A stretch of DNA of 64,000 nt from the NCBI GenBank assembly GCA_017519415.1, contig JAFWSI010000012.1, positions 1-64,000 on the forward strand, in the 5' to 3' direction. The notes beneath the pieces were generated by a model. It was not told the DNA's origin, searched no databases, and saw only the letters and a list, made by a program, of their open reading frames with translations. Shown in pieces: positions 1 through 64,000 of the stretch; the first letter of the stretch is position 1, and the number at the start of each line of letters is the position of its first letter. The DNA comes from Ruminococcus sp. (lineage in GTDB: Bacteria; Bacillota; Clostridia; Oscillospirales; Ruminococcaceae). A program made the position numbers and the translations under genes.

Positions 1-1107
1 ACACTAAAAACCATAGTCGTTACCGGCGGTCCAAGAATACCTCACAACGCTTTTGAAGGCATGACAAGTCTTACGGAGGTAGTTCTTCCCGATACGATAA
101 CCACTATCGAGAATAACGCTTTCAGCGGCTGCACAGGACTTGAAACAATCAAATTCCCCAAAACAATCACAAGCATAGATTCCACCGCTCTTTATCAGGC
201 AAAGGTCAAGAACGTTTATTTCTACAACAACAATCTGACAATCCCCGCTGTTCCTGAAGGAGCAACAATTTACGGATATTCATCAAGCACCGCAAAGGAA
301 TACGCCGACAAGAACGGTTATAAATTCGTCCCCCTTGACAGCGGCTCAACCACAGGTACAACAACAGTAACAAAACAGACAACAACCACTAATACACTTA
401 CAACTACTACAACCTCTTCCAAAACGTCCACAAGTACTTCAAAAGCAACTTCAACCACGTCTCAGTCTGCTACAACATCGGTAACCACATCTGTCAGCAC
501 CGATACCGGACTCGTTCAGATGGTCATGCTGGGCGACGGTATCACTGCCAAGGTTTTAGATGACGGAACTCTCAATATATCCGGTGAAGGCCAGATGTAT
601 GACAGTCAGTCAAGTCCGTTCAAGGAGCCTGAGAGCATAAAGAATGTTCAGTTCCAAGGCAATATAACCAGCATAGGCGATAATACATTTGCAGGTATGA
701 GCACTCTAAGCAGTATAGTTATACCAGAAACAGTGAAGTCTGTCGGCGAGGATGCGTTCAGCGACTGCAAGGAGCTCGTTGATGTCGGTTACGAAGGAAG
801 CGAGAGCGAATGGAAGGATGTATCAGTTGGCAAGGGCAATGAAGCTGCACTTGAAAAGGTTCATTTCAACGAAAAGCCACAGGAAATCATCGTTCTTATC
901 GTACTTACCGGTGACTCAAACTGTGACGGCAGGATAAGCAAAGCAGACGGTATGCTTCTTGCCCGTTATATTGCAGGCTGGGAAGGAATAACTCTTGATG
1001 TTGATTCGGCTGATATAAATAAAGACGGTCAGATCAGCAAGGCTGACGGAATGATCCTTTCACGCTATATCGCAGGCTGGGAAGGCTACGACAAATACTT
1101 TCAGTGA
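1..1107 (+). CDS. LRR (BspA-like) cell-surface/cellulosomal protein with C-terminal dockerin, 5' truncated
   Basis: The reading frame is open from base 1, so the N-terminus lies outside the window. Visible order: LRR_5/BspA-type repeats (the Ala-Phe-x-Gly/Asn-Cys signature, e.g. NAFSGCTGLETIKFP), a Thr/Ser-rich linker (about 344-510), a second short LRR segment (about 650-860), then a dockerin (about 905-1107). The dockerin has two calcium-loop repeats, GDSNCDGRISKADGMLLARY and DINKDGQISKADGMILSRY, each followed by IAGWEG. LRR_5 proteins usually mediate adhesion or protein contacts; the dockerin implies attachment to a cohesin scaffold. No catalytic domain is visible in the part present. A terminator follows. 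Confidence 0.85.
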   Translation, partial: TLKTIVVTGGPRIPHNAFEGMTSLTEVVLPDTITTIENNAFSGCTGLETIKFPKTITSIDSTALYQAKVKNVYFYNNNLTIPAVPEGATIYGYSSSTAKEYADKNGYKFVPLDSGSTTGTTTVTKQTTTTNTLTTTTTSSKTSTSTSKATSTTSQSATTSVTTSVSTDTGLVQMVMLGDGITAKVLDDGTLNISGEGQMYDSQSSPFKEPESIKNVQFQGNITSIGDNTFAGMSTLSSIVIPETVKSVGEDAFSDCKELVDVGYEGSESEWKDVSVGKGNEAALEKVHFNEKPQEIIVLIVLTGDSNCDGRISKADGMLLARYIAGWEGITLDVDSADINKDGQISKADGMILSRYIAGWEGYDKYFQ

Positions 1108-1180
1108 TAATACATAATAATATTACTCTTAAAAAAACAGGATCAACAATAAGTAAAGCACAAATAATTTTTCATCATGA

Positions 1181-1210
1181 GAAAAGCTCCGTATCCGGAG
1201 CTTTTCTCTT
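1181..1210 (+). terminator. Rho-independent terminator of the LRR-dockerin gene
   Basis: Perfect inverted repeat AAAAGCTCCG / CGGAGCTTTT around a 4-nt loop, running into a T-rich tract, 75 bp after the stop codon. Confidence 0.8.
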
Positions 1211-1334
1211 TGTCAAGGCTAAAAACCGGTCATTATTTTACAATTATGGTGCAAAAAAGCAAAACCAGCAGTTTCTAAAAGCAATTTTTGACTTGATATC
1301 GTTATATATTGAAAGTATATTAAGGGGAATTCAA

Positions 1335-1538
1335 ATGAGAACAAGCATCAAAAAAGCCATTGCATTTACTCTGACACTCTGCGCTACTTCAGCAGGTACC
1401 ATTGAAGGAAAGTTCACTCTTTCCCCCACTCCCATCGCTGCGGAAACAGCAGAAACAGTTAAAATCAGCAATTACAAATACATATGCCGTTCGTATAAAG
1501 TCAATCCCGCATATATGCAAAAAGCCCCTCCGACATAA
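1335..1538 (+). pseudogene. Short secreted-protein fragment (67 codons)
   Basis: ATG at 1335 follows AAGGGGAATTCAA, a plausible ribosome binding site. The product starts with a good signal peptide (MRTSIKKAIAFTLTLCATSA) and then has about 45 residues with no recognisable domain before a stop at 1538. The last codons run into an inverted repeat that is a terminator (1525-1559). The picture is the 5' end of a secreted-protein gene cut off and left as a remnant. A genuine 67-residue secreted peptide cannot be excluded. Longer upstream starts in the same frame (from 1104) would cross the preceding terminator and are rejected. Confidence 0.4.
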
Positions 1539-1560
1539 AAAAGTCTTACGTCAGAGGGGA
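1520..1560 (-). terminator. Terminator of the acyltransferase/hydrolase gene (minus strand)
   Basis: Stem CCCCTC...GAGGGG (1525-1530 / 1554-1559), extended past one mismatch by GAC/GTC. Read on the minus strand it is followed by CTTTTTGC. It lies about 150 nt past the stop of the minus-strand gene ending at 1709 and overlaps the 3' end of the small plus-strand fragment. Confidence 0.6.
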
Positions 1561-1708
1561 TAATGCTTTTATTCAGTTTTGTTGAAGGGCTCCACAGGTG
1601 CCGTAATATATAGAATCCACAATGATTAACCGTATACAATACGCTCATAAGGTACGGCATAGATTTTTTTAAAGATATTTGTACTCCAGCTCAGGGTTTT
1701 TGGCAAGA

Positions 1709-3772
1709 TCACCCGGAAATCTGCAATATGAATTTGTTTATCTGCTCGCTCATTACGGCGACCTTGCCGCTTATTATCTCGGGACTGCCCTCGACGACCA
1801 CCATACTCTGTATTTCCTCATTCGTAATGCTTCCGCTGCACATTTCCTTCCAGTTGATGTCCAAATATCCGTAATTTGCAAGATAGGAATCAAGAATAAA
1901 CAGTACGGGAATATCAGGGGATATGCTCTGCTCCTTTAATGCACGGCAGTTCCCGTAAAGCGAAGACCTTTCGTTAAGAACGGCCTTGTTCCCGGAATTG
2001 GCTATGAAGTGCTCCATAATAAGCGGAGAAGCCTTGCTTGTAATATCCATGTACCTTATAAGCCCCGTGCTGCTGAGGATACGGTAAACGAGCCTTTCCT
2101 TGCGTGCTGACTTTTCATACTCCCATGCAAACTGCTCGTCAGAAAGGCCGATGTCTCCGCGAATTGCTTCGGCGAGCTGGTAGCCGTAACTGTCAACGAG
2201 CACCATTTTTTCCACGGAGTCTTTATACCTGCCGGCATATTCACGGCAATAGATGCAGGACGCTCTGTCGCCGAGAAGTATGACCCTGTCGGTCTTGGCA
2301 AGAGTGCCGAGAGCCTCATGTATCTCTTCTGCGATATTTGCGGAAGTTCTTTCCCTGTCGGTATCATCGCTGAATCCTCTGCCCAGCAGATCAAGCACTA
2401 TCACGCTGTTTTCAGCCGAAAGCTCGTCTGCAAGGCCTTTCAGGGCAATAGTAGGAGCCATATCGTCCTCAGAGCTGAGGATCACTATAGTATGTTCCCC
2501 TTTTCCCGTACAGTAGGCAGCCATTTTCCTGCCGTCCGCCTCTGCAAAGGTGATGTTCTCATTCCTGTACTGCTCAAGCTTAGGAGCGTTTTTACTGATC
2601 TGTATACGGCTGCTTATAAAGCTGAAAGCAAGTACGATCACGCCCGCACAGCAAACCACGATCGCCATTCTCTTTATCACTTTTGCCGCAAATTTAAAGT
2701 AATCTGACTTTTTAAGGAAGGGCAGGAACAGCTCTCCTGCCTTTTTCAGCAGGAATGCTGCAGGTATAGATACGGCAATAACTGCGAGGGTATAAAGAAA
2801 TATATTGCTGATATAGAAATATCTGCGGCTGCTGCCGTTTATGAAGCAGTAGCCGAAAAGCTCCACAAAGATACCGTGGACAAGATATATCTCAAGAGTC
2901 ATCGTGCCAAGGAATGAAAGCGCCTTGCTTCCGATCTTCAGCTTCATGGACGCAAGAACTGTGAAAACACAGAAGATTCCTCCGCAGAGTATCTCGCACA
3001 GGAGCTGTAGCTCCTTAATATTTTTGTACGATATACGCTCGCCGAACAAGTGATATACTCCGTCCGCATTGTTGCCCGCAAGAAAAAGAAGAGCCGTTAA
3101 TGCCGCCGTCAGACACAGCAGCGGGATATAGGCCTTTTTGAAGGCAGATGTGATCTTCTGCTCGAATCGTGCGAAAACAGCTCCGAGTAAAATACAGGGC
3201 ACGGTATTTATCCAGTAATCATCAAATATCAGCAGGTGAAGCACAAGACAGTAGAGCAGCACAAATACCGCAAATGCAGCCAGCGAATGCTTTTTCAGCT
3301 TCCCGAAGCACAGATAAAAGCCAAGGTACATAACGATTATGGCGTAAACATACCACGCATAGGGGTGAGTCGGAAAGCTCCAGCCGTCACGCAGCAGGAA
3401 AAAGGCTGCACTTGTCAGTACAAAGGGTATAAGCAGAGGGAGGATACGGCGTGAAAAGAAGCCGCTGAAATAATCCTTCTTGGCAGCTGCGCTTTTTGTC
3501 AGTCCGAAGCCCGAACAGAACATGAAAAACGCAACGAAGAGATAGCCCGCTCCCACAAATGGTTCAAGGCCGCTCTGAGTATATTTTTCGGGGAGCCACG
3601 GCGCACAGGTCTTCTGCGAAACATGGTGGAAGATTATGCAGACCGCAAAAAAGCCGAGGATATTTTTCGTCTGTTCACGGCTCAGGAATCCTTCGTTCCA
3701 TTTTTCCTTCCCGAAGGGCTTGCAGCCGAACAGCAAAAGTATCAGTAAAAGAGGATAAAAAACGTAGATCAT
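1709..3772 (-). CDS. Membrane acyltransferase (family 3) fused to a degenerate alpha/beta hydrolase
   Basis: 687 aa from ATG 3772, chosen because AAGGAG lies 6 nt upstream; the longer frame from 3802 has no such site. Residues about 1-365 form a polytopic membrane domain of the acyltransferase-3 (OatA/NolL-like) type, with about ten hydrophobic segments, a His pair in the first part (FHHVSQ) and a conserved basic stretch (RRILPLLIPF). Such domains move acyl groups onto extracellular sugars. Residues about 390-687, after a final TM, form an extracytoplasmic alpha/beta-hydrolase-like domain with the oxyanion-type DLLGRGFSDD segment. Where the nucleophile elbow G-x-S-x-G is expected it reads GDRAS (residues 501-505), so the Ser position is Arg. 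The hydrolase half is probably non-catalytic. Family assignment is firm; substrate is unknown. Confidence 0.8.
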   Translation of the reverse strand: MIYVFYPLLLILLLFGCKPFGKEKWNEGFLSREQTKNILGFFAVCIIFHHVSQKTCAPWLPEKYTQSGLEPFVGAGYLFVAFFMFCSGFGLTKSAAAKKDYFSGFFSRRILPLLIPFVLTSAAFFLLRDGWSFPTHPYAWYVYAIIVMYLGFYLCFGKLKKHSLAAFAVFVLLYCLVLHLLIFDDYWINTVPCILLGAVFARFEQKITSAFKKAYIPLLCLTAALTALLFLAGNNADGVYHLFGERISYKNIKELQLLCEILCGGIFCVFTVLASMKLKIGSKALSFLGTMTLEIYLVHGIFVELFGYCFINGSSRRYFYISNIFLYTLAVIAVSIPAAFLLKKAGELFLPFLKKSDYFKFAAKVIKRMAIVVCCAGVIVLAFSFISSRIQISKNAPKLEQYRNENITFAEADGRKMAAYCTGKGEHTIVILSSEDDMAPTIALKGLADELSAENSVIVLDLLGRGFSDDTDRERTSANIAEEIHEALGTLAKTDRVILLGDRASCIYCREYAGRYKDSVEKMVLVDSYGYQLAEAIRGDIGLSDEQFAWEYEKSARKERLVYRILSSTGLIRYMDITSKASPLIMEHFIANSGNKAVLNERSSLYGNCRALKEQSISPDIPVLFILDSYLANYGYLDINWKEMCSGSITNEEIQSMVVVEGSPEIISGKVAVMSEQINKFILQISG

Positions 3773-3868
3773 AAAAAACTCCTTCTGAGATAAACACTTC
3801 ATGTTATATATAGTCTGTTCACATATGGTATAATGCTTCCCGAAAGACGTCTGTCGCGGGATACTTAC

Positions 3869-3897
3869 ATTGTATCATACACAATCCGGTCAGTCAA
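3869..3897 (-). promoter_or_regulatory. Sigma-A promoter for the acyltransferase gene
   Basis: Minus strand: TTGACT (3892-3897), 17-bp spacer, TACAAT (3869-3874). The leader is about 90 nt and contains a short CCCG...CGGG hairpin. Confidence 0.7.
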
Positions 3898-3957
3898 GAG
3901 GATATTTCTTTTATGGCAGTCAATTCTGCACGGTATATCGGCAAAAATTTTTTATGC

Positions 3958-3986
3958 TTGCATTATAATGGATTTTGTGTTATAAT
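3958..3986 (+). promoter_or_regulatory. Sigma-A promoter for the DD-carboxypeptidase
   Basis: TTGCAT (3958-3963), 17-bp spacer, perfect TATAAT (3981-3986). The ribosome binding site AAGGAGGT is at 4009-4016, so the leader is only about 30 nt. Confidence 0.8.
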
Positions 3987-4023
3987 CATAAGGACGTGCC
4001 ACATTACCAAGGAGGTAGATATA

Positions 4024-5169
4024 TTGAAGTTCAGAAGCCTTGCGGCGCTGCTTATATGCTCTCTTACGGCACTTTGCTCATGCGGAAGCACTATCCCGAA
4101 TTCAAATGCGGTGATACCTGATATTACCGCATCCGGAACTACAGTTACTTCCACAGGCACCGCAATAACAAGAAATACCACCACAGTCGGAGGCACCGGC
4201 AAAACAAGTGCAAAGCCGACTTCTTCTGCTAATACCGTCATCACCACTTCAGCTTCTTCAAAGGAACACGGCATTGTAAGAGACCCTGTTGAGTCTGCTG
4301 CAAAGCTTACAGGCTCGGCTATATCGCAGACGGCGGTACAGACCGCCCCGCCAAAGGTGATACAGGAGAAGAAGGAGCTGCATATCGACTCTCCCTCATG
4401 CAGGGCAGCCGCCTTTTACAGCGTTGACGAGCAGAAGCTCCTGTACTCAGACAATATAAACGAAAAGACTGCTCCCGCCAGCATAACAAAGCTGCTGACA
4501 GCGGCAACGGCATTAAAGGTCATAAGTCCGGATACTCCGTGCACGGTAGGTTCAGAGATAGGCCTTGTGAATTACGACTCAAGCCTTGCATACATATCAC
4601 CCGGACAGGAGATAACTCTCTACGGGCTTATCACGGGAATGCTGCTTGCGTCGGGCAACGACGCCGCTTACACCATAGCTGTGACGGCTGCAAGAGCAGC
4701 CTCTCCCGATAAGGAGCTAACCGATCAGGAGGCAGCGGATAAATTCTGCGGCATGATGAACGATCTCGCCGGAGAGATAGGCATGAAGAACAGCCGCTTT
4801 GTCAATCCCGACGGCTGGGACGAAAGCAAACAGTATACCACTGTGGCAGATATTATCAAGCTTTCGGAGTATGCGCTCTCTGTGCCTGAGATACGAAAGA
4901 CTTCGTCCTGTCACGAAAAGACGGTAACCTACCTTTCTGGCGGCACCTCTACCTGGAAGAACTCCAATTATCTTCTGGATCCCGAAAGCGAATTCTACTG
5001 CGAGTACGCCGTAGGGCTCAAAACAGGGACCACCCTCAACGCTGGCAACTGCCTGTCGGCGGCATTCCAGAAGGACGGAAAGACATATATATCAGTAGTT
5101 GTGGGCTGTGATACCGACGAGGACAGGTTTGTGCTCAGCAAAAAGCTGTTTGAAAGCATTGTTAAATGA
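4024..5169 (+). CDS. dacA: D-alanyl-D-alanine carboxypeptidase (PBP5-type, S11), lipoprotein
   Basis: 381 aa from TTG 4024, set by AAGGAGGT 7 nt upstream and by the promoter at 3958-3986, which excludes the in-frame ATG at 3913. The N-terminus is a lipoprotein signal (LTALCSCG, Cys after LCS), then a Ser/Thr/Pro-rich spacer (to about residue 110) holding the domain off the membrane. All three active-site motifs of the low-molecular-mass penicillin-binding fold are present: S153-I-T-K156, S210-G-N212 and K333-T-G335. It trims the terminal D-Ala from peptidoglycan stem peptides outside the cell. The lipoprotein anchor replaces the usual C-terminal amphipathic helix. Monocistronic with its own terminator. 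Confidence 0.93.
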   Translation: MKFRSLAALLICSLTALCSCGSTIPNSNAVIPDITASGTTVTSTGTAITRNTTTVGGTGKTSAKPTSSANTVITTSASSKEHGIVRDPVESAAKLTGSAISQTAVQTAPPKVIQEKKELHIDSPSCRAAAFYSVDEQKLLYSDNINEKTAPASITKLLTAATALKVISPDTPCTVGSEIGLVNYDSSLAYISPGQEITLYGLITGMLLASGNDAAYTIAVTAARAASPDKELTDQEAADKFCGMMNDLAGEIGMKNSRFVNPDGWDESKQYTTVADIIKLSEYALSVPEIRKTSSCHEKTVTYLSGGTSTWKNSNYLLDPESEFYCEYAVGLKTGTTLNAGNCLSAAFQKDGKTYISVVVGCDTDEDRFVLSKKLFESIVK

Positions 5170-5200
5170 TACCATATTTACAGATGAAAAAATTTAAAAT

Positions 5201-5232
5201 ACGCTCTTCGTGCATGAAGAGCGTGTTTTTTT
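5201..5232 (+). terminator. Terminator of dacA
   Basis: Perfect stem ACGCTCTTC / GAAGAGCGT with a 6-nt loop followed by GTTTTTTTA. Confidence 0.9.
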
Positions 5233-5326
5233 ATATAAAAGTTGATCGGTCGGCTGGGCGTTTTTTGCTCTACTGACCAAATATTGCCTAATACACAAAA
5301 ACATATAACTATCGTGCTAAGCAAAC

Positions 5327-5355
5327 TTGACATGATAATGCTAATATGTTATAAT
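5327..5355 (+). promoter_or_regulatory. Consensus sigma-A promoter for the AraC gene
   Basis: Perfect TTGACA (5327-5332), 17-bp spacer, perfect TATAAT (5350-5355). A full-consensus promoter is strong for a regulator. Confidence 0.85.
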
Positions 5356-5386
5356 AAGCCGAAAACAATTTAGGAGGTCGCTAATT

Positions 5387-6175
5387 TTGAAGATAGACGA
5401 GATCGGCTACAACCACAGACACCGCAAAAATTTCTGCATAGATAAGCCATACGGCTCGGGAAGCTGGTTAATGCTCGTAGTCAAGACTCCAGCTCATTTC
5501 CGTCTCAAAGGCAAAGAAATCCGCACCCCCGCACATTCTGTAATCATATTCAGACCTGACACTCCGCAATATTACTATCCTGCCAGCAACGAATACTTCG
5601 ATGACTGGATGTTTTTCCATCCCGATGAAAATGACCAGAAGCTCATGTCGGATCTTAATATCCCCATTGACCGACCCGCAGAAGTCTTTGACAGCACTGA
5701 GCTTTCCGCTTTTATCCGTAATATGTGCTTTGAGCACTACTCAGCCAATCCCTACAGGAAAAAGGCTATCGACCTTTATTTCCAGCTTCTCATGTTCAAA
5801 CTCTCAGAAAGGCTGAGCTCAAGGCAGCGGTCAACCGAAAGACCTGAGAATATCTATTCGGAAAAGCTGATGTGGATAAGAAAATCTATTTACCGCTGGC
5901 CAAACCGCGATTATTCCATAGACGATATGGCGAAGGAGGTCTCTCTCAGCCGTTCACGCTTCCAGCATCTCTATACCGAGACCTTCGGCGTGAGCGTAAA
6001 CAGGGACGTTATCACCAGCCGTCTGAATAAGGCCGCGGAGCTCCTCAGGACCACCGACCTTTCCGTAAAGGACGTCGGCGTCAATGTGGGCTACAGCAAT
6101 ACCTCCTATTTCGTTAAGCTTTTCGGAAATTTCTATAATCTGACGCCTCTTCAGTTCAGGCAGTCGGAAGATTAA
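5387..6175 (+). CDS. AraC-family transcriptional regulator
   Basis: 262 aa from TTG 5387, with AGGAGGT at 5372-5378 (8-nt gap). The N-terminal half (about 1-150) fits the cupin-like sensor region of AraC proteins. The C-terminal half (about 165-260) holds the double helix-turn-helix: YSIDDMAKEVSLSRSRFQHL, then LSVKDVGVNVGYSNTSYFVK and the family end motif NLTPLQFR. Proteins of this type usually activate sugar-use genes when a sugar binds the cupin. No target operator could be assigned; the neighbouring genes are not sugar transporters, so its regulon is open. Confidence 0.9.
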   Translation: MKIDEIGYNHRHRKNFCIDKPYGSGSWLMLVVKTPAHFRLKGKEIRTPAHSVIIFRPDTPQYYYPASNEYFDDWMFFHPDENDQKLMSDLNIPIDRPAEVFDSTELSAFIRNMCFEHYSANPYRKKAIDLYFQLLMFKLSERLSSRQRSTERPENIYSEKLMWIRKSIYRWPNRDYSIDDMAKEVSLSRSRFQHLYTETFGVSVNRDVITSRLNKAAELLRTTDLSVKDVGVNVGYSNTSYFVKLFGNFYNLTPLQFRQSED

Positions 6176-6235
6176 AAAATATGCCCCGGATCCTTTTGCT
6201 CACCATGAGCAGGATCAGGGGCTTTTTTATTTTTC
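6172..6235. terminator. Bidirectional terminator between araC-type and TIR genes
   Basis: Long stem with arms GCCCC-GATCC-GCTC and GAGC-GGATC-GGGGC (6183-6222). T-runs flank it on both strands (TTTTTTATTTTT on plus, TTTTTT on minus), as expected between convergent genes. Confidence 0.85.
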
Positions 6236-7801
6236 AAGACCTGCAAGGACCATTACCGTAACGATCAGCATCACTACTATCAATGCTGTCGCCGCAAAGG
6301 AATGGAATTTGACTGCAAGTATTATCAATACAGTGAATATCACAGCCGCATATATCAGGAACCGCTGGCGGATACTCTGCTTTTTCTGTTCTGCGGCGAT
6401 TTTCTTTTCCTCCTCGGCTTCATGGCGGCGGCGAAGCTCGTCCAGCTCCGCTTTTTCCTCCTCTCCGATCTTCTCCTGTTCCATGGAGAAAACCGCGTCG
6501 CGGACTCCGCTGAGGAATCTCTCATACAGCGTACGGAGCTTCATGCCCTCATCGCCAGATGAGTATTTCAGCGCACTTCCGAGAGAGCTGCCGAGGATCT
6601 CATTCATATTCACACGAAAGAATTCGTCGTCCGTGAGATCGTAGCCGAAGCGTTCGGCATAATCCGCAGCAAAGCTTCCGAGCACCTCTTCACTGAGAAG
6701 ATCGCTTCCGCTGCGGCAGCCGTTATACGCGAGAAATTTTCCGTAATGTGCCTGCCAGCAGTCGGGAACAGCGTCAAGTATCAGGCCGCTGTACTCCTCC
6801 GCAGCCTCAAAGTCCTCCTCCGCAAGGAATATATTGAGCCTTCGCAGAAGCTTTTCGGGAGAATTCCTTACAGTTCCATTTCCTGCGTTCATTTTCTCTG
6901 AATGATCGTTCTTTCCGACACAAGCCCTTATCTCCCGTATGACCTCGGGCATAAATCCAATATCAGATGCGTCCCTGACCTGAAACGGCCTCAGCTCTGC
7001 GGGCAGAGCTTCCGCATCCGTATCCTTAAGGCAGATTATGAGCCTTTTTCCACTGTCTTTTCGGACAGCAGCTATGCATCTGCTCCACTCGCCCTTTACG
7101 CGCGGAACGGAAAGGCTTTCCTTTTCCGCAGCAGCTATCAGCATGATTTTTGCAGTTGCAATTGCCGCGCTTATATACGCCTCCGCTTCGTCGGCGGAGC
7201 TCTCCTCAATTGTCTCGGGAGCGTAGAACACGCTGAACCCCTCGTTTATGAGCTGGAGGTATATCTTCGCTGCAAGAGCGCTGTCGGCGGTGATTCTGCC
7301 CGTTTCATCACTTATACGGCAGCATATGAAAACATCGTAGTCCTCTCCCGTGCCCTCCTGCTCTATCTTATCGCGGCGCTGCATTTCCAGAGCGGCCGCT
7401 TCACGGCGGTATATAGTCTCCTGCTCATCGTTTGCAAGTCTCAGGGCGGCAAGATAATCCTTATCCGCGGTAATATCTCCGCAGCCCGTCCTTCCGCAGA
7501 CCGCCGTTTTCATTCCCGAAAGGGGATCGTCCCTGTATTCCGCACCGCAGCGGCACAGTATCATTCCCCAGTAGCCCTCGGGCTCGTCGGGTATCTCTTC
7601 GGCAAGCTTTGAAAATATATTTTCCGCTCCGTCAAAAACCCCGTCAAGGAAGAGACCGCAGGCTCTGTTGTATTCCTCGGCATAAACGCCCGAATAGCGC
7701 AGCGGCACCGTCTGACGGGAGCCGCAGTGCTCGCATTCGCACACTCCCGTATCTTCATCTGATGTGATAGTCTGACCGCACATCTTACAGGTAAATCCCA
7801 C
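6227..7801 (-). CDS. Zinc-ribbon, TIR-domain and membrane-tail protein
   Basis: 524 aa from GTG 7801, which has GGAG 8 nt upstream; the GTG at 7810 abuts that site and is too close. Order: a Cys4 zinc ribbon (CKMCG...CECEHCG, about 5-30); a TIR domain (about 155-300) starting DYDVFICCR and including VFYAPETIEE and a Glu in the DEAEAYISAA helix, where catalytic TIRs carry their NADase Glu; a charged helical region; and two hydrophobic segments in the last 60 residues. Proteins of this architecture are widespread in Firmicutes. Bacterial TIR domains can make or cleave NAD-derived signals in phage defence, but no effector partner is adjacent, so a defence role is only a possibility. Confidence 0.75.
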   Translation of the reverse strand: MGFTCKMCGQTITSDEDTGVCECEHCGSRQTVPLRYSGVYAEEYNRACGLFLDGVFDGAENIFSKLAEEIPDEPEGYWGMILCRCGAEYRDDPLSGMKTAVCGRTGCGDITADKDYLAALRLANDEQETIYRREAAALEMQRRDKIEQEGTGEDYDVFICCRISDETGRITADSALAAKIYLQLINEGFSVFYAPETIEESSADEAEAYISAAIATAKIMLIAAAEKESLSVPRVKGEWSRCIAAVRKDSGKRLIICLKDTDAEALPAELRPFQVRDASDIGFMPEVIREIRACVGKNDHSEKMNAGNGTVRNSPEKLLRRLNIFLAEEDFEAAEEYSGLILDAVPDCWQAHYGKFLAYNGCRSGSDLLSEEVLGSFAADYAERFGYDLTDDEFFRVNMNEILGSSLGSALKYSSGDEGMKLRTLYERFLSGVRDAVFSMEQEKIGEEEKAELDELRRRHEAEEEKKIAAEQKKQSIRQRFLIYAAVIFTVLIILAVKFHSFAATALIVVMLIVTVMVLAGLEK

Positions 7802-7901
7802 TGATCTCACTCCTTTCTTTTATAACGTCCTTTTAAAGCTATTATATCATAATTCACAGCTCATTGCAACAAAAGGATAAAAACCTCAGCTGCAATGTAT
7901 G

Positions 7902-7931
7902 AAAAGCCGCAGATCACTCTGCGGCTTTTTT
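7902..7931. terminator. Terminator of the rhamnogalacturonan lyase gene
   Basis: AAAAGCCGCAGA / TCTGCGGCTTTT stem with a 4-nt loop and T-runs on both strands, just past the minus-strand stop at 7938. Confidence 0.85.
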
Positions 7932-7937
7932 CTGCTG

Positions 7938-10900
7938 TTAATCAAGGGTGAATTTTCCGAGGAGGTACTCCTGTATGCGGAGGGCGTCCCTTGAGGTTAT
8001 GCCCTTGCTGCTGTCGTCAACGTCGCCGTTGAGCTGACCCTGCTCCGTAATCCTGTTGCTTTCCGAACCGTTTATGCCGTACCTGTTGGGATTTGAAATA
8101 GACTGCATTATAAGTACCGCATCAGCCATATCGACCGTATTATCACAGTTCGCGTCGCCCCATACAGTTTTATCTTTTGTAAGGAACAGCTCATATATGT
8201 ATGTATTGGAATCATTATCATACTCGGATCTGATACCGCCATGATTGATGTCAAAGGTATAGCCGTCAGCTGTAACATTTATTTGCATGAAGCTTACATA
8301 ATCGGACACCATGTACTTGGTAAAATCATGTATTATCGGATTGCCGTCAGCAGTATCATACTCAAATTCAGGGCCGTGAGGGTGCGAAAGCTCTTCGTAA
8401 ATATCCTGCAAGAATTTTACCTTTGCATTATTGATAAGCTCACCTGTCTGAGAATCCTTTACGGTAATGACCATCGAATTTTCAGGCAGCGCATTGGGAT
8501 CCTTTACGGTTATCTGGTATTTGAAGTTCTCAAAATCTATCGTTCTGCCGTCGGAGCTATACTGTCCGCTATAAGCTACGGTATAGGTTCCTGCCTTCAG
8601 CTGATTTGCCTGAGTGCCCCACCAGTTTCCGTCTGAGTTGCTTATCCTTGCCCCCTCGGGATCAAGGGTGATATTTTCTGCCACAAAGGGCTCCCCGAAA
8701 AAGGTACCTGCCTCCGAGGTGTTAAGGCTCTCCCAGTGTGTGACGGAGCGTACCTTTACGGATACTCCCGAAAGATCAAGGCTCTCACCCTCGGTATAGG
8801 TCGTCTTTGTGGGATAGGAGATCACCTCCATGATCTCGTATCTCGGGATATTGGTTATAGTCACAGGGATAACGGTCGTAGTTGTGGTGGTGGTAGTTAC
8901 TTCCTGCTGCTCCTTTACGAAGACAGTATAGTTTATAACGTTGCCGGTCATGCCGTTGGTGCCGAGAACTACCTTCTGATCCGCATCAAAGCTCTTTTTG
9001 TATGCGGCAAAGGTCACTCCGTTGCTGGTCTGAGCGGTGAGGTCGGTCCTTGTGTAGCCGCTGAGCCATGAGGGCACCGAATTCGCGTCCTCTTCCCTTG
9101 TGTCCACAAGAACATAGACATCTGTCTTTCCGCCTGTGGTGAATTCGGCAAGGTCGCTGTCGGTGTTCTTGGAGTTGCAGGCCGTCATTATGTACTCGCA
9201 GCCCTGAAGCTCGTTTGCAAGGGCGGTATAGGTAAAGTCCCTGTCACCGTAGACCGCTCCGCCCACCGTATTTGACTCCATGAGCTTCCATGAACCCGAG
9301 TTACTGTAATCCTTAACGAGGAGGTTCTTTACCAGCTTTCCGTTTATCGGCTCGGGAGGAGTATTGTTCAGCTTCACATCGGGTCTTGCGGGAAGCTGGT
9401 ACCCTGTGCCGAGATAGAAGCTTGGATGTGGCGGCTGATTGTAAGAGGACTGCTGACAGCCGCACTGCATACGATACTGCATATCGTGCATTAGAGTTGT
9501 GATACGGTACTGTGTCTCGGTATTGGTACACCATATGCGGAGCTTGGAATTATCCTCCGTTCTGAGTACGAGCTCCTCGCGCCAGTCGCCGAAGATGTCG
9601 GCTGTAAGGCAGGGAACCGCCTTTGTGTCGTTATTGGAAGCACAGCCCGAAGCTGTGAAGATAGTCTGTATATCGGAGGCTGACTTCATCTTGGTGATAT
9701 AGATATTGTCAAGGAGCTCGCGTTCAAGATCGCCGTCCCAGTAGATAAGGAAGTTCATGGCAGGCTGCTTGCTGCCTATCTGTCTGCCCGATACGTCGTA
9801 TACCGCACCGGCAGGTCTTGAGCCCCAGAACTCCGCACCGCTGTTCCCTGCGAGAACATTGTCCGCGCAGCAGCGTCCGGTATCCTTATCGCCGTCAAAG
9901 TGCCATATTATCTGACCGTTTCTGCCGTCAACGAGAGAAATTCCGTAATTTCCGCTCTCATGACAGAGGAATACCTCTATTCCCTCATGGTTCGGATCAA
10001 GATCGCCCACATGCATGGCGTCGCCGTGTCCCTTTCCCGTGGACCAGAGCAGACGGCCGTTGTCGTCGATAACACAGGCTCCCATGCAGACCTCCTGTCT
10101 GCCGTCGTTGTCGAAGTCAGCGACCATTACGTTGTGGTTGCCGTTTCCGTAGGCAGGATCGCTGGAATTGAAGCCTGTATCGTATACCCACTTCTTGACC
10201 AGCTTGCCGTCCCTTACGTCAACAGCAGAAAGAGTAAGCCTTGTATAGTAGCCTCTGCCGTAAACAGCCGAAGGGTGGACTCCGTCAAGATAAGCAATAG
10301 CACAGTTATAGCGCTCGCAGCGGTTTCCGTAGTTATCTCCCCATGTATCCCTTGCAGTATTGCCCGTAGCAACACCTCTCGGCACAGGGAACTCGATGGT
10401 ATCGAGAGCCGCGCCTGTTGCGCCTTCAAAAAGGGTCATGTACTCGGGACCCTGAAGAACAGTACCGTTGCTGTCGACATAATTTGCGTTTCCGTTGCCT
10501 ATGACCTGTCCCCTGCCGTCAACTGTTCCGTCGCAGGTCTTTGTTATGAGCTCCGCTTTTCCGTCGCAGTCAAAGTCGGCAACCGCCATCTGCGTATAGT
10601 GCTGACCTGCACGGATATTCTTTCCCATATCTATACGCCACAGCTTCTGACCGCTGAGGGTATAACAGTCTATGTACACATTGCCCGTGAAATAATCGGG
10701 CCCTGCTTTTGAGTTATCCTGCGCATTGCTCGGATCCCACTTTACGAATATCTCATACTGTCCGTCGCCGTCAACGTCGCCTACACAGCAGTCATTAGGC
10801 GAATACGTATAATTCTGCCCGCTGAGATAGCCGCCTCTCGGTACGTCGAGAGGAATGTCGAAGTAATTTGCTCCCGAGGTAAAACGGCAGCCCTCCGATG

Positions 10901-11252
10901 ATACAAGATTACCGTTCACGAGAGTGTCAACGCGGTACTTTGAGCTTGAATTGCCGCTTGCGTCCCAGTAGTTGGTGGCTTCGCCCGCCTTACTGGTATA
11001 GATGAGCTGATCGTCGCGGAAGAGCTGAAATTCCGCGTTGTCATCGTCATTTGCGTTGAAGCGCCAGCTGACGAACATGCCGTTTCCCGACTTTATGGCA
11101 TATATGCCGCGGTCGAGGTACTCCATGATTGCCGAGCCGTTGCCGCCCGCTCCGTAAGCTGCGTCGGCTTTAAGCCCTGCGCTCATGTTCGGGCTGAGTG
11201 CAACTGCGAGAGAAGCAGCCGCTGCGGTGATCCTTTTGAATTTTAGGTTCAT
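7938..11252 (-). CDS. Rhamnogalacturonan lyase (PL11) with Ig-like module and dockerin
   Basis: 1104 aa, ATG 11252 preceded by GGGGGA. A signal peptide (about 1-32) is followed by a PL11 eight-bladed propeller (about 40-620). It has repeated Asp-rich calcium-type motifs such as DVDGDGQYEIFVKW, ADFDCDGKAELITKT and ADFDNDGRQEVCMG, typical of YesW/YesX lyases that split the rhamnose-galacturonate backbone of pectin RG-I. A region about 625-770 and a Thr7 linker follow, then a bacterial Ig-like domain (YTEGESLDLSGVSVKV), a second small domain, and a dockerin (about 1030-1104) with [19 protein letters not shown] and a second EF-type helix ending EYLLGKF. Extracellular and cohesin-bound. PL11 assignment is strong; the middle modules are unassigned. 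Confidence 0.9.
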   Translation of the reverse strand: MNLKFKRITAAAASLAVALSPNMSAGLKADAAYGAGGNGSAIMEYLDRGIYAIKSGNGMFVSWRFNANDDDNAEFQLFRDDQLIYTSKAGEATNYWDASGNSSSKYRVDTLVNGNLVSSEGCRFTSGANYFDIPLDVPRGGYLSGQNYTYSPNDCCVGDVDGDGQYEIFVKWDPSNAQDNSKAGPDYFTGNVYIDCYTLSGQKLWRIDMGKNIRAGQHYTQMAVADFDCDGKAELITKTCDGTVDGRGQVIGNGNANYVDSNGTVLQGPEYMTLFEGATGAALDTIEFPVPRGVATGNTARDTWGDNYGNRCERYNCAIAYLDGVHPSAVYGRGYYTRLTLSAVDVRDGKLVKKWVYDTGFNSSDPAYGNGNHNVMVADFDNDGRQEVCMGACVIDDNGRLLWSTGKGHGDAMHVGDLDPNHEGIEVFLCHESGNYGISLVDGRNGQIIWHFDGDKDTGRCCADNVLAGNSGAEFWGSRPAGAVYDVSGRQIGSKQPAMNFLIYWDGDLERELLDNIYITKMKSASDIQTIFTASGCASNNDTKAVPCLTADIFGDWREELVLRTEDNSKLRIWCTNTETQYRITTLMHDMQYRMQCGCQQSSYNQPPHPSFYLGTGYQLPARPDVKLNNTPPEPINGKLVKNLLVKDYSNSGSWKLMESNTVGGAVYGDRDFTYTALANELQGCEYIMTACNSKNTDSDLAEFTTGGKTDVYVLVDTREEDANSVPSWLSGYTRTDLTAQTSNGVTFAAYKKSFDADQKVVLGTNGMTGNVINYTVFVKEQQEVTTTTTTTTVIPVTITNIPRYEIMEVISYPTKTTYTEGESLDLSGVSVKVRSVTHWESLNTSEAGTFFGEPFVAENITLDPEGARISNSDGNWWGTQANQLKAGTYTVAYSGQYSSDGRTIDFENFKYQITVKDPNALPENSMVITVKDSQTGELINNAKVKFLQDIYEELSHPHGPEFEYDTADGNPIIHDFTKYMVSDYVSFMQINVTADGYTFDINHGGIRSEYDNDSNTYIYELFLTKDKTVWGDANCDNTVDMADAVLIMQSISNPNRYGINGSESNRITEQGQLNGDVDDSSKGITSRDALRIQEYLLGKFTLD

Positions 11253-11311
11253 TGTTATTCCCCCTGTATATTATTTTCACGATCCCGGGACATAAGTCCC
11301 CTATCTTTATT

Positions 11312-11340
11312 ATTATACTATTTTATTCATGCAATTGCAA
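11312..11340 (-). promoter_or_regulatory. Promoter of the rhamnogalacturonan lyase gene
   Basis: Minus strand TTGCAA (11335-11340), 17-bp spacer, TATAAT (11312-11317). The leader carries a GGGAC/GTCCC hairpin (about 11286-11300) before the ribosome binding site. Confidence 0.65.
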
Positions 11341-11440
11341 TGATTTATTGTATCATTTTTAGCATTTTATTATGCACAATTATGCTTTTTATATAAAATA
11401 GTGCTCTTATTTTTATTTTCAGACGATACTATATGAAATA

Positions 11441-11470
11441 AAAAGGCGGAGATCAATCTCCGCCTTTTTC
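11441..11470 (-). terminator. Terminator of the MerR-family gene
   Basis: AAAAGGCGGAGAT / ATCTCCGCCTTTTT stem ending directly at the stop codon of the minus-strand gene. Confidence 0.85.
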
Positions 11471-12196
11471 TCAGCCGCAGTAAGCTTCTATGGCAGCTGC
11501 GGCAAATTCAGCCGTGCCTTTGCCGCCGACCTTGTCGATATTTTCGGATATCTCTCCGCCGCCTGCGTACATTTTGCCGAGACCCGAGAGTATCTTATCG
11601 GTACAGGTATAGAGATGCTCGGTTATGAAGTCCTGTAACTTCTTTACCATAGCCTGTGCCTCTTTGCTGTCGGGACTGCCGCTTTTCAGCTCGCCGAACT
11701 CCGCAAACAGCGACATAAAGCGCTCCATAAGCTGCTTCTCTTCCTCGGGAGTGCGATGGCTCTCTTTCTCCTTCAGTTCTTTATATTCGGGAGTATCGCC
11801 CCACTGTTCCTTTGCGCGTTTTGCGTATTCATCAAGCTTAGATCTGTCAAATGCAGAAAAATCCACTGCTCTCACTCCTATTAGTTTTATTCCACGAGCA
11901 AATGCGATCAGATATTCAAGCCGCTGCTTTTTCAGCTCCAGCAGCTCTATCTGCTGCTCCAGAGCCTTTTTGCGGTCGAAATCGGGACTGCTCACTATGC
12001 GCACTATATCTTTGAGCGGAAACTCCAGTTCGCGAAACAGCAATATCTGCTGGAGCCGTTCCAGCGCCGTATCGTCATACAGCCTGTAGCCGCCCTCGGT
12101 ATGTGACGCAGGGGGCAGAAGCCCTATCTCGTCGTAATATCGGAGAGTGCGTATACTCACTCCCGTAAGCTCGCTGACCTTTTTTACCGTCATCAT
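11471..12196 (-). CDS. MerR-family regulator with TipAS-like drug-binding domain
   Basis: 241 aa from ATG 12196, with AGGAGGT 6 nt upstream; the longer frame from 12253 starts inside the -35 box and is excluded. N-terminal winged helix-turn-helix: VKKVSELTGVSIRTLRYYDE (about 3-22), then IGLLPPASHTEGGYRLY. A long dimerisation coiled coil (about 75-125) is followed by a C-terminal helical domain (about 135-241) resembling the TipAS antibiotic-binding domain of TipA/Mta. Its own promoter has the 19-bp spacer that MerR activators unkink, so positive autoregulation on ligand binding is likely. The inducer is unknown. Confidence 0.85.
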   Translation of the reverse strand: MMTVKKVSELTGVSIRTLRYYDEIGLLPPASHTEGGYRLYDDTALERLQQILLFRELEFPLKDIVRIVSSPDFDRKKALEQQIELLELKKQRLEYLIAFARGIKLIGVRAVDFSAFDRSKLDEYAKRAKEQWGDTPEYKELKEKESHRTPEEEKQLMERFMSLFAEFGELKSGSPDSKEAQAMVKKLQDFITEHLYTCTDKILSGLGKMYAGGGEISENIDKVGGKGTAEFAAAAIEAYCG

Positions 12197-12222
12197 TCTA
12201 TGACCTCCTCTCCCGTGATTAC

Positions 12223-12253
12223 AGTATAAACCATGACGCAGCGTAATAGTCAA
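12223..12253 (-). promoter_or_regulatory. MerR-type promoter with 19-bp spacer
   Basis: Minus strand TTGACT (12248-12253), 19-bp spacer (12229-12247), TATACT (12223-12228). An ACGC-N-GCGT inverted repeat (12236-12244) sits near the centre of the spacer. The long spacer contrasts with the 17 bp of every other promoter found here. Confidence 0.75.
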
Positions 12254-12306
12254 GTACTTTCCTGATTATTGTAGGAATGCACAAAAACAGCATATGAAAT
12301 TTATAA

Positions 12307-12342
12307 AAAGCGCACTCCGCCTTGACGGAGTGCGCTGCTTTT
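12307..12342 (-). terminator. Terminator of the LRR protein gene
   Basis: GCGCACTCCG / CGGAGTGCGC stem (12310-12335), with A/T runs on both sides, 85 bp past the minus-strand stop. Confidence 0.75.
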
Positions 12343-12426
12343 ATGGAAAAAACTATCTTGAAAAGCTGTGTTATCATCTCCGGCCGCCGGAAGAGCCGTG
12401 ATGTCAGTTACAGTAAGCCCTGTACA

Positions 12427-13290
12427 TCAATAATTATAGTAATCCATGTACATCTTTACGTTATCCTGACGAAGTCTTGCTTCATTGGGGATAACGTAGG
12501 GTCTCCACTCCTGAAGGATATAAGCGCGGCCTGCCTTTGTGCTCCAGATAGTGCGTCCGTTTACTGTGGCAAGGTTGTTTGCGCCCTTAAAGGAGCTTAC
12601 TCTGAATCCGTCAGCCATAGTATCATAGGTCGCTGTGATGTCATAGAGAGCATTGCAGCCGCTGAAAGCCTCCTTGCCCATATTCCATGTACCGAGAAGC
12701 TCAACCTGTGAAAGTCTCCAGCAGTTCTGGAAAGCATACTGACCGAGCCAGTGCAGTCCCGAAGTATTGGGATACTGGATGATGAACTTCTTGAGGCCGC
12801 TGTTTCTGAAAGCGCCCTGCTCTACATAATGGATATTCAGTGAACCGCTTACTGTCTCGAGGTTGCTGTCGTTCTCAAAAGAGAATGAGCCGATACGGTC
12901 GAGTGAAGGCGGAAGAGTAACTGTTCTGAGATTAGAGCAGTTTCTGAATGTATAGCTCGGGAGCGAGCTTACGCCCTTGGGTATGGATACGCTTCTGATA
13001 AAGCTGTTGCCCTCAAAAGCGCCGTTGCCGAAAGCGCTTACGGTATGTCCGTTTATAGCTATCGGAGGAATAACCGTCTGCTCTCTGCCGTTATACTTTG
13101 TGATCTTGCATGTGCCGTCATTCAGCACGGTGTACTGCCAGTTCCCCCATACAGCAGCTGAAGCGGATAAAGTGTTTGTTGGTATGATCTTGCTTGCAAT
13201 GCCTGTTCCTGCGGCAGCTGTTGAAGCTGTTACCATGGAAAGAGCCATAAATGCCGATAAGATCTTTTTGGATTTGATAGTAAATCTCAT
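12427..13290 (-). CDS. Secreted BspA-type leucine-rich repeat protein
   Basis: 287 aa from ATG 13290, with AAGGAG about 10 nt upstream; the frame from 13371 would begin in the -35 box. A signal peptide (about 1-45) with an Ala-rich cleavage region is followed by five or six LRR_5 repeats (about 80-260), e.g. GAFEGNSFIRSVSIPKGV, YTFRNCSNLRTVTLP and EAFSGCNALYDITATY. There is no dockerin, LPXTG motif or transmembrane tail, so it is either released or held by protein contacts. Transcription starts within a perfect 16-bp palindrome (13324-13339), which predicts tight repressor control. Function is probably adhesion or surface binding; the partner is unknown. Confidence 0.8.
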   Translation of the reverse strand: MRFTIKSKKILSAFMALSMVTASTAAAGTGIASKIIPTNTLSASAAVWGNWQYTVLNDGTCKITKYNGREQTVIPPIAINGHTVSAFGNGAFEGNSFIRSVSIPKGVSSLPSYTFRNCSNLRTVTLPPSLDRIGSFSFENDSNLETVSGSLNIHYVEQGAFRNSGLKKFIIQYPNTSGLHWLGQYAFQNCWRLSQVELLGTWNMGKEAFSGCNALYDITATYDTMADGFRVSSFKGANNLATVNGRTIWSTKAGRAYILQEWRPYVIPNEARLRQDNVKMYMDYYNY

Positions 13291-13323
13291 TATTGTATTC
13301 TCCTTATTAAAAATTAGTAAGAT

Positions 13324-13371
13324 TATTGTCGCGACAATAGGTAGTATAACATAATTGCTGTGATTTGTCAA
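13324..13371 (-). promoter_or_regulatory. Consensus promoter with palindromic operator over the start site
   Basis: Minus strand TTGACA (13366-13371), 17-bp spacer, TATACT (13343-13348). The perfect 16-bp palindrome TATTGTCGCGACAATA (13324-13339) covers the expected +1 position (about 13336). The placement is that of a repressor operator. I do not recognise the repressor and found no second copy in the window. Confidence 0.75.
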
Positions 13372-13454
13372 TAAAAAATAACGGGAAGTATCTATTTTAA
13401 CACAAAATTTACAATTTCAAGTTTCTGTTCATTATTTGTTTAAATAAGAAGAAG

Positions 13455-13558
13455 GGTTACAGAAAAGCGCATTCCCATACTGCGGAATGCGCTTTCTGCT
13501 TTTTATATCAATCATGTTTTCTTGCTGAATTATATATTCTGTTGTCCTTTTCAGCAAC
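13455..13558 (-). ncRNA. Candidate small RNA (about 100 nt)
   Basis: A consensus minus-strand promoter (TTGACA 13588-13593, 17-bp spacer, TAAAAT 13565-13570) predicts a start near 13558. The RNA would begin with a hairpin TTGCTGAA / TTCAGCAA (13550-13557 with 13522-13529). It would end at a 12-bp GC-rich hairpin AAAGCGCATTCC / GGAATGCGCTTT (about 13464-13494) followed by TTTTCT. No coding gene lies between promoter and terminator; one 26-codon frame overlaps the end but has no ribosome binding site. It lies between divergent genes. Confidence 0.5.
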
Positions 13559-13564
13559 ATAATC

Positions 13565-13593
13565 ATTTTACCACACTGGTTGTAATTTGTCAA
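13565..13593 (-). promoter_or_regulatory. Promoter of the candidate small RNA
   Basis: TTGACA, 17 bp, TAAAAT on the minus strand. It points away from the (p)ppGpp synthetase gene and is too far from the LRR gene's own promoter to be needed for it. Confidence 0.65.
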
Positions 13594-13714
13594 GTGTTTT
13601 TTACAAAAAGTATATGAGATTATTATTTGTATTTTCGGCTATCGCCTATAAACTGTCATTTTCACGAATTATTTTTTTCTGAATAAAAAACAGATCCCCG
13701 TTATCCACTTCTAC

Positions 13715-13743
13715 TTGAAACCTTTTCTGCTGTATGATATAAT
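13715..13743 (+). promoter_or_regulatory. Promoter of the alarmone synthetase gene
   Basis: TTGAAA (13715-13720), 17-bp spacer, TATAAT (13738-13743); ATG is at 13801. Confidence 0.75.
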
Positions 13744-13800
13744 TGACTAAAGAGCCGTTCCAGGATGAGAACGGCAGAAGTCCGCAATAAGGAGAATAAC

Positions 13801-14526
13801 ATGGATACTGTCAATCAGAACAAACAGAAGCTCACACAGGCTGCGGCCGCCGCAGACAGCGATATGAACGAGAATGATTTTCTGAGGTATATCGAGGCAA
13901 ACCTCACGCCCGTGCAGCAGTTCTTTACATACTATAAATGCGCCATAATGGAGATAGAGACCAAGTTCCGCGTGCTAAACGAGCAGTTTTCACTGAACGG
14001 CGAGAGCAATCCCATTGAATTCATACAGTCAAGGATAAAAAGCTACGGCAGCATATTCCGAAAAGTCATGAAAAAGAACATCTCCCCCAGCCTTGAAGCC
14101 ATAGAAATGGAAGTAACCGATGTTGCGGGCATACGCGTGGTGTGCTCCTTCGTTCAGGACATATACCGCCTTGCAGACTGCTTCCTTCAGCAGGACGATA
14201 TAACGCTCATAGAGAAAAAGGACTATATCAAGTCTCCGAAGCCCAACGGCTACAGGAGCCTGCACCTGATCGTTGCGGTCCCTATTTTCCTTGAGAACGA
14301 AAAGCGCCTCGTAAAAGCCGAGGTGCAGCTCCGGACTATCGCTATGGACTTCTGGGCGAGCCTCGAACACAAGCTCAGGTACAAAAAGGATATCCCTCAG
14401 CATATGCTCGACCTGCTCACCGACGATCTGAAAAAATGCGCAGATCAGAGCGCGGAATGGGATATGCGTATGCAGAACATCAGAAATATACTTGAGATCG
14501 GCTTTGCTGACAGCTCCTCCGTTTAA
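13801..14526 (+). CDS. Small alarmone synthetase (RelQ/YjbM-type GTP pyrophosphokinase)
   Basis: 241 aa from ATG 13801 (ATAAGGAG upstream). It has only the RelA/SpoT synthetase domain (about 60-190), without HD hydrolase, TGS or ACT domains, which is the small-synthetase layout. Visible motifs: the SIFRKVMKK basic ATP-binding helix, DVAGIRVVCSF, the substrate loop SPKPNGYRSLHLIV, and EVQLRTIAMDFWASLEHK (G-loop and catalytic Gln/Arg region). The C-terminal helix is the tetramerisation part. It makes (p)ppGpp from GDP/GTP and ATP in the cytoplasm. An N-terminal Gln/Ala-rich stretch of about 25 residues is extra. Monocistronic. Confidence 0.92.
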   Translation: MDTVNQNKQKLTQAAAAADSDMNENDFLRYIEANLTPVQQFFTYYKCAIMEIETKFRVLNEQFSLNGESNPIEFIQSRIKSYGSIFRKVMKKNISPSLEAIEMEVTDVAGIRVVCSFVQDIYRLADCFLQQDDITLIEKKDYIKSPKPNGYRSLHLIVAVPIFLENEKRLVKAEVQLRTIAMDFWASLEHKLRYKKDIPQHMLDLLTDDLKKCADQSAEWDMRMQNIRNILEIGFADSSSV

Positions 14527-14545
14527 GCGGAGGAGCTTTTTTAGT
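14512..14545 (+). terminator. Terminator overlapping the end of the alarmone synthetase gene
   Basis: AGCTCCTCCG / CGGAGGAGCT stem followed by TTTTTTAG. The stop codon lies in the loop, so the last codons are part of the terminator. Confidence 0.85.
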
Positions 14546-14605
14546 AACTTCAAGTACAAAATATGATTATTCCCCAGTTTTTTTACCATATATTTATTTT
14601 ATAGG

Positions 14606-14720
14606 TTGAAAAAAGCCGCACCGTATGTTATATTATACATAACGGCAGGCTCAAATCATGAATATATTATCCATGACTCACAACAGCCTGCAAATAAATA
14701 TAATGCGGTCAGTACCGCAG
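14606..14720 (+). promoter_or_regulatory. Promoter and structured leader of the GH2 gene
   Basis: TTGAAA (14606-14611), 17-bp spacer, TATATT (14629-14634). The leader of about 110 nt contains a 7-bp stem GCAGGCT / AGCCTGC (14645-14651 with 14685-14691) enclosing a TCATG/CATGA stem, and a second hairpin TGCGGT / ACCGCA (14704-14719) just before the ribosome binding site AAGGAGG. No riboswitch class was recognised. Confidence 0.55.
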
Positions 14721-14736
14721 GGGGAATTTACAATAA

Positions 14737-19053
<4,317 letters not shown>

Positions 19054-19061
19054 CATCATAA

Positions 19062-19097
19062 AGGCTCCCCCGCAGAAAGAGCTGCGGGAGAGCCTTT
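19062..19097 (+). terminator. Terminator of the GH2 gene
   Basis: AGGCTC-CCCGCA / TGCGGG-GAGCCT stem with an 8-nt loop followed by TTTCC; the T-run is short. Confidence 0.65.
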
Positions 19098-19149
19098 CCG
19101 CTTTACACGGAGCATTAAATATGATAGAATAGTACAGTGAGGTGATAGA

Positions 19150-19515
19150 ATGACTGTCAGATATATCCACGAGCCCACCGACCTCCAGTGCGGTCAGGCC
19201 GTGCTGGCCATGGTACTGGACAAGACCACGGATTATATATGCGGTTTTCTCGGGAATACCCGCGAGACCGATCTTAAGGAAATGAAGCATACCCTCAGGG
19301 AACACGGCGTTGAGGTCTCCGATGAGAGGCGTCAGGCCGCTTCAAAGGAGGAGCTGCCTCCCCTGTGCCTGCTGAGCCTTGAAACACCCCGCTGCTGGCA
19401 CTGGTCACTGTACTGCGAGGGTGTCTTCTACGATCCCGAGCACGGCGTAATGGACGATTTCCCTGTCTGCGCACGGAAATACTTCTGGGAGCTGAAAATT
19501 CACGCAAAAAAATAA
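19150..19515 (+). CDS. Small C39-like cysteine-peptidase-fold protein
   Basis: 121 aa, ATG 19150 with GAGGTGATAGA upstream. The sequence begins with DLQCGQAVLAMV, the Cys-Gly-Gln active-site helix of C39/papain-like folds. It has a later CWHWSLYCEGVFYDPEHG, where the His and the Asp of the YDP turn fit the rest of the triad. There is no signal peptide or membrane segment, so it acts in the cytoplasm. Stand-alone proteins of this size are annotated as C39-like or papain-like. Substrate is unknown, and no bacteriocin or transporter gene is nearby. A GA-rich Shine-Dalgarno site supports a real gene. Confidence 0.65.
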   Translation: MTVRYIHEPTDLQCGQAVLAMVLDKTTDYICGFLGNTRETDLKEMKHTLREHGVEVSDERRQAASKEELPPLCLLSLETPRCWHWSLYCEGVFYDPEHGVMDDFPVCARKYFWELKIHAKK

Positions 19516-19534
19516 AGTTGTAATAATATATTTA

Positions 19535-19563
19535 TTGACACACTTTGTCAAAAGTGGTACAAT
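19535..19563 (+). promoter_or_regulatory. Promoter with inverted repeat filling the spacer
   Basis: TTGACA (19535-19540), 17-bp spacer, TACAAT (19558-19563). The spacer is CACTTT-gtca-AAAGTG (19541-19556) plus one base, a perfect inverted repeat. A repressor bound there would block RNA polymerase. Confidence 0.65.
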
Positions 19564-19595
19564 TATTGTATATATATTATCAGGAGGCACCAACA

Positions 19596-20660
19596 GTGAA
19601 AACAAGGAAATCAGCGTTACTTCTCATATGTGCCGCCACTGCGGCAGCGGCAGCGGGCTGCTCGGATACCAAGACTGTACAGAGCTCGGAGATAAGTCTT
19701 CTTACAACAAATATGGCTCCGCAGGACGTGGTATTCGACTGGCAGGACGCATTTGAGGCTAAGATAAAGGAATTCAAGGGCACATCACAGTACGACAGGA
19801 ACAAGTCAAGATTCGATATATGCGACATCACCGGCGACGGCTCTCCCGAGCTGATAATCTCGCCCAACGACGATATATCCACGGTATGTGACGTTTATAT
19901 GCTGGCCGGCTCGACCGCTGCTCCTCTGACCTCCATAGGCTCCTTCGGAGAGTTCGACTATCTCCCCGAGCTGAATGCGGCAGGCTACAGCTATGAGGGC
20001 GACGGCTTCATCATCGGTGAATACAAAAAACAGGAGGAAGGCATATTCAATACCGCTGTTACCTTCTTCAATAATTCAGGCAGCGCCTCATCGGGTGCGG
20101 CCATACGCTACGAGATAAACAACGAGGACGTTACTCTCGGCAAATATGAGGAAATGCTGAGTCCCTACAGAGACGCAAAGGCCATAAAGGTAGGAAGGAA
20201 ATTCGGCATGGGCGACGATGCGGTAAACTATGCTGTCCGCTGCAGCGAGAGCTGGGGCGCCGTTATGACCACCATGCAGAAGGAGCTCTTCAAGGAACAC
20301 CTGTCCTCCATGGCGGCAAACGGAGATATGATCGACGCTGCATTTGAGATAATCGATCTCGACGGCAACGGAATCCCCGAGGTGGTAGTCTCGACAGGTA
20401 TCCTCAGCTCGTCGGATGTCAAAGTGCTTTACATACAGGACGAGGCTCTTCAGGAGCTTACGGTCACCTGCAATACAGACGGATCCATAGACTATGACCC
20501 CAGCGCAAAGATATTCTACGCTACGGACTTCTACGGCAAGACCCAGGGCTGGTCGCTGGCCGGTCAGGATGTAAACGGCTTCAAGCCCTCCGACAGCAGC
20601 ATACACTGCGGCAGAAAGTACGAGCTTACAGAAGAAAATATAAACGCAGCCTTTCTTTGA
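19596..20660 (+). CDS. Lipoprotein with FG-GAP/VCBS-like repeats
   Basis: 354 aa from GTG 19596, set by AGGAGG 8 nt upstream and by the promoter at 19535-19563. Lipoprotein signal KTRKSALLLICAATAAAAAGC with lipidated Cys about residue 22. Two separated segments, CDITGDGSPELIISP and DLDGNGIPEVVVSTG, match the Asp-rich calcium loops of FG-GAP/VCBS propeller repeats and are each preceded by a helical stretch. It is anchored outside the membrane. Function is unknown; such proteins bind calcium and often sugars or proteins. It sits 11 bp upstream of radA and is probably co-transcribed with it, without an evident functional link. Confidence 0.7.
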   Translation: MKTRKSALLLICAATAAAAAGCSDTKTVQSSEISLLTTNMAPQDVVFDWQDAFEAKIKEFKGTSQYDRNKSRFDICDITGDGSPELIISPNDDISTVCDVYMLAGSTAAPLTSIGSFGEFDYLPELNAAGYSYEGDGFIIGEYKKQEEGIFNTAVTFFNNSGSASSGAAIRYEINNEDVTLGKYEEMLSPYRDAKAIKVGRKFGMGDDAVNYAVRCSESWGAVMTTMQKELFKEHLSSMAANGDMIDAAFEIIDLDGNGIPEVVVSTGILSSSDVKVLYIQDEALQELTVTCNTDGSIDYDPSAKIFYATDFYGKTQGWSLAGQDVNGFKPSDSSIHCGRKYELTEENINAAFL

Positions 20661-20671
20661 TGAGGTAAAAA

Positions 20672-22048
20672 ATGGCTAAATCAAAATATGTGTACACCTG
20701 TAATCAGTGCGGCTTTGAAAGCACTAAATGGAACGGAAAATGTCCCTCCTGCGGAGCCTGGAACAGCTTCGAGGAGGAGCTTGCAGACGCTCCCGCCGCA
20801 GGAGGAAGGCTCTCCTCTTCTCAGGGAGCCGCTCCCGACCTGTCCGAAAGCATACTTGAGCTCGAAGAGATAGGCACAGACAATGACGTCCGCTATGATA
20901 CGGGTATCGGAGAGCTCAACAGAGTCCTCGGCGGAGGACTTGTCAAGGGCTCTCTTGTTCTACTCGGCGGCGAGCCGGGAATAGGCAAAAGTACCCTGCT
21001 GCTCCAGATATGCCAGTTTCTCGGTGAGGAACACTCGGTCCTTTATGTTTCGGGAGAGGAGTCCGCAAGGCAGATAAAGCTCCGCGCCCGGCGTCTCGGC
21101 GTAGATACCGAAAATCTGTATCTTCTTACCGCCACGGACGCTGAGGCTGTAGCTCAGACTATTGCTTCAAGTGCTCCCGACATCGCCATAATCGACTCCA
21201 TACAGACCATGAGCATAGGCCGCATAGCCTCCAGCCCGGGCAGTCTCACACAGGTAAGGGAATGCACCAACCTGTTCATGCATACCGCCAAAAATCAAGA
21301 GATACCTATATTCATCGTCGGCCACGTCAACAAGGACGGCGCTATCGCAGGTCCAAAGGTAATGGAGCATATCGTGGACGCGGTATTGTATTTCGAGGGC
21401 GAAAGGCACCAGAGCTACCGTATACTCCGCGCAGTGAAGAACCGTTTCGGCTCCACCAACGAGATCGGAGTGTTCGAGATGCTGGACAAGGGGCTGAGAG
21501 AGGTGTCAAATCCTTCCCAGATGCTCCTCGAGGGTCGTCCGCACAATGTTTCGGGCACCTGTGTCGCCTGCGTCATGGAGGGCAGCAGACCCATACTGGC
21601 GGAGGTACAGGCTCTTGCGGCAAAGACCAGCTATTCCGCTCCGAGACGTATGGCTACAGGCTTCGACTTCAACAGACTGAGCATTATCATAGCCGTGCTT
21701 GAAAAGAGACTGGGCATATTCATGGGTACTCTCGACGTATATCTCAATATCGTGGGCGGCTTCCGATTGGACGAGCCTGCGGGTGACCTGCCCGTTGCAA
21801 TGGCGCTATACTCGGGCATAATGGACAGGCAGATCGACGAGGATCTCATCGCCTTCGGCGAGATCGGTCTGGGCGGCGAGATACGCTCCGTATCCCATAT
21901 CGTTCAGCGTATCCGCGAGGCAGAGCGCATGGGCTTCAGCAAATGTATAGTGCCGAAGCAATCCATGTCCTCCATAGACCCGAAGGAATACGACATAGAG
22001 ATAATACCCGCAGCCACACTGAAACAGGCCTTTGCGGTGATAAAATAG
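20672..22048 (+). CDS. radA: DNA repair protein RadA (Sms)
   Basis: 458 aa, ATG 20672 after TGAGGTAAAAA, 11 bp behind the lipoprotein gene. All RadA hallmarks are present in order: N-terminal zinc finger (CNQCG...CPSCGAW, about 10-31), Walker A GEPGIGKST (about 99), Walker B region IAIIDSIQTM, the RadA signature KNRFGST (about 256), and a C-terminal Lon-protease-like domain (about 285-458) lacking Lon catalytic residues. It is a RecA-like ATPase that drives branch migration during recombination and repair. Length is normal (about 455). Confidence 0.97.
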   Translation: MAKSKYVYTCNQCGFESTKWNGKCPSCGAWNSFEEELADAPAAGGRLSSSQGAAPDLSESILELEEIGTDNDVRYDTGIGELNRVLGGGLVKGSLVLLGGEPGIGKSTLLLQICQFLGEEHSVLYVSGEESARQIKLRARRLGVDTENLYLLTATDAEAVAQTIASSAPDIAIIDSIQTMSIGRIASSPGSLTQVRECTNLFMHTAKNQEIPIFIVGHVNKDGAIAGPKVMEHIVDAVLYFEGERHQSYRILRAVKNRFGSTNEIGVFEMLDKGLREVSNPSQMLLEGRPHNVSGTCVACVMEGSRPILAEVQALAAKTSYSAPRRMATGFDFNRLSIIIAVLEKRLGIFMGTLDVYLNIVGGFRLDEPAGDLPVAMALYSGIMDRQIDEDLIAFGEIGLGGEIRSVSHIVQRIREAERMGFSKCIVPKQSMSSIDPKEYDIEIIPAATLKQAFAVIK

Positions 22049-22062
22049 AAAGGAAGCAGACT

Positions 22063-22464
22063 ATGAGACTTGACGGCTTCGGATTATTCGTTGATGATAT
22101 GGGCGCAATGATCCGCTTTTACCGCGATGTTCTCGGCTTTGAGATAAAGGAGGACGAGAACGCCTCCAATGTGTATCTTATCAAGGACGGCACACTGTTC
22201 CTCCTCTACGGACGGAAGGATTTTGAGAAGATGACAGACCGCAGCTACGAATATATCAAAGGCTTGAACGGTCACTCCGAGATAGCTTTGTACGTTGATA
22301 CCTTTGAAGAGGTGGATATTGAATACGAAAAGGCGGTGGAAAAGGGTGCAGTACCCATACTTGAACCGACCACTGAGCCCTGGGGACAGCGCACCTGCTA
22401 CATCGCCGATCCGGAGGGCAACCTGATCGAGATAGGTTCGTTCAACAGACCCTTTGATCGCTGA
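22063..22464 (+). CDS. VOC-superfamily (glyoxalase/bleomycin-resistance fold) protein
   Basis: 133 aa from ATG 22063, with GAAAGGAAG upstream and 14 bp after radA; the longer frame starting inside radA is rejected. Two beta-alpha-beta-beta-beta units: MRLDGFGLFVDDMGAMIRFY...VLGFEIKED (1-40) and SEIALYVDTFEEV...CYIADPEGNLIEIGSF (70-128). The PEGNLIEI end carries the usual metal-ligand Glu; the first-half ligand is not His at the usual place. Enzymatic or binding role unknown. Likely the last gene of the lipoprotein-radA-VOC unit, with a terminator at 22511. Confidence 0.8.
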   Translation: MRLDGFGLFVDDMGAMIRFYRDVLGFEIKEDENASNVYLIKDGTLFLLYGRKDFEKMTDRSYEYIKGLNGHSEIALYVDTFEEVDIEYEKAVEKGAVPILEPTTEPWGQRTCYIADPEGNLIEIGSFNRPFDR

Positions 22465-22510
22465 ACTCAGATATAGTTTCAGCAGGATGCAATAAGGCTG
22501 ACTTTAATTA

Positions 22511-22543
22511 CCGAGTCCGAAAATACGGGCTCGGTTTTTTATA
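22511..22543 (+). terminator. Terminator of the radA unit
   Basis: CCGAG-CCG / CGG-CTCGG stem with a 7-nt loop followed by TTTTTT. Confidence 0.85.
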
Positions 22544-22562
22544 CCTTGCATCATCTTTTTTG

Positions 22563-22653
22563 TTGCTATTTGCCGGGCATTGTGCTATAATTAGGTTGAC
22601 AGCATCGTTATTTTATCAATATCATGGCAATAACTGCCTGACGGCGGTTATTG
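22563..22653 (+). promoter_or_regulatory. Promoter and leader hairpin of the GH43 gene
   Basis: TTGCTA (22563-22568), 17-bp spacer, TATAAT (22586-22591). The leader contains a strong hairpin CAATAAC-GCC / GGC-GTTATTG (22628-22653) ending about 20 nt before AAAGGAGG. Confidence 0.6.
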
Positions 22654-22684
22654 AGTACACATTATGTTATAAAGGAGGATCACC

Positions 22685-25225
22685 ATGAAGATCGATACAA
22701 AAATACTCTCAGCCCTCACAGCCCTCTCTCTGCTGTTTTCGGCTGCTCCAATATCCGTTCCCGATATATCTGCGGCAGGTCAGAGCCCGTCGTCGTCCGT
22801 TTCCGACGAAGTCGGCCTTGCCGGAAACCTCTACACAATTTCCGACAGCGGAATGGCAGACCATGCGGAGCTGCAATGGGCGACTACCCTGTCTGCTCAG
22901 AGCTACGTGCTGTACCGGTCAACGGACAAAAGCAGCGGCTTTCTCCCCGTATACGAGGGAACAGGTACTTCCTGGCAGGACAATGATATGTCCCCCGGCC
23001 AGACCTACTACTATCAGCTTAAAGTAAAGGATAAGAAAGGAGAGAGCTTTTCTTCCGTGAAGGAACTCACACCATGCGCCCTGCCCTCTGGTCTGAGCAC
23101 ATACGACAACCAGAAAGGCAGCAATCTCGTCTATGAGACAAACGGCTACAAGGTGGGAGATACCTACTACAGCTACTCCCTGAAAAAGCATTCCGGCAAG
23201 GACGATATATATCTTGCAGAAACTACCTCCCGTGACGGAAAATGGTTCTCCAACGAGAGAAACGTTGCTGACAGCTCCCAGAATTCAGCTCTTGCAAGCT
23301 GCAAGATAGAGTCGGTTCATATAGAATACATTCCCGCCAGAAACAAAGTGGTAGTATGGGCTCACTGGGAAAAGCCCAGCGGCTACAGCGACGGAAAGGC
23401 TCTCGTTATAACGGGTACTCCAGGCGGACAGTTCACGGTGCATCATGTTTACAATCCGCTGGATATACAGGTGCGCGATATGGCCATATTCTTTGACGAC
23501 GACGGCACGGGCTATCTTATAGCCGCTGCCAACAAGGAGGGGCAGGGTGCCAACGCCACAATGTACATTTTCCAAATGAACAGTGACTACAGTGATGTTA
23601 CGCGAGTGGTAAAAACTCTCTTCGAGGATCAGTACAGGGAGTTCCCAAACCTTATCAAGAAGGACGGCTATTACTTTCTGTTCACTTCACAGGCGGCAGG
23701 CTGGTATCCCAGCAGCGGAGCCTACAGCGTCACAAGAGATATAGGCGGCACATGGAGCGAACTTCGCAGTATAGGCAATACCTCCACATTCTCATCACAG
23801 TCTGGCTGGATAGTGAATATGCAGGACAGGAACTACCTTATGCACGCCTACCGCTGGCTGAGAGCCTCAGACACCAGCGGGACAACGCTTTGTCCGCTGT
23901 ACTTTGACAAGGGCTTCGCATTCTATAACTACTGCCCGTATTTCAAATACAACACCTCCACGGGAGACCTCTTCCCCGTACAGCAGGGCGAGCTTCTTTC
24001 ACAGGACAGGCCTGCTTCATCATCACTGGCTGCAAAAAGCGGCAATTCCCCCGCGAAGGCTGTGGACGGCTCCTATCAGTCCTCCTTCTCGGCTATCGGA
24101 GATTATAAGAAATGGCCGTTCTATTTGCAGGTCGACCTTGAACAGGTCTGCGACCTTGCCAATATACAGATCTCATGGTATATCTGCAAGGGCTCCGAGG
24201 GCTATTATACATACACCGTCGAGGGCAGCACTGACGGTATCAGCTGGACGCAGTTCCTCGATCACACCAACAAGAGCAGCGAGGCTGTCAGCAAGACCTA
24301 CGGCTTCAACAGCGATATGCTCAAGGGGCGGGCGCGATATGTAAGGCTTAATGTTAAGGGCGCAACACTTCAGAACAATCCCGACAACAACTGGTACAAC
24401 CCGCAAATATATGAAATGAAGATATTCGGTACACCCGTAAGCGCTGCGGAAAAGCCTTCGCCCTATATTGACCTGGACTTTGAAGGCGATACGGGCAACC
24501 TGTATCTCGGCAGCGGAGCTTCCGTAAAACAGGACGCACAGAAGGGCGGAGTCCTTTACCTTGACGGAAGCGACAGCTCATATGCGGAGCTTCCCGCAGG
24601 TATGCTTGACGGCTGCCGCGACTACACCGTAAGTATGGATATAAAGTCAGAGTCCGAGGGAAATTTTTTCACCTTTGCATTGGGGCATAATGATGAGAAA
24701 TATGTATTCTTCCGGGTCGCAAAGGATAGATTCAGATTTGCTGCCACCACCGATTCATGGCATGACGAGACCGTTATAGAGCGTGAAGCGGACGGCTCAC
24801 AGTGGCACAGCTACACCATGGTATTCAGCGGCGCATTAACAAAGCTTTATATAGACGGAGAGTTCGTCACCGAAACTACCGAGACTCACGGTCAGCTTGC
24901 GGATATGGGCTCTGGTACGAGCTGTTATATAGGCAGATCCTACTACGGGGACGACAGCTGCTTCAAGGGCAGCATCGACAACCTGAAGATATACAAATGC
25001 GCTCTCACAGATGCAGAGATAACAGGCAGTTCCTCGCCTCAGCCGGTAAAGGGTGATGTCAACGGCGACGGCAGGCTGAATATTTCGGACCTCGTCGCCA
25101 TGCAGAGCTTCCTCCTCGGAAAGAACAGCCTTGCCGCTCCCATGAACGGCGATTTCTGCAAGGACGGCGTCATAGACGTGTTCGATATGGCGGCAATGAG
25201 ACAGTATATGCTCCGTATGAGCTGA
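22685..25225 (+). CDS. GH43-type glycosidase with FN3, CBM32-like, LamG-like and dockerin modules
   Basis: 846 aa, ATG 22685 after AAAGGAGG. A signal peptide (about 1-31) is followed by a fibronectin-III-like domain (about 45-135), then a five-bladed GH43 propeller (about 145-430). That propeller has VHIEYIPARNKVVVWAHWE, RDMAIFFDDDGTGYLIAA and REFPNLIKKDGYYFLFTS, where Glu319 fits the general acid. The blade-1 Asp base of classical GH43 is not obvious, as in the exo-beta-1,3-galactanase branch. A discoidin/CBM32-like domain (about 440-585), a LamG-like fold (about 600-775) and a dockerin (about 785-846: DVNGDGRLNISDLVAMQSFL then GVIDVFDMAAMRQYML) follow. Probably an exo-acting galactan or arabinogalactan enzyme on the scaffold. 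GH43 is likely; subfamily and substrate are inference. Confidence 0.8.
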   Translation: MKIDTKILSALTALSLLFSAAPISVPDISAAGQSPSSSVSDEVGLAGNLYTISDSGMADHAELQWATTLSAQSYVLYRSTDKSSGFLPVYEGTGTSWQDNDMSPGQTYYYQLKVKDKKGESFSSVKELTPCALPSGLSTYDNQKGSNLVYETNGYKVGDTYYSYSLKKHSGKDDIYLAETTSRDGKWFSNERNVADSSQNSALASCKIESVHIEYIPARNKVVVWAHWEKPSGYSDGKALVITGTPGGQFTVHHVYNPLDIQVRDMAIFFDDDGTGYLIAAANKEGQGANATMYIFQMNSDYSDVTRVVKTLFEDQYREFPNLIKKDGYYFLFTSQAAGWYPSSGAYSVTRDIGGTWSELRSIGNTSTFSSQSGWIVNMQDRNYLMHAYRWLRASDTSGTTLCPLYFDKGFAFYNYCPYFKYNTSTGDLFPVQQGELLSQDRPASSSLAAKSGNSPAKAVDGSYQSSFSAIGDYKKWPFYLQVDLEQVCDLANIQISWYICKGSEGYYTYTVEGSTDGISWTQFLDHTNKSSEAVSKTYGFNSDMLKGRARYVRLNVKGATLQNNPDNNWYNPQIYEMKIFGTPVSAAEKPSPYIDLDFEGDTGNLYLGSGASVKQDAQKGGVLYLDGSDSSYAELPAGMLDGCRDYTVSMDIKSESEGNFFTFALGHNDEKYVFFRVAKDRFRFAATTDSWHDETVIEREADGSQWHSYTMVFSGALTKLYIDGEFVTETTETHGQLADMGSGTSCYIGRSYYGDDSCFKGSIDNLKIYKCALTDAEITGSSSPQPVKGDVNGDGRLNISDLVAMQSFLLGKNSLAAPMNGDFCKDGVIDVFDMAAMRQYMLRMS

Positions 25226-25331
25226 ACTATCAATAAGTTAACAGAACCGTAGTATTAAGTTCACTGACATTCTGTCTTCGTATGATATTCTTTTCCCAAA
25301 GCAATAAATCTTTCAAATAAAGGAGCACAGC

Positions 25332-25784
25332 ATGAACAAGCGTAAAATATCAGACGTTGCCATAATTATCATTTTAGCTTTACCCATTATTTATTTTTTA
25401 TTATGGATACAGGTTAACAAAACTCCCCTTCCCGCTGGGAACGCGGATAAAGTCGTTTTAATGCAAAAAGAATCAAATATTTTCACAGAGCAGGATTTTA
25501 ATGACGCTGTAGAATGTATAAAGAAGTATTTTAAAAAATCATTTACAAACTGCGAACTCAGAGAACTTCGCTATGCAGGCGATGACCTATCACAGAGAGG
25601 TTTGGAACCCGACTCTGATTACGATATTATCTGGTTTTTTTCAAGTTTTTACGTTAAGCGCACTCCTTTCCTTCATCAAAATGACGACTGGCAAGAAGGA
25701 ACAACTCATGATGGTTATCAATTTATTCTTGAACGTAGAAAAGGTACTGATGACTGGACGGTACGAAGTACAGGTTACGGCTGA
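25332..25784 (+). CDS. Unknown membrane-anchored small protein
   Basis: 150 aa, ATG 25332 behind AAAGGAGCACAGC. One N-terminal membrane helix (about 9-28, IIIILALPIIYFLLWIQV) is followed by an extracytoplasmic domain of about 120 residues that is rich in charged and aromatic residues, with no recognised fold. Codon use is visibly AT-richer (TTT, TTA, AAA) than in the flanking glycosidase genes, which hints at separate ancestry. The short C-terminal pattern ERRKGTDDWTVRSTGYG resembles the end of small immunity-type proteins, but that is weak. No function assigned. Confidence 0.6.
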   Translation: MNKRKISDVAIIIILALPIIYFLLWIQVNKTPLPAGNADKVVLMQKESNIFTEQDFNDAVECIKKYFKKSFTNCELRELRYAGDDLSQRGLEPDSDYDIIWFFSSFYVKRTPFLHQNDDWQEGTTHDGYQFILERRKGTDDWTVRSTGYG

Positions 25785-25793
25785 TAAATCCAG

Positions 25794-25820
25794 GCCGCAT
25801 CTCAATAGAGATGCGGCTTG
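25794..25820 (+). terminator. Hairpin after the unknown membrane protein gene
   Basis: GCCGCATCTC / GAGATGCGGC stem with a tight loop; the T-run is weak (TTGATTATAT). Confidence 0.55.
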
Positions 25821-25931
25821 ATTATATCATAACTTTACTATAAATCAGTCCATTTTGCTATAAATATTCAGAGTAAAAAGCTATAATAATGCCATAAGCT
25901 AACAAACGCACTGCCCATAAGGAGAAAAAAC

Positions 25932-27335
25932 ATGAAAAAACTGAAGGCTTTATCGATAGTTTCCGCACTTTCAATGCTCACCTGCACTGTTGGCTGCGGC
26001 GGAAATAATACATCGGGATCGGGAAAGGATCCCGAGACCACGACCGAGGCAGCGACAGAGGCTGTGGAGGTCCCCGAGCTGGACGGCTATTCCCTGCTCT
26101 GGAACGACGAGTTCAGCGGCAGCACTCTCGACGAGAGCAAGTGGAACTATGAACCCCACGAGCCCGGCTGGACAAATGAGGAATTACAGGAATACACCAC
26201 CTCCACCGACAACGTTTTCCTGCGCGACGGTAAGCTGGTCATCAAGGCCATAAAGTCCGACAAGAACGGTAAGGATTACTATACCTCGGGTAAGGTTACA
26301 GGTCAGAACAAGACCGATTTCACCTACGGCAAGGTGGTAGTAAGCGCCAGGGTGCCTGTGGGACAGGGACTGTGGCCTGCTGTATGGATGATGCCCAAGG
26401 ACGAGGGACACTACGGTCAGTGGCCAAAATGCGGCGAGATCGACATAATGGAGGTACTCGGAAATGATGTTTCCACCGCCTACGGCACCCTCCACTTCGG
26501 AGAACCCCACGGCGAGATACAGGGCACATGGGGTCTTAAAGGCCAGACCTATGCCGACAGCTTCCATGAATACTCGGTAGAATGGGAGCCCGGCGAGATA
26601 CGCTGGTACATCGACGGCAACCTCTACAATACCGCAAACGACTGGTTCACAGCCGTTCAGGGCGAGGAGGAGAAGCCCTATCCCGCTCCCTTCGATCAGC
26701 CCTTCTTCGTACAGATGAATCTTGCAGTCGGAGGTACATGGCCCGGCAATCCCGACGCTTCCACCGATTTTGACAAAGCGGAATTTGAGGTTGACTATGT
26801 AAGAGTTTATCAGAAGCCCGCTTACGATACAAATGTAAAGAAGCCCGAAAAGGAGTTCCGTCAGGCTCAGGAGGACGGCAACTTCATATTCAACGGCGAT
26901 TTCTCAGAGGCAGAGGATCTGACCGACGATGTTAACTGGAAGTTCCTGCTCTTCGACGGCGGCGAGGGAGCTGCCGAGATAAGGGACAACATGATCGTCA
27001 TAACCTCTGAAAAGGAAGGTACCAAGGAATACTCAGTACAGCTGGTACAGCCCGATCTTCCAATGATAAAAGGTAAGAAATACCGTGTGACCTTCGACGC
27101 ATACGCAGACGAGGAACGCGATATAGTGGTATGCGTTTCCGCACCCTCAGCAGGCTGGATACGCTATCTGAAGGACACAAAGCTCACTCTCACAACAGAG
27201 AAGCAGAGCTTCACATACGACTTTGAGATGAAGGACAAGGACGACAACAACGGCCGTCTTGAGTTCAATATGGGTAAACGCGGCTCAACTGCCACAGTTT
27301 ACATCAGCAACGTAAGAGTCGAAGAAATAACCTGA
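25932..27335 (+). CDS. GH16 endo-beta-glucanase lipoprotein with C-terminal CBM4/9-like module
   Basis: 467 aa, ATG 25932 after AAGGAG. Lipoprotein signal ends SMLTCTVGC (Cys about 22); a short Thr/Glu linker leads to a GH16 jelly roll (about 50-295). The catalytic motif is GEIDIMEVLG, with nucleophile Glu169, Asp171 and acid/base Glu174. The lack of the extra Met-loop insert is typical of laminarinase/lichenase types. A C-terminal beta-sandwich (about 310-467: NFIFNGDFSEAEDL...) resembles CBM4/9. It hydrolyses beta-1,3- or mixed-linkage glucans at the cell surface. Unlike the other glycosidases here it is lipid-anchored rather than dockerin-bearing. A T-run terminator follows. Confidence 0.9.
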   Translation: MKKLKALSIVSALSMLTCTVGCGGNNTSGSGKDPETTTEAATEAVEVPELDGYSLLWNDEFSGSTLDESKWNYEPHEPGWTNEELQEYTTSTDNVFLRDGKLVIKAIKSDKNGKDYYTSGKVTGQNKTDFTYGKVVVSARVPVGQGLWPAVWMMPKDEGHYGQWPKCGEIDIMEVLGNDVSTAYGTLHFGEPHGEIQGTWGLKGQTYADSFHEYSVEWEPGEIRWYIDGNLYNTANDWFTAVQGEEEKPYPAPFDQPFFVQMNLAVGGTWPGNPDASTDFDKAEFEVDYVRVYQKPAYDTNVKKPEKEFRQAQEDGNFIFNGDFSEAEDLTDDVNWKFLLFDGGEGAAEIRDNMIVITSEKEGTKEYSVQLVQPDLPMIKGKKYRVTFDAYADEERDIVVCVSAPSAGWIRYLKDTKLTLTTEKQSFTYDFEMKDKDDNNGRLEFNMGKRGSTATVYISNVRVEEIT

Positions 27336-27368
27336 CAGCAATGTCTTTATCAAACTCTCCCCACCGAG

Positions 27369-27406
27369 ATCAGCCGACACCCTCCGTCGGCTGATTTTTC
27401 TTTTTT
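27369..27406 (+). terminator. Terminator of the GH16 gene
   Basis: ATCAGCCGAC / GTCGGCTGAT stem with a 7-nt loop followed by TTTTCTTTTTT. Confidence 0.9.
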
Positions 27407-27422
27407 GCTGCCATTTCGGCTC

Positions 27423-27451
27423 TTGAAAAAAGGGCATAAAAATGCTATAAT
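27423..27451 (+). promoter_or_regulatory. Promoter entering the structured repeat upstream of the GNAT gene
   Basis: TTGAAA (27423-27428), 17-bp spacer, TATAAT (27446-27451). The -10 box is itself inside the first arm of the structured element. Confidence 0.6.
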
Positions 27452-27540
27452 AATCAAAAGCCCTTGCAGATACGCAGATCACAGATCTGCTCCCTGCAAT
27501 CGGGAAATTATAGCATATCGCTTCGCTTATATGCTATAAT
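27442..27540 (+). repeat. Structured intergenic element, copy 1
   Basis: Nested stems: ATGCTATAAT / ATTATAGCAT (27442-27451, 27507-27516), TTGCAG / CTGCAA (27469-27474 with 27495-27500 by reading) and GCAGATC / GATCTGC with an ACA loop. The internal loops read ATAC and TCC. A further arm ATATGCTATAAT (27529-27540) can instead pair with ATTATAGCATAT (27507-27518), giving two mutually exclusive folds. The same design with compensating base changes occurs at 29761-29850 in inverse orientation. It lies in the 5' region of the GNAT gene. Confidence 0.7.
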
Positions 27541-27634
27541 GGAATGCAGCGCATTCATTACAGATAATCAAAACAAGCGGCTCTGTCTTTACGACAGGGC
27601 ATAAAAAAGTCCCACTGAAAGGTCAGAAGGAACA

Positions 27635-28285
27635 ATGATTATTATTAAGCACTGCGGTACGGTACCGCTGGAAACGGAAAGGCTGAGGCTCAGGCGCTAT
27701 GAAAAAGCCGACGCAGTTCACGCCTACCGCAACTGGACAAACGATCCCGAGGTAACAAAATATCTGCGCTGGAACGCTCACCGCAGTCTCTCCGAAACGG
27801 AAGAGCTGGGCAGCTTCTGGCTCGGGAAATACAAGGATAAGCGCTGGTATCACTGGATCATCGCCTTAAAGGATACCGACGAACCCATAGGTACAATATC
27901 CGCTGCACGTACCGATGACCTGACAGGCACCGTGGAGATTGGCTACTGTATAGGAACTCGCTTCCGCAATACGGGCTATACCACCGAAGCCCTGAGAGAG
28001 GTCATACGCTTCTTTTTCCGTCAGGTGGGAGCAAACCGCATAGAAGCAAGACACGACCTGCGCAATACTGCGTCAGGCCGCGTCATGGAAAAATGCGGTA
28101 TGACCTTCGAGGGAACTCTCCGCAGCGCCGAACTAACCGGTCAGGGGCTCTCGGACGTCTGCGTTTACAGTATCCTCGCAGATGAATTCAACGGTCAGAG
28201 CAGCGGAGCAAACATATTCAGCACCGCTCCCGCCGCTTTTTTGAAAACGGAACGTGAAGCGCAGTCCTCAGAGGTTATCAGCTGA
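27635..28285 (+). CDS. GNAT acetyltransferase (RimJ/RimL-like)
   Basis: 216 aa, ATG 27635 after AGAAGGAAC. GNAT fold about 8-185: start LETERLRLRRYEKADA, motif A region EIGYCIGTRFRNTGYTTEAL (acetyl-CoA pyrophosphate loop R-x-x-G-Y/A) and EARHDLRNTASGRVMEKCGM, typical of RimJ/L-type enzymes acting on protein N-termini or small amines. The last about 30 residues (after ILADEFNG) are not part of the fold and are encoded within the 3' end of the convergent cls gene (91-bp overlap). Substrate is unknown. The leader contains the structured repeat at 27442-27540. Confidence 0.85.
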   Translation: MIIIKHCGTVPLETERLRLRRYEKADAVHAYRNWTNDPEVTKYLRWNAHRSLSETEELGSFWLGKYKDKRWYHWIIALKDTDEPIGTISAARTDDLTGTVEIGYCIGTRFRNTGYTTEALREVIRFFFRQVGANRIEARHDLRNTASGRVMEKCGMTFEGTLRSAELTGQGLSDVCVYSILADEFNGQSSGANIFSTAPAAFLKTEREAQSSEVIS

Positions 28286-29727
28286 GACTTTCTAAGAGTC
28301 CGTCTGAAATCCTTGACTATCTCGCCTATAACGGAGCATTCATACAGTACTGCTCCGCATTCAAAATGGAGATAGAAGCTGCGGTAATCGAAATTGATGG
28401 TCCCCACCACAGCAGTCTTACCGTCTGCAACACAGGTCTTGGCATGGATAAATCCCGGAGTGTACTCATATATCTTCACACCCATTTCAGTAAGTGCGGC
28501 ATAGTTGTTCCACGCTATCATGTGGACATACCACTTATCGGGAATATGGGGAGTGATTATCCTCACGTCCACGCCTTTTTTGGCGGCAAAGCCCAGTGCG
28601 TTGGTCATTTCCTCGTCGAGTATGAGATAGGGAGTGGTTATGCATACGGAGCTGCGGGCATTGTTTATGAGTTCAAGATACACTCTCTTGCCCACAGGCT
28701 CTTCGTCAAGGGGCGAATCGGAAAAGGGCTGCACGAAGCCGTCCGTTGCAAGTATGGACTCAAGTCCGCGGGGCTCTGCGGCAAATTTAAGCAGCTCGCT
28801 GCTTTCCGCCTTTTCCCATAGCTGAAGGAACATGACCGTATAATTCCATACTGCCTGACCCCTTATCATAACTGCGGTGTCCTTCCAGTGTCCGAAGCGC
28901 TCCCTGCGGTTTATATACTCGTCGGCAAGATTGGTACCGCCGTTGAATACGGTATGTCCGTCGATAATAACTATCTTTCGGTGATCGCGGTTGTTCTGCA
29001 CTGAGGAGATCATGGGACGGAAGGGATTGAATACCTTGCATTTCACTCCGTTAGCTTCAAGATTACGGAAGGGCTTTACGGAATTGAACATACCTGTTCC
29101 GATACCGTCATACATAAGACGCACATCTACCCCCGCCTTGGCCTTACGTATGAGGAGCTCCGACATAACGTCGAACATATAGCCTCTGGATATTATAAAG
29201 AATTCGAGGAAGATAAACCGCTCCGCTTTTTCAAGCTCGTCTACGAGCCTTTGGAACTGAAGCTCGCCGAGAGGAAAATACTCCGTAATGGAATTCCTGT
29301 AAACGGGATAAAGGCCGTACCCTGAAACATATCTTGCCAGATTCAGAGAATCGGGACAGCTCATTTCGAGCTCCTTCATGACCTGCCTGTCCTGCACAAG
29401 GAGCTCCCTGGTCTGCTTCTGGTTCCTCAGGTCTATAGACTTTGGGAATTGCTGCGAGACCTTGATGAAAAGGTAGGAAACTCCTCCCAGCAGAGGAAAG
29501 ATACTTATAATGATTATCCATGTTACACGGTATGAAATAGGCTCGTTCTTGTTGGTAATATATATCGCAAGGATTATATCAAGGACGATGAGTGCGAAAT
29601 AAATAAAGTAGAATCGCTCTCCGAGACTTGCCACCGCAAGCATGAGAAAGGCTATCTGGAGCAGCAGGAGTATGACAAATGCCGCATTTGTACTGAGAAG
29701 ACTGCTGAGCAGCTTTTTGAGCTTCAT
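28195..29727 (-). CDS. cls: Cardiolipin synthase (two-HKD phospholipase D family)
   Basis: 510 aa, ATG 29727 preceded by GGAGGTGGAAC. Two or three N-terminal membrane segments (about 10-85), then two phospholipase-D domains with HRKIVIIDG...NGGTN (about 235) and HAKTCVADG...GTINFD (about 420), the HKD motifs. The end FAPLL is usual for Firmicute Cls. It condenses two phosphatidylglycerols to cardiolipin at the membrane. The 3' end overlaps the convergent GNAT gene. The upstream region carries the second copy of the structured repeat, ending about 34 nt before the start codon. Confidence 0.95.
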   Translation of the reverse strand: MKLKKLLSSLLSTNAAFVILLLLQIAFLMLAVASLGERFYFIYFALIVLDIILAIYITNKNEPISYRVTWIIIISIFPLLGGVSYLFIKVSQQFPKSIDLRNQKQTRELLVQDRQVMKELEMSCPDSLNLARYVSGYGLYPVYRNSITEYFPLGELQFQRLVDELEKAERFIFLEFFIISRGYMFDVMSELLIRKAKAGVDVRLMYDGIGTGMFNSVKPFRNLEANGVKCKVFNPFRPMISSVQNNRDHRKIVIIDGHTVFNGGTNLADEYINRRERFGHWKDTAVMIRGQAVWNYTVMFLQLWEKAESSELLKFAAEPRGLESILATDGFVQPFSDSPLDEEPVGKRVYLELINNARSSVCITTPYLILDEEMTNALGFAAKKGVDVRIITPHIPDKWYVHMIAWNNYAALTEMGVKIYEYTPGFIHAKTCVADGKTAVVGTINFDYRSFYLHFECGAVLYECSVIGEIVKDFRRTLRKSQLITSEDCASRSVFKKAAGAVLNMFAPLL

Positions 29728-29760
29728 GTTCCACCTCCGTTTTCAGGGATAAATACGTTA

Positions 29761-29850
29761 TTAATGTATATAAGCTATTCGTTATGTTATAATCGTCCGG
29801 TTGCGGGGAGCAGAGCTGCGATCTGCGTATCCGCAAGAACATTATAACAT
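29761..29850 (-). repeat. Structured intergenic element, copy 2
   Basis: Read on the minus strand: ATGTTATAAT / ATTATAACAT (29841-29850 as ATTATAACAT on plus, 29784-29793 as ATGTTATAAT), TTGCGG / CCGCAA and GCAGATC / GCTCTGC. The ATAC and TCC internal loops match copy 1. The GCTTATAT tail is also shared. It points towards cls. Confidence 0.7.
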
Positions 29851-29876
29851 ATTTTCTGAAGGAAAGGAAGATTTTT

Positions 29877-30311
29877 TTGAATAATATCAGGCCGTACGAA
29901 AGAAAAGTATTCTACTATGAGACCGACAAAATGAATATCATGCACCATTCAAACTACATTCGCATATTCGAGGAGACCCGCGTCCACTTCATGTGCGAGG
30001 CAGGAATGCCCTTTGAGGAGATAGAAGCCATGGGCATTCTCATGCCTGTCCTTTCCGTGGAATGCAGCTACAAGCGCCCTCTCACCTTTGACGAGTCCTT
30101 TGCAGTCTACCCTAAGATAACAAAGTTCAACGGCACTACCCTTCACCTCTCCTACCGTATCATCAGCCGCAGAACAGGAGAAATATGCGTTGAGGGAAGC
30201 TCCTCCCACTGCTTCACGGATACGGAGCTGAAGCCGCTCCGCACAAGGCAAAGGTATCCCGCGGTATACAGTCTCTTCGCAGACTACCTCGGATACGAGA
30301 TCAAGGACTGA
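29877..30311 (+). CDS. Acyl-CoA thioesterase, hotdog fold (YbgC/4HBT family)
   Basis: 144 aa from TTG 29877, with GGAAAGGAAG upstream. The single hotdog domain has FYYETDKMNIMHHSNYIRIFEE; the Asp in the ETDKM turn and the following HHSNY pair match the catalytic Asp region of 4-hydroxybenzoyl-CoA/YbgC thioesterases. The rest (SVECSYKRPLTFDE, LSYRI, CVEGSSSHCF) fits the beta-sheet. It hydrolyses acyl-CoA or acyl-ACP thioesters; substrate is unknown. It lies before the folate genes, but the spacing (about 85 bp to the HD gene) leaves co-transcription uncertain. Confidence 0.85.
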   Translation: MNNIRPYERKVFYYETDKMNIMHHSNYIRIFEETRVHFMCEAGMPFEEIEAMGILMPVLSVECSYKRPLTFDESFAVYPKITKFNGTTLHLSYRIISRRTGEICVEGSSSHCFTDTELKPLRTRQRYPAVYSLFADYLGYEIKD

Positions 30312-30395
30312 GCTCATGCCCGCCTTGATTTCCTCCGGATTTTGTGATATAATTATCTGACAGAGATTACTGCTTACGGAGGTATCAGCTGCCAA

Positions 30396-30932
30396 ATGAT
30401 AAGAAACAGCAATAATATAGCGGAACAGAGCGGTATCATCGGTGATATGCAGCTCCCGCTGGCAAACAGCATCATACGGAGCAGCCTGTTTCTCAGGGAA
30501 ATGGAAGCTATCCGCGAATATGAGGCAGAGCGCATTTTCTGCCGCCATGATATGGAGCACCTTCTTGCCGTGGCAAGGATAGCCCTTATCATGTGTCTTG
30601 AAAAGGGCATCGAGGCCTCACGCGATCTTATATACTCCGCAGCCCTGCTCCACGATATAGGCCGTGGGGAGCAGTACCGCAGCGGCGTCCCCCACGACAG
30701 AGCGGGAGTGGAAGTCGCAGAACGTATCCTTGACGGTACGGACTGCGATGATGACACAAGACAGGCGATACTCGGCATGATCTGCACCCACCGCAGCGGC
30801 TCTTCGGCAAATACCCCGCTGGAAGCGGTTTTTGCCGCAGCCGACAAAAGATCCCGCCTGTGCTTTGCCTGCAAGGCACAGAAGGAGTGCAACTGGCCTG
30901 CCGAAAAGCGCAATTCCGAACTGGAGGTGTGA
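30396..30932 (+). CDS. HD-domain phosphohydrolase of the folate operon
   Basis: 178 aa, ATG 30396; GGAGGT lies about 13 nt upstream, a long spacing. HD domain about 48-150: RHDMEHLLAVARIA supplies the first His, LLHDIGRGEQ the central HD pair, and HDRAGVEVAERIL and ICTHRSG the remaining ligands. A C-terminal CFACKAQKECNWP segment could bind a metal. It is 4 bp upstream of folP. HD proteins recur beside folE/folP in Clostridia. A role in dephosphorylating dihydroneopterin triphosphate, a step with no fixed gene in many bacteria, is a reasonable but untested inference. Confidence 0.8.
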   Translation: MIRNSNNIAEQSGIIGDMQLPLANSIIRSSLFLREMEAIREYEAERIFCRHDMEHLLAVARIALIMCLEKGIEASRDLIYSAALLHDIGRGEQYRSGVPHDRAGVEVAERILDGTDCDDDTRQAILGMICTHRSGSSANTPLEAVFAAADKRSRLCFACKAQKECNWPAEKRNSELEV

Positions 30933-30935
30933 GCC

Positions 30936-31760
30936 TTGATAATAGGCGGAAAGGATTTTGATACACAGAACAGCTGCTCAATAATGGGCATACTCAATGT
31001 CACTCCCGATTCCTTCTCTGACGGCGGAAAGTACAGCAGTATGGACGCTGCTCTTTTCCATGCCGGGCAAATGATAGCAGACGGAGCCGATATTATCGAT
31101 ATAGGCGGTGAGTCTACCCGCCCGAACTACACTCAGATAACCGACGACGAAGAGATACAGCGTACTGCTCCCGTCATCGAGGCGGTAAAGCAGCGCTTCG
31201 ATGTCCCTGTTTCCGTTGATACCTACAAGCATAAGGTAGCCGCTGCTGCCATAGAGGCGGGAGCGGACATGATAAACGATATATGGGGACTTCAGTACGA
31301 CGACGGCGAAATGGCAAGGCTCATCGCCGACAGCGGTCTTCCCTGCTGTCTCATGCACAACCGCAGAAACGTTTCCTACTCCGTATTCTTTGATGAAATG
31401 ATCTCGGATATGCATAAGGTCATGCTCACCGCACTCAGCGCGGGCATTTCCTCGGATAATATAATTATCGACCCCGGTGTGGGTTTTGCAAAAAGCCTTG
31501 AAAACAACCTGGAAGCCATAGACCGTCTCGACGAATTCGGAAAGCTCCTGGGAGCCCCTGTGCTCCTCGGCACGTCACGGAAATCCGTCATCGGTCTCAC
31601 CCTTGATCTCCCGGCTAAGGAAAGGCTGGAGGGCACCCTTGCCACTACCGTGATAGGAGTGATGAAGGGAGCCGCAATGGTAAGGGTACACGACGTAAAA
31701 GAAAACGCCCGCGCAGTAAAAATGACGCTGGCAGTAATGAAAGGATACAAGCTTGGATAA
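30936..31760 (+). CDS. folP: Dihydropteroate synthase
   Basis: 274 aa from TTG 30936; GGAGGT overlaps the end of the HD gene. TIM-barrel DHPS with all signatures: GILNVTPDSFSDGG, DIIDIGGESTRPN, DVPVSVDTYK, INDIWG, CLMHNRR, DPGVGFAKS, and GTSRKSVIG near the C-terminus. It joins 6-hydroxymethyl-dihydropterin pyrophosphate to p-aminobenzoate; it is the sulfonamide target. It overlaps the next gene by 8 bp, so translation is likely coupled. Confidence 0.97.
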   Translation: MIIGGKDFDTQNSCSIMGILNVTPDSFSDGGKYSSMDAALFHAGQMIADGADIIDIGGESTRPNYTQITDDEEIQRTAPVIEAVKQRFDVPVSVDTYKHKVAAAAIEAGADMINDIWGLQYDDGEMARLIADSGLPCCLMHNRRNVSYSVFFDEMISDMHKVMLTALSAGISSDNIIIDPGVGFAKSLENNLEAIDRLDEFGKLLGAPVLLGTSRKSVIGLTLDLPAKERLEGTLATTVIGVMKGAAMVRVHDVKENARAVKMTLAVMKGYKLG

Positions 31761-32592
31761 GATATATATTGACGAGCTGAAAATATTCGCCCGTCACGGC
31801 GTATTTGAGGACGAGAATATACAGGGACAGAACTTCTATGTGAACGCCGTCCTCTATGTCGATACCGAAAAGGCAGGGCTCCTTGACAGTCTCGGCTGCT
31901 CCGTGGATTACGGCAGCGTCTGTGCCCTTATCGGCAAGGTAATGACAGAAAATATATTCAGCCTTATCGAGACAGCAGCTCAGGCGATAGCTGAGGCTAT
32001 ACTCAGGGAATATCCCCTCGTAAGGCAGACTGACATAGAAGTGCGCAAGCCCGAGGCTCCCATAGATATGGAATTCCGCTCGGTATCGGTAAGGATAAGC
32101 CGCGGCTGGCATACCGCCGTTATAGCTCTCGGCTCAAATATGGGTGACAGTCAGAGCTATATCGACTGCGCCGTCAGCGAGCTGGAAAGCAGCAGGCATA
32201 TCAGGAATATACGCTGCTCGGAGCTTATAGTCACAAAACCCTACGGCTTCACGGATCAGGAGGATTTTCTCAACGGCGCACTCATATGCGAGACCATGCT
32301 GTCCCCTCACGGACTGCTTTCACTTATGCAGTCCATAGAGAACAACGCTCACCGCACCCGCGAGATACACTGGGGACCCCGTACTCTTGACCTTGATCTT
32401 ATATTCTACGATAACGACATTATTGATGATAAGGACCTGACGGTCCCGCACCCCGATATGCAGAACAGGGACTTCGTGCTCAGGCCGCTGGCCCAGATAG
32501 CTCCCTATTACAGACATCCGCTGCTTTCTCTCACTGTAAAGCAGCTTCTTGAAAGGCTTGAAAATGATAAACATAATTGCAGCAGCCGCTAA
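31753..32592 (+). CDS. folBK: Bifunctional dihydroneopterin aldolase / HPPK (FolB-FolK fusion)
   Basis: 279 aa from TTG 31753, overlapping folP. Residues about 1-118 are FolB (KIFARHGVFEDENIQGQNF with the catalytic Glu, VDYGSV, IETAAQAIAE, EVRKPEAPI). Residues about 122-279 are HPPK (AVIALGSNMGDSQSYID, VTKPYGFTDQEDFLNGA, WGPRTLDLDLIFYD, VPHPDMQNRDFVLRPL). The fusion channels two consecutive steps of pterin synthesis. It overlaps the start region of folA. Confidence 0.96.
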   Translation: MDKIYIDELKIFARHGVFEDENIQGQNFYVNAVLYVDTEKAGLLDSLGCSVDYGSVCALIGKVMTENIFSLIETAAQAIAEAILREYPLVRQTDIEVRKPEAPIDMEFRSVSVRISRGWHTAVIALGSNMGDSQSYIDCAVSELESSRHIRNIRCSELIVTKPYGFTDQEDFLNGALICETMLSPHGLLSLMQSIENNAHRTREIHWGPRTLDLDLIFYDNDIIDDKDLTVPHPDMQNRDFVLRPLAQIAPYYRHPLLSLTVKQLLERLENDKHNCSSR

Positions 32593-33067
32593 AAACGGCG
32601 TTATAGGAGCTCACGGCAGGATACCGTGGGATATTCCCGAGGACAGAAAATACTTCAGCAGACTCACCCGCGGAGGTGCAGTCATAATGGGACGCAGGAC
32701 CTATGAGGAAATAGGCTCGCCGCTTCCCGACAGGTATAATATAGTGGTGTCCGCAAGCCGCAGCTTTTCGGGCAGAATGCTCTGCACCGCCCGCGACCTC
32801 AGCGAAGCTGTACAGCTGGCTGAGGAATATATCGCAGAAAATTCTCCCTCGGGAGAGATATTCCTCTGCGGCGGTTCGGGTATATACTCCAAAGGGCTCA
32901 AGCTCGCCGACCGCGTATACCTCACGGAGCTCGACGACGAAATAGAGGGAGATACCTTCTTCCCCGCCATAAGCGAAAAGGAGTTCCGTCTCGTCAGCCG
33001 CAGACGCCGCAAGGATCTCCGGCTCAGCTTCTGCATTTACGAACGCATAAAGCACAATGACAAATAA
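32564..33067 (+). CDS. folA: Dihydrofolate reductase
   Basis: 167 aa from ATG 32564 (GAAAGGC upstream, inside the folBK end); the TTG at 32549 would add five untypical residues. Motifs: MINIIAAAAKNGVIGAHGRIPW, DRKYFSRLTRGGAVIMGRRTYEEIG, ICG-type loop FLCGGSGIYS, LTELDDEIEGDTFFP. It reduces dihydrofolate to tetrahydrofolate with NADPH. Last gene of the folate run, followed by a terminator. folE was not found in the window. Confidence 0.96.
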   Translation: MINIIAAAAKNGVIGAHGRIPWDIPEDRKYFSRLTRGGAVIMGRRTYEEIGSPLPDRYNIVVSASRSFSGRMLCTARDLSEAVQLAEEYIAENSPSGEIFLCGGSGIYSKGLKLADRVYLTELDDEIEGDTFFPAISEKEFRLVSRRRRKDLRLSFCIYERIKHNDK

Positions 33068-33071
33068 CATA

Positions 33072-33104
33072 AAAAGCTCAGAGACACATTGTCTCCGAGC
33101 TTTT
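33072..33104. terminator. Bidirectional terminator between folA and the dockerin gene
   Basis: AAAAGCTC-GAGAC / GTCTC-GAGCTTTT stem with T-runs on both strands between convergent genes. Confidence 0.85.
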
Positions 33105-33108
33105 ATTA

Positions 33109-34227
33109 TTATGACTCAATAACTCCGAGGAGCATACGCTGTATCTCGAGAGCGTCGGACGAAGTAAGTCCGCCGCCGTTGATGTCGGCTACAGCTGCCC
33201 CCCTCTTTGAAAGCCTGTGAGGATCCGTTCCGTAGAGACCGTATTTGTTCGGGTTGGCTATGGACTGCATTATCAGCACCGCGTCCGCCATATCGACGTC
33301 GCCGTCATAGTTTGCGTCGCCTGCCTCGCCTCCGTATTTGAGTATCTCAATATCACCGCAGATTATATAATTCAGCTCACAATTCACTAAGAGCACACCG
33401 CTGATTATATCTCCCTTGTAGTAATTGTAATCTATATTATAACCTACATTCGCGACGGAATCAGCATTGAACGAAAAAACTCCCACGTCCTTGATTATGA
33501 AGTTATTGCCCGGCAAGGCTCCGGTATGCCAGAAGTCTTCGATCTCTGCATTATCTATACCAATGAACCTGCTGTCGCTGTCGGGAGAGTTTATGTATAC
33601 CCTGAAGCTGAATGTATCGGTATCATATACTGTCTTTTTATATTCACTGCCGGCAACACTGAGCTCAGCCATTCCGTAATCCGCACCTATCCTTACCACA
33701 TATGTATCATAGCCGGTAAGTCCGGTAAAATCCTTATCGACAGGCTCTCCGTACAATGTCTCGATCGTGATGTACTCAGGATCAATATCCGTGACCTCCC
33801 ATTCATAATCGGTCCTTACGGATTCGACCCGTCCGAGATTGGAATATCTGTTGGCAAGGTGATAGGCTTTTACAACAAGGCCGCTGAGGTCGAGCTCCTC
33901 CCCCTCGTTATATATCACCTTGGTGGGCTTTGTCTTTATACTTGCAAAGTGGTCAACTCCTGTTCCCCACCTCCATACCTCCTCAACGCTGGTAGTCGTA
34001 GTGGAAACATCTGCCGCAGCGGCAGTCGTGGTGACTGTGGACGGGACAGGCAGTACAGTAGTCATGACAGGAGCAGTATCCTCAGGGGAAGCTTCGCCGT
34101 CTGCACTCACTGTTGTGACTGCTGCTTCAGCGGGCTGATCTGTCTGTGCGCTTGCTGTGATGAACGGCAGGCTGCTCAGGCATATGGCAGCTGACAGAAG
34201 CAATGATATAAGCTTTCCTTTTTTCAT
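33109..34227 (-). CDS. Secreted dockerin protein of unknown function with Ig-like domain
   Basis: 372 aa, ATG 34227 after AAAAGGAGGAAAAAAAT. A signal peptide (about 1-28) and Thr/Ala-rich linker (to about 85) precede a bacterial Ig-like domain (about 92-200; YNEGEELDLSGLVVKAY), which is closely similar to one in the PL11 protein. A beta-rich region (about 205-300) shows no match I recognise. The dockerin (about 302-372: [19 protein letters not shown] and LEIQRMLLG) follows. It contains no identifiable catalytic domain, so it may be a structural or binding subunit of the cellulosome. A -10-like TATAAT lies upstream (about 34271) with a poor -35 box. Confidence 0.8.
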   Translation of the reverse strand: MKKGKLISLLLSAAICLSSLPFITASAQTDQPAEAAVTTVSADGEASPEDTAPVMTTVLPVPSTVTTTAAAADVSTTTTSVEEVWRWGTGVDHFASIKTKPTKVIYNEGEELDLSGLVVKAYHLANRYSNLGRVESVRTDYEWEVTDIDPEYITIETLYGEPVDKDFTGLTGYDTYVVRIGADYGMAELSVAGSEYKKTVYDTDTFSFRVYINSPDSDSRFIGIDNAEIEDFWHTGALPGNNFIIKDVGVFSFNADSVANVGYNIDYNYYKGDIISGVLLVNCELNYIICGDIEILKYGGEAGDANYDGDVDMADAVLIMQSIANPNKYGLYGTDPHRLSKRGAAVADINGGGLTSSDALEIQRMLLGVIES

Positions 34228-34423
34228 ATTTTTTTCCTCCTTTTCAGGGCAGTATAATATCCCTTACATTCATTATACGCTAACAGATATTAAATTTTCT
34301 TGCCTTTCTTCCTAACTTTGTAGACATGCATAATGAGAAGCTGTCTTTTATGGACATATAGCACAATAGGTCAGAGACTTCCCCTTAGGAAAGGCAAAAG
34401 GCTCCCTCCAATGCTATAAGCAG

Positions 34424-34462
34424 GCATAATTTAAGCAACGAGCTTAAATTATGCTGTTTTTT
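34424..34462 (+). terminator. Strong hairpin terminator with no obvious gene
   Basis: Perfect 13-bp stem GCATAATTTAAGC / GCTTAAATTATGC with a 5-nt loop and a TTTTTT run, between divergent genes and upstream of the mannanase promoter. Confidence 0.65.
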
Positions 34463-34488
34463 CTACGTTTTGCCCTATCCATTAACTA

Positions 34489-34517
34489 TTGACACTCCCT
34501 ATAAAAGACGATATAAT
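34489..34517 (+). promoter_or_regulatory. Consensus promoter of the mannanase gene
   Basis: Perfect TTGACA (34489-34494), 17-bp spacer, perfect TATAAT (34512-34517). Confidence 0.85.
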
Positions 34518-34561
34518 TGAAATAAAGAAATACAGGCACATAATTAAAAGGAGGAAAAAAC

Positions 34562-36688
34562 ATGAAAAACAAGCTTAAAAGAACCCTCTCTCTCACTGCT
34601 GCGGGCATAATGGCAGCTGTCCAGTGCAGCACCCCGGCTTTGTCAGGCTCATTCGCGGCAGGTGAAGACGCTGCAACCGCCTTTCCCTACGTTATCGAGG
34701 GTGAGGACATGAAGGACGCGGAGCTGTGGACAGACATCTATAATACGGAGATCCCGGGCTATTCGGGAAAGGGCTTTTTCTACTTCACGGCAAAGCCCGC
34801 TTCCTTTGAGATCACCGTACCCGAGGACGGTATGTACTCCATAGTTGTCCGCGGTGCGCAGATACTCAATCAGGAAGGCAGGCAGCAGGCCGTATCCATA
34901 AACGGAATAAAATACATCACTCAGGCCGCATATTCGGATGAGTGGGTGGATTACGACTTCGGTATGGTACGCATGAACAAGGGCGTAAACACCATAGAGT
35001 TCATCTGTGAATACGGCTACATGGCCATAGACAAGGTCACTGTTGACCATGCGGCATTCCCCGACCTTTCCAAGGCAAGCGGAACCCCTGTTGACAAGGA
35101 CGCTACACCCGAAGCAAAGGCTCTCATGGCTTATCTCAAGAGCGTTTACGGAAAGAATATCCTCTCTGGCCAGCAGGAGATATACGGCGGCGGTCACAGC
35201 ATTCAGACAACTATCCGCTATGACGCGAATGCGGACAAGTGCCTTGACTCCGAAGGTGTGGAGTATGTAATAGATCAGGAGAGCTGGGACAAGACCGAAA
35301 GCGGCGAGAAATTCCCGTGGCACTGTACAGGTCCCGACGGTCAGGTATATACCTACAGCACTCAGAACCGCAATTACACCTATAACGACTACGACTACGA
35401 GGTAAGATACATAAAGGAGCTCACAGGCGAAGAGCCTGCAATACGCGGATTTGACTTCGGAAGCTACTGTCCCTGCTACGCGTGGGACGACGGCGTTGCT
35501 CAGCGCATGATAGACTGGACAAAAAATAAGAACGGTATATGCACAGCTTCATGGCATATAAACGTTCCTAAACAAAAGTCAGATTATACCCTCGGCGAGC
35601 CTCTCGACTTCGGAAAAACCACCTATACCGAAAATACCGACTTCGTTACAAAGAACTGTATGGTAAAGGGCACTATGGAATACGATTACTTCCAGCTCTG
35701 CATGAAGAACCTTGCGGCAGAGATCAAAAAGCTCCAGGACGCAGGAGTACCTCTTATCTTCCGCCCCTTCCATGAGGCGGAAGGCAATCCCAGCAAAACG
35801 AGCGATCCCCTTGACGGCTCCGGCGCATGGTTCTGGTGGGCAAAGGAGGGCGCAGCCGTGTACAATCAGCTGTGGGCGTTCCTTCAGGATACTCTCACAA
35901 ACGAGTACGGTCTCCATAACATCATATGGGAGCAGAACCTCTATGCGTGGTCCGAGAGCTCCGCAAAATGGTACTCCGGCGACGACAGGGTCGATATAGT
36001 CGGCTTCGACAAGTACAACTGCCAGTACAACCGCCACGACGGCAAGCAGCAGGGCGTTCCCAACGAGGACGCTGAGGCAGGTATATTCTACGCTCTCAAC
36101 AAGTGGGTCAACGGCAGTAAAATGGTGTCCATGCCTGAGAACGATACCGTTCCCAGCCTTTCAAATATGACTGTGGAGCATGCTTACTGGCTTTACTTCT
36201 GTCCGTGGTACGATTCCGAACAGGCGGAGTTCCTCCGCGGCAAGGAGTATCAGGACCCCAAGACGCTGACGGAACTTTACAAGAGCGATTTCTGTATAAC
36301 CCTCTCAGAGCTTCCAAAGGATCTGTTTACAAACGGCTCCTCAGAGGTAACCTCTACCACCACCAAGCCGACAGCAACTACGACCACCACTTCAAAGACA
36401 ACGACAGCTTCCACCTCAAAGGCGACAACCACTACCTCCGCACAAAATATACTCTACGGCGACGCAAACTGCGACAAGGGAGTTGATATGGCAGACGCTG
36501 TACTTATAATGCAGTCACTTTCAAATCCGAATAAGTACGGTATAAACGGCAGCGACCCCCACCATATCACCGAACAGGGACGTATCAACGGCGACTGCTG
36601 CGGCACGCCAAACGGTTTAAGCAACAAGGACGCCCAGGCGATACAGATAATGCTTCTCGGCATAACCGAGCTTCCCATAAAGGAATAA
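34562..36688 (+). CDS. GH26 endo-beta-mannanase with N-terminal CBM and dockerin
   Basis: 708 aa, ATG 34562 after AAAAGGAGG. A signal peptide (about 1-32) is followed by a CBM35/CBM6-like beta-sandwich (about 38-160), then the GH26 barrel (about 175-590). Catalytic landmarks: NILSGQQE, the acid/base Glu405 in FRPFHEAEG with FWW after it, and Glu526 in VSMPEND, fitting the nucleophile. A Thr/Ser/Lys-rich linker (about 600-632) precedes a dockerin (about 638-708: [19 protein letters not shown] ... QAIQIMLLGI). Extracellular beta-1,4-mannan hydrolysis on the scaffold. Its dockerin is nearly identical in its first repeat to those of the PL11 and 33109-34227 proteins, so these probably bind the same cohesin. 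Confidence 0.93.
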   Translation: MKNKLKRTLSLTAAGIMAAVQCSTPALSGSFAAGEDAATAFPYVIEGEDMKDAELWTDIYNTEIPGYSGKGFFYFTAKPASFEITVPEDGMYSIVVRGAQILNQEGRQQAVSINGIKYITQAAYSDEWVDYDFGMVRMNKGVNTIEFICEYGYMAIDKVTVDHAAFPDLSKASGTPVDKDATPEAKALMAYLKSVYGKNILSGQQEIYGGGHSIQTTIRYDANADKCLDSEGVEYVIDQESWDKTESGEKFPWHCTGPDGQVYTYSTQNRNYTYNDYDYEVRYIKELTGEEPAIRGFDFGSYCPCYAWDDGVAQRMIDWTKNKNGICTASWHINVPKQKSDYTLGEPLDFGKTTYTENTDFVTKNCMVKGTMEYDYFQLCMKNLAAEIKKLQDAGVPLIFRPFHEAEGNPSKTSDPLDGSGAWFWWAKEGAAVYNQLWAFLQDTLTNEYGLHNIIWEQNLYAWSESSAKWYSGDDRVDIVGFDKYNCQYNRHDGKQQGVPNEDAEAGIFYALNKWVNGSKMVSMPENDTVPSLSNMTVEHAYWLYFCPWYDSEQAEFLRGKEYQDPKTLTELYKSDFCITLSELPKDLFTNGSSEVTSTTTKPTATTTTTSKTTTASTSKATTTTSAQNILYGDANCDKGVDMADAVLIMQSLSNPNKYGINGSDPHHITEQGRINGDCCGTPNGLSNKDAQAIQIMLLGITELPIKE

Positions 36689-36692
36689 ATGA

Positions 36693-36718
36693 AAAAGCAG
36701 CTCATTTGAGCTGCTTTT
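36693..36718 (+). terminator. Terminator of the mannanase gene
   Basis: AAAAGCAGCTC / GAGCTGCTTTT stem with a 4-nt loop. Confidence 0.8.
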
Positions 36719-36743
36719 CCTTATTTCAGAGCTATAGACAATA

Positions 36744-36769
36744 AAAAGCTCCGCATAAAGCGGAGCTTT
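36744..36769 (-). terminator. Terminator of the H1-like gene
   Basis: AAAGCTCCGC / GCGGAGCTTT stem; read on the minus strand it ends in TTTTTAT. Confidence 0.8.
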
Positions 36770-36776
36770 GAAATTC

Positions 36777-37292
36777 TTAGAAAAGATCAAAATCGCCAAA
36801 TGTATTGCCGTTAACAACGTAGTAAACCTTGTTAACCTCAGGCTTTACATAAACATCAACCTTCTTGACGTCCTTTACACCTGAAGCCTTCTTTGCCTTG
36901 GCAACGAGCTGATCTGTGTTCACAGCCGAACCAAGTGCCTGGATCTCTACCTTGATCTCTACGGAAGCTGCAGGCTTCTTGGGAGCAGCAGGCTTCTTTG
37001 CAGCCGGCTTCTTAGCAGCGGGCTTCTTTGCAGCAGTAGCCTTCTTTGCGGGAGCTGCCTTCTTTTCAGCGGGCTTCTTTGCAGGAGCTGCCTTCTTCTC
37101 GGCAGGCTTCTTTGCAGGAGCTGCCTTCTTCTCAGCAGGCTTCTTTGCGGGAGCTGCCTTCTTCTCAGCAGGCTTCTTTGCAGGAGCTGCCTTCTTTTCA
37201 GCGGGTTTCTTTGCAGGAGCAGCCTTCTTCTCCACAGCAGGAGCAGGAGCTGTTTCTGCTACCTTTTTCTCTGCAGTCTTGTTATCTGGCAT
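36777..37292 (-). CDS. Histone-H1-like Lys/Ala/Pro repeat protein with DUF6465 domain
   Basis: 171 aa, ATG 37292 after AAGGAGGATAATATC. Residues about 20-110 are about seven copies of an 11-residue unit (KKPAEKKAAPA), like the basic tails of bacterial H1-like proteins; the DNA repeats with a 33-bp period. Residues about 113-171 are a compact domain (VEIKVEIQALGSAVNTDQLV ... VYYVVNG) matching the DUF6465 family common in Clostridia. A nucleic-acid-binding tail plus a small folded head is suggested. It lies 19 bp downstream of the HU gene and is probably co-transcribed with it, which supports a nucleoid role (inference). Confidence 0.8.
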   Translation of the reverse strand: MPDNKTAEKKVAETAPAPAVEKKAAPAKKPAEKKAAPAKKPAEKKAAPAKKPAEKKAAPAKKPAEKKAAPAKKPAEKKAAPAKKATAAKKPAAKKPAAKKPAAPKKPAASVEIKVEIQALGSAVNTDQLVAKAKKASGVKDVKKVDVYVKPEVNKVYYVVNGNTFGDFDLF

Positions 37293-37311
37293 GATATTAT
37301 CCTCCTTAGAA

Positions 37312-37587
37312 TTACTTGTTTACAGCGTTCTTGAGTGCCTGGCCAGCCTTGAAAGCGGGTGCCTTTGATGCAGGAGCAGTCATCTTCTTCTTTGTCTGAG
37401 GGTTGATTACCTGCTTAGCCTTACGATCACGAACCTCAAAAGTACCAAAGCCAACGATGGAAACCTTCTCACCGCCTGCAAGGGTCTCTGTGATAGTTGA
37501 GATGATTGCGTTTACAGCTGTCTCTGCATTCTTCTTTGTGAAGTCAGCCTTCTCAGCAACTGCACTGATTAATTCGGTCTTTGTCAT
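37312..37587 (-). CDS. hup: DNA-binding protein HU
   Basis: 91 aa, ATG 37587 after GGAGGATAATCACT. Full HU/IHF fold: MTKTELISAVAEKADFTKK start, GEKVSIVGFGTFEVRDRKAK (the HU signature) and the DNA-wrapping arm NPQTKKKMTAPASKAPAFK with the intercalating-Pro region replaced by APASKAPAF. It bends and compacts DNA. The promoter at 37624-37652 is near consensus. Confidence 0.97.
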   Translation of the reverse strand: MTKTELISAVAEKADFTKKNAETAVNAIISTITETLAGGEKVSIVGFGTFEVRDRKAKQVINPQTKKKMTAPASKAPAFKAGQALKNAVNK

Positions 37588-37623
37588 AGTGATTATCCTC
37601 CATAAATAAGATTTTATAATTGA

Positions 37624-37652
37624 ATTATATACCCTTTATTCCATTTTGTCAA
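37624..37652 (-). promoter_or_regulatory. Consensus promoter of the HU gene
   Basis: Minus strand perfect TTGACA (37647-37652), 17-bp spacer, perfect TATAAT (37624-37629). Confidence 0.9.
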
Positions 37653-37841
37653 GACAATCCCGAAAAAATGACATTTCGCCCTATATTTAGCGATTCGCAC
37701 CCTGTTTTTTATTCAAAACAGCGATAGAATTTCCCTATTCTGCGTTAACAGCTTTTTTCAGCGGCAGCAAACGATTTACTATTTGTATATTATCACCGTT
37801 TTATTCCGAAATATAAAGGAAAACCCCGCCTTGAAATCTGA

Positions 37842-37884
37842 TAAAAAATGTACTGCGGGAACAGCTTTCACACCGTCCCCGCAG
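37842..37884 (-). terminator. Probable terminator of clpB
   Basis: CTGCGGG / CCCGCAG arms (37853-37859 with 37878-37884) and a TTTTTT run on the minus strand 4 nt after the stem. The rest of the 37,588-37,903 intergenic region shows nothing beyond the HU promoter. Confidence 0.6.
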
Positions 37885-37903
37885 AATGCTTCTTCATTGT
37901 TTT

Positions 37904-40501
37904 TCAGTCAGCCGAAAGCCTTCCGTTCTCGTCAAGATCGATGTCGATAACATCGCCTGCGGAGAGATTGCCGCCGATGATCCTCTTGGCAGCAAGGGTC
38001 TCCACGTTGCGCTGTATAAATCTTCTCAGCGGTCTTGCTCCGAAGTTTGGATCGTAACCGCAGTCAACGATATAATTCTTTGCTTTCTCACTTACATTTA
38101 TGCGTATATGCTTGTCGTCAAGACGCTTCTGAAGGTCAGCCAGCATAAGGTCAACTATCTTCATTATATTATCCTTGGTGAGAGGCTTGTAGAAAATTAT
38201 CTCATCAAGACGGTTCAGGAACTCGGGACGGAACTGTGTTTTGAGCAGTCCCTCAACCTGTGCGCGGGCTTCCTCTGTTATCTCGCCGTTGGAATCGATA
38301 CCCTCAAGGATATAGGGCGAGCCCAGATTAGAAGTGAGTATGATTATAGTGTTCTTGAAGTCCACGGTCCTGCCCTGGGAATCGGTGATACGTCCGTCGT
38401 CCAGCACCTGTAATAGGATATTGAACACATCGGGATGAGCCTTTTCTATCTCGTCAAAGAGAACTACCGAGTAGGGCTTTCTGCGGACTGCCTCTGTGAG
38501 CTGACCGCCCTCGTCGTAGCCTACGTATCCGGGAGGCGCTCCTATCAGACGGCTTACGCTGAATTTCTCCATGTATTCGCTCATGTCGATACGGATAATA
38601 TTTCTCTCGTCGTCGAAAAGTATCTCCGAAAGTGCCTTTGCAAGCTCGGTCTTGCCCACGCCTGTAGGTCCGAGGAAGAGGAACGAACCGATAGGTCTGT
38701 CGGGAGCCTGTATGCCCGCACGTGAACGAAGGATAGCCTCGCTTACCTTGGTAACTGCTTCGTCCTGACCGATGACTCTCTTGTGGAGCAGTCCTTCAAG
38801 TCCCAGTATCTTCTCCTTTTCGCCCTCCATGAGCTTTGAAACAGGGATACCGGTCCAGCGGCATACTATCTTTGCGATCTCGTCCTCAGTTACCTTGTCA
38901 CGGAGCAGCCTGCCGTTCTCAACATCATGCTCGGCCTGCTTTTCAAGCTCCTCCAGCTCTTTCTGAAGCTGCGGCAGCTTTCCGTATTTCAGCTCTGCCG
39001 CCTTGTTGAGGTCATATTCACGTTCTGCCTTTTCTATCTCGCCGCCTGTGCGCTCTATCTCCTCACGGAGCTTCTGAACGGCGGAAATGTCGTTTTTCTC
39101 GTTCTCCCATTTTGCCTTCATGCTGCTGAACTTCTCACGGAGCTCCGCAAGCTCCTTCTGTATCTCTTCGAGGTGCTCCTGGGAGATATTGTCGCTTTCC
39201 TTTTTCAGAGCGGCTTCTTCAATTTCCAGCTGTACTATCTTACGGGAGATAACGTCCAGCTCCGTTGGCATCGAGTCCATTTCCGTGCGGATAGTAGCGC
39301 AGGCCTCGTCAATGAGGTCAATAGCCTTATCGGGGAGGAACCTGTCGGTGATGTATCTGTTGGACAGCACAGCCGCAGAAATAAGTGCGTTATCGCTTAT
39401 CTTGACGCCGTGGAATACCTCATAACGCTCCTTCAGACCACGGAGGATAGAAATAGTGTCCTCAACGCTGGGCTCGTCAACCATAACAGGCTGGAAACGT
39501 CTTTCGAGTGCAGGGTCTTTCTCGATGTACTGACGGTACTCGTTGAGTGTGGTAGCGCCGATACAGTGGAGCTCGCCCCTTGCCAGCATAGGCTTGAGGA
39601 GGTTGCCTGCGTCCATAGCTCCGTCGGTCTTGCCTGCACCCACGATAGTGTGGAGCTCGTCTATGAACAGGAGTATCTGTCCGTTGCTGTTCTTTATCTC
39701 ATTGAGGACAGCTTTCAGACGCTCCTCGAATTCGCCCCTGTACTTTGCTCCCGCGACGAGAGCTCCCATATCAAGGGAGAATACCTTGCGGTCTTTAAGA
39801 CTGTCGGGGACATCTCCCGCCACGATACGAAGGGCAAGTCCCTCGGCAATGGCAGTTTTTCCGACGCCCGGCTCACCGATGAGCACAGGATTGTTTTTCG
39901 TCTTTCTTGAGAGTATGCGGATAACGTTGCGTATCTCGCTGTCACGTCCGATAACGGGGTCGAGCTTGTTCCTGCGGGCGAGCCCGACAAGCTCCTGACC
40001 GTATTTTGTAAGGACGTCATAGGTGTCCTCCGGATTTTCCGTGGTAACTCTTGTATTTCCCCTGACGGACATAAGAGCGCTGAGAAACCCGTCCCTTGTA
40101 ATATTGAATGTGCCGAAAAGCTGAGATACCTCCCTGTCCTTGCAGTCAATGAGCGCAAGCATAAGGTGCTCAACAGACACGAACTCGTCCTTCATATTTG
40201 AAGCAATGCCCTCTGCATTGGTGAGAACGCGGTCGCACTCCGCAGAGATACCGAGATTGCTACTCCTGCCGCTTCCCGTTACCTTCGGGAGGCCGTTCAG
40301 TTTCTTCTCGATCTCACTGTCAAATATATCCTCATCTATATTCATTTTTTTCAGGAGCTGCGGTATCAGGCCGTTCTCCTGTCTTACAAGTCCTGCAAGG
40401 AGATGTATGGGCTCAATAACAGAGTTGGACTGCATAACAGCAATGCTCTGAGCCTTCCTTACAGCGTCAACAGACTTCTGAGTCAATTTCTCTGCATTCA
40501 T
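37904..40501 (-). CDS. clpB: ATP-dependent disaggregase ClpB
   Basis: 865 aa, ATG 40501 after GGAGGATATTATT. N-terminal Clp repeats (about 1-145), AAA1 with Walker [11 protein letters not shown] (about 205), a long coiled-coil middle domain (about 405-530; [14 protein letters not shown] etc.) that marks ClpB rather than ClpC/ClpA, AAA2 with [10 protein letters not shown] (about 610) and [13 protein letters not shown], and no ClpP-binding tripeptide. Length is normal. It unfolds aggregates together with DnaK. It is 50 bp downstream of a ribbon-helix-helix gene with its own promoter, so clpB is probably controlled from there; no CIRCE or CtsR box was seen. Confidence 0.97.
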
Positions 40502-40551
40502 AATAATATCCTCCGTTCTTTTACATATTTATCCTTACTTACGCTTTTCTG

Positions 40552-41196
40552 CTATATTATATAATGCTCCAGCAGGGTCCGGTAATTCTTTTCAAGTACG
40601 GGAGCATTTTCCCCGAAGCTTTCGGGAGCCGCAAAATAGGTCTTGACAGCGCGGTCAAGATCGTTTATATATCCGCCGATAGCTGCGCCTGCCTGTTCCC
40701 CGCTGAGCTCTCCGGTATTAAGCAGTTTCCTCGAAAAGCTTCCGTCGCCTATCTCACAGCTGTAGCCATCGATACCAAGCCTTGACAGGTAGGCATTCTC
40801 GAGCTTCGCCCTGTAGGCAAAGAAGCTGTGGAACATATCGATAAGAGTGCTGCTCTGCGTGCGTATACTCACTCTGAGGGTGCCGAGATACTCCGCAGGA
40901 GCTCTTTCAAGCTCAACCTTGTAGCTGATAGTGGGCCTGTACTTGTATTCAAGAGCCGTCCTCACGGTCATAAGAGACGGAGAGCGCTGCTCCTGTATGC
41001 GGAAGCTGCTGCTCATGAGCTCCGCAACCTGTTCAAATATCTCCCTCATGCGCATTTCGGGAGTAACACATGACAAATGCTCTGCAAGTATCTGATTTAT
41101 AAGGTTGGACCTGCTGGTACCGAGCCGGTAAGCCTGCTGATCCACGGCCTTTATGACATCGTCCATAAGAACGAGACTGTAAACGCTTTTTTTCAC
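40552..41196 (-). CDS. Ribbon-helix-helix protein upstream of clpB
   Basis: 214 aa from GTG 41196 (AAGGGAAG about 12 nt upstream). The N-terminal about 45 residues fit a CopG/Arc ribbon-helix-helix (SVYSLVLMDDVIKAVDQQAY, then GTSRSNLINQILAEHL). The rest (about 60-214) is an alpha/beta region with no family I recognise. The fixed spacing to clpB and the palindromic AT-rich sites around its promoter suggest an autoregulator that also sets clpB level; that is inference. Absence of a start other than GTG supports the chosen start. Confidence 0.7.
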   Translation of the reverse strand: MKKSVYSLVLMDDVIKAVDQQAYRLGTSRSNLINQILAEHLSCVTPEMRMREIFEQVAELMSSSFRIQEQRSPSLMTVRTALEYKYRPTISYKVELERAPAEYLGTLRVSIRTQSSTLIDMFHSFFAYRAKLENAYLSRLGIDGYSCEIGDGSFSRKLLNTGELSGEQAGAAIGGYINDLDRAVKTYFAAPESFGENAPVLEKNYRTLLEHYII

Positions 41197-41228
41197 TGCC
41201 GGATCACTTCCCTTCTATCTTTATATAT

Positions 41229-41273
41229 ATAATATCACTGATTATAGAATTTGTCAAGCATATTATATAATAT
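41229..41273 (-). promoter_or_regulatory. Promoter of the RHH-clpB unit with palindromic AT site
   Basis: Minus strand TTGACA (41252-41257), 17-bp spacer, TATTAT (41229-41234). The perfect palindrome ATATTATATAATAT (41260-41273) abuts the -35 box, and a near copy overlaps the -10 box. These are candidate sites for the RHH protein. Confidence 0.65.
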
Positions 41274-41293
41274 TTCACGCAAATTTCATAATC

Positions 41294-41600
41294 CAAAAAA
41301 ATTCCGCTCGCAAGGAGCGGATAATTCGACCCAAACGGCCTCAGCCGTTTAGCACTGTGGGTCGAGCCATAGACAATAAGTTAAAATAAGTTATTGAGAA
41401 TAGAAAACATGAAAAAATTACAAATGAAAGGGGTTAGTTTTATTACTTGACAAAACTATTTCTATGGCGTGCAAGTGAACTAATACTCAATATCAAGCAC
41501 ATGAGAGGGGAGGGTACCTGACATTGACTATCATTTTTCTTCATTTGCTGTATTTATTATATTGCAAAACAGGCTTTTTTACAATATACAATTATACACT
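41294..41600 (-). ncRNA. Candidate structured noncoding RNA
   Basis: Minus strand. The 3' end is a Rho-independent terminator CCGCTC / GAGCGG (41304-41320) followed by AATTTTTTT. Just upstream is a double hairpin CGACCC...AAACGGC / GCCGTTT...GGGTCG (41327-41364). Before it an 8-bp closing stem GCCATAGA / TCTATGGC (41461-41468 with 41366-41373) encloses CAATAA / TTATTG, AATAG / CTATT and GTTTT / AAAAC stems. A TATAAT at about 41590 with a weak -35 box could be the start. No reading frame with a ribosome binding site lies here, and the nearest upstream gene stops 110 nt before. No known RNA family was recognised. An alternative is a long 3' UTR of the gene ending at 41714. Confidence 0.5.
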
Positions 41601-41713
41601 AAAATGAATTATTGTGTACTTTTGTCTCATTTTTCATGTTTTTTCAAGTTAATTTTATGTAAATTTGTTTTCTGATATTCTTTATTTACAACAGGTTACG
41701 AGAAGCTTCTTTT

Positions 41714-43075
41714 TTACTTAACTTTAAACTCGTTCATTCCGCTTCCCACGGTGAAATCATCACTGCGCTCACCGCCTACGACGGTATAGAAGCTGCTGCC
41801 GTTTGCTATATCAGGTGAGAGTACGAGCAGACAGCGGAAATTATTATGAGGCTCCATGGAAACAACACGTCCGCCGTTGAGGAAGATCTCCGCAGTGGTT
41901 CCCGCATCGTACGAATCTCCGAGATCTACTACTACAAAAGGATTATCGGAGTAAGTGGGAGGAGTTACCTTGTTTCCTGCCGCATAAAGATAACCTTTCT
42001 TGTAGCTGAATGAGCGTGCTGCAAATATTGAACTCTTTTCTTCCTTGGTTCCGCCGGAGATCTCGGTATAGCCGCCGTTGACATTGAGGGTGCCCTTGGA
42101 CTTTATACCGTTGGTACCCGCCTTGATGCTTATTGTACCTTCGTTTATGGTAATATCATCGTTGGCGATGATACCCGATTTTCTGGAATTGATATTATAT
42201 GTGCCGCTCTCGATGATAACGTCGTCGTCACTGTTGATTCCGTGAGAGGCGGTTGCCGTGATATTAAGCTCGCCGTTGCCCTTCAGTCTTATGGTATCAT
42301 TGGAGAATATGGCTCCCGTGTCCGTGTTGCCCTTCTTCTCAACATCACTGCTGATATAGTTCACCGAGCCCTCCTTCGGCTTCACGGTACAGCGCTTGGC
42401 TTCGTCGATAAAGATAGCAGGTCCGCTGGTGTTGTTAATATCCACGCCGTTGAGAACGATCGTTACCTTATCCTCCGTTGCTGCTGCACCTGTTTTAACA
42501 ACGATCTGGCCGTTGCTGAGAGTTCCGCTGAAGATAAAGTCTCCCGCACCCGTAACCGTAATGACAGAGCCGTTAACAGTCACGTTGCTGCCCTTTACAG
42601 TGGTGGAGCTTCCGAGAGTTACCTCTGCTGTGTACTCCTTGACCTCTTCGCCCGATGAGCCCTCACTGCTTCCGCCGCCGGAACTGCTGCTGTCTCCGGA
42701 GCTGTTTCCGCCGCCGGAACTGCTGCTGTCTCCGGAGCTGTTTCCGCCGGAGGAGTTCCCTCCTGATGAGCTTCCGCCTGAGGAGCCGTTCTTCGTGTCA
42801 GTTGTTGCAGCGGAAGTACTCTTGCTGTCCGCCTTGGTCGTGGTAGTATCCTTGCCGGACTTGTCCTTTTCCTTGGCAGTAGTGGTTTTGTCCTCCTTCT
42901 TGTCCGACTTGTCCTTGCTTTTTGTCGTATCGGCGCTTCCGCTCTCCGTGGTATCCTCAGTAACGATACCGCTGTCGGTCACTTCCGAAGCCTTCTTGTC
43001 CTCTTTGCCGCACGAAAAAGCTGTTGCCATCATTGCAAATGCAGCCGCTGCTGCCAATATCCTTCTATATCCCAT
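41714..43075 (-). CDS. Lipoprotein with Ser/Gly-rich stalk and beta-helix carbohydrate-binding domain (Cthe_2159-like)
   Basis: 453 aa, ATG 43075 behind AAGGAGAAATGGCTTT. Lipoprotein signal ending MATAFSC (Cys about 22). A Lys/Asp/Thr-rich spacer and two copies of a Ser/Gly repeat (GNSSGDSSSSGG) form a stalk to about residue 145. The domain after it (about 148-453) has the short repeated rungs of a right-handed beta-helix (GHGIN-SDDDVIIESGTYNIN, GIIANDDITINEGTISIK, GIKSKGTLNVNGGYTEIS), as in the C. thermocellum pectin-binding protein Cthe_2159 family. It sits behind a DUF4956 and a VTC gene in one unit, separated by a long hairpin. Binding to polygalacturonate or to a cell-wall polymer is possible. 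Confidence 0.75.
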   Translation of the reverse strand: MGYRRILAAAAAFAMMATAFSCGKEDKKASEVTDSGIVTEDTTESGSADTTKSKDKSDKKEDKTTTAKEKDKSGKDTTTTKADSKSTSAATTDTKNGSSGGSSSGGNSSGGNSSGDSSSSGGGNSSGDSSSSGGGSSEGSSGEEVKEYTAEVTLGSSTTVKGSNVTVNGSVITVTGAGDFIFSGTLSNGQIVVKTGAAATEDKVTIVLNGVDINNTSGPAIFIDEAKRCTVKPKEGSVNYISSDVEKKGNTDTGAIFSNDTIRLKGNGELNITATASHGINSDDDVIIESGTYNINSRKSGIIANDDITINEGTISIKAGTNGIKSKGTLNVNGGYTEISGGTKEEKSSIFAARSFSYKKGYLYAAGNKVTPPTYSDNPFVVVDLGDSYDAGTTAEIFLNGGRVVSMEPHNNFRCLLVLSPDIANGSSFYTVVGGERSDDFTVGSGMNEFKVK

Positions 43076-43104
43076 AAAGCCATTTCTCCTTTTTTCCCCA
43101 TATA

Positions 43105-43145
43105 CGAAATTTGTCAGACTACGGGTAGTTAGTCTGACAATTTCG
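43105..43145 (-). promoter_or_regulatory. Long inverted repeat inside the VTC-DUF4956-lipoprotein unit
   Basis: 15-16 bp arms CGAAATTTGTCAGACT / AGTCTGACAATTTCG with one bulged T and a 10-nt loop, in the 107-bp gap between DUF4956 and the lipoprotein gene. There is no T-run on the minus strand after the stem, so it is not a standard terminator; it could be a processing or stabilising structure, or an operator. Confidence 0.65.
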
Positions 43146-43182
43146 GAAAGTGAGGGTATATTTAATTAGAAGATGTCAAAAA

Positions 43183-43935
43183 TTAATTCTCGTAGATCTT
43201 GTCGTCATACTTGAAGAAAACAAGATTTATCGTCATGTTGCCGTTGAGAGCACGGAGCTCGTCGACGAACTTCTTCTGATCGATATTTTCCATGACGTCT
43301 ACGCTGTAGATAAGCTCAAACAATGTACCGAAATTGGTGGTCTTTACTCTTCTGAGCTTGTAGAAAGTGGTATACTTTCCGAGAACGGGCTCAAATAAGC
43401 CCTGATAATCAAGGTTCTCGGGAATAGCTATCTTGAGAGTCATATGTCTCTTCTTGCAGCCGCCGAAATCAGTTTCGCTGAGTATGAACATCACGATACC
43501 AAGGATCACGAAGAATACGATACCGAATCCGATATATCCGATACCGCAGGCAACGCCTGCCGCCATTGCAAAGAATATGTAAGCTATATCCTTCGGATCT
43601 CCCGCCACGCTTCGGAATCGAACCAGCGTGAACGCACCCGCGAGGCTCAGAGCGCCCGCTGTGGTATTGATAAGGAGAAGAATCAGTGAAACGATCGTGG
43701 GAAGCATTATCATAGTGAGCACATAGCTCTGTGAATAGCCCTCTTTTCTGTGAGTAACTATGTAGATGAGGCTTATGAGAAAGCCTATCACAAGTGCCGC
43801 ACCCACGCAGAGGAAGAATTCACCGGGCTTTATGGTATCCAAAGCGCCTCCGCTGCTGTTGATCACCGAATCGCCCGAATCATAATACTTTGAAAGTACA
43901 TTCCCGAAAAAACCGTGTTCAAACATAAAAATCAT
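43183..43935 (-). CDS. DUF4956 membrane protein
   Basis: 250 aa, ATG 43935 with GGAG close upstream, overlapping the VTC stop as ATGA. About four membrane helices (about 35-145), including the conserved GAFTLVRFRSVAGDPKDIAY loop that defines DUF4956, then a cytoplasmic domain of about 100 residues (MTLKIAIPENLDYQGLFEP...). No enzymatic motif. It is regularly found beside VTC-domain proteins, which suggests they work together at the membrane; the role is not established. Confidence 0.8.
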   Translation of the reverse strand: MIFMFEHGFFGNVLSKYYDSGDSVINSSGGALDTIKPGEFFLCVGAALVIGFLISLIYIVTHRKEGYSQSYVLTMIMLPTIVSLILLLINTTAGALSLAGAFTLVRFRSVAGDPKDIAYIFFAMAAGVACGIGYIGFGIVFFVILGIVMFILSETDFGGCKKRHMTLKIAIPENLDYQGLFEPVLGKYTTFYKLRRVKTTNFGTLFELIYSVDVMENIDQKKFVDELRALNGNMTINLVFFKYDDKIYEN

Positions 43936-44741
43936 ACGCTCCTGTTCATTAAGATGTTATGCTTCACCATCGATATACCCGATATGTAAATACGTCTGGC
44001 ACCGGACGCCTGCTGAGCGTCCTCGACCTGAGTCCTTACGAAATTCTGGTAAGCTCTGCCGTACTTTGAGAAGCTGGTCTTGAATATGCCCAGCTCTGAC
44101 AGCTTTTCAACCAGCCAGTCGGGTATAGCGTTGGAAACCTTTACTTCCATCAGCCTCTGATCAGCTCCGATAATGTAATTTCCGTAGCTCTCATAGTTGA
44201 GACCGAGATCGTAACGGCGTTCGGTGATCTTTCTGTCAAAGGTAAGACGGAAATCTCCGTCGTCCTTTCCGAAGAAAGCCTCACGCTGATAGCTTATATA
44301 CTGTTTCGGAACAATAGGATAATGGTCGAGGAAAACATCAAGTTCCCTGAAGACCTGCTCGGTGATATACTTTGTGACCTCCGGCTTTGAGCGATTACGG
44401 AAATATTCATCGGATTCGGCAAGAGTCATTGAGACTCTCCTCTTTGTAACGATACCGCCGATCTTCTTTTTTATTTCCAAAAATACCGTATCATCAGGAG
44501 CTGCGGGAGAATAATAACTGCGAAGTCTGATCTTTTCTTTGTAGTAGGGCTTTGACAGCGACTCTCTGATAAGGTAGTCGTCAGGTGTATCATAGTAAAT
44601 GTTGTAAATGCCGTACTCTTTACCGCCTACGCAGTATTTATCCGGGTTCATATACTGTGATATGACCTCCATGAGTCCGTGATACTGATCCATATTAAGG
44701 AGGAATTTGATTTCTTTACGAGCGAATGTATTAATTGCCAT
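43932..44741 (-). CDS. VTC-domain protein (polyphosphate polymerase-like)
   Basis: 269 aa, ATG 44741 after GGAGGCGGAT. The full tunnel-type fold of the yeast Vtc4 catalytic domain (triphosphate tunnel metalloenzyme superfamily) is present: RKEIKFLL, YNIYYDTPDD, EKIRLRSYY, FLEIKKKIGG, KRRVS, SYQREAFFG, LTFDRKITERRYD, LMEVKV, and FSKYGRAYQN. The alternating Lys/Arg and Glu residues needed for phosphate and metal binding are all visible. No membrane segment is present; the DUF4956 partner may anchor it. Polyphosphate synthesis is the family activity in yeast; in bacteria the substrate is unproven. Confidence 0.85.
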   Translation of the reverse strand: MAINTFARKEIKFLLNMDQYHGLMEVISQYMNPDKYCVGGKEYGIYNIYYDTPDDYLIRESLSKPYYKEKIRLRSYYSPAAPDDTVFLEIKKKIGGIVTKRRVSMTLAESDEYFRNRSKPEVTKYITEQVFRELDVFLDHYPIVPKQYISYQREAFFGKDDGDFRLTFDRKITERRYDLGLNYESYGNYIIGADQRLMEVKVSNAIPDWLVEKLSELGIFKTSFSKYGRAYQNFVRTQVEDAQQASGARRIYISGISMVKHNILMNRSV

Positions 44742-45115
44742 ATCCGCCTCCGAAGCAGTTCCCTGCCCGGAGTCTCACACTCCTTTCGTACCATTTGATT
44801 ATATTATATCGACACTTTCTTAAAATAGTCTTAATAAAGTTCAGAATTAACCATTTTTTGGTTTCATCTGAAAAAGCTGTGTCAATTGCTGTTTTTTGTC
44901 TGTAATACGTTGTTTCAAGAGTATACTGTCATCAGCTGTCTCACTTTCCTTTGATAAAGGGGCAAAGCACCTTTGTCATAATTATGTTATTATTGGCTGA
45001 ATTATAACACTTTCATTACCTTTACTTCACCTTCTTATTAATTTTTAAAGTTAATTCAGCAATAATTGAACAATTTTGCGCAATAATTGCTAAATCCAAC
45101 TGTTCTGAGCTTTTT
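44742..45115. other. 374-bp AT-rich intergenic region upstream of the VTC gene
   Basis: A TATAAT-TATAAT overlap at about 44804-44813 (minus strand) is the likely -10 of the VTC unit, with no good -35. Two direct copies of GCAATAATTG (45059-45068 and 45080-45089) are spaced 21 bp, two helical turns, and could be a binding site. No coding frame with a ribosome binding site was found. Confidence 0.4.
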
Positions 45116-45661
45116 TCATTGGATTTCCAGGATCGCGGGAGCCTTTTCTTCACTGTTGTCAATGAATCTCCATTCAATATCCTTCCAGTAATCCCCCGCA
45201 TAGTCGATACCTACCCGCGGAGCTGTCCTCAGCTCCGGGCGGTAACCGTCGTCCTCAAACCATACATCGCGGCAGTCCTTCAGCCTTGCGCCGTTGAAGC
45301 TGCCGTCGATACGCATATTCTTTGTCAGCTTTGCAGGCCCGTCATAACGGACGCCTGCACGTATGAGCACTCCCTGAGGCTGTTCCCTATCACCGGTGAT
45401 GATATTCATCAGCCAGTGCATACCGTAGCAGAGATATACATATATGACTCCGCTCTCTCCGTAAAGGAGCTCGGTACGCTTTGTCCTGCCCTTTGAAGCG
45501 TGGCAGCCCTTGTCCTCCTCGCCGCGGTAGGCCTCGGCCTCTGCAATGCGTTCCCTCAGCTCCGTACCGTCGGAAAGCCTGTGCACCATTATCTTCCCCA
45601 CAAGGTCGGGAGCGACCTCAAGCACATCGCGGTGAAAGAAATCCGTATCAATCCTCTTCAT
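45116..45661 (-). CDS. 3-methyladenine DNA glycosylase (AAG/MPG family)
   Basis: 181 aa, ATG 45661, overlapping the upstream rqcH stop (45658-45661). Family motifs: FFHRDVLEVAPDLVGKIMVH, the catalytic-Glu segment RIAEAEAYRGEEDKGCHASKG (Glu acting on water), YGESGVIYVYLCYGMHWLMNI and the RPGVRTAPRVGIDY-like end. It removes alkylated purines in base-excision repair. Slightly shorter than mammalian MPG, normal for bacteria. Confidence 0.93.
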   Translation of the reverse strand: MKRIDTDFFHRDVLEVAPDLVGKIMVHRLSDGTELRERIAEAEAYRGEEDKGCHASKGRTKRTELLYGESGVIYVYLCYGMHWLMNIITGDREQPQGVLIRAGVRYDGPAKLTKNMRIDGSFNGARLKDCRDVWFEDDGYRPELRTAPRVGIDYAGDYWKDIEWRFIDNSEEKAPAILEIQ

Positions 45662-47412
45662 AATACCCTCAGTTTCTGTTCAAGCTCGGCGTCGGGCTTC
45701 ACAAATGCGGTCTTGTAATTCGTGAATATGACCTTGCCCGGCTTTGCACCCGCCGGCTTTTTCACAAATTTTGCAAGGCAGTAATCCACAGGCACAAGTC
45801 CCGAATTTCTTCCGCTGCTGTTCACCGCCGCAATAACGGCCGCCTCCTCTATGGTCCTGTCGGGAGGAGTCGCCCCGTCGGTGAGTATAAGCGTATGGGA
45901 ACCAGTTATGAGCTGAGTGTGCAGCCATATGTCCGACTTCTCTGCAAACTTCAGTGTCAGCTGATCGTTCTGCTTGTTGTTCCTGCCCACCAGTATGGTG
46001 AAGCCGTCGCTGGATCTGTACTCCACAGGCGGCAGAGCCTTCGGAGGCTTAGCCTTTCCGCCCCCATACTTAACATAACCCTGCTCGCGGAGCTCAAGCC
46101 TGAGCTGGATAATATCGTTTTCAGAGGAAGCTCTTGTCAGCGAATCGAACACGCTGTCAAGATACTGGAGCTCCTCCTCGCCCCTTTCTATCTGTACCGC
46201 CAGCTTTTCCTCGGCGGTAACCGACTTCTTGTACTCATTATAATAATGCTGGGCGTTCTGTGCAGGAGTTTTTCTGACGTCAAGAGGTATAGTGATCTGC
46301 GGACAGCTCTCGTCGTAGAAGTTCTCCACCACAGCCGTGCTGTCGCCCTTCTGTATGCGGTACATATTGGCGGAGATAAGATCGCCGCAGAGCTTTGCGT
46401 GCTCCTTGTCCGCACAGGCAGCCAGCTCTTCGCGCTGCACCGCTATCCTTCTTGATGTACGCTCCGTAAGATTTACAAGCAGCTTGAAAATATCGTTGGC
46501 CCTCTGCTTTGTACGGGATGCGCGGTCACGCTCAGAATAGAAATGATCCAGCAGTTCCGAGGCGCTTGGCAGCTCCCTGGTGTACATAAGAGTGCCGAAC
46601 TGGGAAAGCCGTATAAAGGAAAAATCCTTCAGCTGACCCTCCTTGTCGCTGACGACAGAAAAGCAGCACTCGCCGCCTTCAAGCTGCTCCTTCGTCCTCT
46701 TTATTATAAAGAGCAGACGATCCAGCTGATCGCCGCCTACAGTGTCGCTTTCAAGGTGGGCTCCCCTGCCCGCAAAAAAAGCCCATTCCCTTGCAAGAAC
46801 GGGAGATATTCCCTCGAATATCCGTATCAGAGCCTTTGAAAGCTCCTTAGGCTCGGTACTGCGTAGCCTTTCCACTATTTCATCGGGAACGGCGGTAAGA
46901 AAATCCAGCCTGTCGTCCCTCGGAGGAAGAGTATACTTCATTCCGGGCAGCACAAGCCTTTCACGGGACATCTCCTCGTCAACACGCTTGATACTGTCGA
47001 TCACCCTGCCGTCCTGACTGACGATGACAAGATTTGAGCATCTGCCCATTATCTCGCAGGCAAGCGTGACGGTAACAATGTCCCCGAGCTCGTTTACACA
47101 CTCAAAATCAAGGAACAGTATACGTTCCAGACCGTCCTGACGAATATCCGTGAGCTTTCCGCTGCCCAGCTTCTTTCTCAGGAGCATACAGAACATGGGC
47201 GGGGTCTGGGGATTGTCAACGGTATTTTCCGTAAGATGAACTCTGGCACTGCCTGCATTTGCAGAAATATACAGCTTTCTGCTGCCGCTGCGGGTACGTA
47301 TGGATATAATGACCTCCTCGCGGGAGGGCTGATGTATTTTTTCTACCCTGCCGCCTATAAGGGGCATGAGTTCTTTCCTTACAGCATATAAAAAAGCTCC
47401 GTCCAGAGCCAT
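45658..47412 (-). CDS. rqcH: NFACT ribosome-quality-control protein RqcH (Rqc2 homologue, FbpA)
   Basis: 584 aa, ATG 47412. N-terminal NFACT-N (MALDGAFLYAVRKELMPLIGGRVEKIHQP), helix-hairpin-helix and long coiled coil (about 280-430), then NFACT-R (about 455-584; DIWLHTQLITGSHTLI...). The conserved DxWLH pattern is used to recruit alanyl-tRNA in B. subtilis RqcH. It marks stalled 50S subunits with Ala tails. A leader with a TATAAT at about 47499 lies upstream. It overlaps aag by 4 bp. Confidence 0.93.
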   Translation of the reverse strand: MALDGAFLYAVRKELMPLIGGRVEKIHQPSREEVIISIRTRSGSRKLYISANAGSARVHLTENTVDNPQTPPMFCMLLRKKLGSGKLTDIRQDGLERILFLDFECVNELGDIVTVTLACEIMGRCSNLVIVSQDGRVIDSIKRVDEEMSRERLVLPGMKYTLPPRDDRLDFLTAVPDEIVERLRSTEPKELSKALIRIFEGISPVLAREWAFFAGRGAHLESDTVGGDQLDRLLFIIKRTKEQLEGGECCFSVVSDKEGQLKDFSFIRLSQFGTLMYTRELPSASELLDHFYSERDRASRTKQRANDIFKLLVNLTERTSRRIAVQREELAACADKEHAKLCGDLISANMYRIQKGDSTAVVENFYDESCPQITIPLDVRKTPAQNAQHYYNEYKKSVTAEEKLAVQIERGEEELQYLDSVFDSLTRASSENDIIQLRLELREQGYVKYGGGKAKPPKALPPVEYRSSDGFTILVGRNNKQNDQLTLKFAEKSDIWLHTQLITGSHTLILTDGATPPDRTIEEAAVIAAVNSSGRNSGLVPVDYCLAKFVKKPAGAKPGKVIFTNYKTAFVKPDAELEQKLRVL

Positions 47413-47509
47413 AAGATCATTCCTTTTCCTGAATATGAGGTCGAATGCGGAAACCCTTCATTATCCTCTGACCGCGGCGCATGGTCTCACAACTTTATAT
47501 TATAACATT

Positions 47510-48346
47510 TTATGCGCTGTCAGTCAATCCCTTAGCGCAATAAATAAGCAGCTCGAAGTCCGCCTTTGTGCGCAGGCTGTCATATCCTGCAAGGCGGTCG
47601 CGCTGCTGCGGACTTGTACGGTAGTAATAAGGAGTCATGGCAAACAGAGCCTCTATGTCCTCACGGGAGGTCAGCTCCATATCGTAGGTTATGTGCTTCT
47701 TCCCTATAAGCTCAAAGCCCTCCAGCTCATAGGGCTTGACCTCGTTTTTGTAGGGAGTGTCATAGACTGCCTGCTTCAGCTCCCACAAATGCTCCTCCGA
47801 GGGAATCGCCATTATCATTATGCCGCTTTTTTTCAGCACTCTCCGGTACTCACTGCCGCAGTAGGGCGCAAAAAGGGTGACCAGCATATCACAGGTGCTG
47901 TCCCCGGCGGGGATATGAAATACGCTCGCCGCCGCAAAGCTTATCCCGCCGCATCTCTTTGCCGCACATTCAACAGCTGCTTTCGAGATGTCGATACCGT
48001 ACATTTCGGCCGCAATATCCGCCTTGTCAAAACAGTCAAAAATTGCGGTGGTATAATAGCCCTCGCCGCAGCCTGCGTCAAGGAGCACCTTTCCGCTGAA
48101 ATGAGCCGCTGCCGCTTCACAGAGGGCGTCGCACAGCGGCTTATAGTAGCCCTTATCCAGAAAGCGCCTTCTGGCCTGCACCATGAGCTTGTTGTCACCG
48201 TGGACAGTCTTTCCCATATGCTTCGAAAGAAGCAGGTTAACGTAGCCGCTCCGCGCTATGTCGAAGCTGTGACGCTTCTGACACACATAGGCATTGCCGT
48301 TTATTTCCAGCTTTTCGCCGCAGACCGGACATATAAATATACTCAT
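47510..48346 (-). CDS. rlmA: 23S rRNA (guanine) methyltransferase RlmA-type
   Basis: 278 aa, ATG 48346 after GAGGTGAGGGC. N-terminal zinc motif CPVCGEKLEINGNAYVC...H (about 6-26) as in RlmA, the linker SGYVNLLL, and an AdoMet Rossmann fold with VLLDAGCGEGYYT (about 90). The partner of rRNA G745/G748 methylation cannot be decided from sequence; the TlrB-type G748 branch of Gram-positives is likely. It starts 9 bp after the trmK-nif3 gene stop and is probably co-transcribed with it. Confidence 0.88.
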   Translation of the reverse strand: MSIFICPVCGEKLEINGNAYVCQKRHSFDIARSGYVNLLLSKHMGKTVHGDNKLMVQARRRFLDKGYYKPLCDALCEAAAAHFSGKVLLDAGCGEGYYTTAIFDCFDKADIAAEMYGIDISKAAVECAAKRCGGISFAAASVFHIPAGDSTCDMLVTLFAPYCGSEYRRVLKKSGIMIMAIPSEEHLWELKQAVYDTPYKNEVKPYELEGFELIGKKHITYDMELTSREDIEALFAMTPYYYRTSPQQRDRLAGYDSLRTKADFELLIYCAKGLTDSA

Positions 48347-48355
48347 GCCCTCACC

Positions 48356-49798
48356 TCATACATATTCACAGGGATCGGAGGAGCTCTCAGCTATCTCAAT
48401 ATCCAGCTGCGGGAATTTATTTTCAAGCACACTGCGGAGCTTAGTAAGAACGATGTTCTCCGTGTGGAAATGTCCGCAGTCAAACAGGGCTGTGCCGCTG
48501 TTATTTGCCGCTATCCATACATCGTGCTTCACGTCGCCCGTGATAAGGGCGTCGCAGCCCTTGGCTTCCGCGATGCCGAGCATGGAACCGCCGGAGCCCG
48601 AACAGAAAGCTATTCTTGATACTCTTTCTGCACTGCTGCTCACCCGTACATACTCACAGCCGAATATATCCCTGAGGGCAGCAGCGAATACAGAGGGCAC
48701 CTCAGGCTGTGCAAGCTGAACTATCCAGCCGTAGTGTCTGCCGTCGCCCAGCTCCTCAAAGGGCTCTGCTTCACCCGAAAGCTCAAACCGCTCCGACAGC
48801 CTGTCAAGTATCACTCCGTTAGTGCCGCCGTCGCATATATCAAGGTTCGTATGCATACATATTGCCGCAATGCCGCGGTCTATAAGAGTGAAAACGGGAG
48901 TGTTCCGCCTTATCCTTTTCAGCGGCTCGAAAATAACCGGGTGATGGGAGATGATGAGCTCCGCCCCCTTTTCCGAAGCCTCATTGACTGCCTCGTTGGT
49001 TATATCCAAAGTAAGGAGCACCTTGCTGCACTCCATATCGTAATTCTCTACAAGAAGTCCGGAATTATCCCAGCTGTCCTGTGCGGAGAAGGGATAAATG
49101 CTGTCAAGGCAGGCATAGATGCTGTTTATCTTCACGCTGTCTGTTCCGTTTTCCATTTTATATGCAAGAGCAGCATAGTGCTGCGCTTCTTCTGCTTTTC
49201 CTGCGGCTTCAAGGGACTTTCCAACCTTTGCAAGGCGCTCAGCCTCCCGCTTGCGATACTTCCTTGCTGCTTCGTCGTCATCAAAAAAACCGTACAGCGC
49301 GTCGTTTTCGGTGAGAAGCTTCCCGTCGGGAGCCTTTTCCGCCACCATTATAACATAAAGCTTGTCCTTATCCTCAGCTGTATACTCACCGGTTATTTCA
49401 AACTGATACTCATAGAGCTTCTTTCTCAGCAGTTCCGCCTTTGTCATGGGCTGAAGTATCATTCTCACGCCGTCAAGGTTGGAAACGCATCTTCCGATTA
49501 TATCCGCAATAGTCTCGCCGCCCATGCCTGCAATTACAACATCTGTCACGCCGTTAAGGTCAACTTTTTCCAGTCCGTCGGAGAGCACAAGCTCCACCTT
49601 GTCCTGTATCCCGTATTTCTCCACAGTTGCCCGTGCAGAGTCAAGGGGACCCTCCTTCACGTCAGAGGCTATGACCCTCCTGCATTTGCCGCTCGTTATA
49701 AGCTCTGCTGCAAGATAAGCGTGATCCGTGCCCACATCTGCTGCGGCACCCTTTCCGCTGACAAGCTCAGCTATCTTCATTAATCTTTTATCAAGCAT
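48356..49798 (-). CDS. TrmK - Nif3 fusion (tRNA m1A22 methyltransferase and dinuclear-metal Nif3-like protein)
   Basis: 480 aa from ATG 49798 (AGGTGGCGGAA upstream); the frame to 49858 lacks a site. Residues about 1-225 are TrmK: AADVGTDHAYLA, DVVIAGMGGETIADII, MILQPMTKAELLRK. It methylates adenine 22 of tRNA with AdoMet. Residues about 230-480 are Nif3/YqfO: SWDNSGLLV, LIISHHPVIF, MHTNLD, GCDALITGDVKHDVW, FDCGHFHTEN, which supply the dinuclear-metal His/Asp/Glu ligands. In B. subtilis these are adjacent genes (yqfN-yqfO); here they form one polypeptide without a stop between them. The insert domain of YqfO is absent or short. Confidence 0.9.
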   Translation of the reverse strand: MLDKRLMKIAELVSGKGAAADVGTDHAYLAAELITSGKCRRVIASDVKEGPLDSARATVEKYGIQDKVELVLSDGLEKVDLNGVTDVVIAGMGGETIADIIGRCVSNLDGVRMILQPMTKAELLRKKLYEYQFEITGEYTAEDKDKLYVIMVAEKAPDGKLLTENDALYGFFDDDEAARKYRKREAERLAKVGKSLEAAGKAEEAQHYAALAYKMENGTDSVKINSIYACLDSIYPFSAQDSWDNSGLLVENYDMECSKVLLTLDITNEAVNEASEKGAELIISHHPVIFEPLKRIRRNTPVFTLIDRGIAAICMHTNLDICDGGTNGVILDRLSERFELSGEAEPFEELGDGRHYGWIVQLAQPEVPSVFAAALRDIFGCEYVRVSSSAERVSRIAFCSGSGGSMLGIAEAKGCDALITGDVKHDVWIAANNSGTALFDCGHFHTENIVLTKLRSVLENKFPQLDIEIAESSSDPCEYV

Positions 49799-49856
49799 TT
49801 CCGCCACCTCATTCAAAAAATAGCGCACTGCCTGCGCAGTACGCATAAACAAAACC

Positions 49857-49884
49857 AAGCACAGCCGTTTCCGACTGTGCTTTT
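49857..49884 (-). terminator. Terminator of the zf-trcl gene
   Basis: AAGCACAG / CTGTGCTT stem followed on the minus strand by GGTTTTG. A second hairpin (GCGCACTGC / GCGCAGTACGC, 49823-49844) lies between it and the TrmK-Nif3 start. Confidence 0.55.
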
Positions 49885-49895
49885 GGTCTCATTAA

Positions 49896-50171
49896 TTACG
49901 CCTCGTTCATTTTTGCAAAGCAATCGCTGCAATAAACAGCTCTTCCTTCCTTGGGCTCAAAAGGAACCTTTGCTTCGCCGCCGCATGATGCGCAAACCGC
50001 TGTGTACATTACACGCTCAGCCTTGCCTGCGTTCTTTCTTGCGTCACGACATGATTTGCATCTCTGGGGCTCGTTAACGAAGCCTTTCTCTGCATAAAAT
50101 TCCTGTTCGCCTGCGGAGAAAATAAACTCGTTTCCGCACTCCTTGCAAACTAATGTCTTGTCTTCGTACAT
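49896..50171 (-). CDS. Small zinc-ribbon protein (zf-trcl family)
   Basis: 91 aa, ATG 50171 after AGCGAGGTATTGTACT. DKTLVCKECGNEFIFSAGEQEFYAEKGF with NEPQRCKSCR is the PF13451 zf-trcl signature; a second ribbon CASCG...YCSDCF follows. Two metal sites are expected. Cytoplasmic, nucleic-acid-binding or chaperone-like role presumed, not known. It lies downstream of the sigma-factor gene. Confidence 0.85.
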   Translation of the reverse strand: MYEDKTLVCKECGNEFIFSAGEQEFYAEKGFVNEPQRCKSCRDARKNAGKAERVMYTAVCASCGGEAKVPFEPKEGRAVYCSDCFAKMNEA

Positions 50172-50269
50172 AGTACAATACCTCGCTTAAATTTTTTCGA
50201 CCACGGTTGGATTTCCACCCACATCTTTGTAAAACAACGCTCTTCTGGCTTGAGCTACACGGTCATATT

Positions 50270-50899
50270 TCAATTCGGATCGTGCATTACTGCACGTATC
50301 TTTCTTCTCGCTCTCTGCATGGCGTTATCAACAGCTTTTTCCGTTATGCCCAGCTTTTCGGCCGCACTTTTATAGCTCAGCCCCTGAACGCACAGAGTAA
50401 GCACATTGAGTTCTGTCAGAGACAGCACCGAGCAGATATTCTTCCACAGCTCGGAAAAGTATTCCTTGTAAAAGTAAATGCTCTCGGGAGTTTCCTCCAC
50501 TGACAATATATCCTCTGCACTCTCCTCATCAAGGCTCTCGGCAAGGGAAAGGTTCCTGACGGATCTTCTGGAGAGGGTCCTCATCCTGTTGACGATACAC
50601 ACCTCGGCAAAGGTGGAGAATTTCACTCCCTTCTGGGGGTCGAATGCGTCAATGGCTTTCAGCAGGCTTATAAGCCCTTCCTGATAGAGGTCGTCACTGT
50701 CGGTCTCGGGATTTGCATAGGTTTCCGATTTAATGAAAATAAGCTTTGAATAGCGCGATATAAGAACAGCGGCAGCTGTTTTATCGTTTTTTCCCAGCTC
50801 TGCAAGCTCTTCATCGCTTTTGCTGTTCAGTTCATTCAAATTGAAATCAAAATCAAGCAAGTTATCCACCCAACAATCCGCATTAACCATACAATTCAT
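50270..50899 (-). CDS. Alternative sigma factor (SigH-like)
   Basis: 209 aa, ATG 50899. Region 2: RYSKLIFIKSETYANPETDSDDLYQEG... with KGVKFSTFAEVCIVNRMRTLSRR (promoter -10 recognition). Region 4: LSLTELNVLTLCVQGLSYKSAAEKLGITEKAVDNAMQRARRKI (helix-turn-helix for -35). No region 1 or 3 is present, which is the SigH/SigF-like size. The ribosome binding site GGGGAG is inside the 3' arm of a 9-bp hairpin (50907-50940), so translation should be low unless it opens. It follows the DivIVA-like gene on the same strand. Confidence 0.85.
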   Translation of the reverse strand: MNCMVNADCWVDNLLDFDFNLNELNSKSDEELAELGKNDKTAAAVLISRYSKLIFIKSETYANPETDSDDLYQEGLISLLKAIDAFDPQKGVKFSTFAEVCIVNRMRTLSRRSVRNLSLAESLDEESAEDILSVEETPESIYFYKEYFSELWKNICSVLSLTELNVLTLCVQGLSYKSAAEKLGITEKAVDNAMQRARRKIRAVMHDPN

Positions 50900-50906
50900 T
50901 ATCTTG

Positions 50907-50940
50907 CCGTCTCCCCGCAGACATATCCGCAGGGAGACGG
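50907..50940 (-). promoter_or_regulatory. Hairpin sequestering the sigma-factor ribosome binding site
   Basis: Perfect 9-bp stem CCGTCTCCC / GGGAGACGG on the minus strand, extended past a mismatch by GC/GC, loop about 12 nt. The 3' arm contains the Shine-Dalgarno GGGGAG; ATG is 7 nt past the stem. There is no T-run on the minus strand after the stem, so it is not a terminator for the upstream gene. Confidence 0.7.
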
Positions 50941-50953
50941 AGATGATCTTTTT

Positions 50954-52438
50954 TTACGAATCCTTGGCAGCCTCTTCCTCGGCAGCCTTGAGGAGCTCAG
51001 CCATATCAAAGTTGAAGCTTGCGCTCTTGTTGTTCTGCGGAGGCTTGTTCTGCTGATTCTGAGCAGCCTGTGCAGGTGCGGGAGCGGGCTTATTGTTATT
51101 GTTGCCGAACTTATTATTGTTGTCAAATCCGCCTGAGGACTTTGAAGCCTCGGAGATCTTTGCCGATGCAAGATCGGAAAGATCAGCCTTCGGAGCCTTT
51201 GCAGCCTCGAATACAGCCTTGGGAGCCTCAGCCTTCTTTATTCCGGGGCCGGCAGACTTTGCGTCGAGGGTCTTGCGCGCCTCACCGATGATGTTCTGTG
51301 CCTCGTTCATTCTGCCAGAGCACTGACCTGTAAGGTTATTGAGTACAGAAGCGATGTCTGTGAACTTGCTGTTTATGCTCTCGATCTCTGTGAGGAGCAT
51401 CTCGCGTACAGTCTTGGACATCTCGTTTACCTTGTCTGCATGGCTGTTTGCCTCGTCAACGGTTGACTTAGCCTGATCGTTGGCCTCCTTGATGCAGGTC
51501 TCGGCAGCTGCATTTGCATTTGCAACAGCCTTTTCTGCCTCAACGTTAGCTTCCTTGAGTATCTGAGCAGCCTTGTCGTTAGCCTCCTTGGTAACGGCGT
51601 CTGCGTCCTTCTTGGCCTGAAGTGTGATCTGATTAACGTTCTTCTGAGCCTCTGTGAAGAGAGCGCCCATATCAAATGTAGGAAGTGAAGCTGCGGCATT
51701 TTCCTTGAGCTCTGCGATCTCACCGTTGAGCTTGGTGATCTCTGCTTCCTTGGAAGCGGCAGCCTCTGCCTTCTCGGCAGCCTCGCGCTTGGCAGCGTCA
51801 AGCTTGGAGGTGAGGTCTGTGATCTCCTTGTTCTTGGCAACAAGCTCGTCGGAGATCTTTATTATCTCCTGCTTAGCCTTTGAAAGCTCAGCATCGGCAG
51901 CACCGCCTGCTGCGGCAGCATTTCCTGCGGAAGCAGCCTTCTGCTCGGCAGCCTTGAGACGGTTGCGGAGCTCCTCGATCTCCTTCTTTGCAGCCTCGAG
52001 AGCAGCTGTGGTCTGTGCATTTGCCTGCGGATTTGCAGCGCCGGCAGCAGCCTTCTGCTCAGCCGCCTTGAGCTGGTTCTTGAGAGTATCTATCTCCTTC
52101 TTTGCCGCCTCAAGAGCAGCAACGGTCTGGGCGTTAGCCTGACCGCCTGCACCGCCGGCCTTTAGCTGTGAGATAGTCTTCTGAAGCTCCTCGTTCTCTT
52201 TCTTGGCAGCTCTTAAAGCGTTATTTGAAGTATTGAGTTTTTCCTGAAGGTTCTCGACCTGATTCTTATATTTCGCTAATTCCTGAGGGTCTGAAGGACC
52301 ATTTGCCTTAGCCGCCTTGAGCTCGTCCTCAAGTGCGACGATCTTTGAATTGAGCTCATCAAGGTATGTAATAACGTCTTCCTTGATAAATCCTTTTTGA
52401 CCGATCTTGGTTTCTCTTAATACTGTTGGTTCATCCAT
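50954..52438 (-). CDS. DivIVA-like coiled-coil protein
   Basis: 494 aa from ATG 52438 (GGAG about 10 nt upstream); the longer frame from 52510 is in the leader. N-terminal VLRETKIGQKGFIKEDVITYLDELN resembles the DivIVA membrane-binding and first-coil region. About 30-260 is a heptad coiled coil with an internal 40-residue duplication (VAALEAAKKEIDTLKNQLKA / TAALEAAKKEIEELRNRLKA). About 265-380 is an Ala-rich helix with repeated KEAN segments. The C-terminus is Asn/Gln/Pro-rich. It likely marks poles or septum curvature, working upstream of wall synthesis; the link to the sigma factor behind it is inference. Confidence 0.75.
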   Translation of the reverse strand: MDEPTVLRETKIGQKGFIKEDVITYLDELNSKIVALEDELKAAKANGPSDPQELAKYKNQVENLQEKLNTSNNALRAAKKENEELQKTISQLKAGGAGGQANAQTVAALEAAKKEIDTLKNQLKAAEQKAAAGAANPQANAQTTAALEAAKKEIEELRNRLKAAEQKAASAGNAAAAGGAADAELSKAKQEIIKISDELVAKNKEITDLTSKLDAAKREAAEKAEAAASKEAEITKLNGEIAELKENAAASLPTFDMGALFTEAQKNVNQITLQAKKDADAVTKEANDKAAQILKEANVEAEKAVANANAAAETCIKEANDQAKSTVDEANSHADKVNEMSKTVREMLLTEIESINSKFTDIASVLNNLTGQCSGRMNEAQNIIGEARKTLDAKSAGPGIKKAEAPKAVFEAAKAPKADLSDLASAKISEASKSSGGFDNNNKFGNNNNKPAPAPAQAAQNQQNKPPQNNKSASFNFDMAELLKAAEEEAAKDS

Positions 52439-52595
52439 GGTTGGTACACTCCATTTCCCCCCGTCAAGCCGAGGTAAAAAATTAAGGAATAAGAACCCAT
52501 ACTCCGTCACTGAGAAGGCGTGTTTTGGTGATATTGCATATATTCAAGCCTTCACAGTCTAAGAATACAGGTTCTGCTGATTATGCCTTACATAA

Positions 52596-52624
52596 ATTAT
52601 AACATATTGGTTATATTATTTCAA
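52596..52624 (-). promoter_or_regulatory. Promoter of the DivIVA-like gene
   Basis: Minus strand TTGAAA (52619-52624), 17-bp spacer, TATAAT (52596-52601). The leader is about 150 nt. The remaining region to 52,828 (AT-rich) shows nothing else. Confidence 0.75.
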
Positions 52625-52828
52625 CTATTCAGATGTAGAAAATTTAAATTGATTTTAGTGCAATTTACTATAAAAACAGGTTGAAATATACCGCGCGTTA
52701 ATAAAACAGTAAACATCTTTATCATATTACGTCATATCAGCTCATTAAGTTACAATTTGTAAATATAAAATCTATACGAAATATGCTTTTTTTATATCCA
52801 TTGCCAAAAATGCCGAAGGATAATTTCT

Positions 52829-53452
52829 TCAAGCTAAAAAATACCCCCGACTCTCCAGAAACATGACGAAAAATACGATGAATTCCACCACCAGGCCTAT
52901 ACCTAAAACCAAAGCCAGAGTCAGAATATATTTCTTTTTCAAGCCCTTTCGCTTTTCGAGCTCCTTTGCCTTTTCGATCTCATCGAGAGTTTCGCCGTTC
53001 ATGAACGCAATGACCTCGCGATAAGTCTGAACGTCGTTCTCCATCTGCATTTTCCCCATTTTATGAAATGCTATAAATGCGACTACCCAAAATGCACCGG
53101 TAAGCATCGCAAACAACAATCTCAGCGGCTCGGCGTTCAGTACAGAAGCAAGCACTGCCGATGCAAGAGCTGCAAGTGTTGTCATACCTGCAAGATTATA
53201 AAGCTTTTTCATTTCCTTTCCGTCATTCTTTGTAACAGTCTCTTTCATAGTATCAACATCTCCTTTGATAAGCTCGTCGAGAGAAACGCCGAACACATCA
53301 CCGAGGATAAGCAGACTATGAACATCGGGATAGCTCTTTTCAGTCTCCCAGTTGGATATAGTCTGGCGGCTGACATACGCGCGTTCTGCCAGTGTCTCCT
53401 GTGACCAGCCTTTTTCCGTTCTCAGTTCTTTTATCCTTTTGCTCAGTTCCAT
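52829..53452 (-). CDS. XRE-family regulator with C-terminal membrane segments
   Basis: 207 aa from ATG 53452 with AAAGGAG 8 nt upstream. HTH_3 domain about 1-60 (KRIKELRTEKGWSQETLAER, then VSRQTISNWE and YPDVHSLLILGDVFGVSLDEL). Two membrane pairs (about 85-130 and about 175-205) follow, so it is a membrane-tethered regulator, a type common in Firmicutes. The signal and targets are unknown. A GGGG/CCCC hairpin is in its leader. Confidence 0.85.
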   Translation of the reverse strand: MELSKRIKELRTEKGWSQETLAERAYVSRQTISNWETEKSYPDVHSLLILGDVFGVSLDELIKGDVDTMKETVTKNDGKEMKKLYNLAGMTTLAALASAVLASVLNAEPLRLLFAMLTGAFWVVAFIAFHKMGKMQMENDVQTYREVIAFMNGETLDEIEKAKELEKRKGLKKKYILTLALVLGIGLVVEFIVFFVMFLESRGYFLA

Positions 53453-53470
53453 ACGTTTCACTCCTTTCCG

Positions 53471-53525
53471 CAGGGGCATCTCCCCTGTCTGAACTCATCA
53501 TAGCAGAGAATGTGATTTTTTTCAA
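53471..53525 (-). promoter_or_regulatory. Promoter and leader palindrome of the XRE gene
   Basis: Minus strand TTGAAA (53520-53525), 17-bp spacer, TATGAT (53497-53502). The leader palindrome CAGGGGcatctCCCCTG (53471-53487) sits just before the ribosome binding site, possibly an operator or RNA hairpin. Confidence 0.65.
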
Positions 53526-53607
53526 CCAAACATCTTTTGCATTCGACGCAAATTCGCTGTCAAAACCTTTTGTCATGACGGTTTTAAGCCGTTTCCACAT
53601 AAAACAA

Positions 53608-53629
53608 AAGCGGCTCATCCGAGCCGCTT
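53608..53629 (-). terminator. Terminator of ftsZ
   Basis: AAGCGGCTC / GAGCCGCTT stem with a 4-nt loop and TTTTGTTTT on the minus strand, 10 nt past the ftsZ stop. Confidence 0.85.
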
Positions 53630-53638
53630 ATATTCTTA

Positions 53639-54769
53639 TTAGTTGCCGAGCATCTTGAATATATCGTCAAGATCGTAATCCTGACTGCTTGATGCAGGTC
53701 TCTGTGTGCTGGGACCGCCGAATCCGAGACCGTCGATAAGAGGATTATCGATAGGAATGATCTCGTCCTCGGGATTTGAAGCCTCGATAGTCGTCGCAGC
53801 AGGCGAATCAACATCGTCAAAGCCGGCAGCGATAACCGTGATAGTCATCTCGTCCTGCATATCCTCCTTGAAGGCTGTACCGAAGATGAACTCAACGCCC
53901 TCAGCAGCTGTATCGGTGATCATCTTTGTAGCTGCGTCAACATCGGATGAAAGAATATCCTCGGACATAGCGATATTGATAAGGAGTCTCTTTGCGCCGG
54001 AGATAGATGTCTCAAGCAGCGGGCTGGAGATAACTGCATTCGCAGCGTCTCTTGCCTTGTCCTTGCCGGTACCGTGGCCGATAGCCATGTGAGCATAGCC
54101 TGCATCCTTCATGATAGTGGAAACGTCTGCGAAGTCGAGGTTTATGTAGCCTTCCTCAACGATAAGATCCGAAATGCTCTTTACACCTGTCTTGAGAACG
54201 TCGTCCGACAGTGCAAAGGACTGCATCATTGTAAGGGGCTTGTCAAGTCCCACAAGAAGTCTTTCATTGGGGATAACGATAAGGGAGTCAACATACTTCC
54301 TGAGCTCTGCGATACCTCTCTCAGCCTGAGCCATTTTCTGCTCTCTCTCAAAGAGGAAGGGCTTTGTAACGACTGCAACCGTGAGAATATCCATTTCCTT
54401 TGCTATCTTCGCAACTACGGGAGCAGCGCCTGTGCCTGTTCCGCCGCCCATACCCGCTGTAATGAAGATCATATCGGCACCCTTGAGGTGTGTCTCGATC
54501 TCGTCGCGGTTCTCCTCGGCACTTCTCTGACCGATCTCGGGCTTGTTGCCTGCGCCTCTGCCCTTTGTAAGCTTAGCGCCGATGGGTATCCTTGTTGTTG
54601 CCTTGGACTTGTTGAGCGCCTTTGCGTCCGTGTTGATAGCGATATATTCTATATTATTGACACCGGAATCTACCATGCAGTTCACGGCATTTCCGCCGCC
54701 ACCTCCAACACCGATGACCTTTATGTTAACATCGGGTTCGAGTGTTTCCTCATAATTGAAATCTGACAT
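53639..54769 (-). CDS. ftsZ: Cell division GTPase FtsZ
   Basis: 376 aa, ATG 54769 after AGGAGGAGTTCAA. Tubulin signature [10 protein letters not shown] (about 108), N-terminal [13 protein letters not shown], the T7 synergy loop and a conserved C-terminal tail [13 protein letters not shown] that binds FtsA/SepF-type partners. It polymerises at midcell as the Z ring. Its own promoter lies in the 179-bp gap after ftsQ. Confidence 0.98.
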
Positions 54770-54839
54770 TTGAACTCCTCCTACTATTTATTATCCAAAA
54801 TTTATCAATTTTATATATTAACCTATAAATACACTTTAT

Positions 54840-54868
54840 ATTTTAGCATATCGGTGCATTTTTTTCAA
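54840..54868 (-). promoter_or_regulatory. Promoter of ftsZ
   Basis: Minus strand TTGAAA (54863-54868), 17-bp spacer, TAAAAT (54840-54845), AT-rich leader of about 65 nt. Confidence 0.75.
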
Positions 54869-54948
54869 GTCCTAATTAAACATTTTTTATTTTCTGCGAA
54901 TTTAACAATATAGAGCATTGTTTTTTCAGCATTTTGTACATAATGATT

Positions 54949-56046
54949 TTACCACTGCTGCTGTAAACCGTCATCGTAACCGCTTCCGCCGGTGTCATAT
55001 CCGTAGTCTCCGTAATCCTGCCACTGGCTGCCGTCGTCATAGCCGCTGTCCTGCCACTGCCCGCCGTCCTCCTGCCATTGCTGGGTGTTGTCTTCGGGAG
55101 TCCATGAAGCTGCGGTAGTAGTCGGCTCCGTGGTAAGGTTATTGTTATGCTCAATGAACTGCTCCTCCTGCTTCGGATCGTGCTCGCCCTGTATTATGGG
55201 ATAGCCGTATTCATCTGTAGGGGTAGCCGTTGTCGGCTCGATTATGCCTGGGACAGCCGCAGGATCGTCACTGGTCCTGAAGCTGCACTGATTTGTGCCT
55301 ATCATCGTGAGATAGCCCTTCTTGCCCTTTACGTTCTCGTCGTTCATAACGGTCTCTGCAAGGTTGAGCTTATACTCCACGTCGTTCCAGTTGCCCATTT
55401 TGAATATCATGCTGTTCTTGTATTTTACTATTATCGAATGCTCGTCGCTCATGTCCACCGTGGAGATCTTGTCTTCTCCCATGGACACCATGCTTGCGAT
55501 AAGCTCGGTAAATGCGTCGTTCTTGTGCTCGTTGTCCGAGGCAACGAGTCTTCCCGGAGTCCTTTCCGAGGGATCGAGTCCGTAAATTATTGGAAGATCG
55601 GGAGTTATAAAGCCGTTGTCCGCAAGTATCTTTCCCTTCTTGCTCACGAGGAGCGTGCCGCCGTCATAGTTGACGTTGAATGCAGGTATACAGCGCGAAA
55701 CCGTTATTTCCAGCGATGACGGGAAGTCCCTTTTCACCTTTGCCGTCTCAACATAGAGCAGCTCGTCAAGTATACGCTGTTCGCTCTTTGCACAGTCCAG
55801 CCGGAGGAGGTTATCGCCCTCCTTTATTCCCGAGGCCTCTACTATTTCCTCAGCCGAATACATATCCGACTGTCCCGCAACTCTTATCTCGTTGATATTG
55901 AAAAGGAAGGTATAGCTTATGGTTATACCAGCAGTTACCACAAGAAGCAGCACCACGAGACCGTAGACATTCATCCATCTCTGACGCCGCCTTATCCTTT
56001 TGCGGCTGTTCTGTCTTTCGACACTTGTTTTTTCGACGTCCTTCAT
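54949..56046 (-). CDS. ftsQ: Cell division protein FtsQ/DivIB with Gly/Gln/Trp/Tyr-rich C-terminal extension
   Basis: 365 aa, ATG 56046. A basic cytoplasmic tail (SRKRIRRRQRW) is followed by a membrane helix (about 28-50), POTRA domain (about 52-120; INEIRVAGQSDMYSAEEIVE), and DivIB-type beta domain (about 125-255). After a Pro/Thr linker, residues about 285-365 repeat WQDGGQ, GYDDG and WQDYGDY units rich in Asp, Gly, Gln, Trp and Tyr; no such tail exists in B. subtilis DivIB. It links FtsL/FtsB-type partners to the septal synthase. The extension is extracytoplasmic and low-complexity; function unknown. Confidence 0.9.
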   Translation of the reverse strand: MKDVEKTSVERQNSRKRIRRRQRWMNVYGLVVLLLVVTAGITISYTFLFNINEIRVAGQSDMYSAEEIVEASGIKEGDNLLRLDCAKSEQRILDELLYVETAKVKRDFPSSLEITVSRCIPAFNVNYDGGTLLVSKKGKILADNGFITPDLPIIYGLDPSERTPGRLVASDNEHKNDAFTELIASMVSMGEDKISTVDMSDEHSIIVKYKNSMIFKMGNWNDVEYKLNLAETVMNDENVKGKKGYLTMIGTNQCSFRTSDDPAAVPGIIEPTTATPTDEYGYPIIQGEHDPKQEEQFIEHNNNLTTEPTTTAASWTPEDNTQQWQEDGGQWQDSGYDDGSQWQDYGDYGYDTGGSGYDDGLQQQW

Positions 56047-56068
56047 ATTTTCTCCAGTTCCTTCCGCC

Positions 56069-57325
56069 TCAGACCCTGCGCATATCTCCGCCGAGAAGTC
56101 TTACGGCTTCCTCCATTTTTTCATATCCTCTATCAATATGGCATATTCTTGATATTTCAGATCTTCCCTCGGCACAGAGCGCCGCTGTGACCATAGCAGC
56201 TCCGCCGCGGAGATCCGTAGCCTCAACATTGGCTCCGTGGAGCCTTTCACGCCCCGTGACTGCCGCTATTTTGCCCATTACCTGTATATCGGCGCCCATT
56301 TTCACAAGAGCGTCGGTATGACGGTAACGGCAGTCGAAGATATTCTCCTCGAAAAGACTGGTGCCCTCGGCTGTCGCAAGAGCCGCCATGAGTACAGCCT
56401 GTGCATCTGTGGGAAAGCCGGGATGAGGCATTGTCCTTATCCTGTCCTTCACCGCCTTCAGCCGCGTACCGCTTCTGAGGTATATCTTTCCGCTGAATGT
56501 ACTGATACTGCATCCCGTCTGTTCCAGCACCGATAAAAAGGGCTCCATTTCGGGTATGCAGGCGTTTGTAAGTATTAGCTCGCCCTTTGCGGCGGCCACC
56601 ATAGAGAGGTATGTGGCTCCCGCTATCCTGTCGGGCATTATTGTATATTCACAGCCGTGAAGCTGCTGTTTTCCATTTATGACTATACTGCTGCCGCCGT
56701 CGCCGCGGATCTCTGCTCCGCAGGCTCTCAGGAAACCGCAGAGATCGCATATCTCGGGCTCCCGTGCAGCGTTGTTGATAACGGTCTCACCGTCAGCCGT
56801 TACCGCGCAGAGTATCACATTTTCGGTAGCTCCCACCGAGGGGAAAGCAAGTGTTATCCTGGCTCCCTTTGCACGCCCGCCGTGAGCTCTGCAAACGATA
56901 GCGCCGCCGTTTTCGCGTATGTCCACGTTCATTTTCCTCAGCGCGGACAGGTGCATATCTATGGGCCGCGGACCGAGTTCGCAGCCTCCCGGCACACTTA
57001 CCGTACAGCTCCCCGCCCTGCCGAGCATGGCTCCCATGAATATTATGGACGATCTCATCTCGTGCATGAGACTCTCGGGTATATCCGTGCTGTCAATGCT
57101 GCGTGAGTCAATCACCGCAGTATTGCCGGAAAAGCTGCATTTGCAGCCTACGCAGTTAAGTATCCTCGAGGCCGCATAAACGTCGGTGAGCTTCGGGCAG
57201 CTGTGAAGCGCAGCTTCGCCGCAGCAAAGCAGAGCTGCCGCCATAATAGGCAGCGAGCTGTTCTTGCTGCCCTGAAGGACAAGCTCGCCCCTAAGGCGCC
57301 TGCCGCCCGTAATAGTAAATTTCTG
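56069..57325 (-). CDS. murA: UDP-N-acetylglucosamine 1-carboxyvinyltransferase
   Basis: 418 aa from ATG 57325 (GGGGTGG upstream); the longer frame to 57367 crosses the intergenic region. The EPSP-synthase-like fold has KNSSLPIMAAALL (cf. KNAALP in MurA), GGCELGPRPIDMHL with the reactive Cys of the fosfomycin site, and PHPGFPTDAQ. It catalyses the first committed step of peptidoglycan precursor synthesis. Firmicutes often have two copies; whether a second exists is unknown. Confidence 0.95.
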   Translation of the reverse strand, partial: QKFTITGGRRLRGELVLQGSKNSSLPIMAAALLCCGEAALHSCPKLTDVYAASRILNCVGCKCSFSGNTAVIDSRSIDSTDIPESLMHEMRSSIIFMGAMLGRAGSCTVSVPGGCELGPRPIDMHLSALRKMNVDIRENGGAIVCRAHGGRAKGARITLAFPSVGATENVILCAVTADGETVINNAAREPEICDLCGFLRACGAEIRGDGGSSIVINGKQQLHGCEYTIMPDRIAGATYLSMVAAAKGELILTNACIPEMEPFLSVLEQTGCSISTFSGKIYLRSGTRLKAVKDRIRTMPHPGFPTDAQAVLMAALATAEGTSLFEENIFDCRYRHTDALVKMGADIQVMGKIAAVTGRERLHGANVEATDLRGGAAMVTAALCAEGRSEISRICHIDRGYEKMEEAVRLLGGDMRRV

Positions 57326-57379
57326 CATTCGACCACCCCACAGCATTTTTTGTATTGTATGCCGCAAGGTGTGTATATG

Positions 57380-58258
57380 TTACTCTGCGCCTATATCGTG
57401 CGCAGCAAGAAAGCTTTCAAAGGTCTCAGACATCTCGTCGGGTATTACCGCGTACATCATATGCCCCTTGTCGGAGAGATGTACCTCGGCTCCGCATTTT
57501 TCCGCGTATTCCAGTCCGGCCTGACGCCATGTCTTCTGCCTGCACATTCCCTTCATGTCGCTTATGTAAAAGCAGGAGGGACATTTAAGAATTCCCGTGG
57601 CTATGGCTGCCGCCGCATTCGCGGTCATCAGCCGCGACTCCTCTATATACTCGTCATTTGCGAGATTTTTATAGAAAAGACGGCGGTAAATCTGTTTTTC
57701 CTCGTCGGTGAGCTCGCTCCCGGTAAGAAGCCCCGAAATATTTTCGGTCCTTTTCCTGAAAAGCTTTGCCAGCAGTCCGTCCTTTGCTATACGTTTCATC
57801 AGCCTGTGCTGTCTTGCAAGGAGCTTGTCCCGCTTTGCGTCGGACACTTCCTCGGCCTGCAATACCGCATAATCCGGTATACCCATATCCATGCTGAGGA
57901 CTGCCGTTACCTCGTCAGGATAGGTATTCGCCCAGTATACGGTCTCAAGGCCCGAATAGGAGTGAGCGGCAAGAACGTAAGGCGGCTCTATGCCTGCCCT
58001 GCGGAGCGCTTCCCTGTCCTCGGAGACAAGATTCTCAACGGTGCGGGTAGTTTTCATTTTCCCGCTGAAACCGTAGCCCGCCTTCTCTATCACAGCTATC
58101 CTGTGTTTTGCGGACATTCTCCTGTATATGGGCTTGTATTCAAGCACCGGGCAGGTAACTCCTCCGCCCGACAGAAAAACTATGGTAGCGGGGTCGCTGC
58201 CCTCGGTATAAACGTTAAGGACAGTGCCGCCGACTTCGACTTTTTTACCTTTTTCCAT
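57380..58258 (-). CDS. Alpha/beta hydrolase within the division/wall cluster
   Basis: 292 aa from ATG 58258, which overlaps the murG 3' end by 14 bp. Alpha/beta-hydrolase core: oxyanion loop FLSGGG (about 44), nucleophile elbow AAHSYSG with the Ser (about 120), a helical cap (about 150-230), and the catalytic His in DKGHMMYAV (about 271). An Asp of the triad is likely in the preceding strand. No signal peptide: cytoplasmic. Its position between murG and murA, with overlapping translation, ties its expression to wall synthesis, but no wall substrate is known for it. Confidence 0.85.
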   Translation of the reverse strand: MEKGKKVEVGGTVLNVYTEGSDPATIVFLSGGGVTCPVLEYKPIYRRMSAKHRIAVIEKAGYGFSGKMKTTRTVENLVSEDREALRRAGIEPPYVLAAHSYSGLETVYWANTYPDEVTAVLSMDMGIPDYAVLQAEEVSDAKRDKLLARQHRLMKRIAKDGLLAKLFRKRTENISGLLTGSELTDEEKQIYRRLFYKNLANDEYIEESRLMTANAAAAIATGILKCPSCFYISDMKGMCRQKTWRQAGLEYAEKCGAEVHLSDKGHMMYAVIPDEMSETFESFLAAHDIGAE

Positions 58259-59408
58259 TATCACTCTTTGCAAAAAGCTTCGCAACCACGTTGAGGATAC
58301 GGTCATTTGTATCCGTCAGATGGAGCTTTGCGGCACTTTCGGACATTTCCTTCACCCTTGCAGTATCGCCGCAGAGCTTTTCGATCTCTGCGATCATGCG
58401 CTCGGAGGTAACGTCCTTCTGCTCAATCACAACAGCTGCCCCCGCATTTCCCAGCACCATGGCATTATGGTACTGGTGATTGCCCGCAACTATGGGCGAC
58501 GGTATAAGTATGGAAGCCTTGCCCGCAGCTTCAAGCTCTGCAAGAGTGGAAGCTCCTGAGCGGCAGACAACAAGGTCTGCGGCCGCAAGGCACACGTCCA
58601 TATCGTTTATGTACTCGGTGATACGCAGTCTGTCGGATTTCAGCGGTATGCCCGCCTCCTTCATCGCTTTCGGGAAGGTGTCCTTTCCCATGCCGCCGTA
58701 GCCGTGTATATGGTTTATGGCAAGGTCCTTGCCCGTATGCCATTTGATAACATCGGTCATTGTATCGTTTATGCAGCCTGCACCCAGACTGCCGCCGAAT
58801 GAAAGTATGGTAAAGCCGTCATCGAAGCCCAGCTTTTTTCTGGCGTCGGCACGGCTCATTGTATTTATATTGCTTCTTACGGGAAGTCCCGTAACGCTGT
58901 ACTCGAATTTACTCTTGTCCATGAACTTCAGCGCTTCCTCGACGGTGAGCATAACATAGTCCACTTCCTTTGAAAGCAGCCTGTTTGTTACTCCCGGGTA
59001 TGCGTTCTGCTCATGTATGGCCGTAGGTATGCCCATTCTCGCAGCCTTGCGTATAACGGGTCCCGCGGCGTATCCCCCCGTACCTATGGCGATGTCGGGT
59101 CTGAAGCCCTCGATGATCTGCTTTGCTCTCCTGCCCGATGTGACAAGATATGCAAGAGCCTTTGCGTTCCTGCCTATATTTTCAAGAGAGAGCTTTCTCT
59201 GGAAGCCCGCAACCTTAATGGTCTCCAGCTTATAACCTGCCTTCGGTACAAGCTTAGCCTCCATACCCTTTGGAGTTCCCACAAAAAGAAATTCCGTACC
59301 GGGATATTCGTCCTTGATTATATCGGCGATGGCAAGACCGGGATTTATGTGTCCGCCGGTACCGCCGCAGGCAATGAGAACCTTAAAATCACCCTCACTC
59401 ATGCTCAT
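58245..59408 (-). CDS. murG: UDP-GlcNAc:undecaprenyl-PP-MurNAc transferase MurG
   Basis: 387 aa, ATG 59408 overlapping the ftsW stop (ATGA). GT28 motifs: ACGGTGGHINPGLAIAD, AIGTGGYAAGP, HEQNAYPG, LSFGGSLGA, CRSGASTLAELEAAGKASILIPSP, and the C-terminal donor-site Gly/Ser run. It makes lipid II on the inner face of the membrane. Length is typical (about 360-390). Confidence 0.97.
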   Translation of the reverse strand: MSMSEGDFKVLIACGGTGGHINPGLAIADIIKDEYPGTEFLFVGTPKGMEAKLVPKAGYKLETIKVAGFQRKLSLENIGRNAKALAYLVTSGRRAKQIIEGFRPDIAIGTGGYAAGPVIRKAARMGIPTAIHEQNAYPGVTNRLLSKEVDYVMLTVEEALKFMDKSKFEYSVTGLPVRSNINTMSRADARKKLGFDDGFTILSFGGSLGAGCINDTMTDVIKWHTGKDLAINHIHGYGGMGKDTFPKAMKEAGIPLKSDRLRITEYINDMDVCLAAADLVVCRSGASTLAELEAAGKASILIPSPIVAGNHQYHNAMVLGNAGAAVVIEQKDVTSERMIAEIEKLCGDTARVKEMSESAAKLHLTDTNDRILNVVAKLFAKSDNGKR

Positions 59409-60688
59409 GCTCCTTTTGGCTCAGCCTTCTTTTCGCTGCGCCCTGATCTCTTTTTCTTCTTTTTCTCCGCCGGCTGCTCGTCGGGATAGTACCTCTGCTG
59501 CGAGATATTCAGCATTATGCCCATTTCCGCCAGCTGCATTATGAGTGCCGTACCGCCATAGCTGAAAAAAGGCAGACTGATACCTGTATTAGGTATCAGA
59601 TTGCTTACAACGGCAAGGTTGAGGACAGTCTGTATGCCTATCTGAGTGGTTATGCCGACCGCTATGAGCATACCGAAGCGGTCCTTGCAGCGCACCGCGA
59701 TAGAATAGCCCTCCACTATGAGAAGGAAAAATACTATAATTATGGCAAGAGCTCCCACGAAGCCGAGCTCCTCGCAGACAATGGGGAAAACGAAGTCGTT
59801 TTTTGTCTCGGGGAGATAGAGGTACTTCTGACGGGAGTTTCCGAGTCCGAGTCCGAAAAGTCCGCCCGAACCGATAGCGATAAGGGAATTTGCAGTCTGC
59901 CATGTATCGCCCAGCTTATCGGCAAAGGGGTCCTTCCAGGACTTTATGCGCACCGCAACGTAGCTGTCGGGCACCTGAGCCTTCCAGCCGATATATGCTA
60001 TGATAAGTCCCAGCGCTGCTGCGCCGAGAGCAATGAAATGCTTCTTGTTAACGCCGCCGCAGAGTATCATTGCCACGGCTATAGTGCTTATAAGTATGAT
60101 ACCTGAGATATGCTTCTCGAGGGCTATCAGCAGTACGTATACACCGAGGATCCCCGCATATTTCAGTATGCCCGTCTTGAAGGTGTTCATCCTGCGGCCG
60201 TCGTGCTCCATGCTGTAGGCAAAGAAGATTATGAGAGCCAGCTTCGCCACCTCGGAGGGCTGGAGATTGAAAGGTCCGATGTCGATCCAGCGCCTTGCTC
60301 CCATGTTACCGCCTTCGTCGTTGCCTATGGCAAGAACAGCGATAAGGAGTACTGCTCCCGTGATGTACATAAGACCCGCTATATTGAGCTTTTTGAGCAC
60401 GGGCAGCTTTAGGTTCTTGAAGTTATGATAGTCCATCTTCATAAAGAAGATCATGGCAGCGAAGCCGATAACGGCATTCTTCGCCTGATTCTTGGCATAA
60501 TAAAGGCCGTCCCCGCCGTGCTCGCTGTACGCCCATGCATAGCTCGCCGAGGACATCATTACGATACCCACGACCAGCAGTATCATTACATAAGCGAAGA
60601 ACGAAAGGCTGAGGTCGCCCTTTCTGCCGCCCGAAAATATACCCGTCAGTGCGGGCCGCTTTTTGGTTTCAGTTTTGCTTGCAGCCAT
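59405..60688 (-). CDS. ftsW: Septal peptidoglycan polymerase FtsW (SEDS)
   Basis: 427 aa, ATG 60688. About ten membrane helices; SEDS signatures GDLSLSFFAYVMILLVVGIVM, RRWIDIGPFNLQPSEVAKL (the conserved Asp-rich loop), KNDFVFPIVCEELGF and TGISLPFFSYGGTALI. A basic C-terminal tail follows. It polymerises glycan strands with its cognate class B PBP, whose 3' end is at the end of this window. Confidence 0.97.
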   Translation of the reverse strand: MAASKTETKKRPALTGIFSGGRKGDLSLSFFAYVMILLVVGIVMMSSASYAWAYSEHGGDGLYYAKNQAKNAVIGFAAMIFFMKMDYHNFKNLKLPVLKKLNIAGLMYITGAVLLIAVLAIGNDEGGNMGARRWIDIGPFNLQPSEVAKLALIIFFAYSMEHDGRRMNTFKTGILKYAGILGVYVLLIALEKHISGIILISTIAVAMILCGGVNKKHFIALGAAALGLIIAYIGWKAQVPDSYVAVRIKSWKDPFADKLGDTWQTANSLIAIGSGGLFGLGLGNSRQKYLYLPETKNDFVFPIVCEELGFVGALAIIIVFFLLIVEGYSIAVRCKDRFGMLIAVGITTQIGIQTVLNLAVVSNLIPNTGISLPFFSYGGTALIMQLAEMGIMLNISQQRYYPDEQPAEKKKKKRSGRSEKKAEPKGA

Positions 60689-60722
60689 TTTTCCTCCTTA
60701 TGGTCTGACCTGTTTCGTTATA

Positions 60723-61760
60723 TCAGAATGCCAGCAGTGTAATTATTCCCAGAATTCCGAAAATAATGCCGCAGAGCGAAAAAGTTATCACTATCTTATA
60801 CTCGCTGAAGCCGCTCATCTCAAAGTGATGATGGATAGGAGTCATTTTGAAGATACGTCTGCCCTCTCCGTACTTTTTCCTGGTATACTTGAAGTAGAGC
60901 ACCTGCATCATAACGGAAAGCGCTTCTATGATGTATACTATGGCAACGAGAAGTATCAGCAGGTGCTTGTGGAGCACAAGTCCCACGCCCGTTACCGCTG
61001 CGCCGAGGAACATTGAACCCGTATCACCCATGAAGCACTTTGCGGGGTTAAGGTTCCAGAGAAGGAAGCCGAGACATCCGCCTGCCAGCGCCATGGTGAA
61101 GCAGGTCATCTCATTCTTTTTCAGTATAGCACAGCATACCGTGAATATCAGCATGGCAACGAAGGTCACCGAGCCGCAGAGGCCGTCTACTCCGTCCGTA
61201 AGATTCACGGCGTTGGTGAGATAGATTATCAGGCCTATCATCAGTATATAGTAGAATATTCCCAGTGAAGGACTTCTCCAGAAGCCCAGGTCTATCCTTG
61301 TGGAATTATCCCCGAAGCAGCGCACCGCAATGAGGAAGCCCACGGAGAAAACGAGCTGCATGGCGATTTTCTGCCACGGCGTCAGCCCGTCATTGTTCTT
61401 TCTTGCCACCTTGGTATAATCGTCGATAAATCCTATAAGCCCGAAGGAAGCCGAGTAAACTATACAGCTCAGGACAAGATAGAACGCCTTGAAGCTCTCC
61501 TTGTCCGTGGTATCGATGCCCGTTTTCCACCTGTACAGCCAGTAGCCCGCTATCGCCGCTATAACCGTCGATATTATGAACATGAAACCGCCCATTGTGG
61601 GAGTCCCCTGCTTTTTCGCGTGCCACTTCGGTCCGTCCTCAGTCTTTATCGGCTGACCGAACTTTATCCTGTGCAGGAAGGGTACAAGGAATATACCCGA
61701 AACTCCCGCTATCACAAACGATAAAAGCGCTGTTATAAGATTTATTACCCAGAAAGACAT
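60723..61760 (-). CDS. mraY: Phospho-N-acetylmuramoyl-pentapeptide transferase MraY
   Basis: 345 aa, ATG 61760. Ten membrane helices with KWHAKKQGTPTMGG, the Asp-rich FIDDYTKVARKN, NAVNLTDGVDGL and LNPAKCFMGDTGSM loops, and the C-terminal MTPIHHHFEMSGFSE with the HHHF signature. It makes lipid I. It starts 26 bp after murE. Confidence 0.98.
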   Translation of the reverse strand: MSFWVINLITALLSFVIAGVSGIFLVPFLHRIKFGQPIKTEDGPKWHAKKQGTPTMGGFMFIISTVIAAIAGYWLYRWKTGIDTTDKESFKAFYLVLSCIVYSASFGLIGFIDDYTKVARKNNDGLTPWQKIAMQLVFSVGFLIAVRCFGDNSTRIDLGFWRSPSLGIFYYILMIGLIIYLTNAVNLTDGVDGLCGSVTFVAMLIFTVCCAILKKNEMTCFTMALAGGCLGFLLWNLNPAKCFMGDTGSMFLGAAVTGVGLVLHKHLLILLVAIVYIIEALSVMMQVLYFKYTRKKYGEGRRIFKMTPIHHHFEMSGFSEYKIVITFSLCGIIFGILGIITLLAF

Positions 61761-61786
61761 TTTATACCGACAACTCCTGTTTAACT

Positions 61787-63226
61787 TTATTTATCGAGAA
61801 GCTTAAGGCCCTCTGCAACTATTTCTCTCTCGTCGAAATGGATATGCTCCATGCCCGCAAGTATCTGATAGTCCTCATGGCCTTTGCCCGCAAGAACTAT
61901 TATATCACCTTTTTCAGCAATTTTCAAGGCATGAAATATAGCTTCTTTCCTGTCCACCACAACATCGTAGTCAGCAGACCCGCCTTCAAGTCCCGCAAGT
62001 ATGTCGTCAATTATAGCCTCGGGAGCTTCATTTCTCGGATTATCCGAGGTAACTATGAGCTTATCCGCATATTTTGCAGCAGCCTGCGCCATTTTCGGAC
62101 GCTTTGCCGCATCGCGGTTGCCGCCGCAGCCGAAGAGGCATATAAGGCGGTTTTCGGTGTATTCCCTGACGCTTTTCAGGATATTCTCAACTGCGTCTGG
62201 AGTATGGGCATAGTCGCATATAACGGTGAAGTCGCGTCCCGTGGGAATAACCTCGCAGCGTCCCTTGACGCCCTCGTACTCCTCAACGGCGGGGATTATG
62301 CTGTCGATAGCGAGCCCAGCCTCAAGACAGGCGGCAATGGCCGCCGTGATGTTTGAAACATTGAAGAATCCCGGAATCTTTGTTTTTATCAGGTGTGATT
62401 TGTCGCCGTTGCAGAACCAGAAGCTGGAGCCCGTGGACTTTATCTTTATGCCGTCCGCATAGAAGTCCGCATTCTCCTTCACGCTGAAGCTCTGCTTTTT
62501 GCAGCCTATCTCTCCGAAAAGCCGTCTGCCGTAATCGTCGTCAACGTTGATTATGGCGCTGTCGCATATATCAAAGAGCATTTTCTTGGCCTGGTAGTAT
62601 TCCTCCATGTCCTTATGATAGTCAAGGTGATCCTGAGTCAGATTGGTGAATACCGCGGCGTCAAACCATGAGGCTCCTATCCTGTACTGGCAGAGGCCGA
62701 AGGAGGATACCTCCATTACCACATATTCGCAGCCTGCGTCCACCATTTTTGCCAGCAGCTCCATGAAATCATAGGCCATTGGCGTTGTATTGTCGGTATG
62801 AAGTATCTCGTCCCCTATCTCATTCTGGATAGTGCCCACAAGGCCTGTTTTATGGCCGTTCTTCATGAGGATATGCTTGATAACGTTGGTTATGGTGGTC
62901 TTGCCGTTGGTACCCGTAACGCCTATGAGCTTCATTCTGCGCTCGGGGTGACCGAACCATGCGGAACATATCTGTCCGTAGAGCTTACGGGAATTCTTCG
63001 TAAGTATCTGTCTGTCGCCCAGTCCGAGATCGCGCTCGCAGACTACAGCCGCGGCGCCCTTTTCCAGCATCTCCGCAGCAGCGGTGTGGCCGTCGAAGCT
63101 TCCGCCCTTTACACAGACAAAGAGGCTCCCCTCCGTAACTTTACGCGTATCATCGGTAACGGAGCTTATCTCTGCGTCACCGATAGCCGTAACGGCATTG
63201 TTTTCAATAAGATCTCTTAGTTTCAT
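61787..63226 (-). CDS. murE: UDP-MurNAc-tripeptide synthetase MurE (meso-DAP type)
   Basis: 479 aa, ATG 63226. Mur ligase signatures: VTGTNGKTTITN ATP loop (about 105), LTQDHLDYH, GCGGNRDAAKRP, and SDNPRNEAPEAI near residue 400. The DNPR form is associated with meso-diaminopimelate addition; Lys-type enzymes have DNPA. So the wall is A1gamma-type (inference from this motif). murF, murD and murC are not in this window. Confidence 0.96.
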   Translation of the reverse strand: MKLRDLIENNAVTAIGDAEISSVTDDTRKVTEGSLFVCVKGGSFDGHTAAAEMLEKGAAAVVCERDLGLGDRQILTKNSRKLYGQICSAWFGHPERRMKLIGVTGTNGKTTITNVIKHILMKNGHKTGLVGTIQNEIGDEILHTDNTTPMAYDFMELLAKMVDAGCEYVVMEVSSFGLCQYRIGASWFDAAVFTNLTQDHLDYHKDMEEYYQAKKMLFDICDSAIINVDDDYGRRLFGEIGCKKQSFSVKENADFYADGIKIKSTGSSFWFCNGDKSHLIKTKIPGFFNVSNITAAIAACLEAGLAIDSIIPAVEEYEGVKGRCEVIPTGRDFTVICDYAHTPDAVENILKSVREYTENRLICLFGCGGNRDAAKRPKMAQAAAKYADKLIVTSDNPRNEAPEAIIDDILAGLEGGSADYDVVVDRKEAIFHALKIAEKGDIIVLAGKGHEDYQILAGMEHIHFDEREIVAEGLKLLDK

Positions 63227-63277
63227 TCTGGTCTGCCTCCTGTCTTTCTTTTGTTCCGTTTTATTTATTTCTTTATA

Positions 63278-64000
63278 TCAGTCCGTGAACTGTGCTGCCT
63301 CGAATTCAAGCTCTATGGTAGTACCCTTTGGCACCATGGAGCCGCCCTCGATGGACTGCTTCTTCACGCAGGCGCCCTCCTGAGTCGTAAGTGCGCCCTT
63401 TGCAGTATAGTTCAGATAGCACGCGTTTATGCTCTGATTTGCGACCTCGTGGCTGCACCCTATAAGGAACGGCACCATGACCATTTCCGAGGTATTTCCC
63501 CTTTCGGTATAGAGGTATACGCTTCCGTCCTTGGATATGGACTTTCCTGTCTGGGGAGACTGCTCAACAACCTCTATTCCGTTGCCGATAACTATGATAT
63601 TATCGTGGAGCACGCCTGCGCTCTCAATGGTTTTCACTGCGTCGTCTATGGTGGCGCCCTTTACGAGAGGCACCTTTATATCAAGGTTCTTGAGCTCCTG
63701 CTCATTGTATTCGGGGCTCTTTCCCAGATACGGGAGCACCTCTGTGAGTATCTCCTCGGCCACGGGAACAGCTACCTTGCTTCCGTAATACGCGTCGTTG
63801 GATTTGTTCGGCATATCAGCGAGCACAAGGAGTATGAGGTCGGGATCCTCTGCGGGAGTGAAGCATATGTACGAAGCTCCGTACTCCTGATCGTAGGCGT
63901 TCTCTATCTTATCCGCGCCCAGTACCTGCTTGATAACGCTGAGTCGCTGGGAGGTACCGGACTTTCCGCCTATGGCAAAGCCCTTGATATTAACGTTGCC
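63278..64000 (-). CDS. Class B penicillin-binding protein (FtsI/SpoVD type) with PASTA domains, 5' truncated by the window
   Basis: The frame runs on to the window edge on the minus strand; the N-terminus is outside. Visible part: the KSGT motif of the transpeptidase (GGKSGTSQR, about 63955-63975), YICFTPAEDPD and LLVLADMPN, then two PASTA domains (IKVPLVKGATIDDAV and VMVPFLIGCSHEVANQS). SpoVD-type PBPs have C-terminal PASTA domains. It crosslinks septal (or spore) peptidoglycan together with FtsW. The short frame starting at 63826 is part of this gene, not a separate one. Confidence 0.9.
   Translation of the reverse strand, partial: GNVNIKGFAIGGKSGTSQRLSVIKQVLGADKIENAYDQEYGASYICFTPAEDPDLILLVLADMPNKSNDAYYGSKVAVPVAEEILTEVLPYLGKSPEYNEQELKNLDIKVPLVKGATIDDAVKTIESAGVLHDNIIVIGNGIEVVEQSPQTGKSISKDGSVYLYTERGNTSEMVMVPFLIGCSHEVANQSINACYLNYTAKGALTTQEGACVKKQSIEGGSMVPKGTTIELEFEAAQFTD

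Follow-up and report, generated by a model that had tools for sequence, protein, structure and literature searches.

A gene-free repeat of Ruminococcus, probably mobile, that lies at the extended -10 box of host promoters

Two copies of one element around a convergent gene pair

The window, the whole stretch of 64,000 nucleotides of Ruminococcus DNA that was analysed, harbors a convergent pair of genes coding for a GNAT acetyltransferase and a cardiolipin synthase-like protein, each of which is preceded by a copy of a short structured element. The region before copy 1 (22685-27335) codes for two glycosidases, one of family 43 with a dockerin and one of family 16 with a carbohydrate-binding domain, both expected for a cellulosome-bearing Ruminococcus. 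The features of the locus are as follows; T5 and T3 denote the extended -10 motifs at the two ends of the element, and R1 is a covariance model of its core.

27423..27428, + strand: TTGAAA, -35-like hexamer of the promoter entered by copy 1 (from sequence; 17-bp spacer as across the family)
27442-27540, + strand: copy 1 overall (sequence)
27446..27451, + strand: T5 of copy 1, first -10 hexamer TATAAT, on the native side (sequence, family pattern)
27452..27459, + strand: linker remnant AATCAAAA of copy 1 (comparison with full copies)
27460..27505, + strand: hairpin 2 of copy 1, the conserved core (alignment, covariation, folding)
27507..27517, + strand: inverted arm of copy 1, with ATTATAGCATA complementary to TATGCTATAAT (sequence, family comparison)
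27518..27529, + strand: loop of hairpin 3 of copy 1 (sequence)
27530..27540, + strand: T3 of copy 1, TATGCTATAAT, closing the element as its second extended -10 (sequence, family comparison)
27541..27574, + strand: what is left of hairpin 1 and linker of a second unit, after copy 1 (comparison by eye with tandem copies)
27635..28285, + strand: GNAT acetyltransferase gene behind copy 1 (PF13302, E 6e-35)
28195..29727, - strand: cardiolipin synthase-like (PLD) gene, cls, behind copy 2 (PF13091, E 1e-40)
29760..29772, - strand: T3 of copy 2, decayed (TATATACATTAAT; sequence, comparison)
29761-29850, - strand: copy 2 overall (sequence)
29783..29793, - strand: inverted arm ATTATAACATA of copy 2 (sequence, family comparison)
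29795..29840, - strand: hairpin 2 of copy 2, a copy that lacks hairpin 1 (R1 match, folding)
29841..29851, - strand: T5 of copy 2, TATGTTATAAT, where relatives have the -10 box before cls (sequence, comparison)

The description of the pair in an earlier note, made from the sequence alone, agrees with these features as to the places and strands of both copies, and positions 27463-27540 are 79% complementary to 29760-29837 across 78 nt. The common design that it proposed, with a GCAGATC inner stem and an ATAC/TCC internal loop, is seen in the sequence, and so are the paired changes from TTGCAG/CTGCAA to TTGCGG/CCGCAA and from ATGC/GCAT to ATGT/ACAT. The third arm that it saw in copy 1 is the inverted arm, able to pair with T5 or with T3, and the TATAAT boxes noticed in the arms belong to extended -10 motifs, TATGnTATAAT. 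In copy 1, TTGAAA (27423-27428) lies exactly 17 bp ahead of the first TATAAT (27446-27451); at the -35 place of copy 2 there is TTCCTT, not TTG. Comparison with full copies shows that hairpin 1 is absent from copy 1. The predicted fold of copy 1 is better than those of all 200 shuffled sequences (z -5.4). Trimmed to 85 nt like copy 1, copy 2 gives z -1.4, with 14 of 200 shuffles equally good, and its fold is not clearly above shuffles because its 3' arm has decayed.

A dispersed family, its unit and its covariation

The genome that contains the window is an assembly of 75 contigs, 74.9% complete. Nine places in it were matched by copy 1 with blastn, one of them partially. R1 (85 positions, built on 8 seed copies) found eight strong copies there, six besides the window pair, and three weak matches, two of which are the reverse strand of known copies. 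Beyond this genome, R1 matched at least 50 of 100 genus genomes at E 0.01, with a maximum of 21 matches in one genome. At the family level (E 0.001), at least 42 of 297 genomes had a match, representing at least 22 of 126 genera, and at the order level (E 0.0001) at least 18 of 394 genomes, including two further families; all these counts are lower bounds, with 45, 15 and 11 candidates scored per genome at the three levels, respectively. The covariance-model search that had been suggested to look for further copies thus returned many of them, from genus to order and ahead of genes. Both window copies are members of a dispersed family, not a matched pair. The family has the marks of a non-autonomous repeat, being short and gene-free, with many dispersed copies and both filled and empty sites. 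Among the matches listed, a 19-base core pattern occurs mainly in Ruminococcus flavefaciens strains and rumen Ruminococcus assemblies, with a few scattered other names; it is also contained in a viral contig of 123 kb from IMG/VR (L262).

A full unit measures about 110-118 bp, codes for no gene and sometimes occurs in tandem. It is made up of T5 (TATGnTATAAT), hairpin 1, a short AT-rich linker, hairpin 2, the inverted arm, a loop, and T3 (TATGnTATAAT), so ordered. Hairpin 1 has the form GAATGC..GCATTC closed by ATTATA, or a TTCG..CGAA form, and hairpin 2 carries the ATAC/TCC internal loop. The last hairpin has an inverted arm, ATTATAnCATA, that is complementary to the -10 motif and can pair with T5 or T3, and the loop of this hairpin 3 resembles ACGCTTCGCTT. 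The element starts directly 3' of the native TATAAT and ends with a TATAAT of its own. Tandem arrays with at least two units were found in 14 of 67 clusters (13 genomes), with a maximum of four units; their periods are mostly 110-118, with one of 156 in genome G012, and there is one shared TATGnTATAAT per unit. In genome G000, the end of contig C41 (30760-31017) falls within a tandem array of the element. Assemblies probably break at such repeats, so that copy numbers in draft genomes are too low.

Relatives in other genera keep the ends of the unit, with the arm followed by a T3-like motif in 29 of 34 copies examined and a TATAAT no more than 95 nt upstream in 28 of the 34, while their bodies vary. 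Eight hairpin-3 ends lacking the core were found in the fetched loci. Four of them are known copies, either missed by the pattern (L007, L101) or cut by the end of the locus (L155, L034), and L243 and L253 are copies with a shortened core. The complete genome G149, from another genus, has many tandem and dispersed relatives (L368-L377), several of which have no nearby gene and a shortened hairpin 2.

Covariation was assessed in 13 genomes, on the 82 rows that are distinct among 86. Overall, 98.4% of the pair cells are paired (97.8-99.4% across the five helices), and 15 of 30 pairs have changed on both sides; neither value was reached in any of 500 shuffles, and slid controls gave 2-6 doubly changed pairs. 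The covariation of the fold is therefore beyond chance. The earlier note had taken paired changes as the mark of a selected fold, and the conservation of pairing stands; the step to selection is weakened, since in adjacent inverted repeats of DNA template switching can alter both sides in one step (PMC8794818) and rivals RNA selection as the source of covariation. Paired changes in hairpin 3 need not reflect RNA selection, nor, by the same reasoning, need those in hairpin 1, which lies outside the model. Hairpin 2, with its conserved internal loop, is a better candidate. More generally, mutation of the DNA can, like RNA selection, give rise to covariation in adjacent inverted repeats.

Promoter position, neighboring genes, and empty sites

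The position of the element relative to promoter motifs is fixed. In 88 of 124 unique flanks, a TTG stands 17 bp upstream of the first TATAAT; each other spacing between 10 and 25 accounts for 0-5. After similar flanks are collapsed, the count at 17 bp is 70 of 107, again with 0-5 at the other spacings. By this pattern, the element's first TATAAT represents the -10 box of a predicted promoter whose -35 lies in the flanking DNA. A strong preference for true promoters, beyond the motif itself, was considered on a first background of TRTGnTATAAT motifs (99/310 with TTG at 17 bp) and given up: after de-duplication, TTG at 17 bp is found in 70/107 element flanks and in 96/189 background motifs (p 0.015), a small preference.

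That each window copy precedes a gene holds, and many further copies also lie ahead of genes. In 62 of 66 clusters (61 by a simple gene caller, plus the GNAT gene of the window), the element and the downstream gene share a strand; the predicted start of this gene lies a median of 57 bp past the end of the R1 match (61 genes). The gene upstream shares the strand in 30 cases and is on the opposite one in 37. The four clusters with no same-strand gene ahead are L108, L113, L123, and L141; in the first two, a terminator-like stem-loop follows the element. The genes behind the copies are unrelated and include those for a histidine kinase, an oxidoreductase with a TPP domain, a family 9 cellulase, UvrA, GNAT, and PLD proteins. 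In the leader of an L105-type gene (L309, genome G044), a degenerate element in reverse orientation was seen by eye some 100 nt past an empty -10 box. Insertions or remnants against the direction of transcription thus also occur.

Empty sites, which had been named as support for mobility, were found at three loci and support the mobility of the element itself. At a second GNAT locus, genome G044 is empty, with a single TATGCTATAAT that constitutes one ordinary -10 box. Genome G046 is identical to it over 68 bases through TATGCTATAAT and then carries a 114-bp insert, which itself ends in TATGCTATAAT and is followed by the same kind of leader as in G044. At the same locus, G087 is filled and G048 empty. 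At the L105 locus, G044 is empty at the corresponding -10 box, and at the L103 locus the site is empty in both G044 and G046, occupied by two units in G087 and by hairpin 1 only in G048. For the L104 locus, no orthologue was found in the other five of the six genomes searched. For copy 1 of the window, no direct empty site was found among relatives, because the sequence that directly precedes GNAT in them is coding-like. The place of copy 2 was compared over 30 fetched cls loci, one row of which (L083) is blank. By eye, eight relatives (L064, L065, L067-L072) have a TATAAT aligned with it, seven without any part of the element and one (L064) with a remnant of hairpin 1. Among these 30 loci, an element at cls itself occurs only in the genome of the window, and G097 has one 626 bp off.

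Comparison of sequences thus establishes the dispersal of the element, its tandem units, its filled and empty sites, its orientation with the gene and the native -35 at 17 bp, as well as the junctions, to the base, at the cleanest site, that of the 114-bp insert. Together these features point to a gene-free, non-autonomous mobile repeat of about 110-118 bp whose probable target is the TATGnTATAAT, or extended -10 box, of host promoters. It would insert directly after TATAAT in the direction of transcription and bring its own TATGnTATAAT at its end. The native -35 and the first -10 would remain a working promoter, the terminal -10 being a spare without a -35. If, as seems likely, the native promoter stays active, the element would become a structured 5' leader, and the neighboring gene would probably gain a folded RNA leader. 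A single cleavage rule, TATAAT|, might serve for insertion, excision, and tandem growth.

Such an element, specific for the core promoter and positioned to the base relative to the 17-bp spacer, would find promoters naturally and keep supplying new 5' leaders across a large group of gut bacteria. Strains with filled and empty sites would be natural experiments on the effect of a structured leader on expression.

Target choice and competing explanations

How the target might be chosen can be approached from the variable base n of the motif, which occurs in T5, in the inverted arm, and in T3. Among 157 clusters, 36 without a parsed T5 or arm were omitted. In the remaining 121, some of which are common to related strains so that counts not given as de-duplicated are not all independent, the arm agrees with T5 at n in 93 (44.2 expected), and T3 agrees with the arm in 118 of 120. 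T5 and the arm differ at n in 28 of the 121, and T3 then sides with the arm in 27, which indicates that T3 usually belongs to the element. Within genomes that have at least two sites (74 sites), arm and T5 agree at n in 58 (40.6 expected; none of 5000 permutations) and at the second position of the motif in 59 (51.4 expected; 5 of 5000 permutations). In a second genus, where two of 30 groups were dropped (L383 continues an array and L413 is cut off), agreement between T5 and the arm amounts to 23 of 28 (11.8 expected), and the type of the loop, which lies outside the arms, predicts the target base (15/2 vs. 2/9, p 0.0004). This last property favors choice by pairing over correction after insertion.

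The variable base of the arm therefore tracks the target base beyond chance, which suggests target choice by pairing. The inverted arm would help to select the target by base pairing with the -10 box, an idea that we rate a little short of even. As a wider and more tentative proposal, this class of element, spread through the order that includes Ruminococcus, may find promoters by pairing, its 11-nt arm reading the extended -10, perhaps as a melted single strand, and the arms of sublineages choosing different -10 variants. If so, promoter-finding insertions would follow transcription, spare the host promoter, and get themselves transcribed. Two relatives, L406 and L407 (genomes G194 and G388), have a different flanking motif, ATTATAGTGAACG.. 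and ..TTTACTATAAT, and are possibly a lineage with another target.

The main rival to arm-assisted insertion after TATAAT is site-specific recombination of a small circle, which would exchange strands with the target within a shared TATGnTATAAT core, leaving one core at each end, the arm being corrected later by template switching so as to match the core next to it. At the L103 site, the TAAAAT of the relatives, i.e., the native motif, is found at the 3' end of the element and, complemented, in its last arm, with TATAAT as T5; this pattern is more in keeping with an exchange of cores or a duplication of the target than with simple insertion after T5. Also in favor of the circle, among 120 sites, the arm and T3 have changed together in 7 and T3 alone in 15, and the arm has never changed alone; template switching can bring about such double changes at once (PMC8794818). 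However, in the second genus the target base can be predicted from the type of loop, a part outside the core, and later correction does not account for this; T3 also goes with the arm in 27 of the 28 sites where T5 and the arm differ at n. We consider the small circle possible but doubtful. The 11-bp TATGnTATAAT stands at both ends, as in a target-site duplication, but a plain duplication seems insufficient, T3 going with the arm and not with T5 in 27 of those 28 sites.

The benefit of the element might instead reside in its terminal TATGnTATAAT, T3 serving as a mobile promoter for the downstream gene. T3 is indeed an extended -10 close to the start codon, given the median of 57 bp from the end of the R1 match. 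Nevertheless, no TTG was found 17 bp ahead of T3 in the listed rows, and its hexamer is intact in 97 of 120 sites vs. 114 of 120 for T5, a gap that is biased by the search for T5 with fewer mismatches. Empty sites, moreover, have a promoter already, and the native promoter is retained upon insertion. This makes a mobile promoter improbable.

A conserved cis-regulatory RNA, i.e., a riboswitch-like leader through which many genes respond to one signal and whose spread through the genome is secondary, might be proposed on account of the strong covariation, the conserved internal loop of hairpin 2, and the placement ahead of same-strand genes. As detailed above, the paired changes could also be produced by template switching (PMC8794818). 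At the gathering threshold, Rfam returned no family for the window, nor for 20 loci, of which 19 came from other genera and one from the genome of the window; in L086 there was no match at E up to 1. The presence of the element at a given gene is not conserved. Its occurrence at one of the 30 cls loci, the unrelated downstream genes, and the empty sites all argue against the shared 5' regulatory RNA envisaged in the earlier note, and we regard a conserved cis-regulatory RNA as improbable.

That the two window copies are the ends of one 2.4-kb mobile unit with GNAT and cls, as their inverted orientation around the gene pair might suggest, is hardly credible, since single copies elsewhere flank no such unit and the pair is adjacent in relatives free of elements. 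The genes are adjacent and convergent in many relatives, e.g., G087, G044, G048, G046, G081, G071, and G035, with no R1 match at their cls loci. The block thus exists in other genomes without the repeats, contrary to a unit bounded by inverted repeats, and by this comparison the GNAT-cls block is not mobile.

With the promoter-targeted repeat as the preferred reading, the nearest described kinds are bcr1-type repeats, putative mobile promoters, and bacterial MITEs. The bcr1/BCR repeats of the Bacillus cereus group are described as gene-free, 100 to 400 bp long, and present in many dispersed copies with mobile features, their insertion being tied to the short AT-rich motif TTTAT (PMC6542083). 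By that description they share with the Ruminococcus element a gene-free dispersed body and a short AT-rich insertion motif, but the motif of the latter is an extended -10, with a fixed orientation and a -35 at 17 bp. Putative mobile promoters are short repeats assumed to spread as promoters, as cited in PMC8049555; in contrast, the target of the Ruminococcus element keeps its existing promoter, and the element's own -10 lacks a -35. Bacterial MITEs such as Correia/NEMIS, RUP, and ERIC are likewise small, gene-free, mobile, and foldable as RNA, and some lie near promoters (PMC2229807). The Ruminococcus element differs from them in its promoter-box target and its tandem units, and it shows no terminal TA duplication or long terminal inverted repeats. 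REPs are palindromes of 20-40 bp (PMC3733652). A literature search that fell short of most subscription papers returned no described element aimed at the -10 box.

IS200/IS605 elements and REP/REPIN repeats follow a similar logic: their ends form hairpins, and they insert 3' of a short target that an internal guide recognizes by pairing. The Ruminococcus element might perhaps move by a comparable single-strand reaction; the agreement at n speaks for insertion 3' of a guide-paired fixed sequence, and the L103 site speaks against it. Unlike for IS200/IS605, no linked Y1 transposase was found, and the pairing arm is 11 nt long. Movement by an HUH-type enzyme is unlikely. No element was found in any of the 30 fetched Y1_Tnp loci, and no Y1 match at E 0.001 in the high-copy genomes G048 and G087. 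Over 100 genomes, the association between Y1 and the element is weak and uncorrected for kinship (24/50 vs. 13/50, p 0.038). With no linkage in 30 loci and a weak association, a Y1 transposase as the driver is disfavored. Many genomes of the genus have weak, Y1-like matches to PF01797 in open reading frames of about 170-220 aa, a size typical of REP-associated transposases.
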